DNA from: a virus
Length of the DNA: 38,556 nt
Reading direction: 5' to 3' (one strand)
Virus record (IMG/VR): IMGVR_UViG_3300033148_005357
Coordinates: 1-38,556 of that record
The notes below the pieces were generated by a model. The model did no database searches. It was not told where the DNA came from and worked only from the letters and a program-made list of their open reading frames with translations. Below, piece after piece: positions 1 to 38,556 of this stretch. Numbering within the stretch: position 1 is the stretch's first letter; the number at the start of each line of letters is the position of its first letter. The translations under genes were made by a program, and so were the position numbers.

Positions 1-114
1 TATTCCTTTGTATAATTTAATAGATGAGAGGAATATCATTGCTAAGGTTCATAAGCATTATGCGTAATAAGAAAATGAAGGAAAATGCCATACAAAGTTA
101 AAGATTCAGGAAAG
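1..114. repeat. Left terminal inverted repeat (114 bp)
   Basis: The first 114 bases are the exact reverse complement of the last 114 (38443-38556); identity stops at 115, where the left side reads taaaa and the right side agaaaa. The repeat holds a possible TATA-like element (tgtataattt near 10-19), an AAGGA Shine-Dalgarno and the first ten codons of the DUF5664 gene that is intact at the right end. Both ends could therefore fire transcription inward. It may be a true terminal repeat of a linear genome, one arm of a long palindrome in a circular genome, or an amplification/assembly chimera. Confidence 0.95.
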
Positions 115-117
115 TAA
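85..117 (+). pseudogene. Ten-codon 5' fragment of the DUF5664 gene carried in the left repeat
   Basis: ATG at 85 opens MPYKVKDSGK and then meets TAA at the repeat boundary. The same ten codons begin the intact 125-aa gene on the minus strand at 38472. This is a partial copy made by the terminal inverted repeat, not a functional gene, although it keeps its SD (AAGGA) and could be translated as a leader peptide ahead of the first left-end gene. Confidence 0.75.
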
Positions 118-150
118 AAACATTATCATTAAAAATGATGGGAGGTTAAA

Positions 151-333
151 ATGATAGAAACAATTTTTTTATTAGGGTTAGTCTCTGGGTTGGGTATTGT
201 AGTGTTTGTAAAAAAGTTTAATTTATGGACTGGTACTCGCCAAGAAAAGTATAATTATGAACACCCAATAATAAAGGGAAAGAAAATGACTACAATAGTA
301 CAGAAGAGATATAGAGATGTAGTAGATAATTAA
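151..333 (+). CDS. Small single-pass membrane protein
   Basis: 60 aa. Residues about 4-20 form one hydrophobic segment (IFLLGLVSGLGIVVFV) followed by a basic, polar tail, so an N-out or signal-anchor membrane protein is likely. The start is set by GGGAGG eight bases upstream of ATG 151. A small hairpin (atcatt/aatgat, 125-139) sits just before the SD and could tune initiation. It is the first complete gene inside the left repeat. Family not recognised. Confidence 0.65.
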   Translation: MIETIFLLGLVSGLGIVVFVKKFNLWTGTRQEKYNYEHPIIKGKKMTTIVQKRYRDVVDN

Positions 334-352
334 TTAATAGGGGGTAAATAAA

Positions 353-652
353 ATGGGAAGTATAGCGGATTTGTTTGAATTGGTTATAGCTATTTTTGTC
401 GTAGGTAGCTTAGCAATGTTTGCCTTTGGAATGTTTTTTGCGTGTCCTTTGGTTCTGTATGACCAGTTATACGTCATGCCACAAGCATCACAGAAAGCAA
501 ACTTACATTGCCAAGACATGGGTTTTGATTTCTATGAAAGTTATAGTAGAATAGGAATCTTAAGTAAGAATCCTGTGGCTATTAAATGTAAATATGTGGA
601 CCAATATAAACAAATAGATTTAAATAGACCATTAATTGAAATTGGAACATGA
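353..652 (+). CDS. Membrane protein of unknown function
   Basis: 99 aa. Residues about 8-38 are strongly hydrophobic (VIAIFVVGSLAMFAFGMFFA and onward), long enough for one or two membrane passes; the rest is polar with several Cys. SD is AGGGGG ahead of ATG 353. It lies 19 nt after the preceding membrane gene and 49 nt before the SSB-like gene, so the three are probably co-transcribed. No family recognised. Confidence 0.6.
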   Translation: MGSIADLFELVIAIFVVGSLAMFAFGMFFACPLVLYDQLYVMPQASQKANLHCQDMGFDFYESYSRIGILSKNPVAIKCKYVDQYKQIDLNRPLIEIGT

Positions 653-701
653 AATAATAGTCATCTGGAGCTGTTAGACTGGAATGACAGGAGAAATAAA
701 A

Positions 702-1070
702 ATGAGAAATTGGGACAACGAAAAAAGAAATCTTAGTGCTGGTGATGATGAATGGTTTAAACCTGCACAAGGACAGAACAAGGTGAAATTCCTTGATGAA
801 GGTGGAGAGGATTATGAACAAACCTATGACAATAGGACAGTTAACAAAGTTAACTTTGCTATTGAAGTGGATGAGAAACAATATATCTGGGGAGTTACCA
901 AAGCCAAGAAAGACATAAGTCTTTGGGGGCAAATAGTTGCTTTTGCTCTGAATAATGGTGGATTAAAAGGTAAAACAATTACTCTCTTGGTTCAGGGAGA
1001 GAAGAAAGACACCAGATATACCATTATGGAAAACATGGCAGCTACAGCAGAGAAAGTAGAGAGCAAGTAA
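702..1070 (+). CDS. Putative single-stranded DNA-binding protein (OB-fold-like)
   Basis: 122 aa from ATG 702, chosen because AGGAG sits 7-8 nt upstream; an upstream in-frame ATG at 684 lacks an SD and overlaps this SD. The N-terminal half has the pattern W-F-K-P-x-x-G-x-N-K-V-K-F-L, like the 'P-x-x-G-x-N-x-x-R-x-L' entry of phage gp32-type ssDNA-binding proteins; the second half has 'T-K-A-K-K-D-I-S-L-W-G-Q-I' and 'G-E-K-K-D-T-R-Y', also common in small viral SSB-like proteins. A role coating ssDNA in replication or recombination is inferred. It lacks an obvious acidic C-terminal tail. Confidence 0.55.
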   Translation: MRNWDNEKRNLSAGDDEWFKPAQGQNKVKFLDEGGEDYEQTYDNRTVNKVNFAIEVDEKQYIWGVTKAKKDISLWGQIVAFALNNGGLKGKTITLLVQGEKKDTRYTIMENMAATAEKVESK

Positions 1071-1082
1071 GCTCTCTCTTTT
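1058..1082 (+). terminator. Hairpin plus short T-run after the SSB-like gene
   Basis: agagagc (1058-1064) pairs with gctctct (1071-1077) around a 6-nt loop that contains the SSB-like gene's TAA stop; c and tttt follow. The T-run is short, so it may attenuate rather than fully stop transcription into 1103. Confidence 0.55.
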
Positions 1083-1102
1083 AATTAATCGGGAGGTTAA
1101 AA

Positions 1103-1425
1103 ATGTTAGAAAAAGAAAAGATAAAACTTAAGTGTCAAGAACTGGCTACATTAATTGTACACAATAAAATGATTAATGAAAGAGCCAATGAAAGGAAATT
1201 ACAAATTAGCGACAGAATAATTCAAATAAAGATAGCAACAGACAATTTGTATAAGAATGTGATGGAAAAATAACAGAAGAAGAATTTGAACCAAGCTATG
1301 ACAAGATTGTGAAGGATTTGAGAGATGCAAGTAATCAACTTTGGCAGTTAAGGGTTTCAATCTATGAAACCCTTCAAGAAGTTGATAAGGTAATTGAGAG
1401 AACTAAGAAGAGACTTGGAGAATGA
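1103..1425 (+). pseudogene. Helical protein gene split by a -1 frameshift at an A5 run
   Basis: A strong SD (GGGAGG) precedes ATG 1103. The frame runs 56 codons to TAA 1271-1273. The -1 frame then stays open without any good start to TGA 1423-1425 and encodes a sensible charged helical stretch (ITEEEFEPSYDKIVKDLRDA). Adding one A to the run at 1266-1270, or a -1 slip on the AAA codon just before the stop, joins both parts into a 107-aa protein. It is therefore one gene that is broken, programmed to shift, or carries a sequencing indel. Both halves look alpha-helical and polar; no family recognised. Confidence 0.7.
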
Positions 1426-1544
1426 ACTTACTCAAAGAAATCTTTTATGATGTAAAACGTTTTAGTTGGAAATGGTATTTTTGGATATTTTGCTGTTTTA
1501 TGGCAGGAATAGTGATTAGCATAATAATAGATAACTTTATATAA
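1422..1544 (+). CDS. 40-aa single-pass membrane peptide
   Basis: ATG 1422 overlaps the previous stop in an ATGA junction, with GGAG just upstream, so translation is probably coupled. The peptide has a short basic/aromatic N-terminus (MNLLKEIFYDVKRFSWKW) followed by one hydrophobic helix (WIFCCFMAGIVISIII). Its aromatic-plus-helix layout suits a small inner-membrane protein, but function is unknown. Confidence 0.5.
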   Translation: MNLLKEIFYDVKRFSWKWYFWIFCCFMAGIVISIIIDNFI

Positions 1545-1596
1545 GATGAAATACAATACCTATTAACCAAATTAAACCAAAATGGAGGAATTTAAT

Positions 1597-3039
1597 ATGG
1601 GAAACCTAAAGAAAATAGCTAAAACAATAGCTATATGTGGAGCAGTAGGAGTTCTTGGCTTAGGTCTTTCTGGATGTGCAACTCAAGGGATTTCGTTAGA
1701 GGACCACAATAAAGCATTATCAGAAGCAAAGGCAAAAGCATATGATGAGGGAAAAGATTCAGTTGATATTACCTCTAATGATGCAGACGTAAGACAAAAC
1801 GCTATTGATGAGTTGGCAGCAGCAGAACCGATTGAAGAGGAAATTGTTTCTGAAGTTGTAGGTGAGGCTATGTTATGGGATCATGATTACTTTCTAGGAG
1901 ATTCTATTGACATAACTTTAGGAGATAACAAGATTACTAAATTAATGGATGACGTGATTACAGTTGATGGAGATACACATGATGTAGCCGAGTATATTAT
2001 ATTTGATGATGGGGCTATGATGGTGGGTTCATCAGATGACAAAGATATGGAGGACAAACCTCATTTAATTATGGATGAGAAAGGAGCTTTGAGATATGAG
2101 TTTAGGTTTGAAGATCCTCTTGATGCCAAATTATTGGACGATGACAAAGCTGAAATAATGTTCTTAGGAAAACCTATGAAGATTACCAATATTGGAGAAG
2201 ATAGTATAACTGTTGAAACAGGAGCAGAACACTACTTTGATGTTGGGGCAACCTTTGAAGGAGTAACTCTTGAGAATGTTGGAGCAAATGGTGCTGTAGT
2301 AGTCAGAGTTGGTGACGTTAGAACTACAGTCTCTGCTGGAAAGAGTAAAAACATTAACGGAATGGAAATTAAGAATGTAGAAACCTTTTATGCTGATGGT
2401 ATAGAAGAAAGAAGTGCTACACTCTTAATCGCAAGTGATGTAGAGATGGAAATAGACAACGATGAATATTATGATGATGACGAGTTGTGGAGATATAACT
2501 TGAGAATTGTTGATGACAAACTTGAAAGTATTAGTCTTGAGTTAGATAAGAAATTCTATGACTTAGATAGAGATGAGAAACCATTAGCAGAAGGAGAAAC
2601 ACTTAGCCTTCCTGAAAACTATTTAACAATTAAATTTGTTGGAACTAATAACCCAGATATGGTTGATTATAGTTTTGATAGAGATGGCAACTGTATTGAA
2701 ATCAGGAGTGGAGATAGTGAAGGCTTTGTTATGGGAACAAACGAGTATAGAAGTGTTTATTTAGATGTTGTTGAAGGAATGTTCTATGATGATGACTGTG
2801 GTGAAGTAGAACTGGATGATGAGTTAAAAATGAAAGATGGATATATGTTGACCTCTTCATTAGAAATAATGAATGGTGATGATATGTTGTTGGACGTTAA
2901 TGACTTGCCAAATAGAGATGAAAGCCTTTTAACAGACTTCGGAATTGTTGTAGACAATCCAGAAGAATGGGATGAAGAAGGAGAGTTAAGTATTTCTGTC
3001 CCAGAAGAACAGCTTGAAACAACTATTGGAATATATTAA
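1597..3039 (+). CDS. S-layer-like surface lipoprotein
   Basis: 480 aa from ATG 1597; GGAGG at 1584-1588 decides this start, since the ATG at 1582 overlaps the SD itself. Residues 5-26 form a signal peptide ending in a lipobox-like LGLSGC with Cys27, so lipidation and cell-surface display are expected. The rest is acidic and beta-rich. Stretches such as 'LRYEFRFEDPLDAKLL', 'MFLGKPMKITNI' and 'GVTLENVGANGAVVVRVG' followed by 'INGMEIKNVETFYADG' resemble the S-layer proteins typical of DPANN archaea. Resemblance is from memory of the family, not a search. It could alter the host envelope, block superinfection or mask receptors. It is followed by a tiny acidic ORF and a terminator. Confidence 0.7.
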   Translation: MGNLKKIAKTIAICGAVGVLGLGLSGCATQGISLEDHNKALSEAKAKAYDEGKDSVDITSNDADVRQNAIDELAAAEPIEEEIVSEVVGEAMLWDHDYFLGDSIDITLGDNKITKLMDDVITVDGDTHDVAEYIIFDDGAMMVGSSDDKDMEDKPHLIMDEKGALRYEFRFEDPLDAKLLDDDKAEIMFLGKPMKITNIGEDSITVETGAEHYFDVGATFEGVTLENVGANGAVVVRVGDVRTTVSAGKSKNINGMEIKNVETFYADGIEERSATLLIASDVEMEIDNDEYYDDDELWRYNLRIVDDKLESISLELDKKFYDLDRDEKPLAEGETLSLPENYLTIKFVGTNNPDMVDYSFDRDGNCIEIRSGDSEGFVMGTNEYRSVYLDVVEGMFYDDDCGEVELDDELKMKDGYMLTSSLEIMNGDDMLLDVNDLPNRDESLLTDFGIVVDNPEEWDEEGELSISVPEEQLETTIGIY

Positions 3040-3057
3040 ATAAGGAGGAATATTAAA

Positions 3058-3108
3058 ATGAGTGAAGACGGAGAAAGACCAGAAGCACCTGTAGAAGAAG
3101 AAGATTAA
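3058..3108 (+). CDS. 16-aa acidic peptide overlapping the terminator
   Basis: AAGGAGG lies 9 nt upstream of ATG 3058, as good an SD as any in the window. The peptide (MSEDGERPEAPVEEED) is very acidic, and its last codons are the left arm of the terminator hairpin. It may be a real micropeptide or a translated tail that keeps ribosomes near the terminator. Confidence 0.35.
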   Translation: MSEDGERPEAPVEEED

Positions 3109-3130
3109 TTCTTCTTCTTTTTTATTTTTT
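3093..3130 (+). terminator. Hairpin and T-run ending the left + unit
   Basis: agaagaagaa (3093-3102) and ttcttcttct (3109-3118) form a 10-bp stem with a 6-nt loop holding the TAA stop of the 16-aa ORF, followed by ttttttatttttt. It separates the + unit from the converging - unit. Confidence 0.75.
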
Positions 3131-3239
3131 TATTACATATTCTATTTTCATTTACTCTTAAAATAATCCTGTGATTTCCAAGTCTTTTCTTGAGTTCTTC
3201 CCAATCTTCTTTTTCTTTTATTTTCTTATACATACCCAT
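3105..3239 (-). CDS. 44-aa basic peptide, last gene of the minus unit
   Basis: Begins at ATG 3239 with GGAGAG upstream on the minus strand and ends at TAA 3105-3107, overlapping the end of the converging + ORF by four bases. The product is highly basic, with a Lys-rich C-terminus partly encoded by the terminator region. A helical stretch (KEKEDWEELKKRLGNHR) is visible. No family recognised; a small nucleic-acid-binding role is possible but unproven. Confidence 0.45.
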   Translation of the reverse strand: MGMYKKIKEKEDWEELKKRLGNHRIILRVNENRICNKKIKKKKN

Positions 3240-3271
3240 CTTATTCTCTCCTTTACTTTATTAAATATATC

Positions 3272-3298
3272 TTATTTCTTCTTAAATTTTGTTTCCAT
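3272..3298 (-). pseudogene. 8-codon ORF resembling the start of the 5698 gene
   Basis: METKFKKK and stop, with GGAGG seven bases upstream. Its first codons nearly match the start of the minus-strand gene at 5698 (METNFKKE). It looks like a truncated duplicate, though a functional micropeptide cannot be excluded. Confidence 0.25.
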
Positions 3299-3508
3299 TT
3301 ATTTTCCTCCTATTTCTCCTTCTGCTATAACTTTTAATTCTTTTAATGCTATTCTAATCTCTTCAATAGTGTTTGCTTTGGCTTTAATAGAACCGATGTA
3401 GTATTCTCCCTTTGAATTCTGTTTCAGTTCTATCTTAAAGTTAGGGTCATTAATAACTTCCCCTTCTTTCTCATAAATCCTTGTAAATCCATTTAATTGA
3501 TTTTCCAT
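3299..3508 (-). CDS. Hypothetical 69-aa protein
   Basis: Strong SD (GGAGGTG) before ATG 3508. An amphipathic beta-strand stretch (NFKIELKQNSKGEYYIGSIK) is followed by a helix (TIEEIRIALKELKVI). This beta-then-helix layout with a central 'T-I-E-E' resembles small HicB-like or dsRBD-like folds, but no diagnostic residues are present. Only one base separates it from the next gene upstream in the unit. Function unknown. Confidence 0.6.
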   Translation of the reverse strand: MENQLNGFTRIYEKEGEVINDPNFKIELKQNSKGEYYIGSIKAKANTIEEIRIALKELKVIAEGEIGGK

Positions 3509-3509
3509 C

Positions 3510-3734
3510 TTATTTCACCTCCTCTTTCTTTATTTTGAAGAAATCCATAAGGAATCCTCTAACAATTAACCATTCATCATCCAACATAACTATTTGTTTT
3601 CCTTCCTGAATCTTTTCCACCATCTTTGGTTTATTGTTTATAAAGATGGGGTCTTCATTACAATCAAAATAATCAGTAGGACACACTTTATTTATTTTTT
3701 TTATTAAATTAATAGCCCTTTCTCTGTATTTCAT
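3510..3734 (-). CDS. Hypothetical 74-aa protein
   Basis: ATG 3734 is preceded by GGAGGTG. The product is charged and mixed alpha/beta, starting with a basic helix (MKYRERAINLIKKINKV), with two Cys (C18, C25) and a hydrophobic, acidic centre (QIVMLDDEWLIVRGF). No family recognised. It sits in the middle of the packed minus-strand series, six bases downstream of the zinc-finger gene. Confidence 0.6.
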   Translation of the reverse strand: MKYRERAINLIKKINKVCPTDYFDCNEDPIFINNKPKMVEKIQEGKQIVMLDDEWLIVRGFLMDFFKIKKEEVK

Positions 3735-3740
3735 TTTTTC

Positions 3741-3962
3741 TCACCTCCATATTTCTTCTTCACTATCCCAAATCATTAACTTCTTTGAGAATCTATTGCT
3801 GTCAAAGGTATGCTTTAACAGTGATTTTCCAAATAAATCCCTTGTTTCCTGAAAATGTTTTAAGTGTTGTTTAGTCTTACAGTGCTTCTCCCATTCTTCT
3901 TTAGACATTAATACATCACAATATATACACTTATAACAAGTTTTCTTTCTTTCTTCTTTCAT
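3741..3962 (-). CDS. Small C2H2 zinc-finger protein (U1/matrin-like)
   Basis: 73 aa. Residues about 9-30 carry C-x2-C-x12-H-x5-H (CIYCDVLMSKEEWEKHCKTKQH), the spacing of U1/matrin-type C2H2 fingers, which bind dsRNA or DNA. The remainder is basic and helical. GGAGGG lies upstream of ATG 3962, which overlaps the stop of the zinc-ribbon gene at 3959-4084 in an ATGA junction. Small C2H2 proteins of this kind are common regulators in archaeal viruses. DNA or RNA binding is inferred from the motif. Confidence 0.7.
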   Translation of the reverse strand: MKEERKKTCYKCIYCDVLMSKEEWEKHCKTKQHLKHFQETRDLFGKSLLKHTFDSNRFSKKLMIWDSEEEIWR

Positions 3963-4084
3963 TCCAAACCCTCCAGTTCTTTTAGTTTTATTCCTGCTGT
4001 TCCATATTCCCCATAATCATAACCACACCAGATACATGGAATATCTTCATTCTCTTTATGACATTTCGGACAATAACTTGTCAT
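3959..4084 (-). CDS. 41-aa zinc-ribbon protein
   Basis: GGAGG lies eight bases before ATG 4084. The peptide holds two C-x2-C knuckles (CPKC at 5-8 and CIWC at 17-20), which together can bind one zinc. Its stop overlaps the next start (ATGA), and its own start overlaps the end of the 4081-4299 gene, so the three genes are translationally linked. Such mini zinc ribbons often act in transcription or as protein adaptors; the exact role is unknown. Confidence 0.6.
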   Translation of the reverse strand: MTSYCPKCHKENEDIPCIWCGYDYGEYGTAGIKLKELEGLE

Positions 4085-4299
4085 TTTAATACCTCCAGTT
4101 TAAATCTTATTCTTTTTCCTATGAATTCTTTAGGAAGACGGACAGTTCCTAATTCGATACTTCCTCTTTTAGTTGAAAACGCACAACAGTGTTTAATTAA
4201 ATACCAATCACGATAAATCCATCTTCTTCCTGTTTTCTTACACCTTGCCCTCCTATTAACATACCATTCTCTGTTACTTGCTTGTATTACCACACCCAT
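4081..4299 (-). CDS. Hypothetical basic 72-aa protein
   Basis: Starts at ATG 4299, just after a GGAGG that overlaps an upstream in-frame ATG at 4311; the SD placement favours 4299. It overlaps the gene before it by 26 nt. The product is rich in Arg and Trp (REWYVNRRARCKKTGRRWIY) and beta-strand-like, ending 'IGKRIRFKLEVLK'. It could be a small nucleic-acid-binding beta-barrel. No family recognised. Confidence 0.55.
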   Translation of the reverse strand: MGVVIQASNREWYVNRRARCKKTGRRWIYRDWYLIKHCCAFSTKRGSIELGTVRLPKEFIGKRIRFKLEVLK

Positions 4300-4465
4300 T
4301 TTTACCTCCATTTTCTATAATTTCTATATCATCTATACTTAAAAGATACTTGCCCCTAATCTTCCTAAGGGCTTTATTAAACCTCTTTGCGTGTTTAATA
4401 TCCTTCCCATTAGGAGTATGCTCTTTATATTTCCATCCATATTCTATTTTTAATTGTGCTGTCAT
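4274..4465 (-). CDS. Hypothetical basic 63-aa protein
   Basis: ATG 4465 has AAAGG about ten bases upstream, a modest SD, and overlaps the stop of the P-loop ATPase gene by four bases. The product is basic with a helical centre (KHAKRFNKALRKIRGKYL) and an acidic strand (SIDDIEIIENG). Coupling to the ATPase gene suggests a partner or DNA-binding accessory, but this is only positional. Confidence 0.55.
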   Translation of the reverse strand: MTAQLKIEYGWKYKEHTPNGKDIKHAKRFNKALRKIRGKYLLSIDDIEIIENGGKNGCGNTSK

Positions 4466-5097
4466 TTTTTCTTACCTTTTATTTTCTCTACGTTTTCATT
4501 TACGCTTTTGAATATCTTTTCATTATCTAATTTGCTGTCAAAATCCTTTAAATAAGGAATTTCTATCTTTGTGTAATGCTTCCCATCATAAACAAGTGCC
4601 TCATCTATCTTCATGTTAAGCACTTTTGATCCTCTTTCCATACCTTTGTAGTTTAAGATATTCCTCTTAATACTGCTACCGTTAATAAAGTCTTCAAACG
4701 TTACTTTTTTGTAGATAATTATGTTTAATTTGCTTGAGATAAACTTTTTAATGTTCTCTGGGACTGCTGATATGATTAAAATGTTATTATTGTGGTGAAT
4801 TAATCTCAAGGTATTCTCTATTTGTTTCTTCAACATCCTATTATCGAGATCCCACAAAGCCATAACCTCATCAAGAATAATTAAAGAGTTCTTTATTTGT
4901 TCTAATTCTTCTACACTATGTATTTCTATTGTATCTTTTAATTTGCTTCTCAAACCATATACATACAATTTAAAGATCTTGGTTTTCCTTAATTCCTGTA
5001 TCAGATAATAGAGTAAATTACTCTTACCTTCATTTACATTAGAGATTAAACCGATTATCTTTGGCTTGTTAAATAAATCTAATAGTTGTTTATTCAT
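4462..5097 (-). CDS. P-loop ATPase, non-terminase
   Basis: 211 aa. Walker A is NVNEGKSN (20-27), a variant lacking the first Gly of GxxxxGKS but keeping G-K-S; Walker B is SLIILDEV (71-78). The region 'LRLIHHNNNILIISAVPE' (about 96-114) has the hydrophobic strand plus polar residues expected of a sensor element. The small size and layout recall Zot/FtsK-like or A32-like viral ATPases more than AAA+ helicases. Possible roles are DNA translocation, partition or membrane transport. Start by GGGGTG before ATG 5097. It lies directly after a structured non-coding stretch, which may control it. Confidence 0.7.
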   Translation of the reverse strand: MNKQLLDLFNKPKIIGLISNVNEGKSNLLYYLIQELRKTKIFKLYVYGLRSKLKDTIEIHSVEELEQIKNSLIILDEVMALWDLDNRMLKKQIENTLRLIHHNNNILIISAVPENIKKFISSKLNIIIYKKVTFEDFINGSSIKRNILNYKGMERGSKVLNMKIDEALVYDGKHYTKIEIPYLKDFDSKLDNEKIFKSVNENVEKIKGKKK

Positions 5098-5120
5098 TAT
5101 TTCACCCCTATTATTTGTTT

Positions 5121-5239
5121 TATAGCCAAAACAGATTTATGGATGCCTCTTCCATCACAAGAAATCACTTTGGATATACCATGTAAATCCAACAGTCATC
5201 AAAATAAGGAGATGTGATATATCTGTTTTGGTTTCTATA
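5121..5239. ncRNA. Possible structured RNA between minus-strand genes
   Basis: This otherwise tight operon has a 143-nt gap here. A long closing helix pairs tatag+ccaaaacagat (5121-5136) with atctgttttgg+ctata (5221-5231, 5235-5239), 16 bp with one 3-nt bulge. Inside are hairpins atgga/tccat (5139-5143/5151-5155), ttggat/atccaa (5170-5175/5187-5192) and catc/gatg (5197-5200/5211-5214); an alternative helix atcaca/tgtgat also fits. A closing stem with three internal hairpins resembles riboswitch or junction RNAs. Strand is uncertain; on the minus strand it would be the ATPase leader. Confidence 0.45.
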
Positions 5240-5241
5240 AA

Positions 5242-5370
5242 CTATGCTTTTTTTATGATCCAAGATGTTTGTTCATCTTCAGTAAGATTTAAAGAAGCCC
5301 AAGTTTCTGCTTCTTCTACTGTTTTAAATCCCTCTGCTACTATTTTAGTTTTACAAACAATATACTTCAT
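5242..5370 (-). CDS. Hypothetical 42-aa protein
   Basis: GGAGGTG precedes ATG 5370, which overlaps the upstream gene's TGA (ATGA). A beta-strand start (MKYIVCKTKIVAEGF) runs into a helix with 'TVEEAETWA', typical of small DUF-type beta-beta-alpha phage proteins. No named family recognised. It is the last gene before the structured gap. Confidence 0.5.
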   Translation of the reverse strand: MKYIVCKTKIVAEGFKTVEEAETWASLNLTEDEQTSWIIKKA

Positions 5371-5534
5371 GGTTTCACCTCCTTGTCTGTTGGTTCTCTC
5401 CCAACTATTTCTTTAAATACATTCTCTAAACACCCAAAATCTTCAAAACTGGTAGCAATATCATATTCTCTATTTAAAAGAAATGCCTCTAACTCTTTCT
5501 TTATTTCTTTCTTCATTAAAATTACATATTTCAT
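5367..5534 (-). CDS. Hypothetical 55-aa protein
   Basis: GGAGGTG precedes ATG 5534; both ends overlap neighbours by four bases (ATGA). The product is mostly helical and mixed-charge (MKKEIKKELEAFLLNREYDI) with a hydrophobic patch around FEDFGCLENVF. Function unknown. The regular ATGA spacing of this gene and its neighbours points to one coupled polycistronic mRNA. Confidence 0.5.
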   Translation of the reverse strand: MKYVILMKKEIKKELEAFLLNREYDIATSFEDFGCLENVFKEIVGREPTDKEVKP

Positions 5535-5698
5535 TCTAAATCACCTCCATTAAATACTATTTTCTTTAATTCCATCATTCTTTTATATTGTTCATCTGTT
5601 AAGGGATTTTCTAAACTAAACTTTGAAAGTGCCTTTAATTCTGCTAAATCTCTCATCATTTCAAAACCCTCAATTTCCTTTTTAAAGTTTGTTTCCAT
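5531..5698 (-). CDS. Hypothetical helical 55-aa protein
   Basis: GGAGGTG sits seven bases before ATG 5698. The peptide is helical and Met/Leu/Lys-rich (EGFEMMRDLAELKALSK), with a C-terminal 'LTDEQYKRMMELKKIV'. It overlaps the upstream coiled-coil gene by 17 nt. A nearly identical first seven codons appear at 3298 in a truncated copy. Function unknown. Confidence 0.5.
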   Translation of the reverse strand: METNFKKEIEGFEMMRDLAELKALSKFSLENPLTDEQYKRMMELKKIVFNGGDLE

Positions 5699-5852
5699 TT
5701 TTCACCTCCAAATATTCAATATTCTCTTTAATTGCCTTCAAATTGCTGTTTAAACGCTTATATTTATAAGAAATATCCCGTTTTAATAGCTTGTTTTCTC
5801 TCCTTAAATCGATTATTTCTTCAAATACTTGTTTTTTAGTTCTTTTTTTCAT
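5682..5852 (-). CDS. Small basic coiled-coil protein
   Basis: 56 aa, ATG 5852 with AAGGA upstream. The sequence shows heptad-like Leu/Ile spacing with many Lys/Arg (FEEIIDLRRENKLLKRDI), so a short coiled-coil dimer is likely. Its C-terminal codons encode the SD of the next gene in another frame. Function unknown; small basic coiled coils in viral early operons often bind nucleic acid or act as anti-host factors, but nothing here proves that. Confidence 0.5.
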   Translation of the reverse strand: MKKRTKKQVFEEIIDLRRENKLLKRDISYKYKRLNSNLKAIKENIEYLEVKNGNKL

Positions 5853-6026
5853 TTATTCCTTGCAACATTCTTCTTGTTTAAGTTCATTCTCAACAAGCTC
5901 ATTTATTTTAACCCATATTGGAGAAAATAATGGGCTATCAAATCCAATTAAGTTGTCTAATTCCCATCTTAAGACCTCATTCTTTTTCTGTAATGCCTGT
6001 AATGCTTTAAAGTTTCTTTTAGTCAT
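5853..6026 (-). CDS. Small helical protein (57 aa)
   Basis: ATG 6026 is chosen over an in-frame GTG at 6035 because GGAGAG abuts the GTG but lies about ten bases from the ATG. It starts with a coiled-coil-like helix (NFKALQALQKKNEVLRWEL), then a Pro/Phe-rich middle and an acidic end with a Cys pair (EECCKE). It shares the '...TATAAAATG' start context with three upstream genes. Function unknown. Confidence 0.55.
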   Translation of the reverse strand: MTKRNFKALQALQKKNEVLRWELDNLIGFDSPLFSPIWVKINELVENELKQEECCKE

Positions 6027-6051
6027 TTTATACACTCTCCTTATTTTTTAT

Positions 6052-6447
6052 TTAATCGGTCTCAATTCGTGGTGCTAATATAAACTTAAACTCTTCTGTT
6101 TCTGCTGTTAATGGGTGATCCTCTGCTATTGTTAGTTTAACACTATCACAGCCAGATTTTATAATTAATTCCAATAAGAATTTAAGATATTCTCTCGAAT
6201 ATTTACAACTTTGTTGTTTATCATTATTTATATTAGGTATTTTATGGGTTTCCTCGTTATTAAATCCAAAAGTATTTTTAAATGTCTCTTTTAATCTTGT
6301 GTTTTTTGGTATAAAACAACATACGTTCGCACTATCCATAAAACCCTCTTGTTTTTCTGTTGGTATTTTTAAATCCTCTGTTGTTTGATTATCAAACATT
6401 TTCCTTAATTGTGTTATTGTTTGATTTATTGTTTTTCCTTTATCCAT
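6052..6447 (-). CDS. Protein with PCNA-like C-terminal segment
   Basis: 131 aa from ATG 6447 (an in-frame GTG at 6456 abuts the SD). The last ~50 residues read like the end of archaeal/eukaryal PCNA: YSREYLKFLLE helix, strand 'DSVKLTIAEDHPL', and the closing strand FILAPRIE. In PCNA this part of domain 2 includes 'P-L/M' and the 'LAPR-x-E' end. The first ~75 residues are not recognisable as clamp. At half the length of PCNA it cannot form a normal ring subunit, so it may be a decayed clamp, a clamp mimic or an inhibitor of host PCNA. Based on motif recall; a structure prediction is needed. Confidence 0.55.
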   Translation of the reverse strand: MDKGKTINQTITQLRKMFDNQTTEDLKIPTEKQEGFMDSANVCCFIPKNTRLKETFKNTFGFNNEETHKIPNINNDKQQSCKYSREYLKFLLELIIKSGCDSVKLTIAEDHPLTAETEEFKFILAPRIETD

Positions 6448-6452
6448 TTTAT

Positions 6453-6722
6453 TCACTCTCCTTTAATATTGTCAATATCTATTTCACAAGTATAATCTTC
6501 TCCATAACTGCTCTGGTTTCTTGGAACCATGTAAATACTTGCGTTTTTTTCGTGGTCTTGAATGAAATAAACCACAAACTTGGCTAATTCTTTTATATTA
6601 TTCCTTTGGTTCTTTGAAGTTTCCAAAACTGCTTCTTCACATTCTTTTACAGTATACCAGTGTAAATAAAGGTATATCTTATCAGAACCTTGTCTTAACT
6701 TCAATAATGTTCTTTCTCCCAT
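6453..6722 (-). CDS. Hypothetical 89-aa protein
   Basis: ATG 6722 is preferred to ATG 6731, which is directly attached to the GAGG SD. Mixed alpha/beta with Lys/Glu-rich helices and 'KIYLYLHWYTVKECEEAV', 'FVVYFIQDHEKNASIYMVP'. No catalytic motif is evident. It lies six bases upstream of the PCNA-tail gene, shares its start context and overlaps no neighbour. Function unknown. Confidence 0.55.
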   Translation of the reverse strand: MGERTLLKLRQGSDKIYLYLHWYTVKECEEAVLETSKNQRNNIKELAKFVVYFIQDHEKNASIYMVPRNQSSYGEDYTCEIDIDNIKGE

Positions 6723-6727
6723 TTTAT

Positions 6728-7042
6728 TCATTCCTCTAAAAACGTTTTAACTATTTCAGTATAATTAACCCGCCATAAACTGCCAATGTCATCAAACATA
6801 TTAATAAATAGTTTTAAGGTTTCTCCCTCATATTCTCCCTCATATAAATTATACTTCAAATCTTCAACAAAAGTTCTTAATGCGTCATCTTTCTGGTGTT
6901 TAAACTCATATTTCTGCTTTAAAAGGCTTCTAACCTCATTATACAACCATTCATCATTTGTTAAATGTAGGTTTAAAGCCCAAGTTTCTCTGTTAGTCCA
7001 TCCGTTATATTCTTCTTTATTTTCTTTATTTGTTTTATCCAT
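6728..7042 (-). CDS. DUF7249-like phage protein
   Basis: 104 aa from ATG 7042 (the ATG at 7063 is upstream of the SD AGAGG). After a charged N-terminus it has 'NGWTNRETWALNLHLTNDEW', the hallmark 'G-W-x-N-x-E-T-W-x-x-x-L-x-x-x-N-D-E' of a small phage family (DUF7249, name from memory), followed by acidic helices. The family is widespread in tailed phages, usually beside early genes, without a known function. Found next to a zinc-ribbon gene at the promoter end of the minus unit. Confidence 0.65.
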   Translation of the reverse strand: MDKTNKENKEEYNGWTNRETWALNLHLTNDEWLYNEVRSLLKQKYEFKHQKDDALRTFVEDLKYNLYEGEYEGETLKLFINMFDDIGSLWRVNYTEIVKTFLEE

Positions 7043-7043
7043 T

Positions 7044-7271
7044 TTATTCACCTCTAAACTCATCTTGTATTAAATCAGTTGCTTCTTTTATGTCTTTTGC
7101 TGTTACTTCATCATAGTCTTTATAGTTCTCTGCGTCTTCCTTATCTATTTGTCCTGTTTCTACTTTGAAATAACTCCCACATTCAGCACAAACGAAGAAA
7201 AATAAGTCTGTGACAGTCATATCGTGGATACGGTCCTTACATACTTTCATGTTTTTATTACAGCATTTCAT
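7044..7271 (-). CDS. Zinc-ribbon-like protein (75 aa)
   Basis: Cys pairs at the N-terminus (CC at 3-4, C11) and C-x2-C (CAEC, about 28-31) could form a zinc site; the C-terminal half is acidic and helical (EVTAKDIKEATDLIQDEF). SD GGAG lies about 11 bases before ATG 7271. It follows a palindromic operator-like element and a candidate TATA box, so it may be an early gene of its own transcript. Exact role unknown. Confidence 0.6.
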   Translation of the reverse strand: MKCCNKNMKVCKDRIHDMTVTDLFFFVCAECGSYFKVETGQIDKEDAENYKDYDEVTAKDIKEATDLIQDEFRGE

Positions 7272-7291
7272 CTTGTATCAATCTCCTTCCA

Positions 7292-7313
7292 TATATACAA
7301 TATGTTGTATATA
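7292..7313. promoter_or_regulatory. Perfect palindrome over a candidate minus-strand TATA box
   Basis: tatatacaa-tatg-ttgtatata is a 9-bp perfect inverted repeat with a 4-bp centre. Its right half reads ctatatac on the minus strand, about 26 bp upstream of a start site just ahead of the 7271 gene's SD. A dimeric repressor bound here would block TBP, so an operator is plausible. Confidence 0.5.
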
Positions 7314-7322
7314 GGATTGTAG

Positions 7323-7350
7323 GCAGAGAAGGAATATATCCTTACTCTGC
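7323..7350. other. Hairpin upstream of the 7271 gene
   Basis: gcagag+aagga pairs with tcctt+ctctgc around an atata loop with a single bulged A: 11 bp. No T-run follows on either strand, so it is not a standard terminator. It may be a leader structure or protein site between the 7410-7562 gene and the palindromic operator. Confidence 0.4.
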
Positions 7351-7409
7351 TCTACCCTCGAGGTGTGTTTGCTATACATAAGTGGTAATTTATTAGGGTG
7401 TGTTATTCG

Positions 7410-7562
7410 TTACTCTGGGGTAATACTAAACATTACTGTTACTTCTTTATTTTTGTGTTCTACTATTTTTAATATTTCAGTAATACCTTTTTGTTTTAAT
7501 GTATCAATCATTTGATTGAGAGTTATTTCCTCACCAAACACTATTGTTTTTGTAATATCCAT
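7410..7562 (-). CDS. Hypothetical 50-aa protein, first gene of the minus unit
   Basis: GGAGGTGAG lies nine bases before ATG 7562, and a good TATA box (7602-7609) predicts transcription from about 7579, leaving a short leader. The peptide has strand-helix-strand character: 'TKTIVFGEEITLNQMIDTL', then 'EHKNKEVTVMFSI'. As the promoter-proximal gene next to the repeat array it could be a small regulator or origin factor; that is positional inference only. Confidence 0.6.
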   Translation of the reverse strand: MDITKTIVFGEEITLNQMIDTLKQKGITEILKIVEHKNKEVTVMFSITPE

Positions 7563-7601
7563 AATATACTCACCTCCATATTATATGGGGGGCAGGGTAA
7601 C

Positions 7602-7609
7602 TATATAAA
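7602..7609 (-). promoter_or_regulatory. TATA box for the minus-strand early unit
   Basis: On the minus strand this reads tttatata in the context aaacatttatatagtta. About 26 bases downstream is 7579, just ahead of the SD of the 7562 gene, the right geometry for an archaeal promoter. Confidence 0.6.
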
Positions 7610-7650
7610 TGTTTGGGTTTCGCAGACCACAGCATAGTAATAACAAATGT

Positions 7651-7778
7651 ATTGATTGTGTTACTACTACTATTATATAACAATAACATTGATTGTGTTA
7701 CTACTACTATTATATAACAATAACATTGATTGTGTTACTACTACTATTATATAACAATAACATTGATTGTGTTACTAC
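7651..7778. repeat. Tandem 37-bp direct repeats, 3.5 copies
   Basis: Exact copies begin at 7651, 7688 and 7725, with a 17-bp partial copy at 7762-7778. Each begins attgattgtgttactac and ends with an AT-rich half. A related inverted piece, agtaataaca, precedes the first copy. The array is flanked by ggggcaggg on both sides (7589-7597 and 7779-7787). Position between divergent units suggests iterons of a replication origin or multiple binding sites for a regulator. There are no spacers, so it is not a CRISPR array. Confidence 0.9.
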
Positions 7779-7916
7779 GGGGCAGGGGTGAGGTTTTGCC
7801 CCTTGCCCAGCATAATCTACTAACCCTCTAAAATTTTTATAATTTTTTTTCAAAAAAACGCCTTTTTCCCTATTTTTTTCAAATTTTTCCCTGAAAAGTA
7901 GTATTTTTCAGAAAGG
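7779..7916. other. G-rich element and AT-rich tract beside the repeat array
   Basis: ggggca (7779-7784) can pair with tgcccc (7797-7802). From 7824 to 7890 the sequence is almost pure A/T with long T runs on the + strand, like a DNA-unwinding tract. A ctgaaaa/ttttcag hairpin (7891-7911) abuts the late promoter. No ORF of quality is seen. Together with the repeats it forms the best origin candidate in the window. Confidence 0.5.
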
Positions 7917-7927
7917 TTTATATATAA
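7917..7927 (+). promoter_or_regulatory. Late promoter, TATA box
   Basis: TTTATATATAA with upstream aaagg as a BRE-like purine stretch. Its first T is exactly 30 nt before ATG 7947, so the transcript is predicted to be leaderless. The same 15 bases (TTTATATATAAGTTA) recur at 12284 and 19929. Confidence 0.8.
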
Positions 7928-7946
7928 GTTAAACTTTTCACTTTTT

Positions 7947-8213
7947 ATGACCTCTTCCATTCACGTACGCATAGCGACTATAGATTCGGAACTAATGCAA
8001 TATTACTTATGGAAAAACAAGATAATCAATCCTCTTAATATAGATCAATTCAATTTGAGCTTCTCCTTACAATCACTTTTATATAATTTCGTTAGACAAG
8101 AAATATTCCCTCTTATAATTTATGGCACAGACAACAAAGCCACACGATTAAGACGGAAATACGCCAAGGAGATAGCAGAATATGAAGAATTCAGAAAAAC
8201 GCTGGACGAATAA
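7947..8213 (+). CDS. First late gene, possible small DNA-binding protein
   Basis: 88 aa, no SD; the TATA box spacing predicts leaderless translation from ATG 7947. The N-terminal strand (SSIHVRIATID) followed by helices ending in a basic, charged C-terminus (ATRLRRKYAKEIAEYEEF) loosely recalls ribbon-helix-helix proteins. Being upstream of the terminase genes, it could be a packaging-site recogniser or a late regulator. Not recognised with confidence. Confidence 0.6.
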   Translation: MTSSIHVRIATIDSELMQYYLWKNKIINPLNIDQFNLSFSLQSLLYNFVRQEIFPLIIYGTDNKATRLRRKYAKEIAEYEEFRKTLDE

Positions 8214-8892
8214 AGATCATTTAGAACCAAAAATAAATGCTGGACCACCAGAAAAATATAAAGCATCACAGATAGATTTCTCAAAACCACCTCCAGTAGA
8301 GAGTAATGCCACCAGGCTTCCGAATTCCGTAAAGAAGATGTATGGCTGCTTAAACTGCGAGTGGAAGGGAACTTCCTTCTGTCCCTTTGCTTTCACTAAA
8401 AGTAAGGAAGTAACTCCGCAAGGGATTTGTCCCCATAGAACTAATTTCTTGTTATCCCTATGTCATGGTTACTTAAAGAAGAGACACAAGAATACAGATA
8501 ACATTGGCACATTGCATGAATTCAGGAGAATCTTTAATTTGGCCATAGGGGATGTAAAACAGAGAAAGGATTATCATAAACTCCAAATGCTCGAGAAAGA
8601 AATAGAAAAAATAGATAAAAAGGTTCCTGGGAACCAAGGAGATTTTATGGAGCTAGAGACACAGAGGCGGAAGATAAGGGAAGAATGGCAATCTTTATGG
8701 AAGGAAATGGTTACTGTTGATGAGAAAATCAAAGATAGGTCTACACCTAAGAAATTAGAGATGAAAAAAGATGAAACCATTACAATTAGGAATATACAGC
8801 AAATAATGCGAGAAGGTGAGGAACCAATAACCATCAGCGAAAAGAAAAAAAAGAAGGAAACCAACGAGGAGGAAGAATTATATGGATATTGA
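8182..8892 (+). CDS. Putative small terminase subunit with a Cys-rich domain
   Basis: 236 aa. AAGGAG lies ten bases before ATG 8182 inside the preceding gene (32-nt overlap). Residues about 56-85 carry C-x2-C-x7-C and a later C-P-H-R (CLNC...FCPF...GICPHR), a probable metal site. It continues with a helical, charged region (QMLEKEIEKIDKKV; ELETQRRKIREEWQ) that can form coiled coils, and ends with a Lys/Glu-rich tail. It overlaps the large terminase start by 11 nt. Position argues for the small terminase subunit that recognises viral DNA; the sequence alone does not prove it. Confidence 0.5.
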   Translation: MKNSEKRWTNKDHLEPKINAGPPEKYKASQIDFSKPPPVESNATRLPNSVKKMYGCLNCEWKGTSFCPFAFTKSKEVTPQGICPHRTNFLLSLCHGYLKKRHKNTDNIGTLHEFRRIFNLAIGDVKQRKDYHKLQMLEKEIEKIDKKVPGNQGDFMELETQRRKIREEWQSLWKEMVTVDEKIKDRSTPKKLEMKKDETITIRNIQQIMREGEEPITISEKKKKKETNEEEELYGY

Positions 8893-10426
8893 CTACAATA
8901 ATCCAATAACTAGGAAAGAAATTGATATGGATGCTTATAATCACAAATTTGAGCTAGTGAAACAGTTTATCTCGGAAGAAGATCCAAGCAAGATTATGTT
9001 CTCTCAATTACTAAGAGATCCAACAACTTTCTCTTATATGTATTTCAAAGTGGATGGAAAACCTCTCAAACTCTATCCATATCAGGATGCTATTATAAAT
9101 GACAAATACAAGTATAAAATCTTTAGAGCTGCGAATCAAATCGGCAAATCATTGCTTTTGGATACTGAAGCAGCAAGAAACCTTATTATCGACCACGGCC
9201 ATGCCCATAATGAGGCTATTATCTCTAAATCACTGCCACAATCTACTTTCCAGATGAGAAGGGTTAAAGCACTACTAAATACAGCAAAACTGAATTGGAG
9301 TGAAGAAAAAGGAGATTCCGACTCTATGTCTGTTATTTCTCATGATGTAAAAGACGAAAAAGGGAAAATCAAGTACACTAACCTTTGTATCTGTGTTCCA
9401 CCTACTGAAAGCCTTTTAGGTTACGATTTACACAAAATAAACCTTGATGAATTCGAATATTGGGATATTGACATAAAATACTTCTTTAATCAGATAGCTC
9501 AACCAAGAACTTATACAACTAAAGGAAGTATCACTATTTTCTCAAATCCTAATGGGCAAGATAACTTTGTTGCTGATTTAGAAGAACAACTGCTAATAAA
9601 TGGTAATAAAAAGTGGCACACATATATTTTCAATTATCTAGACAAACCTGGGAATACTAAAGAAGAATACGACGAATTAAAGAACGAATTATCAAGGCAA
9701 GAGTTTGAATCTACTGTTGCAGCTATCCGTTCTATTTCTGATAGGTGTTATTTCTCTCCTGAAGAGATAGAAAAGTCATATAAGAAGGGTTTAACCGAAT
9801 TAGACATGATGGGGAAACAACTTTACTTCTTTTTGGATGTTGGAGCAAAACATGATAGAAGTTGTCTAGTTGGAGGATATATCGAACAAGATGAGGATAA
9901 TCCCAAGTTTGTGCATCTTAATATCCCTCTTATACATTTATACCCTCAAGGATATCCCTTAACAAGGGTTGTTGGTGTGGATGTTGATGAAAGTGATGGA
10001 TGGCACTATGAGAAGTCTGTAAAGGATTACATTGAGGAATGGGACAAAGAAGGGATGGTTCCTATCTTTGGTTATGATATTACTGGAAATGAAGGCATGA
10101 AACCGTTATTTGAATCAATAAACATCATTGGAAGTGATGTTGTCTTTTCAGGACCCAATAAGTCTGGTTTCTATCAAAGATTCAAATGGTTTATGGAAAA
10201 GGGGTTATTACATAGAATTAAACATAAAGATTGGGAAAAACAAGCTTCACAGCTAATTGTGAATAAAGGACAAAGAGGATACTTATTAATCAATTCTGGA
10301 GCAATGGGGACTTCAGAAGCCTCTAGATTAAAGAGGATTCCAGATGATTGTATGGATGCAACTGCTGGATTGATATACTTGGCTTCTCCTTATGACGTGG
10401 TTCCTGTGACCATGCAGGTGATATGA
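8882..10426 (+). CDS. terL: Terminase large subunit
   Basis: 514 aa, normal for the family. ATPase domain: Walker A-like AANQIGKS (83-90), Walker B INLDE (186-190) and a coupling motif TIFSNPNG (218-225). Nuclease (RNase H-like) domain: FFLDVGAKHDRS (about 317-328), GYDITG (about 397-402) and DDCMDA (about 488-493) supply the acidic metal ligands. It cuts and pumps DNA into the prohead through the portal. GAGGAGG precedes ATG 8882. The Walker A is the N-Q-x-G-K-S variant seen in many terminases. Confidence 0.95.
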   Translation: MDIDYNNPITRKEIDMDAYNHKFELVKQFISEEDPSKIMFSQLLRDPTTFSYMYFKVDGKPLKLYPYQDAIINDKYKYKIFRAANQIGKSLLLDTEAARNLIIDHGHAHNEAIISKSLPQSTFQMRRVKALLNTAKLNWSEEKGDSDSMSVISHDVKDEKGKIKYTNLCICVPPTESLLGYDLHKINLDEFEYWDIDIKYFFNQIAQPRTYTTKGSITIFSNPNGQDNFVADLEEQLLINGNKKWHTYIFNYLDKPGNTKEEYDELKNELSRQEFESTVAAIRSISDRCYFSPEEIEKSYKKGLTELDMMGKQLYFFLDVGAKHDRSCLVGGYIEQDEDNPKFVHLNIPLIHLYPQGYPLTRVVGVDVDESDGWHYEKSVKDYIEEWDKEGMVPIFGYDITGNEGMKPLFESINIIGSDVVFSGPNKSGFYQRFKWFMEKGLLHRIKHKDWEKQASQLIVNKGQRGYLLINSGAMGTSEASRLKRIPDDCMDATAGLIYLASPYDVVPVTMQVI

Positions 10427-10725
10427 TGGATAAAACACCAATATGCAAAAGATGTGGATTATGTTGTTATTTGATAATAGATAATAAACCTAGTAACAAA
10501 AAGTGTAGAAATTTAGTATTATTAAAATCAGGAACAACAGTTTGTAGGATATATGGCAATAGGATAGGAACAAATATTGGTAGGGGCAACCTTTGTGTAA
10601 ATAGGAAAGATAGCCCTTTTGATTACGAAGGCTGCCCATTTAATCTTGGAAATAAACCAATAGTTAAATTAAAATCAGATGGAACACATTATTTGGAGGA
10701 AATAGATGCTAAAGAAGATTTGTGA
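10423..10725 (+). CDS. YkgJ-like cysteine-cluster protein
   Basis: 100 aa. It opens with C-x2-C-G-x-C-C (CKRCGLCC, residues 8-15), the signature of the YkgJ/zinc- or iron-chelating family, with further Cys at about 28, 41, 58 and 71. These can hold a metal or Fe-S site. The start is ATGATG at 10423/10426 with AGGTGAT close upstream, overlapping terL by four bases. Metal binding is known for the family only as a prediction; its place between terminase and structural genes is unusual and its role unknown. Confidence 0.65.
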   Translation: MMDKTPICKRCGLCCYLIIDNKPSNKKCRNLVLLKSGTTVCRIYGNRIGTNIGRGNLCVNRKDSPFDYEGCPFNLGNKPIVKLKSDGTHYLEEIDAKEDL

Positions 10726-11113
10726 ATGGTTTAATAAGAAAATAAACAAAACGAAATGGTTTGAGTGTTATGTTGCTCAAGAGACAAGGTTTAATATCGG
10801 ACAGGGGAAGATAGTACAATTCAAAAACTTATTTCAGTTATATATCTTAGCTGATTTATATATTTTCGTGAAATTCAAGGTAGATGTAAGTCCATGGAAC
10901 ATACTTTTAGTTTCTATATGTCTTGGAATTGGATTTTGGTTTATAGGTTATATCTGGGATAAATTAGGGATACTCCACATAGAACAAGAATTTCATAATA
11001 AAAGGGATCCATTTACGAAACAACTAAGAGAAAAATTTAATATTAAGGAGGAAACATACTATGGAAACGGAAAAAAAGCTGAAAATAGTTCCAATGGACC
11101 AAGAACAATTTAA
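10706..11113 (+). CDS. Two-helix membrane protein
   Basis: 135 aa; GGAGG lies eight bases ahead of ATG 10706, inside the previous gene. Two hydrophobic segments, about 42-58 (LFQLYILADLYIFVKF) and 64-86 (NILLVSICLGIGFWFIGYIW), are flanked by charged ends. The C-terminal 35 residues overlap the start of the 11061 gene. No family recognised; possibly a virion-assembly or host-membrane factor. Confidence 0.65.
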   Translation: MLKKICEWFNKKINKTKWFECYVAQETRFNIGQGKIVQFKNLFQLYILADLYIFVKFKVDVSPWNILLVSICLGIGFWFIGYIWDKLGILHIEQEFHNKRDPFTKQLREKFNIKEETYYGNGKKAENSSNGPRTI

Positions 11114-11897
11114 TCTGGCTCAAAGAACTATTTTCTTAGAAACAGAAAAACCAAAAAGTAGTTGGTTACGAAAAAAAGTGATAAGGTACTTACAAGAGAC
11201 AACTCCTGAAATGAAGAGATATTTGAGAATTCACCACTGGGCAAAGAGGAAAATATTCCAAAGAGGAATTAAAATCTTTCGTTTCGTCTTAAAGAAATAT
11301 ATAATAAAAAGCGATGCTCAAATACCCCAATATTGGAATAATAACCATATAAGGATATTCTATAATTCTTTCGTTTTTGGATTGGAAGATGCCTTTAAAT
11401 ATATGGTGTGGAATATGGCCAATAATAAATTTAGAGAGAAATATAAAGGGGATACAGATAAGTATATTAAATGGATTAAAAATAAAGGTCATTGGAGTTA
11501 TCAGAATAGGAGAGATTTCATAGGAATCTGGACTTGTGAAATTTTAGAAGACACTTTTGATAGAGAATGGTTGAATATGGCTATGATGAGGATGGCACAC
11601 AGAATGATGGAACATTATGGGGTCAGTGAATTAGAAAGACTGAAAGTTCCTCAACCTGGACAATATCCAGTATATTTATCACCAAATCAGAATAATCCTA
11701 ATTATTGGATGAAGAATAACCATTTACCTGTATGGAACCATAATGAATTAGTCAAGGAGGAAAACTACTATGGGGCGAAAAGCAAAGATAAAAAGAGCAG
11801 TAAAGGAAATAAAAAAAAGCAAAGAATGGAAAAAGGCAAAAGCAGTAAAAGTAACGGAAAAGGAAGTACAAGAAGAGATAAAAAAGAAAAAGCTTGA
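11061..11897 (+). CDS. Basic protein upstream of the portal, unknown
   Basis: 278 aa, AAGGAGG ten bases before ATG 11061. The body is helical and rich in Trp, Tyr and His (FGLEDAFKYMVWNMANNKFR; WLNMAMMRMAHRMMEHYG). The last ~40 residues are low-complexity Lys/Ser/Gly (KSKDKKSSKGNKKK) and are encoded in a 128-nt overlap with the 11770 gene. A DNA-binding or internal virion role is possible. No family recognised. Confidence 0.6.
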   Translation: METEKKLKIVPMDQEQFNLAQRTIFLETEKPKSSWLRKKVIRYLQETTPEMKRYLRIHHWAKRKIFQRGIKIFRFVLKKYIIKSDAQIPQYWNNNHIRIFYNSFVFGLEDAFKYMVWNMANNKFREKYKGDTDKYIKWIKNKGHWSYQNRRDFIGIWTCEILEDTFDREWLNMAMMRMAHRMMEHYGVSELERLKVPQPGQYPVYLSPNQNNPNYWMKNNHLPVWNHNELVKEENYYGAKSKDKKSSKGNKKKQRMEKGKSSKSNGKGSTRRDKKEKA

Positions 11898-12273
11898 TAT
11901 TAGTGGAAAGCAAGTGGAAATGATTCAGATGCAGGAATCCTTGCAGGAAACCTTTTTGATTAGGTGGAATCAGAAAGTCAAGTTAGATTTTATGAAAAAA
12001 GAGTTAGCTAATACAAAACAAGGAGACTTTATTGAATGGCTGGGTATTAAATACCCTAGAGAGATTTTAGCTACAGAATTCACTAAAGCTATCTTTTACT
12101 ATGGGAGGGCTATATCAAATGAAAACCACATTGCACAAAACCTTCGTCAAGAATATGGATTTACTGAAAGAGAAATTAATGACGCAAAAATGGGTAAGTA
12201 CAGAAAAACTCTTAAAAAACCTAAAAACCAAAAAGGAAAGGGCGAAGTCAGACATTTTGACGGGATTGGTTAA
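11770..12273 (+). CDS. Basic hypothetical protein
   Basis: 167 aa. AAGGAGG precedes ATG 11770 in a context almost the same as that of 11061, implying a copied initiation site. The N-terminus is Lys-rich helix (KRAVKEIKKSKEWKKAKAVK); the middle has a more globular stretch (DFIEWLGIKYPREILATEF), then a basic tail. The overlap with 11897 means both reading frames encode Lys-rich tails. Function unknown; maybe a DNA-associated virion protein. Confidence 0.55.
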   Translation: MGRKAKIKRAVKEIKKSKEWKKAKAVKVTEKEVQEEIKKKKLDISGKQVEMIQMQESLQETFLIRWNQKVKLDFMKKELANTKQGDFIEWLGIKYPREILATEFTKAIFYYGRAISNENHIAQNLRQEYGFTEREINDAKMGKYRKTLKKPKNQKGKGEVRHFDGIG

Positions 12274-12574
12274 AACCAAAACCTTTATATATAAGTTATG
12301 GTTTATATTAAGAGCACCACAGAGATTTATAAAGACTTTACATCAAAATTTATTAAATGTGAAGGATTTAGACTTAACCTTAAATAACCCCCGAAACCCG
12401 TACCAAGTGTTTTTCGATTGGTTACTTGAAACACTACAGTATGGAGCTGTAATGGGCTTAGTTTACATGTGGATCACCACATTGAACTTTTGGCTTATGA
12501 TTCCTGCTTTAGGAAGCATAAGATGGCTTTGGCTCGATATTGTTAAAGAAACCAAAAGGAGAACCCTCAAATAA
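12119..12574 (+). CDS. Membrane protein just before the portal gene, start uncertain
   Basis: 151 aa if it starts at ATG 12119, which has GGGAGGG nine bases upstream, but this overlaps the previous gene by 155 nt. A strong TATA box at 12284 lies inside the frame, so a shorter form might start later (e.g. GTG 12359). The well-supported part is the C-terminal half: an amphipathic stretch and two hydrophobic segments (LQYGAVMGLVYMWITTL; FWLMIPALGSIRWLWL). Stops one base inside the portal start (TAATG). Family not recognised. Confidence 0.5.
   Translation: MKTTLHKTFVKNMDLLKEKLMTQKWVSTEKLLKNLKTKKERAKSDILTGLVKTKTFIYKLWFILRAPQRFIKTLHQNLLNVKDLDLTLNNPRNPYQVFFDWLLETLQYGAVMGLVYMWITTLNFWLMIPALGSIRWLWLDIVKETKRRTLK
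12284..12294 (+). promoter_or_regulatory. Internal late promoter, TATA box
   Basis: TTTATATATAA preceded by aaaacc; 21 bases around it match the promoter at 19929 exactly. Predicted start is near 12314. No start codon lies there, so this transcript would have a leader and feed the portal gene (12574) and later genes. Confidence 0.65.
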
Positions 12575-14343
12575 TGCCTTCGTATCTAACACAAGTATTT
12601 CAGACAATAGGGAACCGGGAAAGTAGGCAAGTATCTCGTCATTTACCTATGATCAATAGTTTGGTATCCTCATATTCTAATTATCTTTCTACAAGGGGAC
12701 AAATAGCTAAAAAGAAAAACTTAATGGGGTGGTATAAAAGAATACCTGAACTTACAGCTTTGTGTAATAAGGTAGCAAGAGATTCTGTTTATAAGTACCA
12801 TTTTGAATCTGTTAATCCAACCGACGTAAATAAGAATAAAATAATGAAAGCGAATAAGTTCGCTTTGGAAGTTGGATTAAGAAGGATAATGTTTTCTCAA
12901 TATATTGATATGTTAATCACTGGAGAAGGATTTGGATGGATGGGAAAATTAACAGATAAACAAGTTAAAGAAGTTATTAGTAAAAGCCTAAAAAAAGAGA
13001 TCTTCTTAGAAAAGAAAGAAAAGGACAATATTTCTAAACAAATTTTTAATGAAATGAAAGCAAACGAAGGTTTAGCCAATACAAATAACATAGACGAAGA
13101 CTTACTTAGACCAAGGAAATATAGAAATGTGCCTTCTACAACTATGGAGATTATTTATGATCAATATGATATTTTAAATTATAACCACATCGTAGGTATT
13201 GAAAAACCGGTTATATTTAGCACTAAGGAAATAATACGTTTCTCTTTAATGCAGGTGGATGGAAAGCCTAATGGGTTTACGCCTGTAGAATCTATTTTGG
13301 TTCAGTTAGAACTTCTAAGGCAGATGTGGCAGAATCAATTAAGTATCCACAAAAATGGTGGAAGACCAGATGCTTTCTTCATATTGAAAGATATGAGATT
13401 TGGAACTCCCGATTATAAAGCAATAGAACAACAATTACAAAAATATAAGATTGTTGAAAATGCTCATGGAAATCTTCTTTTCACAGGTGATATAGATATT
13501 AAAGAATTAGCTAGGTTCGAGACCATGGAATTTAAAGATATGGGCTTATATATCACAGGACTTATGGCTATGCAGTGGGGGATCCCAAAAAGTAGCATAC
13601 CGTATATTGTAGGTGGACAGGTTAAATCTTCAGATACTGGAGGAGATGCTGAAAGGAGTTATTGGAGAAATATAGATTATAACCAACAGATCTTCGCAGA
13701 AATATATAATACACAATTATGGATTCCTCATTTCGGGGTTAAGCTTGTATTTGATTCACCTTTCCCACAGAATGATGTAACAAGACAAACAGCTAGAAAT
13801 ATGCAATTAACTAATTTAGAATTAGAGAACCAGTTATTTGCTTCTAACGATAAACAGTTGGCAAATCATACTTTAATGAAGGAGTTAGGGCGTATGGAAA
13901 TGGACCTTACAAAAAAGAAAGAGGATCCGTTAATGGCTAATCCCTTAAATAATCAGATTCCAAGAAATCAACCATCTGATAGCCAAAGCAACAGAAATGC
14001 TGCTAAAAGAATTGAACAGACCTCAACTATCCAAAGTAGAGGTATGAAACCAACCGGTATTGGAAAGGAATGGGATAAGGATGTTGAATTGGAATATAAA
14101 CAAATGCGTGGAATGGAATCCATGGAAGTAAGTTATAAAATGTTTATCAAACTTTATGGTGAAGATAAAATGTACCATCCAGGAAAACCACCAAGAATCT
14201 TTATGAGGAGAGGAGATGAATCCACAACTCTTATATATAAGAGTGATGACTTCGTGTATAAAACACAGCTATCAAATTCAGAAATAGATCAACATAGAAT
14301 ATTGTTGTTGAATTTGGAAGCAAGTAATATTTACCTACTTTAA
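12574..14343 (+). CDS. Portal protein
   Basis: 589 aa. The order fits HK97-type portals: N-terminal wing helices, 'IIRFSLMQVDGKPNGFTPVE' (the I-R-F...G-x-S/T-P loop), a stem region, then 'LMAMQWGIPKSSIPY' and 'SYWRNIDYNQQIFAEIYNTQ' with terminal 'HFGVKLVFDSP'. It forms the dodecameric DNA entry vertex and docks terminase. The C-terminal ~140 residues after a Gln/Asn-rich linker (about 455-480) form an extra charged domain of unknown role. Start overlaps the previous stop (TAATG), with no clear SD. Confidence 0.85.
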   Translation: MPSYLTQVFQTIGNRESRQVSRHLPMINSLVSSYSNYLSTRGQIAKKKNLMGWYKRIPELTALCNKVARDSVYKYHFESVNPTDVNKNKIMKANKFALEVGLRRIMFSQYIDMLITGEGFGWMGKLTDKQVKEVISKSLKKEIFLEKKEKDNISKQIFNEMKANEGLANTNNIDEDLLRPRKYRNVPSTTMEIIYDQYDILNYNHIVGIEKPVIFSTKEIIRFSLMQVDGKPNGFTPVESILVQLELLRQMWQNQLSIHKNGGRPDAFFILKDMRFGTPDYKAIEQQLQKYKIVENAHGNLLFTGDIDIKELARFETMEFKDMGLYITGLMAMQWGIPKSSIPYIVGGQVKSSDTGGDAERSYWRNIDYNQQIFAEIYNTQLWIPHFGVKLVFDSPFPQNDVTRQTARNMQLTNLELENQLFASNDKQLANHTLMKELGRMEMDLTKKKEDPLMANPLNNQIPRNQPSDSQSNRNAAKRIEQTSTIQSRGMKPTGIGKEWDKDVELEYKQMRGMESMEVSYKMFIKLYGEDKMYHPGKPPRIFMRRGDESTTLIYKSDDFVYKTQLSNSEIDQHRILLLNLEASNIYLL

Positions 14344-14344
14344 A

Positions 14345-14593
14345 ATGGCTGCATTAGCATATAGAGCAACAGAAGAATCAATTCGTAGAGACTTTGATGC
14401 TACAGATACTTGGAAAGTTGTTTATGAAGGGTTTGCACAACCAGGACATTATGATGATAATGGTAGTGCTGTATGGAAGATATGCAAATATATTTGGGTC
14501 GGAGCCCAAAATGTAGCCATTGCTTGGGCTGATGGAAATACCAATTATGACAAAATTTGGGATGATAGGGATACAGCTTATACTTACACTTAA
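14345..14593 (+). CDS. Small conserved phage protein (fibre-associated type)
   Basis: 82 aa. The pattern 'TDTWKVVYEGFAQPG', 'AVWKICKYIW', 'AIAWADGNTNYDKIWDDR' closely follows a small family found beside tail-fibre genes in many tailed phages. It is beta-rich with many Trp and Tyr, so a virion or fibre accessory role is likely. It starts one base after the portal stop (TAA-A-ATG), without SD, and the same junction links it to the fibre gene downstream. Confidence 0.6.
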   Translation: MAALAYRATEESIRRDFDATDTWKVVYEGFAQPGHYDDNGSAVWKICKYIWVGAQNVAIAWADGNTNYDKIWDDRDTAYTYT

Positions 14594-14594
14594 A

Positions 14595-16523
14595 ATGAAA
14601 AAAAAAATCATATTTTTAGTTTTGTTGATACTTTTACTTAGTTTTTCTGTTTCTGGATTAAGTTTGAAATCTATCTTTAATCCTTATACTCAAAGACTGG
14701 ATTATATTAGGACCGCTAATTTTAGTGGAGAGAATTTTACTGCTTTTAATATCACGGCAGAAGGATATTTTGAAGGGGATGGAAGTCTTTTAACTGGTAT
14801 ATCAGGATCAGGGGATGGGTTTACTAATTGGATTAATTTAATGTTATGGAATCAGACAAAACTTAATGAAACCTATGCCCAGAATGAATCTGTAGTAGAT
14901 ATTTGGGCTTACTTCGGAAACTATGTAAGTTCAACATCCCTCAATGCAACTTATGCTTTGAATGATACTTTAACAGATTATGTAAATTGGGTTAAAGGAA
15001 ATTTGACTTATGTAAATAAATCAGGAGATAGGATGACTGGTAATTTGGATGTAAGTGGAAACATAACAGTTGATGAATATATCTTTGGACAACCTTTAGA
15101 AGGAGGAGTAAGTAATGGAATTATATGGGCTGCAGAAATAGATGGTTTCGGACAATTAAACCTATCACATGAAGAAGGAACAAGAGAAATAACTTATCCT
15201 GATATGACTGTTAGAATAGTATCAACTCCAGATGGTAATGAAAAGTATTGTGATATTCCAGGAGCTATGGTTGAAGTAACAGATAATGCTCATGTAGCTT
15301 ATGTTGTAGATGCGTCAGATTGTTCATTATCTTTTGTACCAGTTAGTACATTTGTAGATGCAGGCATTAATCAAGCAGGAAATATACCACTCTTCCATGC
15401 AATGTCTCATAATGGTGTGACTGAAGTACATCAAGGAATGCCAATTTTAAACAGGTTATACATTCGTTCAAGATTACTAAACTTAAAAACAATTAACTTA
15501 GATGTGATTAGTGGAATGGGTTTAACAAAAGAAGGTTTATTGAACTTTACAATTAATTTAGGAGAATATATCTTTATAGATGCTCCAGTAAGTTCAACTG
15601 TACAAAACTTATCTAATAATGCAACATTAGAAATATTTTTCAGAGATGGAGGAACTTATGAGTATGATGAATATTTTGGAGGAACACAAACAGGTTTAAA
15701 TCTCACAAGCTGTGAAGATGCTTCACAAAATTTAGTTGAATGTTCAGCAATTACAAAATATAGAAGATACTTTATATTTATTACTGGGTATGATAACAGT
15801 GATGATGATACAAAATTACATCAGAGATTAGCATCAGATGAGATTTATTATACTACTCTTGCTGGTTGTTTAAATACAGAAACAAATCCAATAACTTATG
15901 ACTTGCCAGATATTTATGATTATACAGCTGTGCCAGTATTTGCTTATTGTGGACAAGCAAATGATAATGCACTTTCAGAAGGTGCTTTTATTGATTTAAG
16001 AACAGTTCAAACAGGACAAGCATCTGGTGGAATAGATACTTCTATATTTTTAACTAAAGATGGTTCAACACCTTTAACATCTGACTGGGCAGCAGGAGAT
16101 TATACTATAAATCAATTAGAAGCAAATGCAACAAGGTGGAATAATGCTACTGAAGGAGTAATGAGAGATGATGGTTGGAATGAAACTTACACTCTCAACG
16201 ACACATTATACGATTATGTTGATTGGATAAGAGGCAATGCAACTTATTTCTTATTATCTTCTATTGGAGATTATGTTAAATCAGAGAACTTAAATCTTAC
16301 CTATGCGCTGAATGATACACTTGGTGATTATCTTCCAGACACAACTACTTTACAAAGTGCATCTAATGTAGGTTATACAAATATATCAGAGACCTTTACT
16401 AAGAATCTAACAGCAAGTGATAGTGTAATTGGTACCAAATTATATGTTGGATCTCTTCCAATAGACAGCAATGCAACTTGTATATTCATAAGAGGAGGAA
16501 CAAGCACTTGGGAGATTTGTTAA
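14595..16523 (+). CDS. Secreted fibre-like protein with internal repeats
   Basis: 642 aa from ATG 14595 (TAA-A-ATG junction; longer in-frame upstream ATGs lie within the 14345 gene). A signal peptide covers residues 2-23 (KKKIIFLVLLILLLSFSVSG). 'FEGDGSLLTGIS' and 'GDRMTGNLDVSGNITVDEYI' are the fibre/collar signatures seen in phage tail fibres and in DPANN surface proteins. A motif N-x-T-Y-x-L-N-D-T-L recurs at about 116, 529 and 566. N-glycosylation sequons are abundant, and Cys residues occur in the central domain. It likely binds the host surface; a fibre exported by Sec is unusual for a tailed virus. Confidence 0.7.
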   Translation: MKKKIIFLVLLILLLSFSVSGLSLKSIFNPYTQRLDYIRTANFSGENFTAFNITAEGYFEGDGSLLTGISGSGDGFTNWINLMLWNQTKLNETYAQNESVVDIWAYFGNYVSSTSLNATYALNDTLTDYVNWVKGNLTYVNKSGDRMTGNLDVSGNITVDEYIFGQPLEGGVSNGIIWAAEIDGFGQLNLSHEEGTREITYPDMTVRIVSTPDGNEKYCDIPGAMVEVTDNAHVAYVVDASDCSLSFVPVSTFVDAGINQAGNIPLFHAMSHNGVTEVHQGMPILNRLYIRSRLLNLKTINLDVISGMGLTKEGLLNFTINLGEYIFIDAPVSSTVQNLSNNATLEIFFRDGGTYEYDEYFGGTQTGLNLTSCEDASQNLVECSAITKYRRYFIFITGYDNSDDDTKLHQRLASDEIYYTTLAGCLNTETNPITYDLPDIYDYTAVPVFAYCGQANDNALSEGAFIDLRTVQTGQASGGIDTSIFLTKDGSTPLTSDWAAGDYTINQLEANATRWNNATEGVMRDDGWNETYTLNDTLYDYVDWIRGNATYFLLSSIGDYVKSENLNLTYALNDTLGDYLPDTTTLQSASNVGYTNISETFTKNLTASDSVIGTKLYVGSLPIDSNATCIFIRGGTSTWEIC

Positions 16524-16524
16524 A

Positions 16525-19500
16525 ATGGTTAAGTATCGTAGAATATATATCGGAAGTTCTACTGTAGGCATTACCTTAATTAGTTTATTTCTCTATATGA
16601 CCTTCCTTGGTGCTACAATCATTTCTGATGGAGATAAGGTTTGTGCTGGAACAATAGAAGATCCCTGTGTAAGTTTGATAAATATTACAGTACCAATCAC
16701 TTTTTACATTTACAATAAAGAAGGAATAGATTTGGATTTCTCTCCAAATATAGAAAATTATAAACTTTATCTTCGTGATAAAAGGTATACAAGAACCTGT
16801 ATTGAGGATATTTGTGGTTGGAGACTTTTTGAAATGAAAGAGAAGAAAGAAGGTTTCCAATATGCATACAAGTTCTACCCCAATAAAGTTTATGAGTTTG
16901 CTTTAGTTGGTTATAAGAAGAACCCTGATGATGTAATTAAATGGAGTTTGGGTGCTGCTAATGAAGAATTAGATCCTATTTGGTTAGCTCCTTCAAAAGA
17001 TAAATTATCAAATGTTTTAAAAGTATCCCTTAGAAGTTCAGAAGGCTGGGAAATAACAGCAACAGGCGCAGAAGAAAATCTTAATGTAGAATATGAAATA
17101 ATTGGAGAGAACGCAACAAAATTCTGCATAGAATTTAAGGATAAAAAAAAGTATGAAGGTGCTTTGAGTTTATCTGCGAAAGATATAAGGCAAGTTCCAA
17201 TAACCAAAATTGATTCAAAAGATTCTTCCTTCTTCTTAGAGAAGGAAACAATTGACATATCCAATGCAGACAAGGAAAAACAATGCTTCACAATAACCTA
17301 TGATGAATTCAAGGAAGGAATGGAATTCAAGATTGGATGGAATAGTATAACAATCTCAAGCGACCTGTCCTATGGAAGGTCAAATACTGCTTCATTCAGC
17401 GACCACATATTTTATGACCCTATAAATAAAAGATGGCATGTTGTTTATGTTGATGATGGAGATGATGTGCATACTCAATCATCTAGTGATAAGGTAAATT
17501 GGGTGGATGGAACTATTGATATATCAGGCAACATGGATTATGATGAATTTGATTGTGAACTTGATGTTTATGATGGAAATACTTACCTACACTGTGTTTA
17601 TGGAAAGAGTTGGTATGATGGATTCAGCATTAGAAGATGTGCTCTGACAGGAAGTTCTCCGTTTATTACTTGTGGTTTGGCTCATTCTGCTTTTAAGTCT
17701 GCTTCAATGGCTGGAGGAGATGTAAATGATGAAATTGAATCTATGTCAATAACTCTTGATTCAGATAGATGTTCTTTAATTGCTTTTGGTATGGAAGATG
17801 ACAGCATAGCTGACTCAGGTGAAGAATGGCAAGTTATGTTAATAAAAGAGAGGAATTATGGTGATAGTGGATGTGGAGATGGAGATTTTTATGGAGGTTA
17901 TGAATTCACTCCAAATGCTGTAGTCAAAGTTGTAAATGCGGAAATAGACACAAATAAGTTTGTAACCTGTTGGGTTAATCAAAGTCAAGGTAACCCTTAT
18001 GCTGGTTATTGTAATGTGGGAACACTATCAGGAACAACAATCACTTATGGAGACCCATTTATGTTTGATAATGATTGTTATCATGACCCTGGTTATTCTG
18101 TAATAGGTATAGCAAAATTAGACACAAACAAGTTTGCAGTTGCTTTTTCTGATTTAGGGGCTGCTCCTGGATATGTTATTGCAGGAAATGTTTCAGGGAC
18201 TGACATAACATTCGGAACAAGAGTAAGATTCGGAGATTCTGCTACTGATTCTGAATATATTGCTATGGATGGAATAGATGTTGATAAGGTTGCTATTGTA
18301 TCTAATGATGAAGCCAACAGCAATACAGGGAAAGCTATAGTTTGCAATACTGGTTCTGGGATAGATGACTTAACTTTTTCCTGTGGTTCGGAAGTTGATT
18401 TAGTAACAGGAAAAATAGGCACACATCCTATATGGACTTCTGTAGCAAAAATAGATACTGATAAATTTATCACTTGTTACGGAGACGCAGTTAATGGCAA
18501 TGGAATCTGTGTTTCTGGAACAGTGTCAGGAACTACTATAACTATGGGAACTCCATCAAATTTCAGTAATGGAGAAAATGTGATATATACAAAGGTGAGC
18601 AGTCCAGATACAGATAAGTTTGTATTATCTTATACTGATACTGTTGCTTCAGCTGATGATGGAGAATTACTTGTTGGGAATGTAAGTGGAACAACTATAG
18701 CTTATGGTTCTCCTTCTGTTATCGGCTCTATAAATTTATATCAAATGAATCATATTGGAATTGATTCAACGCATTTTGCTTTGGTTCATTATGATGGTTC
18801 ACTTGTACCAGTAGATTACTACTCTGTTGATTGGACGGCTAACACTTTTGCAAAAATGGAAACATTACCTGTTGATGATGGAATTATTGGAGGAGGAAGT
18901 GATTTTGGTTTGGATATAACCAAAGTTTCTATGAATATGAGTGTTGTATGCCTTCAAAATGATTATGAAAATGACCAAGGAGAATGTAGTGCTGTAAACT
19001 TTTCAGATGCAGAGTTCCCAGTAAAACCTTTATATAATATTCAAGAAGAAGCAGGATACGGTAGACCATTAAGTCTTGGAATCAGAAGTTTTGGAGATTT
19101 GGATGCTCAAATCTTCTGGGATATAGATTCTAATTTTAGAACAGTGTTCTTTGACGGAGATACAAACACCATTGGGACACAGGTTTTGTTAAATGATTCT
19201 ACTAAACAGTATTCTACTTATGGCTCAAATGATGCTGTTGTAATTGGGGACAGTACAATTAGTTTTGCCAGAGATAGTCCAACAAGTAATGTTCAAGCTT
19301 ATGTTACATCTTCTAAAGATGGAAATATGAGTTCATATATTGATACTGGTTTAGACCAATACTATGCAGCAGGGATACAATATTCTGGTTTTATAACTGC
19401 AGCTGTTGATACAAGAGCTTCTGGAGGGGATGATATTTATTTATTTGTTACGGATGATGACGACCCAAATGATATTTATTATGCACAATCAACAGATGGA

Positions 19501-19884
19501 GGGGTTTCATGGGAGACTCCTGTCTTATGGATGGATGATGTTGGCAATTTTGATGCAAGGTATTTATCCTCTTACTTTGATAATACATCTTGTGATATTA
19601 TGGTAAGGTGGGTGGTTAATAATACTGTTGATGGATTATATAGTGTTATGGTTAATAATCTAACTACTGATAGTTGTGAAGTTTCAGATACTTGCACATA
19701 TTCAGGTTCTGGAAATTGGATTGTTGATGGTTCAGATAATTGTGTTATCACAGAAAAAGTAACAGGAGATGGAAGCGATATGAGTATTGATGGAACTGGA
19801 ACTTTTACTGCTGAAGCAGAGATAATAGGTTTTGGAACTTACACTACAAAAGGAGCCTGTGTTGTTAGGGGAAAAATCACCTAA
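16525..19884 (+). CDS. Large surface adhesin with beta-propeller-like repeats
   Basis: 1119 aa. Residues about 10-32 form a membrane/signal segment (TLISLFLYMTFLGATI), then a Cys module 'GDKVCAGTIEDPCVSLINIT' and 'LVGYKKNPDDVIKWS' that reappears in the 30380 protein. From about 290 it has BNR/sialidase-like blades (VVYVDDGDDVHTQSSSDKV), then at least five blades built on 'D-T-N/D-K-F-x' and 'G-T/N-V-S-G-T-x-I-x-x-G' between about 470 and 760, and further Asp-box-like blades (YYAQSTDGGVSWETP). Such propellers bind or cleave glycans. Likely host-recognition protein on the tail or a cell-surface adhesin. Asp boxes alone do not prove enzyme activity. Confidence 0.7.
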   Translation: MVKYRRIYIGSSTVGITLISLFLYMTFLGATIISDGDKVCAGTIEDPCVSLINITVPITFYIYNKEGIDLDFSPNIENYKLYLRDKRYTRTCIEDICGWRLFEMKEKKEGFQYAYKFYPNKVYEFALVGYKKNPDDVIKWSLGAANEELDPIWLAPSKDKLSNVLKVSLRSSEGWEITATGAEENLNVEYEIIGENATKFCIEFKDKKKYEGALSLSAKDIRQVPITKIDSKDSSFFLEKETIDISNADKEKQCFTITYDEFKEGMEFKIGWNSITISSDLSYGRSNTASFSDHIFYDPINKRWHVVYVDDGDDVHTQSSSDKVNWVDGTIDISGNMDYDEFDCELDVYDGNTYLHCVYGKSWYDGFSIRRCALTGSSPFITCGLAHSAFKSASMAGGDVNDEIESMSITLDSDRCSLIAFGMEDDSIADSGEEWQVMLIKERNYGDSGCGDGDFYGGYEFTPNAVVKVVNAEIDTNKFVTCWVNQSQGNPYAGYCNVGTLSGTTITYGDPFMFDNDCYHDPGYSVIGIAKLDTNKFAVAFSDLGAAPGYVIAGNVSGTDITFGTRVRFGDSATDSEYIAMDGIDVDKVAIVSNDEANSNTGKAIVCNTGSGIDDLTFSCGSEVDLVTGKIGTHPIWTSVAKIDTDKFITCYGDAVNGNGICVSGTVSGTTITMGTPSNFSNGENVIYTKVSSPDTDKFVLSYTDTVASADDGELLVGNVSGTTIAYGSPSVIGSINLYQMNHIGIDSTHFALVHYDGSLVPVDYYSVDWTANTFAKMETLPVDDGIIGGGSDFGLDITKVSMNMSVVCLQNDYENDQGECSAVNFSDAEFPVKPLYNIQEEAGYGRPLSLGIRSFGDLDAQIFWDIDSNFRTVFFDGDTNTIGTQVLLNDSTKQYSTYGSNDAVVIGDSTISFARDSPTSNVQAYVTSSKDGNMSSYIDTGLDQYYAAGIQYSGFITAAVDTRASGGDDIYLFVTDDDDPNDIYYAQSTDGGVSWETPVLWMDDVGNFDARYLSSYFDNTSCDIMVRWVVNNTVDGLYSVMVNNLTTDSCEVSDTCTYSGSGNWIVDGSDNCVITEKVTGDGSDMSIDGTGTFTAEAEIIGFGTYTTKGACVVRGKIT

Positions 19885-19928
19885 AATAACTAAAAGGTAA
19901 GTCCACTATTTAAATACTTTCGAAAACC

Positions 19929-19939
19929 TTTATATATAA
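19929..19939 (+). promoter_or_regulatory. Capsid promoter, TATA box
   Basis: TTTATATATAA with aaaacc upstream; the first T is 30 nt before ATG 19959, exactly as at 7917, so a leaderless capsid transcript is predicted. No SD precedes ATG 19959, in agreement. Confidence 0.8.
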
Positions 19940-19958
19940 GTTAAGAAATATAATACTT

Positions 19959-22154
19959 ATGCCTATTCCATCACCGTCTAATGGTGAAAGTAGAGATAAA
20001 TTTATATCTCGCTGTATGGGTTCAAGTACTATGAAATCTGAATACCCTAATCAAAAACAAAGACATGCTGTTTGTTCTTCACAATTTGGAAGGAAAAAAA
20101 AGGAACAGATTTTTTCTAATATCCGTGGTTTTGAAATTAAAGAAGAATCAGAAGACCATTTGAAAGTTGCAGGTTATATCGCAACCACCCATTTAGATTC
20201 TGGATTCCAAGATGAAGAGAGAGGAATATTCATAAGAGATAGGATAACAAAAGAAACATTAGACAGTTGGGCTGAAGAAATTAACGAAGGACTACCAAGA
20301 TCCAATAAAGTATCAGTACACCATGAGAGAGAACCTCATGTAACAGGTGTTGGAGTTAAAGGAAGTGGAAGAGTAGACATTCTTCCAGATGGGCATTATG
20401 GATTATATGTTGAAAGCCTAATGGATAAAACAAAAGAAGATTATGATAACACAAAATATAGAATTGAGAGTGGTTTTCTTGATTCTTTTTCAATAGAGTT
20501 TAGAACTAAAGACCCGATGACTGGAGAGTATTTCGATGGTGCTGTAAGTGAAACAAATGTCGATGGAGGCATAATAAGAGATTTATTACCTGGAACACAT
20601 TTAGAAGGTTGGACACTGGCTTCACAGCCAATGAATGAAAATTGTGTTATGATTAAAGAAATTCTTGGTAAATTAACAAATAAAGATAAAAAAGAAATTA
20701 AGGAGGACAATAAAATGACCGAAGAAGAAACCCCAACACAACCTGAAGATAGTACTAAAGCAGAAGCTAGTGAAGAAGAAGTTCCTGCTGAAGAAGAGAA
20801 AACAGAGGTTGCTAAGGGTATTGAAACTAAAGAGTTCAAAATTTCTCAAGAAGATATTGCTTTGCTTAAAGAAGTTAAGGCAATGAAAGAGAAAGAAGCT
20901 AAAGAGCAAGAACTCAAAGAAATTAAGGATAGAATAATGGAAGAAATTAAAGGCCAACTTGACACAGCTGAAGTAAAAGATGCTGTAAAAGCTAACCCAG
21001 AAGAGACAACAGAAACAAAAGAATTAAAAGAATATAGGGAAATCTTTGAAGAAAAGAGTAAATTAAGTATTCCTGAACAGTTCATAAGGGCTGGAAAATT
21101 AGTTACAAAAGAAATGTTTGGAAGAGGTACATCTGCTGAAAGTAAAGAATATAAAGACTTTACAATTAGGGGCAATAAGTTAGAGTGTAAGGGACTTGGA
21201 ATAACTTCTAATCAAAATACTGATACTGATTATTTATTAAGCAGTGCAGAATTAAGTGATGTATTTGACCCTGTTATTTACAATGCTTTGAACCAAGCAA
21301 CAGTTACTTGGAATATTCTTCAAAAAGATGACTATAGCCAGAAAGGAAACAACCAAGTTCAGTTTGTATTGAAGACTTTACAGAACCCTACAAGGGGAGC
21401 TTACACAGGTAATGCCGTATCTACAGGGAATGTAACTAGGCTAAAATACCAAACTAAATTTAAGAAGTATTCCGTTGGTGTTGAAGTTGATGGAGACATG
21501 ATTGCCGCAGCTAGAGGCGGACCTATTGGAGATGTATTCGCATTAGAGGTAAAAGATTCTACAGTTGATTTGATGCAAACAATGAATCTTGCTTTGTTCG
21601 CAGAGGCAGGTCTTGAAACAGACGCAGAAGTTATTGGATTTGAATTTATTACAGATAGTGCTGGTAATACCACCATGTATAATCTTACAAGAAGTGCCTT
21701 GAATAAACTTAGTCCTGATACTGCAACAGATACATACATCAATGCAAATTCCGCAAACATTACTTTAAGTGATTTGAGAAAAGCAAAGAGACAGGCTATA
21801 AAAGAAGGAGCTCAAATAGAGAACCTTGTTTTTATAACAAACCATATACAAGGGGACAAATTTAGAGCAATCTATGATAACATCCAGAGGACTACACCCA
21901 CCTCTTCAAGATTTGGATTTGAAGGAAGACCTGAATTTGACGGGATTCCAATTTTCGAAGACAAAGATTGTAATGATGATGACTGGTGGTTGGTTGATTT
22001 AGAAACACATAGGATAGCTGTATGGGTACCTCCAACATTAGAGATGCTTGGAAAGGACGCTGATTCCCAAAAAGGATTCATAAAGACTTACTGGTGTACA
22101 TATAACAGAGGACCTAGAAGAATGGTACAGATTTATGGGGCAAAGACCACATAA
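19959..22154 (+). CDS. Prohead protease-scaffold-major capsid fusion protein
   Basis: 731 aa. Residues 1-45 hold a short motif common at phage protease N-termini ('SRDKFISRCM...YPNQKQRHAVC'). About 50-235 is an S78/U35-type prohead protease: VSVHHEREP supplies the His (121/122) and DSFSIEF the Ser (176/178). About 250-370 is a Glu/Lys-rich helical scaffold (delta) domain. About 380-731 is the HK97-fold capsid: 'LLSSAELSDVFDP', 'QFVLKTLQNPTRGAYT', a spine helix and the final 'YNRGPRRMVQIYG'. The protease would cut the delta domain off on maturation. Leaderless start; a strong internal start at 20715 makes MCP alone. Confidence 0.9.
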   Translation: MPIPSPSNGESRDKFISRCMGSSTMKSEYPNQKQRHAVCSSQFGRKKKEQIFSNIRGFEIKEESEDHLKVAGYIATTHLDSGFQDEERGIFIRDRITKETLDSWAEEINEGLPRSNKVSVHHEREPHVTGVGVKGSGRVDILPDGHYGLYVESLMDKTKEDYDNTKYRIESGFLDSFSIEFRTKDPMTGEYFDGAVSETNVDGGIIRDLLPGTHLEGWTLASQPMNENCVMIKEILGKLTNKDKKEIKEDNKMTEEETPTQPEDSTKAEASEEEVPAEEEKTEVAKGIETKEFKISQEDIALLKEVKAMKEKEAKEQELKEIKDRIMEEIKGQLDTAEVKDAVKANPEETTETKELKEYREIFEEKSKLSIPEQFIRAGKLVTKEMFGRGTSAESKEYKDFTIRGNKLECKGLGITSNQNTDTDYLLSSAELSDVFDPVIYNALNQATVTWNILQKDDYSQKGNNQVQFVLKTLQNPTRGAYTGNAVSTGNVTRLKYQTKFKKYSVGVEVDGDMIAAARGGPIGDVFALEVKDSTVDLMQTMNLALFAEAGLETDAEVIGFEFITDSAGNTTMYNLTRSALNKLSPDTATDTYINANSANITLSDLRKAKRQAIKEGAQIENLVFITNHIQGDKFRAIYDNIQRTTPTSSRFGFEGRPEFDGIPIFEDKDCNDDDWWLVDLETHRIAVWVPPTLEMLGKDADSQKGFIKTYWCTYNRGPRRMVQIYGAKTT
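20715..22154 (+). CDS. Nested start: scaffold-capsid protein without protease
   Basis: AAGGAGG at 20700-20706 lies eight bases before an in-frame ATG at 20715, the best SD in the fused gene, whereas the fusion's own start has none. Translation here gives a 479-aa delta domain plus capsid protein beginning MTEEETPTQPED. This would supply MCP in excess over protease-bearing copies, as nested capsid genes do in other phages. It also explains how a single gene can satisfy the ~420:few ratio of MCP to protease. Confidence 0.7.
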   Translation: MTEEETPTQPEDSTKAEASEEEVPAEEEKTEVAKGIETKEFKISQEDIALLKEVKAMKEKEAKEQELKEIKDRIMEEIKGQLDTAEVKDAVKANPEETTETKELKEYREIFEEKSKLSIPEQFIRAGKLVTKEMFGRGTSAESKEYKDFTIRGNKLECKGLGITSNQNTDTDYLLSSAELSDVFDPVIYNALNQATVTWNILQKDDYSQKGNNQVQFVLKTLQNPTRGAYTGNAVSTGNVTRLKYQTKFKKYSVGVEVDGDMIAAARGGPIGDVFALEVKDSTVDLMQTMNLALFAEAGLETDAEVIGFEFITDSAGNTTMYNLTRSALNKLSPDTATDTYINANSANITLSDLRKAKRQAIKEGAQIENLVFITNHIQGDKFRAIYDNIQRTTPTSSRFGFEGRPEFDGIPIFEDKDCNDDDWWLVDLETHRIAVWVPPTLEMLGKDADSQKGFIKTYWCTYNRGPRRMVQIYGAKTT

Positions 22155-22171
22155 GTCTTTTTTTTATTTTT
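22142..22171 (+). terminator. Hairpin and T-run after the capsid gene
   Basis: aaagac (22142-22147) pairs with gtcttt (22155-22160); the 7-nt loop contains the capsid stop TAA. tttttattttt follows. It would limit readthrough so that capsid is made in excess over downstream genes. Confidence 0.7.
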
Positions 22172-22203
22172 AATAAAATAAAATAATATGGAGGAATATT
22201 AAA

Positions 22204-22563
22204 ATGACAGCATTAAATGCAACAAGTTGGGGTGCAATACATGAAGTATCCGTATCAGAATTGCCATCTCAAAATGGGATTGGTGTAACTGCAAAACCTA
22301 TTAGGAAAGCATTAGTCTTTCTAAATGTTGATACAATCTCTACAACCGATACATTAGATATTAATGGTTATATCCCGGGTACAGTTAAAAGAATAGATGG
22401 AATCTTATCTGAAGCAATAGATGGGTCTCGAGATTCGGCACATAGGGGATCAACTACCTGGAGTACCACTACACTAACCTTTGGAGCACATGATAAAGGC
22501 GGTGGGGCAGGAGACGGTGGAACTGTAAACCAAAAGATGGTTTTATTGGCACAACTAAGATAA
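22204..22563 (+). CDS. Putative head decoration/stabilisation protein
   Basis: 119 aa, GGAGG nine bases before ATG 22204. Beta-rich and Thr/Gly-rich ('ALVFLNVDTISTTDTLDING', 'TTTLTFGAHDKGGGAGDGG'), with no membrane segment. Directly after the capsid gene, small beta proteins of this kind usually decorate the capsid. Function is by position; no family recognised with certainty. Confidence 0.5.
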   Translation: MTALNATSWGAIHEVSVSELPSQNGIGVTAKPIRKALVFLNVDTISTTDTLDINGYIPGTVKRIDGILSEAIDGSRDSAHRGSTTWSTTTLTFGAHDKGGGAGDGGTVNQKMVLLAQLR

Positions 22564-22573
22564 GGAGAATTGA

Positions 22574-22807
22574 ATGACATCAGTTTTATATGAACAAGAA
22601 CTAGATGAAGAACACATTAAGATAAGTGTAACTCAAGGAGGCATGCATGTCTCCGACTTATCTGAAGTTCTAATCGTACAATGTACTCCTGCATCAGATG
22701 TTGATGCATACGTTAGTGCTAAAATAGTTGATGGAAGAAACGTTTACTTTTATAAAAGTAACACAGCAGATGAGGATGTCTGGGTAACATTAAAGGGGAG
22801 AAAATGA
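22574..22807 (+). CDS. Small beta protein, paralogue A of a tandem triplet
   Basis: 77 aa. It shares with the next two genes the layout Y-x-x-E-L-x-E-E-H/N-I/L-x-I/L-x-V, 'SDLSEVLIVQ', a short central strand and a closing 'V-T-L-K-G-R-K'. The fold is probably a beta-sandwich. Three copies next to the capsid genes suggest virion surface or decoration proteins with slightly different partners. Its SD is GGAG 22563-22566. Confidence 0.6.
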   Translation: MTSVLYEQELDEEHIKISVTQGGMHVSDLSEVLIVQCTPASDVDAYVSAKIVDGRNVYFYKSNTADEDVWVTLKGRK

Positions 22808-23046
22808 CAACTACACTAAAATATGAAGATTATATGGCTGAAGAGAATTTAATCCTTACAGTTTCAGAAGGAGAAACATACACATCAAAGTTGTCTGAAG
22901 TATTCTCTGTACAAGCAAGATATGCAGAAGATATAGATGGTTATATAAATGCTACGCTTAGTACATCAGATGATCGTACAATAACATTTAATGTTACTGG
23001 CGGTACTGATAAAAAAGTATATGTAACAATCAAGGGGAGGCTATAA
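22804..23046 (+). CDS. Small beta protein, paralogue B of a tandem triplet
   Basis: 80 aa, overlapping A's stop by four bases (ATGA), with GGGGAG upstream. 'MAEENLILTVSEGETYTSKLSEVFSV' aligns well with copies A and C, as does the C-terminal 'KVYVTIKGRL'. Central loop differs, as expected if the copies bind different targets. Likely a virion accessory protein. Confidence 0.6.
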   Translation: MTTTLKYEDYMAEENLILTVSEGETYTSKLSEVFSVQARYAEDIDGYINATLSTSDDRTITFNVTGGTDKKVYVTIKGRL

Positions 23047-23047
23047 A

Positions 23048-23350
23048 ATGGCAGCAGCAACTATAACAAACGATTATACTGAAGAACTCACAGAAGAGAA
23101 TTTAATTCTTTGGGTTATGGAAGGAGAACAGTATTATTCTAAATTAAGCGAACCCAAGATTGTACAAGCAACATTTGCTACAGGGGCCTCTGCAGGACCA
23201 AATGCTTATAGTTTGGATACATATGTTGAAGGGCCAATAAACGCTACTATTTCAGGGAATGTTATAACTTTCCACACAACCGCAGGTGGCGGATCAGCAC
23301 AAAATGGTAGTGGTGGAACTGCTTTTATAACTATAAAAGGAAGACGTTAA
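23048..23350 (+). CDS. Small beta protein, paralogue C of a tandem triplet
   Basis: 100 aa, starting one base after B's stop (TAA-A-ATG), with GGGAGG 11 bases upstream. 'LTEENLILWVMEGEQYYSKL' and 'GTAFITIKGRR' match A and B; a ~20-residue insertion rich in Gly, Ala and Ser sits in the middle. Longest copy. Role inferred as for A and B. Confidence 0.6.
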   Translation: MAAATITNDYTEELTEENLILWVMEGEQYYSKLSEPKIVQATFATGASAGPNAYSLDTYVEGPINATISGNVITFHTTAGGGSAQNGSGGTAFITIKGRR

Positions 23351-23381
23351 TCTCAACTATTACAATAATGGAGGTTTAAAT

Positions 23382-23624
23382 ATGAAGGAATGTATTAATT
23401 GTAAATGGAAAGGAGAAGATGAAGAGGTTACAGACGGAGGATTGGCACATTGTCCAAACTGCGGAGATAACACTCGAGATATAGTCGAAGAACCTAAAGA
23501 AGAAGAATCAAAACCTAAAAGAAAATCTAAAAAGGAAGATAACTTTGATTTAAATAGAGATGGAAAAGTAGATAAGAAAGATACAAGATTGGCTGCAAGA
23601 GTTTTAAGGAGAGCAAGAAAGTAA
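23382..23624 (+). CDS. Zinc ribbon plus dockerin-like calcium loop
   Basis: 80 aa, GGAGG nine bases before ATG 23382. Residues 4-27 hold C-x2-C and C-x2-C (CINC...CPNC), a zinc ribbon. An acidic-basic linker (PKEEESKPKRKSKK) leads to 'DLNRDGKVDKKDTRLAARVL' (about 55-74), an EF-hand-like D-x-N-x-D-G-x-V-D-x-x-D loop with a following helix, as in dockerin type I repeats. Only one such loop is present, against two in true dockerins. It may link virion parts or bind cohesin-like domains. Calcium and zinc binding are inferred. Confidence 0.6.
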   Translation: MKECINCKWKGEDEEVTDGGLAHCPNCGDNTRDIVEEPKEEESKPKRKSKKEDNFDLNRDGKVDKKDTRLAARVLRRARK

Positions 23625-23625
23625 A

Positions 23626-23781
23626 ATGGGCACAGCTTTAGTTTTATCATGTGATGCCACAAATGTAGCATCTGCACAGGTAACAGTTTCCGCTTTGAAC
23701 ATAAAAGACCCAAATTCCTTTACATTTCAATGGGTTCAAGGAAGCACTCTTTATTTAGCTAAATATGAACCATCTCCATAA
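23626..23781 (+). CDS. Hypothetical 51-aa protein
   Basis: Starts one base after the previous stop (TAA-A-ATG) and ends nine bases before the connector gene. The peptide is beta-like and Val/Ser/Thr-rich (SAQVTVSALNIKDPNSFTF) with one Cys. Small head genes in this position are common. No SD; translation probably depends on reinitiation after the 23624 stop. Confidence 0.5.
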   Translation: MGTALVLSCDATNVASAQVTVSALNIKDPNSFTFQWVQGSTLYLAKYEPSP

Positions 23782-23789
23782 TCATCATA

Positions 23790-24896
23790 ATGACAGCAGT
23801 ATATGCAACACCTTTAGAACTATGTAGGTTTCTTAATATAGAGCAAACTATACCTGATAGAAAGGCAACAGGTGCAGCAAGGGGAAGAGAGAATGTTGGA
23901 ACAGGTAATGGTTCAAATACCACTTTTTGGTTAGATAAAGCTTTTATTATAGATAATTCTTATACTTTTTATGCTGGACACCAAGGAACAAATGGTACAG
24001 CATTAATTGATGTAACTGATTATAATTTAGATAAGGACAATGGAGAATTTATCCTTACACCTGCAGGGGTTACATCAGTGGGTACAGGAAATGTTTCTGC
24101 AGTTTATTCTTATAATGATTTAGAAATCACAAACACTCAACTACAAGAATCTCTTGATAGGGCAGAAAGAGATATTGATAAGAAGACCAATAATCATTTT
24201 GCAGTGGGAACAGATGCCACTCCAAATTATACTCAAGTAACCAACGAAAAACATTCTGGGAAGGGTAAATATGATAGGGGATATTTCCTATTCAATCGCC
24301 CTATCCCGGATGTTTCAACAACTGTAGGTACAGCTGTAGCTGTAGGAGATACCGAAGTAGAGGTAAAATCTACTGATGGATTCCTTTCTGAAGGAACTTT
24401 TGGAATAGAAACAGATAAAATATCTTACACAAGTAAATCACCAAATCAATTTAAAGGATGTACTGGGACAAGTGCAGTCCATGCTGTGGATCAAGTAGTT
24501 CATCCTTATGTAATAGAAATATCTAATTCAAGTAGTGGAACAGAACCTTCGTTTACTATTCTTAATAGAGATTCCGATTATGATATAGATTTCAATAGTG
24601 GAATGGTTTGGTTAATGTCCCTTGATCATTCATTGGTGGATTATGCGTTTACCTATCCACCAAACTTATTGCCAAATAGGTTTAGGGCAACTTATATATG
24701 GGGAGAGAGTACAATCCCTTATGATATTAAAAGATGTTGTTTGATGATAGCAGCAAAAGATTTAATGCACACAACAGGAAGAAGAACTGGTTTACATGGA
24801 ATGAGCTTACCAGAGATTCCAGCATTAAACCTTGATGAAACTTGGATTAATAGTACGTTAGAGAGTTACAAGAACAGAAAACATTCCAATACGTAG
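23790..24896 (+). CDS. Head-tail connector/adaptor protein
   Basis: 368 aa. The N-terminus ('TPLELCRFLNI') and the C-terminal helix 'IPYDIKRCCLMIAAKDLMHTT' are typical of gp6/gp15-like adaptors that bind under the portal. Between them lie beta-rich inserts: 'GTGNGSNTTFWLDKAFII', 'GYFLFNRPIPDVS', and 'VGDTEVEVKSTDGF'. Longer than bare connectors (about 100 aa) because of these inserts, as in some archaeal viruses. No SD; the start is a short distance after the previous stop. A 36-nt non-coding gap follows. Confidence 0.65.
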   Translation: MTAVYATPLELCRFLNIEQTIPDRKATGAARGRENVGTGNGSNTTFWLDKAFIIDNSYTFYAGHQGTNGTALIDVTDYNLDKDNGEFILTPAGVTSVGTGNVSAVYSYNDLEITNTQLQESLDRAERDIDKKTNNHFAVGTDATPNYTQVTNEKHSGKGKYDRGYFLFNRPIPDVSTTVGTAVAVGDTEVEVKSTDGFLSEGTFGIETDKISYTSKSPNQFKGCTGTSAVHAVDQVVHPYVIEISNSSSGTEPSFTILNRDSDYDIDFNSGMVWLMSLDHSLVDYAFTYPPNLLPNRFRATYIWGESTIPYDIKRCCLMIAAKDLMHTTGRRTGLHGMSLPEIPALNLDETWINSTLESYKNRKHSNT

Positions 24897-24932
24897 TGTC
24901 TTGAGGGGTGCTACCAGGCTTGAGGGCTGAAA

Positions 24933-25457
24933 ATGACAATCATAGATAGAACCAAGATAGAATCTGCAGCATATGATAATATATATGCAATTATAGATAA
25001 TCGTTCTAATGTGGTAGACCCTAAAAGGAAAGGCACAACTCATTCTACAACTCAAAAAAGAAAGTTTGTATATGATACAGACCCTTTCATGCGTTCTATC
25101 AATTATTCTGATATGCCTTATATTGTTTTAGAATTACCTATTCTAGAATACTCTGCAATATCTACTGATGGAAAACATAAAGATATTCTGTGGACTCAAA
25201 GAATTATTGTAAGAACAAAGAAAGAAGGATCATCTACAGTGCTTACTGATACAGGTAGGACAGATATGTTTGAAATATGTGATGACTTGCATGAGACATT
25301 TAATAAAGATTCTATTAAAACAACACAGGGTGGTTATAATATTCATAAAGTTAACCTTACTAAGATTAACACTTCATTTGATGTAATAGATAATATTGAA
25401 CTTTATGAAAGTGAATTTGAATTAACTTATTATACAAGATTACAGGTGAGTACATAA
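24933..25457 (+). CDS. Probable head closure or tail terminator protein
   Basis: 174 aa. The 'MPYIVLELPILEYSAISTDGKHKDILWTQRIIVRT' type of sequence, a strand-turn-strand with a central acidic helix 'MFEICDDLHETF', matches the position and size of neck/terminator proteins. Overlap with the next gene by one base (TAATG). Family not fixed; gene order (connector, this, gp10-like, tail tube) supports a neck role. Confidence 0.5.
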   Translation: MTIIDRTKIESAAYDNIYAIIDNRSNVVDPKRKGTTHSTTQKRKFVYDTDPFMRSINYSDMPYIVLELPILEYSAISTDGKHKDILWTQRIIVRTKKEGSSTVLTDTGRTDMFEICDDLHETFNKDSIKTTQGGYNIHKVNLTKINTSFDVIDNIELYESEFELTYYTRLQVST

Positions 25458-25990
25458 TGGCAATAAGAATAGAAGTAAATAGGAATGATTTGAGGAGAGT
25501 CAGCAATAGGATAAAGAAGGTTGGAAGATTACCTCAATATGTATTGGAAGGTAGTGAAAATTTCCTTAAGCAAGATACAAGGAAAGGAATAGCAAAACAA
25601 CTAATGATTGAAAAAAGACAGAACCGTTCAAGAGCTCCAAGAGGAGATATGAAGAAAAGTATAATGAGGGCAAGGGTAGAAAAGATGAAGTCTGGAGTAA
25701 GACTAATAATCCCCTCAAGAGCATCAAGGTTAGATTTGGGATTGCCTAAGAGATTAAATCTTACTGGTAATAGAAGAGCAAAAGAATGGGTTCAAAAATA
25801 TTATAATAGGGATGCAATTAGGAGAGTCAGAAAAAGTTCATTAAAGTCAGATCCTTATGGTCCGAAGGGAGGGCTTACTGGTTTTTTAGTCGTGGTAAGG
25901 CACCCTTTTATTAACCAGGGTTTTCATAGAGCGAGACCCAAACTAAAAACACACTTAAAAAAAGCTTTAAAAAAATCTGTAGGAGGATAG
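25457..25990 (+). CDS. HK97 gp10-like neck/tail completion protein
   Basis: 177 aa and strongly basic. The pattern of an initial helix, 'FLKQDTRKGIAKQLM', a middle strand 'GVRLIIPSRASRL', and the C-terminal 'HPFINQGFHRARPKLKTHLKKAL' is that of HK97 gp10-type proteins ('...P...NP-F-x-x-x-A...K'), which act in tail joining. Its start overlaps the preceding stop by one base. Good positional support. Confidence 0.65.
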   Translation: MAIRIEVNRNDLRRVSNRIKKVGRLPQYVLEGSENFLKQDTRKGIAKQLMIEKRQNRSRAPRGDMKKSIMRARVEKMKSGVRLIIPSRASRLDLGLPKRLNLTGNRRAKEWVQKYYNRDAIRRVRKSSLKSDPYGPKGGLTGFLVVVRHPFINQGFHRARPKLKTHLKKALKKSVGG

Positions 25991-25991
25991 A

Positions 25992-26162
25992 ATGAAAATT
26001 AAATTTAAAGATAAGGAAGGGATCCTTCATTGTGTCGAAGGTACAGAAGAGTTTGTTAAGGAAAAGATGAAAGAATATGGAAAAGAAAAAGAAAAGATTA
26101 TTAATAAAAAATTGAAGGAGAACAAAGAAGATGCAAGCAGCACCAGACGCATGGGCGGATAG
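25992..26162 (+). CDS. Small charged helical protein
   Basis: 56 aa with GGAGG just upstream of ATG 25992. A strand start (MKIKFKDKEGILHCVEG) is followed by a highly charged helix (FVKEKMKEYGKEKEKI). It overlaps the first tail tube gene by 32 nt. No family recognised; similar small genes often precede tail tube genes. Confidence 0.5.
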   Translation: MKIKFKDKEGILHCVEGTEEFVKEKMKEYGKEKEKIINKKLKENKEDASSTRRMGG

Positions 26163-26730
26163 ATGCCGAATAGGTATCATGAGAGCCGGTGGTTCAGAAG
26201 TTCAATTTCATGCAAGGACAGAAGATATTACCTTTGATACTGGAGACAAGGATATAGAAGGAATCTCTCTCACTGGTGGCGGAAGAGTTGTGAAGCCAAT
26301 ACAAATGACAGATGAGAGTGTTACTCTTAAAATGTATCCAGTAGAAACTGACTTGGCTGGTGGAGGATTAGCTCAATGGTTCCATCCACAAGGAGCAGCT
26401 AATGGTGTTTCAGATGATGAATCAGAACCTTTCGTAGTTACAAACACTAATTATAGAATTAAGCATAGGTTAATCTTTTTGTGGTGTCCCACATTACCAG
26501 CAGCAGCAGCAACTGTACCAACAGATGAACCTGCACAGAGGATACAGATTATTAATGCTTATATGACAGGTTGGAAATTAAACTACGATGACAAGATACT
26601 CAGTGCAGAAGCTACATTCAAGTGGGCTCCATTCACAAGAGCGGGTATCGGTAATAAAAGAGAAGAATCAACTACCGGAGTTACAACAGACTTACCAGCC
26701 GCAACAACAAGTGCGACTAGCTGGGCTTAA
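26131..26730 (+). CDS. Tail tube protein, copy 1
   Basis: 199 aa. AAGGAG precedes ATG 26131. It shares with copy 2 'TEDITFDTGDKDIEGISL', 'GGRVVKPIQMTDESVT', 'INAYMTGWKLNYDDKILSAE' and 'FKWAPFTRAGIGNKREESTT'. Beta-rich, right size, and placed between neck genes and tape measure, so a tail tube (major tail) protein is the best call. Both copies seem intact. Confidence 0.7.
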   Translation: MQAAPDAWADRCRIGIMRAGGSEVQFHARTEDITFDTGDKDIEGISLTGGGRVVKPIQMTDESVTLKMYPVETDLAGGGLAQWFHPQGAANGVSDDESEPFVVTNTNYRIKHRLIFLWCPTLPAAAATVPTDEPAQRIQIINAYMTGWKLNYDDKILSAEATFKWAPFTRAGIGNKREESTTGVTTDLPAATTSATSWA

Positions 26731-26742
26731 GGAGGTAGGAAA

Positions 26743-27354
26743 ATGGTAGCAGCAACAGCAATGCCGGACGCATTTAGCGAATTGTGTTTAATTGGTGTAA
26801 CAAGTGAAGATGACTTAAATAATGAGCTTGAATTTGCAGGATATACAGAAGATATAACATGGGATACTGGAGATAAGGATATAGAAGGTGTAGCACTTAC
26901 ATCTGGTGGAAGGGTTGTAAAACCTATTCCAATGACAGATGAAAGTGTTACTATGAAAGTCTATCCAGTAACTGTAGACAACACAGAAGGTGGTTTCGTA
27001 CAGTTATTCCATCCAGATATTTCAAAAGATACATCAGAACCTTTTGTATGTACAAGCACAGCTCAAAGGAAGAAACACAGATTGATCTTCTTATGGAGTA
27101 GCGACTTACCAGCCGCAGCTTCAGCAGTTCCACAACCAGGAGCACCATCTTATAGAATACAAGTAATTAACGCATATATGACTGGGTATAAATTGAATTA
27201 TGATGATAAGATACTTAGTGCGGAAACAACTTTTAAATGGGCTCCATTTAGTAGGGCAGGAATTGGAAATAAGAGAGAAGAATCTACAACTGGTGGAACA
27301 CAAGCAACTGCACAATTAGCTCTCGCAACAAATAGTGCAACAACCTGGAATTAA
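26743..27354 (+). CDS. Tail tube protein, copy 2
   Basis: 203 aa, with GGAGG nine bases before ATG 26743. Clearly a tandem duplicate of copy 1, matching over most of its length, with divergence at the N-terminus and in the variable 95-110 loop. Two tube proteins could alternate in the tail, or one may serve as a tip/initiator form. The terminator that follows would set a high level of both proteins relative to the tape measure. Confidence 0.7.
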   Translation: MVAATAMPDAFSELCLIGVTSEDDLNNELEFAGYTEDITWDTGDKDIEGVALTSGGRVVKPIPMTDESVTMKVYPVTVDNTEGGFVQLFHPDISKDTSEPFVCTSTAQRKKHRLIFLWSSDLPAAASAVPQPGAPSYRIQVINAYMTGYKLNYDDKILSAETTFKWAPFSRAGIGNKREESTTGGTQATAQLALATNSATTWN

Positions 27355-27379
27355 TCCAGGTTTTTTTATTTTATTTTTA
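27342..27379 (+). terminator. Hairpin and T-run after the tail tube genes
   Basis: aacctgg (27342-27348) pairs with ccaggtt (27356-27362) with a 7-nt loop containing the TAA stop; a T-rich run to 27379 follows. The GC-rich stem makes it the strongest of the set. Confidence 0.75.
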
Positions 27380-27389
27380 GGAGGAAAAG

Positions 27390-27713
27390 ATGGAAGAAGA
27401 AGAATTAAAAGAACAGATAAAAGTAATTAAGGAAAAATTGAATGGACAGAAATTGTTTATTCAAAGAGTTCCTAAGAACACATTCCTTTGGTTTAAGGAA
27501 TTTGCAAATGATGAAGAATTTTGTGGGGATTATGGATTTGCCCTAAAGCATCTTTGTGATTTCTACAAAGGAATAATAGAATCAGGTATTGACCATCTTG
27601 AGATGGAAGTAATCTCTCTAAAAGAGAGATTAGATAACTTAGAAAAGAAACCTGAAGAAAAGAAAACCCGTACCATGATGGACGGAAAGAAAGTGGAGGT
27701 AAAAAAAAAATGA
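27390..27713 (+). CDS. Helical tail-module protein
   Basis: 107 aa, GGAGG eight bases before ATG 27390. An N-terminal helix, a globular part ('NTFLWFKEFANDEEFCGDYG...'), then a C-terminal coiled coil (EMEVISLKERLDNLEKK) and a Lys-rich end. It overlaps the next gene by four bases. It may be a tail assembly chaperone partner; no family is recognised. Confidence 0.5.
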   Translation: MEEEELKEQIKVIKEKLNGQKLFIQRVPKNTFLWFKEFANDEEFCGDYGFALKHLCDFYKGIIESGIDHLEMEVISLKERLDNLEKKPEEKKTRTMMDGKKVEVKKK

Positions 27714-28105
27714 GTAAACTAAGTAAACATTTAGGGAAAGGAGTTGAATTAGAAATTGAAGGTGAAAAATACGCTTTAAAGCCTTTAAACACAGAACATC
27801 TACCATTATTCTTCAAGGTAATGAAGGGTTTTTCTGGAGCATCTCAGGGGAAACCTGAAGAGGCTTTTAAGAACATGGATGAGGAAAGTATGAATGCACT
27901 AAAACAAATGATAGATATTACTCTTGAGAAATCATTTCCAGATGAAACTGCAGAAGTTAGAACGGAATTTGGAATGAAATATTGGGGACAATTATTTGAG
28001 AAGATTATGGAAATGAATAGTGCTGTTGATGAAAGGGAAAAAAGCAAGTTAGATACAATAAAAAGGATGCAAGATGAATCCGCAAGAGCAGCTAAAAAAT
28101 CTTAG
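27710..28105 (+). CDS. Tail assembly chaperone (gpG-like) candidate
   Basis: 131 aa. A strand start, 'LKPLNTEHLPLFFKVMKGF', and a helical acidic body suit tail assembly chaperones, which always lie between tube and tape-measure genes. Its last codons (GCT AAA AAA TCT TAG) contain an A6 run inside the overlap with the 28074 gene, which could allow a frameshifted gpGT-like fusion. No direct sequence signature of the family, so the call rests on context. Confidence 0.5.
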   Translation: MSKLSKHLGKGVELEIEGEKYALKPLNTEHLPLFFKVMKGFSGASQGKPEEAFKNMDEESMNALKQMIDITLEKSFPDETAEVRTEFGMKYWGQLFEKIMEMNSAVDEREKSKLDTIKRMQDESARAAKKS

Positions 28106-28340
28106 AGCAAGGATTCATGGACAAGAAACAAATAAAGAAAACCTTGTTGATAATGATAAGGCTATAGTTAACCTACATCATTTATTTATGAGGCAATATG
28201 GTTGGATTCCTATTAATGAATTTGGGAATCTTCCCATACCCACTTTATGGAATTTATTAGAATGTATAAAGAAAGATAAAGAAGCTGAAGAAAAGGAATA
28301 TAAAAAGATGGAAAGGAAAGGAAGAGTTGGGAGAAGATAA
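28074..28340 (+). CDS. Second tail chaperone frame (gpT-like) candidate
   Basis: 88 aa, overlapping 27710-28105 by 32 nt and ending one base into the tape measure start. It can be expressed from its own ATG 28074 (weak SD) or by a +1/-2 shift on the A6 run at 28095-28100, which enters this frame at N-L-R-A-R. 'IVNLHHLFMRQYGWIPINEF' is a hydrophobic helix and loop, often seen in T-domains. Context-based call. Confidence 0.5.
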   Translation: MNPQEQLKNLRARIHGQETNKENLVDNDKAIVNLHHLFMRQYGWIPINEFGNLPIPTLWNLLECIKKDKEAEEKEYKKMERKGRVGRR

Positions 28341-29965
28341 TGACTACTCAAACGGAAAGAATAAACATAATCATTGAAACTTTTGAAAAAGGGAGAAATA
28401 CCTTAGAAACAAGTAGGAAAGCAATGGAAAGGATGAATATTCTTTTTAATAAACAAGGACGGATGATGGATTCCACTTCAAAAAAAGCTATAACAAATTC
28501 CGAAGCCACAAGGAGATTCACTAAACAATATGATAGTCTTTGTGGAGTGATAGGTGCTTCTTTACCTGAATTAAAAGAATTAAATAATAGAGGTTTTAAA
28601 TTTAAATCTATAGGGGGGAGGATAGGGAATACCGTAAGAAAGATGACACATGGTCTTCGTGGATTTAGGATGGAGATGCTTGGAGTTATGTTCTTTGGAA
28701 TGGGTATACAGAGATTCTTCTTAGGATTAATCAGACCTGCATTAGAGATGGTAGGTATCTTTGACCTACTTAAAGTAACTTTAGAATTATTGTTCTTACC
28801 TTTGGCCATTATGTTAATCCCTGCATTTGTAAGTTTATTAGAAAAGGTAGCAAATATGAGTGATGAAACTAAAAAAATGATTGGCATTTTTACTTTAGTA
28901 GGGATGGGGATAGGTCTCCTTTTATTCTTAGTTGGAATGTTTTCATTAGGTATTGGTTCCCTTATTCTTGTAATCAGTCCACTTATATTAGGTCTTGTAG
29001 GGATAACTATGGCTATGTCAAATGTTGTCGGTGGAATCTTGGCTGGTGGAGGAATAATAGGCTGGCTCATTAAAATATTCGCTTTATTGGGATTTGCGAC
29101 TATGGGGGTAAGTGCCTTAACTGAAGAATCAGGTAATAAACAAATAAGCATGTGGGATAAAATTTGGAGGTTTATTTCAGAATCAATAGGAAAAGTTATT
29201 GGATTTTTTGATACGTTATGGGAAAGAATGTTAGATTCTGCACCAGTAATCCAATTTTTACAAATGATGGGTTTAACTAAAGAATCCATTGAATCATTAA
29301 AAGATCCTATTTCCATTCTTCAAAATAAATTTAGTGGAATATGGCTCAGGTTTTTAGCAAAACATCCTAAAATACAAAAAGCACTTGAAGATTTTGGATT
29401 TTCTATTACAGAAATAGAAGAGCCATTAGATAACCTTGGTACCTTATTCGATAAAATCTTTAATAAAATGAAGGAAAAGGTTGGCAAAATTTTAGATGAC
29501 CTTCCATCAATGTTACCTGAGAAAGTTGCTGATTTTGTTGTTAAATTCATTGATGAAGTTACAAACGAAGAGAACATAGAAAAATTGGTTCAGGCAGGTT
29601 GGGAGATGGGGAAGGCAGTAGTAAGAGGAATGTTTAGGGTTTGGAAAGAAATGGGTGTACAAATAGCTGAATGGCTTTATCCTAAAGTTGCTGCCAGTGG
29701 ATATGAATCTGGTAGAAGAACTAGACAATATTTCGAAGATCCTAGTTTTGTTAGTGATTTCATTTGGAGACCTGGACAAGCACCTACTAAAATAAATCCT
29801 AATGATACTTTAGTAGGTATGAAGGACTTAATGGGTCTTGGTGGAAACATAAATTACTCACCAACCTTTAATGTTAATGTATCTGATAGAGAAGAATTTG
29901 AAAGGATGCTTAATGAAAATAGTAAAAGAACAGTGGAGGAATTGCAAAGGATGAGCAAAACTTAA
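28340..29965 (+). CDS. Tape measure protein
   Basis: 541 aa. N-terminal coiled-coil helices, then hydrophobic helices at about 112-130, 143-170 and 185-260 (MLIPAFVSLLEKV; GIGLLLFLVGMFSLGIGSL), then more amphipathic helices and a beta C-terminus (NYSPTFNVNVSDREEF) typical of tape measures ending in the baseplate. At ~1.5 angstrom per residue the tail would be about 80 nm. It also acts in DNA ejection through the host membrane. The start overlaps the 28340 stop by one base. Confidence 0.85.
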   Translation: MTTQTERINIIIETFEKGRNTLETSRKAMERMNILFNKQGRMMDSTSKKAITNSEATRRFTKQYDSLCGVIGASLPELKELNNRGFKFKSIGGRIGNTVRKMTHGLRGFRMEMLGVMFFGMGIQRFFLGLIRPALEMVGIFDLLKVTLELLFLPLAIMLIPAFVSLLEKVANMSDETKKMIGIFTLVGMGIGLLLFLVGMFSLGIGSLILVISPLILGLVGITMAMSNVVGGILAGGGIIGWLIKIFALLGFATMGVSALTEESGNKQISMWDKIWRFISESIGKVIGFFDTLWERMLDSAPVIQFLQMMGLTKESIESLKDPISILQNKFSGIWLRFLAKHPKIQKALEDFGFSITEIEEPLDNLGTLFDKIFNKMKEKVGKILDDLPSMLPEKVADFVVKFIDEVTNEENIEKLVQAGWEMGKAVVRGMFRVWKEMGVQIAEWLYPKVAASGYESGRRTRQYFEDPSFVSDFIWRPGQAPTKINPNDTLVGMKDLMGLGGNINYSPTFNVNVSDREEFERMLNENSKRTVEELQRMSKT

Positions 29966-29966
29966 A

Positions 29967-30377
29967 ATGACAGATAATATTACGATTGTTGCTGGTGGAA
30001 ATACTACAACTATATTCCCTATAAAAATTGAGGAGACTCTAACTAAGAATATCACTCCTATAGCCTACCCTACTACCCAACAAAGCTGGTCTAATGGACC
30101 AACTAAACCAAAGATACTTGATTTGTTGAGGATAATAAGAAGATTTACAATCAATGGATATATTAAAGATTCTGAAGTAACCCAATTCAAAGGGATTATT
30201 GAAGCTGGTGGAGTATTTACAATGAACTATGCAGGGAGTTCCTATACAGTTAATATGGAAAAGTGTAGTGTTACAGAAGTTCCTGAAGATGCTACTGGAA
30301 CTGGTGGTCCAAGTGGAACAAAAGATCCAGAACATTTAGCTGTATTATTTACTTTAGTCGAGGGAGAGAATTTATAA
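29967..30377 (+). CDS. Tail tip/baseplate component
   Basis: 136 aa, beginning one base after the tape measure stop (TAA-A-ATG) without SD. Beta-rich, with 'RIIRRFTINGYIKDSEV', 'GGVFTMNYAGSSYTVNMEKC' and a C-terminal strand 'EHLAVLFTLVEGENL'. This layout and position fit distal tail-like or tail-tip proteins. Not recognised more exactly. Confidence 0.5.
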   Translation: MTDNITIVAGGNTTTIFPIKIEETLTKNITPIAYPTTQQSWSNGPTKPKILDLLRIIRRFTINGYIKDSEVTQFKGIIEAGGVFTMNYAGSSYTVNMEKCSVTEVPEDATGTGGPSGTKDPEHLAVLFTLVEGENL

Positions 30378-30379
30378 TC

Positions 30380-33300
30380 ATGAAATGGCAGGAAGCAGCC
30401 AAATTAATTGGCGGAGGAACAGGAGTAATAGCTTTAATTAGTATCTTAGTCATACTTTCTGGAATGAGTTATGAACACTCGGGTGATATGTATTGTGAAG
30501 ATACATGTGAATCATATATTAACATCACCACAAGGTATTGGAGAGTTTGTTTTGAAGAATCTGATAAAGAAGAGACGTTGTATAAGAAACAAAGTCGTAG
30601 CAGAACTTTGTGGGTTAACTTAAACAATATTGATAACATTATTTCTACAGAACCCTCTACAGAAGTTGAATGGGTGGTTCCCACTTATGGAAGGAAGTGG
30701 AGACCTATTAAATCTGGAGACTGTTGGGATAGAGGAAGAGTAAACAAGATTAAATTAATTGGACACAAGAGATATGATGAAACAGTAAAGTGGAGTTTTA
30801 ATTTTGATGATAAAATAAATATAGATCCTAAATGGATTAAAACAAATGTAACTTATACTCCTTATTCCAGATATGGGGATGGTGTGGCTCTCATCGAAAG
30901 TCAAGGATTTTATGAACTTCCAGATAAAAGAATTGTTAAAAGAAATGAAGTTCCAAACCTTCTTGAAGCTGATTTAATTGGAGAAGGAAAGGTCTGGAGT
31001 TGTGAGGTTGAAGAAGATAAAAAGGCAGGTATCAAGTGTAATTCAATAAATATAACCGATGGTAAATGGAGTGTGTACTTAGAACCAATGGCTAAAGAAG
31101 TAGGTACTTATCCTATTAAAATAAAGAAATACAATTATACAAATAAAGAATATTATTTTGAAAATATAGGAGAAATAAGTTTCTCCAGTTTAAATGAAAA
31201 GAAAGAATTGAATGTGTTACTTGATGGGTGTGGTGAAGAAATACATATTGGACCAGAATCAACAATAGTTCATGTTAAAACAAATGCTACCAATCCTAAA
31301 ACACAATTTACAACTATGTCACAAGAAAGTCCTAATACTGTTTATGGAGGGCTGGGTGTTGACTTGCGGGTTAAACCTGGTTCAACCACTACCTCTTGGG
31401 ATTTCTTAATGGATTGGGGTTTAGATGAAACCATCCCTCCAGGAATAACTATAACAGCAGGGATATTTTCTGGATATACTACTTTTATAGATGGGGCAGG
31501 TAATTCATCAGGACATTGTTATTTATCAACAGAAACATTTGATTTTAAAACTGAAACTTGGAATACTTGGTGTGGAGGAGACCATTTAACTGGTTCAGCT
31601 TGTTTTTCTGCAGATGATGAGATAATGCATATTCCAGATAATCTAGCAAACACCGCCTTTCATAACCTCACTATGCAAGTAGCTGAATTACAAGAACTTT
31701 ATGAATCTAGCTCTAAAGTAATATATTGTTTTCCTACACTTCATGCTTCAGAAGACCATGATGGAACAAGATTTGATGACCAGAATGGAACTTATACTCC
31801 TAGTCTCATGATTACTTATGAAGTAGGAAATACTGCACCATCAGTACCTACTTTAAATTCTCCTGCTAATAATACAAATACAACTACTTTGATTCCTTTA
31901 AATTGGATAAATTCAACGGATGATGATGGAGATTCAATAACATATTATTTAGAGGTAGATGATGATAATGATTTCTCTAGCCCAGAATATGTTAATACAA
32001 GCATTAAAGAAACAATAAGCCCAACAGAAGATTTGCCCACAGGGTTGTCTCACGCCAAATATTTTTGGAAAGTTTTAGCTACGGATGGAGAGGATAATAG
32101 TTCTTGGAGTTTAGTAAGAGCTTTTAGTTATGATGCAATTACAACGAGAAATGCTTCTTTATTTTTGGATGGGTTCAGGAATAATTTAAATGTAGAACTT
32201 GGTTCTCCAATAAATGTAAGTGGAAATGCTACATTTGGACATAATATAACTATAGATATAGACCATCCTGATTATGGAATTGCTTATATTACTGGAGTAG
32301 ATATAGTTGCCTTTGATTTAAATATTAATTACTTTAGAAGAGAAGAAATGAATGATTCCAAAACAAAAACTAATCTCACATATAATGGTGAGGATAAAAT
32401 AGATATTGGAATCAAAGGACACCAATATGATGAACTCATTGATTTAACATTGAATGTAACAGGGTATCCTGATAATGGAATTAACCCCTCCAATGTTAAA
32501 ATATATGTTAATAACTCATTAAGCAATAGTCTTGGAACATTATATAAAAGTGGAGATTACAATTTAAATTCCTTTAGTGATGGTGATGGTGTTAAAAATA
32601 CAACCTTAAGTGGTGGTTCTGTTGCTACTGTTGGATACTTAAAGATACCCAGCACTGCTACAGTTACAGATACTTATTTAAACATTACAGGATACAATAC
32701 AGGAGGGATAGACCCATTGTCTCCTGATGGAAGTTCATTAAGGATAGATGGAGGTGTAGCTACCCATTGTGGAAACAAGACTTATGATTTTGTTGAGTTA
32801 AAAAATGGTGCATCTCTTTATGTCTGTGATTATGATGCTAATTCAACAAAAGGATTATTCTTCATTAATGCTACTTATAATATTACTGTTGATAAAACTT
32901 CTCAAATAGTTGGGGGTGGAAGAGGTTATCGTGGAAGTTCTACATTGTACACAAATGGTGAAGGACCTGGTGGTGGTGGAAGAGGATGGGGAACAGGTCC
33001 TTATTCTGGAGGAGGGGGAGCAGGATATGCTAAATCTGGTGGATTTGGAGGTAATGAATTAAATGCTCCTGGTGGAGAGGGTGGTTTATCTTATGGTTCT
33101 AATTCAAGCAAGGAATTTGTTATGGGTTCTGGAGGTGGAATTGGGGGTGGTTCTGTAGGTGGACATGGGGGTGATGGTGGTGGTTCATTCTATTTGCTAT
33201 CAGAAATGGTTAATATTTCTGGCAATATAACAACTATAGGACATGATGGTCAAACAAATGACAATAGTGGTGGAGCTGGTTCTGGTGGAATTATTATCAT

Positions 33301-34411
33301 AGAGGCTACTTATATTTACTTGCATAATTTATTAGATGTTCATGGAGGAGCTGGTTCTAAAGCACCAGGCAGTTGGGGAACTGGTGGTGGTGGTTCTGGG
33401 GGAATGATTAAATTATTTTATGCTAGTTATAATTCAGAAGGATTTGCATACAATCTTTCTGGTGGTTCTGCAATGGATAGTCCTTATGGAAATGGAACAG
33501 CTGGTGGTGATGGATTAATTTACCAGGAACAAACAGGAAACTTTACTTATAATCCTTTCTTTGAAGCAGGAAATATAGATGGAACAAGAGAATGGAATTA
33601 CTATGGCCACTTTAATGGAAAACACAATAAAACAAAAGACTTTGCTGCTTCTATAAATACTTACCTAGCATCATGCACCCCAGATGCTAATGGAGATTGT
33701 CTAGTTCCATTATATCTTTATTCAGAATCTGATGGAATCATAGAAATATCAGATATAAATGTTGCATATACTTACAACGTAAATCCAATTACTTTAGATA
33801 TAGATTTGGTTTCTGATTTCTTAACCAATGAATCAAACTTCTCGGATATACCTATAACATTCTACAGTGCTACTAAAGGAATTATAGAGGTAGATGATAT
33901 TAACTTTAATTATGCTGGTGGGAATGATACCATAGAGGTAAGGGCATATAGTGTTGGTGGGGAAGTTAATGAATCATATAACATTACTTATTTCTATTCT
34001 CGATGGGATTACACACTTCCACAACACATTACTTATTTTGAAGTAATACCAAGAACTCCAACAACAGATAATATAACTCCTTTTGGACAAACGGATAGCA
34101 GGGCTATGCTTAACATATCTATGTTAAACTATGGAGGCAGGGCAATGAATTTTTCTGTCTATCAGAACGAATCAGAAAAAACAATGTGTGTTAATATGAC
34201 TATTTCATTAGATAATTATAAATCTAATGGAACATTCATAATAAATCAAACATGGACTAATTTAGTTATCAATGCAACATACCAGAACAAGACAGACTTG
34301 TGGTTCTGGTTTGATTATAACTGTAACTATACAACCTGGAGACTATGGCAACCAGACTTTTACTTTAGAGGTTGTGCTTACAATACAACCTGTTCGGAGG
34401 CGGTAATCTAA
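30380..34411 (+). CDS. Giant adhesin with Fn3-like and glycine-rich domains
   Basis: 1343 aa. Residues about 14-30 form a membrane segment (GVIALISILVILSGM), followed by 'GDMYCEDTCESYINIT' and 'LIGHKRYDETVKWSFNF', the module shared with the 16525 protein. About 300-480 is a Cys-containing beta domain; about 485-585 an Fn3-like domain ('APSVPTLNSPANNT...YFWKVLATDGEDNSSW'). About 850-1050 is a Gly-rich array (PGGGGRGWGTGPYSGGGGAG) like polyglycine adhesin tips. Dozens of N-x-S/T sequons occur. Likely the main receptor-binding tail protein, anchored or exported during assembly. Confidence 0.75.
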   Translation: MKWQEAAKLIGGGTGVIALISILVILSGMSYEHSGDMYCEDTCESYINITTRYWRVCFEESDKEETLYKKQSRSRTLWVNLNNIDNIISTEPSTEVEWVVPTYGRKWRPIKSGDCWDRGRVNKIKLIGHKRYDETVKWSFNFDDKINIDPKWIKTNVTYTPYSRYGDGVALIESQGFYELPDKRIVKRNEVPNLLEADLIGEGKVWSCEVEEDKKAGIKCNSINITDGKWSVYLEPMAKEVGTYPIKIKKYNYTNKEYYFENIGEISFSSLNEKKELNVLLDGCGEEIHIGPESTIVHVKTNATNPKTQFTTMSQESPNTVYGGLGVDLRVKPGSTTTSWDFLMDWGLDETIPPGITITAGIFSGYTTFIDGAGNSSGHCYLSTETFDFKTETWNTWCGGDHLTGSACFSADDEIMHIPDNLANTAFHNLTMQVAELQELYESSSKVIYCFPTLHASEDHDGTRFDDQNGTYTPSLMITYEVGNTAPSVPTLNSPANNTNTTTLIPLNWINSTDDDGDSITYYLEVDDDNDFSSPEYVNTSIKETISPTEDLPTGLSHAKYFWKVLATDGEDNSSWSLVRAFSYDAITTRNASLFLDGFRNNLNVELGSPINVSGNATFGHNITIDIDHPDYGIAYITGVDIVAFDLNINYFRREEMNDSKTKTNLTYNGEDKIDIGIKGHQYDELIDLTLNVTGYPDNGINPSNVKIYVNNSLSNSLGTLYKSGDYNLNSFSDGDGVKNTTLSGGSVATVGYLKIPSTATVTDTYLNITGYNTGGIDPLSPDGSSLRIDGGVATHCGNKTYDFVELKNGASLYVCDYDANSTKGLFFINATYNITVDKTSQIVGGGRGYRGSSTLYTNGEGPGGGGRGWGTGPYSGGGGAGYAKSGGFGGNELNAPGGEGGLSYGSNSSKEFVMGSGGGIGGGSVGGHGGDGGGSFYLLSEMVNISGNITTIGHDGQTNDNSGGAGSGGIIIIEATYIYLHNLLDVHGGAGSKAPGSWGTGGGGSGGMIKLFYASYNSEGFAYNLSGGSAMDSPYGNGTAGGDGLIYQEQTGNFTYNPFFEAGNIDGTREWNYYGHFNGKHNKTKDFAASINTYLASCTPDANGDCLVPLYLYSESDGIIEISDINVAYTYNVNPITLDIDLVSDFLTNESNFSDIPITFYSATKGIIEVDDINFNYAGGNDTIEVRAYSVGGEVNESYNITYFYSRWDYTLPQHITYFEVIPRTPTTDNITPFGQTDSRAMLNISMLNYGGRAMNFSVYQNESEKTMCVNMTISLDNYKSNGTFIINQTWTNLVINATYQNKTDLWFWFDYNCNYTTWRLWQPDFYFRGCAYNTTCSEAVI

Positions 34412-35883
34412 TGGCAGTAAGAAGTATGAGAAGGATAACTCCTAAGATATGGATTCCACCAAATTACTATACAAAATATAAGATAGAAGTAGTAAGACAA
34501 GATGATACAGTAGATGATCTTTCTGAAAAGATAAGCAACTTCCTTGTAGAAGATAGTGTAACTGATAGCATAGGTAGGTTTGAGTTTGAACTATGGAACC
34601 CAAACAATGAATACCTTGCTGTGTGGAAGAATGGAGATGTATTCAAATATTATAAAGACTATGCAGGAGTAGCTACAACTCTTAGGTTTAGGGGAATCAT
34701 AGAAAAGATTTCATATAAAGGAAACAAGATAAGGGTGTCTGGAAGGAATGATGCTTTGAAGTTTATGGATATTACTGTAACACAATCCTTTACAGATATT
34801 GATTGTGGACAAATAATAAAAGATTTAGTTGATATTTATGGGGCTGGTTTTACCCACAATAACGTAGATTCTACTGGAACAAACCTAACTGTTAATTGGT
34901 ATCAGAAACCTTTTTGGGATTGCATGGAAGAATTAGCTACAGCTGCTGGTTTTGATTGTTACATTGATTCTAACCTTGATTTTAATTTCTTTAAATCAGG
35001 AACAAGGATAAATAATCAGGAAGGGATAGTTCATGATTATAATTTACTAGAGATAGGAGACTTTGCAGACGATTCTTCATTAATAAAAAATAAGATAATT
35101 ATTTATGGTGCTGATCAAGATGGTACACAACAAGTTTACACTTCAGAGGATGTAGATTCACAAGACATGTATGGTGTCAAAGAAGAGATAATTAGTGATT
35201 CTAATATCACAAATGAAACACAAGCACAAGAAAGAGCTGACTTTATTTTGGATAAGCATAAAGATCCTCAACAAATAAGTGAAGTAAAAGGGATTATGTT
35301 AGCAACCATACAACCTGGGGAGAGCATTAGAATCTCTTCACCCTTTGATAACATCCCCCTTACACACTATAGGTGCATAGGATATAAAGATACGTTTAGT
35401 GCTGAAGGCAATGAACCACCAACTACAACTGTAAATATATCAAAAGAGCCAAGGAAACTAAGCCATGTCTTGAAATCTATCATAGAAAATCAAAACATAT
35501 CTAAAAGAACAACCGTGAACCCTTACGAAATGGGTTTCTCTTATAATCACACATTCGATAGTGATAGTGGTGCTCATACCAATACTGAAATAACAGATGG
35601 TGTTCTTAAACCAACAGGAGCCTCTGGTAGTTGGATAAGTGTTGCAAAGAGCATAAGCAGTGGAAACATAACGGAGGTATATTTAGTAGCTAATGGTGAA
35701 ACATTAACCGGAGCAAGTTTCGAAGTATCAGGAAATAATGGAACAAGCTATGAAGCTATAACTAATAAGAACAAGATTGATTTAAGTACAAGTATTGGAA
35801 ATCAATTAAGAGTCAAGGTAACATTTGATAATGCTGATACACAGATACTCTCACTAATGCTACTCTATAAAGTGTCAACATGA
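34411..35883 (+). CDS. Baseplate hub / tail spike-like protein
   Basis: 490 aa from ATG 34411, with GGAGG about ten bases upstream; longer in-frame starts lie within the adhesin gene. The N-terminal two-thirds ('DSIGRFEFELWNPNNEYL', 'GIIEKISYKGNKIRVSGRND', 'WDCMEELATAAGFDCYID', 'LIKNKIIIYGADQDG') match the late-control/gp27-like hub of siphovirus and contractile tails. The C-terminal ~110 residues ('GSWISVAKSISSGNITEVYLVA...') look like a carbohydrate-binding beta-sandwich. It anchors the tail tip beneath the fibres. Confidence 0.75.
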   Translation: MAVRSMRRITPKIWIPPNYYTKYKIEVVRQDDTVDDLSEKISNFLVEDSVTDSIGRFEFELWNPNNEYLAVWKNGDVFKYYKDYAGVATTLRFRGIIEKISYKGNKIRVSGRNDALKFMDITVTQSFTDIDCGQIIKDLVDIYGAGFTHNNVDSTGTNLTVNWYQKPFWDCMEELATAAGFDCYIDSNLDFNFFKSGTRINNQEGIVHDYNLLEIGDFADDSSLIKNKIIIYGADQDGTQQVYTSEDVDSQDMYGVKEEIISDSNITNETQAQERADFILDKHKDPQQISEVKGIMLATIQPGESIRISSPFDNIPLTHYRCIGYKDTFSAEGNEPPTTTVNISKEPRKLSHVLKSIIENQNISKRTTVNPYEMGFSYNHTFDSDSGAHTNTEITDGVLKPTGASGSWISVAKSISSGNITEVYLVANGETLTGASFEVSGNNGTSYEAITNKNKIDLSTSIGNQLRVKVTFDNADTQILSLMLLYKVST

Positions 35884-36107
35884 AAGAAGAAATAGAAAGT
35901 TTTAAAAGGAAGAACGGTAATGTAATATACACTCAAAAGGAGTTAATTCAAGCTCTACATGAGAAAATAGATAAAATATATGATAGGATTGATGATAAAC
36001 TAGATGAAAAAGTTGATAAGTCTACATTTAGATGGGTACTCACAGGTTTGTCTACTTTGTTTTTAGCTATCGTTGGTTTTATATTTAGATTAATCAAAGG
36101 AGGATAA
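35880..36107 (+). CDS. XhlA/holin-like coiled-coil membrane protein
   Basis: 75 aa: a charged coiled coil (KIDKIYDRIDDKLDEKVDK) followed by one C-terminal membrane helix (GLSTLFLAIVGFIFRLI). This is the layout of haemolysin XhlA proteins, which aid phage lysis. Overlaps the hub stop by four bases (ATGA). With the next gene it may form a lysis pair. In archaea, membrane disruption by holins is plausible but not shown. Confidence 0.55.
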   Translation: MKEEIESFKRKNGNVIYTQKELIQALHEKIDKIYDRIDDKLDEKVDKSTFRWVLTGLSTLFLAIVGFIFRLIKGG

Positions 36108-36111
36108 GAAA

Positions 36112-36324
36112 ATGGCAAACACCCCAAAGAGTCCACACTTGAGTTTTAAAGGATTTAAAATTCCCGTGTGCTTTATGAAATCTCTTAAGAGATTTGTAGT
36201 TGCAGCAATACCTGCAATCATTGCTTTACTTGTAACAAATAATATAATTACCGCAGGAATAGCAGGACTAATTGTACCAATTTTATTAAATGTTGCAGAA
36301 TACTATTTTAGAGAATATAATTAA
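36112..36324 (+). CDS. Holin-like small membrane protein
   Basis: 70 aa. GGAGG lies seven to eight bases upstream of ATG 36112. A basic N-terminus (SLKRFVVAAIP) leads into two hydrophobic segments (AIIALLVTNNIITAGIAGLIV; PILLNVAEYY). Position after the hub and before the terminator fits a holin. No endolysin-like gene is next to it. The stop codon is in the loop of the terminator hairpin. Confidence 0.5.
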   Translation: MANTPKSPHLSFKGFKIPVCFMKSLKRFVVAAIPAIIALLVTNNIITAGIAGLIVPILLNVAEYYFREYN

Positions 36325-36349
36325 ATTCTCTAATTTATTTTTTATTTTT
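36308..36349 (+). terminator. Hairpin and T-run ending the late unit
   Basis: ttagagaat (36308-36316) pairs with attctctaa (36325-36333); the loop includes the TAA stop at 36322-36324; tttattttttattttt follows. It separates the late genes from the converging right-end minus unit. Confidence 0.75.
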
Positions 36350-36629
36350 CTTTAGATGGATTTCTCTTATTTTCTCTATCTTTAAGGTAAGCCTTTATAG
36401 GATTATATATCTGCTGCTCATAATATTTAGCAAAATGAGTTGCAGCTGGTTTATCTATAGGTATCTCTCTTAATCTTGAGTAGAATACCAATGGATTATA
36501 GTCCTTCTGAAAAGCATGTAGTTCTGGAGGCAATCCCGAATCTTCAGCTATATGGTGGTTCTGTTTCTCAACTTGTTTAATAGCTGCTGTTATAATTTTA
36601 TCTACTTTATTTTCTATAGTTTTTTTCAT
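36342..36629 (-). CDS. Hypothetical 95-aa protein
   Basis: Helical and Lys/Glu-rich, with 'TIENKVDKIITAAIKQVEKQNHHI' and a Pro/Tyr-rich middle 'YNPLVFYSRLREIPIDKPAA'. Its start overlaps the membrane gene at 36607-36849, and AAGG lies near the ATG. No family recognised. Last gene of the minus unit; ends only 18 nt from the end of the late unit. Confidence 0.55.
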   Translation of the reverse strand: MKKTIENKVDKIITAAIKQVEKQNHHIAEDSGLPPELHAFQKDYNPLVFYSRLREIPIDKPAATHFAKYYEQQIYNPIKAYLKDRENKRNPSKEK

Positions 36630-36849
36630 GTTTATCCCATCCTTTGTTGTAAAAATATAGGCCTGTTACTTTGAGTAAAAGGATTATAAACCCATTTACA
36701 ATGGAACCTACAAGTAAAGACCAGCCCATCCAAACCCACAACTCAAAGAATAACCATATAAATATGGTTATAATTATAAATACTGGTACTTCCCATCCCA
36801 GTGCTCTTACAATTCCTCTTGTCTTTTTATTAGTTAAATCTATTTTCAT
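36607..36849 (-). CDS. DUF2061-like membrane protein
   Basis: 80 aa. A short charged start, then two membrane segments (VPVFIIITIFIWLFFELW; LLVGSIVNGFIILLLKVTG) and the C-terminal 'LYFYNKGWDKHE'. The last motif matches the DUF2061 ending 'K-x-x-L-Y-Y-x-H-E-R-x-W' in spirit, though the order is altered. No SD; its ATG overlaps the preceding stop (ATGA), so translation is coupled. Membrane function unknown. Confidence 0.5.
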   Translation of the reverse strand: MKIDLTNKKTRGIVRALGWEVPVFIIITIFIWLFFELWVWMGWSLLVGSIVNGFIILLLKVTGLYFYNKGWDKHEKNYRK

Positions 36850-37256
36850 CTGTTGTATATTTGTAATAACATCATTTCTTTTTGCAATTCCTCTGCCTTT
36901 AAAGCATTATAATTAAGGAAGATTAAAGCTTCTATATAATCTGTAGTTGAAAACACTTGTCTATACACTTCATGTAATTTTTGTTTAGTTTTTTCGCTTT
37001 CAAAAAAAGAAGAGAATCTCCATCCAATAGTTGGTTGAGTTGTTACTTTTAACTTTAAATTAGATTCTTTTGTCTTTCTTATTAATCTCTGTATTACCAT
37101 CACATATCTATTTGTATCTGAAAAGATTTTATGATAACTCTCTGTATGGCAAAGTGAACCATCTGTTTTTCCTCCATGAAAATGGTGTTTCCATCCAATT
37201 TTTTCTAAATATTCTAAACCTTCTATTACATTTGTTAAATCTGTTTGATTTCTCAT
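36846..37256 (-). CDS. Hypothetical 136-aa protein
   Basis: Helical, with 'GWKHHFHGGKTDGSLCHTES' in the N-terminal part, which has a His-rich cluster and one Cys that could bind a metal, and 'RYVMVIQRLIRKTKE'. Its start overlaps the preceding stop (ATGA). No family recognised. It lies between nucleotide-metabolism-like genes and membrane genes. Confidence 0.55.
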   Translation of the reverse strand: MRNQTDLTNVIEGLEYLEKIGWKHHFHGGKTDGSLCHTESYHKIFSDTNRYVMVIQRLIRKTKESNLKLKVTTQPTIGWRFSSFFESEKTKQKLHEVYRQVFSTTDYIEALIFLNYNALKAEELQKEMMLLQIYNR

Positions 37257-37831
37257 TTTCTATTCATTAATTCACTATACATATCTCTTTTAGCTTTTCC
37301 TGGGTCTTTTAATGAAGTTGGTGCTTTAAAGTTATGTTTATGTACATAATTCATAAACTCGCTTAAACTCATATATCTTTCCATTAAGTCATATTCTAAT
37401 TCCTTTAAAGACAGATGTATTTTATTACTATGATATCTAATCCATGGATGCTTTTCAAGACCATTCGTAACAACTGAATCAACATATCTATTTAATATAG
37501 TAGCATATACTATCTCTTGAAGTGTTCCAACACTTGTATTTCCATCTATAATAGCAATAGTACCACTTGTTGTTGCAATAAAACCTACATCTCTCTTAAC
37601 AATTTCATTTGAAATTTCTTCAGATACATCATATCTTTCCTTTCTTCCTGCATCCATAGAAAGGATGTCGTTTCTCTCAACGTCATAAAAAGGATTGATT
37701 AGACTTATCTGCAATCTTTTTTCTATTTCCAATTCCCATTCTCGCATTTCTTTTCTACTGTCTAAAGGGTGTGCAAGATATAATTCATCTTTTACAGGAA
37801 CCATTACTCCGCCTTGTTTTATATATTTCAT
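37253..37831 (-). CDS. Nucleoside deoxyribosyltransferase-like enzyme
   Basis: 192 aa; GGAGGG eight bases before ATG 37831. 'YLAHPLDSRKEMREWELEIEK' (nucleotide-binding entry), 'INPFYD', 'DAGRKERYDVSEEI' and 'IIDGNTSVGTLQEIVYA' match the N-deoxyribosyltransferase/2'-deoxynucleoside N-hydrolase fold (D...S-x-G-T-x-x-E). It could swap or remove bases in the nucleotide pool during infection. Grouped with a DUF5664 gene, it may help prepare modified DNA precursors or starve the host. Family call by motif; reaction inferred. Confidence 0.65.
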   Translation of the reverse strand: MKYIKQGGVMVPVKDELYLAHPLDSRKEMREWELEIEKRLQISLINPFYDVERNDILSMDAGRKERYDVSEEISNEIVKRDVGFIATTSGTIAIIDGNTSVGTLQEIVYATILNRYVDSVVTNGLEKHPWIRYHSNKIHLSLKELEYDLMERYMSLSEFMNYVHKHNFKAPTSLKDPGKAKRDMYSELMNRK

Positions 37832-37832
37832 T

Positions 37833-38126
37833 TCAAAATCCCTCCGACATTCTTTTTATTAAATTATCTCCAATATCTATATCTCCATTCTTTGCTATCT
37901 GTTTATCTTCATAAGGTTCAAGCACTCTTCTTCTTACTTCTGCAGCTGCATCATTCAATGCAGCAATAGCATCACTAATATTTTGGTATCTTTCTCCTGT
38001 TTGATTTATATATTGCAAAGCGAGATGATAAAAACAATAAGTTAATTCTCCCTTTACAACATCTTTAGGTACAATATCTTCTAAACTTTCATATTTATTT
38101 CTTCTTTCTTGTAGTATGTATGGCAT
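37833..38126 (-). CDS. DUF6899-like phage protein
   Basis: 97 aa, with AAGGAGG nine bases before ATG 38126. 'MPYILQERR', 'KGELTYCFYHLALQYI', 'GERYQNISDAIAALNDAAAEVRRRVLEPYED' and 'NGDID' match a small phage family (DUF6899, named from memory) of unknown function, often near nucleotide-metabolism genes. No catalytic role known. Confidence 0.65.
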   Translation of the reverse strand: MPYILQERRNKYESLEDIVPKDVVKGELTYCFYHLALQYINQTGERYQNISDAIAALNDAAAEVRRRVLEPYEDKQIAKNGDIDIGDNLIKRMSEGF

Positions 38127-38472
38127 TCTTTAAAACCTCCTTAGTTGTTTCAGCTGCATTGATGTTAAACATAACAGCAGCTGCATGGTCCTCTTCATCA
38201 TCAGCACGTGTAAACCACTGCATAAAATGTCTAAATGCTGATGCTTTGAATCTGTTTAATTCTTCTTGACTATTTGCTTTTTCCCAATTCCTCTCTCCAT
38301 ATTTTACCATTCCATTTTTCATTAACATTCCCCATCTGTAAAGCATTGTTTTTTCATAAGGGATATTTAGAGCTATGATTAAATCAAATCGTGGCTTGTT
38401 TTCATCGGTATCTCTCCTCATTCCACTTTTGAAATCTTTTCTCTTTCCTGAATCTTTAACTTTGTATGGCAT
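38095..38472 (-). CDS. DUF5664 / dATP-dGTP diphosphohydrolase-like protein
   Basis: 125 aa from ATG 38472, which lies within the right terminal repeat with AAGGA upstream. 'GMRRDTDENKPRFDLI', 'KNGMVKYGERNW', 'ASAFRHFMQWF' and 'DEEDHAAAVMFN' match DUF5664 proteins, MazG-like helical proteins annotated as dATP/dGTP diphosphohydrolases. The E-x-x-H and E-D residues would bind metal and phosphate. It may clear nucleotides from the pool. Its first ten codons are copied at the left end. Confidence 0.65.
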   Translation of the reverse strand: MPYKVKDSGKRKDFKSGMRRDTDENKPRFDLIIALNIPYEKTMLYRWGMLMKNGMVKYGERNWEKANSQEELNRFKASAFRHFMQWFTRADDEEDHAAAVMFNINAAETTKEVLKNAIHTTRKKK

Positions 38473-38556
38473 TTTCCTTCATTTTCTTATTACGCATAAT
38501 GCTTATGAACCTTAGCAATGATATTCCTCTCATCTATTAAATTATACAAAGGAATA
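38443..38556. repeat. Right terminal inverted repeat (114 bp)
   Basis: Exact reverse complement of bases 1-114. It contains the promoter, SD and first ten codons of the DUF5664 gene reading inward. Because the gene continues intact on this side and is cut at the left repeat, the right copy looks ancestral and the left copy derived. Confidence 0.95.

Follow-up and report, generated by a model that had tools for sequence, protein, structure and literature searches.

The 38,556-nucleotide stretch analysed here in full (the window; a 38.6-kb virus record, IMGVR_UViG_3300033148_005357, whose genes are ordered as in a head-tail virus) carries near its left end a + strand gene for a 480-aa protein (1597-3039), just as the original prediction had it. 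This gene, hereafter P0001, was called from its open reading frame and from homology as a predicted S-layer-body lipoprotein, and it sits in a short + strand block that faces a - strand block, the original placing of it in an 'early' unit being a guess. Although its longest frame begins at an upstream ATG (1582), we place the start at 1597 because a Shine-Dalgarno-like GGAGGA (1584-1589, + strand) lies 7 nt upstream of that ATG. The gene has its own promoter-like element, a TATA-like box (TTTATATAA; 1536-1544, + strand) 53 nt upstream of the start codon, which is one of three TATA-like 9-mers in the window and matches by consensus only. Beyond the gene, a putative 16-codon acidic mini-ORF (MSEDGERPEAPVEEED; 3058-3108, + strand) has a GGAGGA of its own and is followed by a T-rich run.

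The N-terminus of P0001, MGNLKKIAKTIAICGAVGVLGLGLSG up to the predicted cleavage site and CATQ after it, has the makings of a lipoprotein signal peptide (1597-1677, + strand): it opens with basic residues, runs on through a hydrophobic stretch and closes with a lipobox, LSGC, whose cysteine is residue 27 (codon 1675-1677). LSGC fits the archaeal lipoprotein pattern [LVI][ASTVI][GAS]C, and lipidation is predicted from this pattern match. The signal peptide and lipobox-like Cys27 first read from this DNA are thus both present, and the former can be aligned with its counterpart in cellular S-layer proteins (from residue 1 in some local alignments), which have alanine in the cleavage region where P0001 has LSGC. 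Lipobox ORFs also occur in a genome of the host order (L176) and in a relative virus (G002); the small G002 protein (LSVLAGCASVK; L005 202-666, G002:C1:20202-20666) is different from P0001 and is encoded directly before the capsid gene. After Cys27 come an acidic spacer predicted to be helical (residues 28-100; 1678-1896, + strand) and a beta-rich S-layer body, or 'inner' region (residues 101-480; 1897-3036, + strand). Aspartate and glutamate make up 26% of the protein, and its AlphaFold2 model is beta-rich, with a pLDDT of 80.5 overall and mostly above 90 in residues 110-350.

The rest of the window looks like the genome of a non-enveloped head-tail virus, with a terminase (matching PF03237 and a PHROG terminase) and a structural module that also encodes a portal, an SU10-like capsid protein, a tape measure and tail proteins. 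It is bounded by an inverted terminal repeat of ~128 bp (1-128/38430-38556; 97% identical, perfect over ~115 bp), both copies of which contain the coding start MPYKVKDSGK; this repeat may be natural or an assembly artefact. A perfect tandem repeat of a 37-bp unit (3.5 copies, 7651-7778), possibly a replication origin or regulatory iterons, sits in the gap between leftward genes reaching 7271 and rightward genes starting at 7947. Among the products of the structural module are very large proteins that carry a signal or TM segment at the N-terminus (14520-19884 and 30380-34411), similar ones being found in the relatives G376, G380, G384 and G385. Such proteins are odd for a non-enveloped tailed virus, and they may be fibres or else proteins on the surface of infected cells. 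Two tandem duplicated genes (26131-26730 and 26743-27354), kin to a single gene in relative viruses, recur as a pair in the viral contig G242:C7 discussed below. The 46-kb relative G376 has fragments of a transporter-like membrane protein at both ends (L196/L198), read as EamA-type by eye, and is perhaps a provirus with host flanks.

Searched alone, P0001 looks like an orphan. At E<=10 neither Pfam nor NCBIfam matches it, no PDB chain matches by sequence, and PHROGs gives a single chance match (E 1.3). Phage records contain no relative, and none was found in IMG/VR viral contigs, which were searched with the full P0001 sequence, with parts of it, and with A3, L159, L145 and A4. An initial genome-contig search with the body found no match, and a PF05124 search of the whole window record came back empty. 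Structure, which the original prediction had also proposed as a check, did not help: a fold search with the P0001 model in PDB and BFVD returned nothing at E<=1e-3, with top TM-scores near 0.1. Pfam, NCBIfam, PDB and BFVD are empty for P0001 because these libraries model the anchor domain of S-layer proteins, not the body. To take the lack of a profile or structural match as refutation, as had been proposed, would have misfired, wrongly discarding the S-layer kinship.

That kinship emerges from DPANN genomes, which were located by a 16S pattern and then searched by tblastn. The first match came from one Nanoarchaeia genome (E 1.1e-24), and relatives of P0001 were found by tblastn in 38 of 371 Nanoarchaeota genomes (best E 4.5e-34); a two-row viral profile matches 61 of 103 genomes of one order. 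Searches run without a positive control found no relative in 87 genomes of another DPANN phylum, to which a Diapherotrites genome belongs, or in ten other archaeal genomes, mostly methanogens. Each of 40 DPANN-derived loci (620 ORFs) has exactly one ORF matching P0001, with blastp E-values from 6e-36 to 2e-9. Most of these relatives are ~700-800 aa long with a signal peptide at the start, and nearly all are canonical S-layer proteins. Ten were tested against PF05124 ('S-layer like family, outer domain'), and the five above the curated cut-off (E down to 6.6e-19) are all full-length canonical forms, the other five being forms without the anchor domain; TIGR01564 (S_layer_MJ) is above cut-off in one relative. 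By database criteria, the canonical relatives of P0001 are S-layer proteins. Identity between P0001 and the cellular bodies is 20-32%, and no near-identical cellular source of the gene was found (best identity about 30%). Matches of part of the window to Nanoarchaeota genomes at the DNA level, which are short, weak and spread over many genomes, were treated as AT-rich noise, and no host-linking spacer was identified.

What P0001 shares with these proteins, and what it lacks, can be specified domain by domain. In canonical cellular proteins PF05124 is split over both ends (residues 41-692 in L160), with a beta-rich body between the halves. The predicted structure of L160 (pLDDT 79) matches PDB 9FSA with a fold probability of 1.00, and the cellular family profile matches the same entry at E 3.2e-12. 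9FSA is the crystallised region 24-75 plus 484-576 of the Methanococcus voltae S-layer protein, a domain to which dimerization of the anchor is attributed (PMC11410804). The names given to this split domain conflict over the side of the lattice it faces, Pfam calling it an 'outer domain' and the crystal-structure paper an anchor; we follow the paper. A profile of 29 canonical proteins finds P0001 at a full-sequence E of 4.4e-47 and finds nothing in reversed or shuffled P0001. It aligns residues 102-365 (the strongest body match) and 433-479 (the end of the cellular body) with model positions 112-402 and 569-615, and hhalign of the viral pair (P0001 and the G242:C7 protein) against the cellular family gives a probability of 100 and an E of 2.9e-42 over 117-621. 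P0001 keeps 19 of 32 near-invariant body columns but none of the 11 near-invariant columns of the C-terminal anchor half, and the N-terminal half is replaced by the unrelated acidic spacer. The body is also shorter, well over 100 cellular body columns being missing, and lattice contacts may have been lost with these columns and at 20-32% identity.

By sequence comparison, then, residues ~100-480 of P0001 are homologous to the central body of Nanoarchaeota S-layer proteins, and both halves of the PF05124/9FSA anchor domain are absent, while a signal peptide is retained that ends in a lipobox. The proposed resemblance to DPANN S-layer proteins is sound for the body, which the profile detects with empty controls, and fails for the split anchor domain, so that P0001 is an incomplete subunit; likewise, the HMM search once recommended is empty in Pfam and NCBIfam for P0001 alone and succeeds through its DPANN relatives and their profile. 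P0001 was tested for the domain that defines the PF05124 family and lacks it, so it is not a complete S-layer protein of that family. It is best described as a homologue of the Nanoarchaeota S-layer body that may work like part of that protein. Compared with the Methanococcus-type (PF05124/TIGR01564) S-layer proteins of Nanoarchaeota, it has a homologous body and a signal peptide but differs in lacking both anchor halves, in its lipobox, in its shorter body and in being encoded by a virus. Both viral proteins have no N-glycosylation sequons (each canonical protein has at least three), and a reading of P0001 as a glycan-free decoy was rejected, composition explaining the lack (shuffle P 0.13 and 0.25).

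The second viral protein is the best P0001 match (E 6e-36), a 689-aa ORF (21354-23423; L145 4524-6593) in G242:C7, a 31.7-kb viral contig assigned to the bin of a DPANN genome. This contig carries relatives of the window's terminase, portal, capsid, tail-tube and tape-measure genes. The 689-aa protein has the same body, likewise gives no PF05124 match and comes from a virus of the same broad family. It differs from P0001 in an extra N-terminal domain, a Pro-rich linker, a C-terminal hydrophobic (TM-like) segment and the location of its gene in the structural module, where the major capsid gene lies on one side and head-tail/tail genes on the other. The MAG that contains G242:C7 also has an ordinary S-layer gene (L157). 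The body is absent from 13 other records of the virus family (five are 39-46 kb and many are fragments), which share parts of the structural module with the window, and from two further contigs binned with Nanoarchaeota. Found twice at different genome positions and absent from most relatives, it is therefore an accessory gene. In the gene tree the two viral proteins pair at 99/93; as both are long branches and neither is firmly placed on its own, they may share an origin or reflect two captures.

The chromosomes of the cellular relatives also encode S-layer-body proteins without PF05124 (L158 2963-4213, L159 4542-5978, L161 4557-5936 and L177 4863-7151), in non-viral neighbourhoods, which apparently form an undescribed cellular subfamily. 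L159, L161 and L158 resemble P0001 in being a body without an anchor domain (416-478 aa) but are chromosomal and fall outside the viral pair in the tree.

In most archaea the S-layer is the principal component of the envelope. The reading we prefer, to which we give about an even chance, takes P0001 for an S-layer body that the virus captured and fitted with a different membrane anchor, and that changes the coat of infected cells. The uses first suggested for such a protein, namely remodelling of the envelope, exclusion of other viruses and disguise, are all hypotheses. The protein would be exported and receive a lipid at Cys27, by which it would be tethered to the outside of the host membrane. 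Its body, being similar to host S-layer subunits, would let it enter or underlie the host S-layer, and it would change the cell surface without completing the normal anchor-dimerised lattice. The purpose could be superinfection exclusion, in which the S-layer would be masked or replaced as a receptor for tailed archaeal viruses, two of which are known to use an S-layer protein in this way (PMC12494034). We prefer this purpose by analogy, at about even odds once insertion into the S-layer is assumed. Two phages offer further precedents. The surface lipoprotein Ltp of phage TP-J34 acts in superinfection exclusion (PMC3952083), and P0001 would likewise be virus-encoded, lipid-anchored and surface exposed; the comparison is one of mode of action, and the reported target of Ltp is the tape measure protein of the incoming phage. 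Methylophage Melnitz encodes an S-layer-type protein for which exclusion has been postulated (PMC9004378), but this is a bacterial phage whose gene is known by annotation only, and the likeness to P0001 is one of description.

The missing domain could point elsewhere, to anchor-less bodies that co-assemble as dominant-negative subunits, poisoning the lattice and weakening the coat so that virions leave. A subunit without the split domain should create defects if that domain dimerises the anchor (PMC11410804), but a lipid-anchored protein could just as well reinforce the coat and the P0001 gene is not adjacent to recognisable lysis genes, which is why we hold a role in egress to be unlikely. 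Alternatively, the S-layer-like body might be carried on the particle, where it would aid docking with the host S-layer or passage through it. The best argument for such a virion component is the position of the G242:C7 gene, which suits a virion role no less than an envelope role, and the family has other large secreted proteins in its structural module. In the window, however, the gene lies outside this module and its product has a signal peptide and a lipobox, the 13 records that share parts of the module lack the gene, and the virus looks non-enveloped, all of which makes a place in the virion rather improbable. A secreted surface protein with another job, in which the S-layer body serves as a generic extracellular domain (adhesin, nutrient or ion binding) that benefits host fitness, would find company in the anchor-less chromosomal proteins with their non-viral neighbourhoods (L158, L159, L161 and L177), and 26% Asp+Glu recalls ion-binding surface proteins; yet P0001 does not group with the short cellular forms in the gene tree, and we think this a distinctly poor candidate. 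That a cellular S-layer gene fragment was misjoined to a viral contig, as might be feared for a gene near one end of a metagenomic contig and absent from relatives, is scarcely credible given a complete ORF with its own ribosome-binding site, its position, with the left terminal repeat on one side and viral genes on the other (that repeat also closes the far end), the independent case in G242:C7, the loss of anchor halves on both sides of a body whose signal peptide is retained, and the failure to find a cellular source closer than about 30% identity.

Returning to the preferred reading of a captured body on a substituted anchor, it could be extended to the proposal, which we rate a little below an even chance, that DPANN tailed viruses repeatedly took the host S-layer body, dropped its anchoring domain and fitted their own anchor (a lipid or a TM helix), thereby rebuilding or infiltrating the coat. 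No report of an archaeal virus encoding an S-layer homologue was found in the literature searched, which includes at most a minority of subscription journals, and as of 2024 no DPANN S-layer structure had been solved (PMC11329633). P0001 probably ties an unassigned virus family to Nanoarchaeota (DPANN) hosts, and for the fold of its S-layer body a search of PDB and BFVD gave no viral relative, solved or predicted. The predicted exchange of the anchor for a lipid yields a testable statement on which region of the S-layer protein is important to the virus and, if the extended proposal is true, P0001 would be a virus-encoded S-layer replacement subunit.
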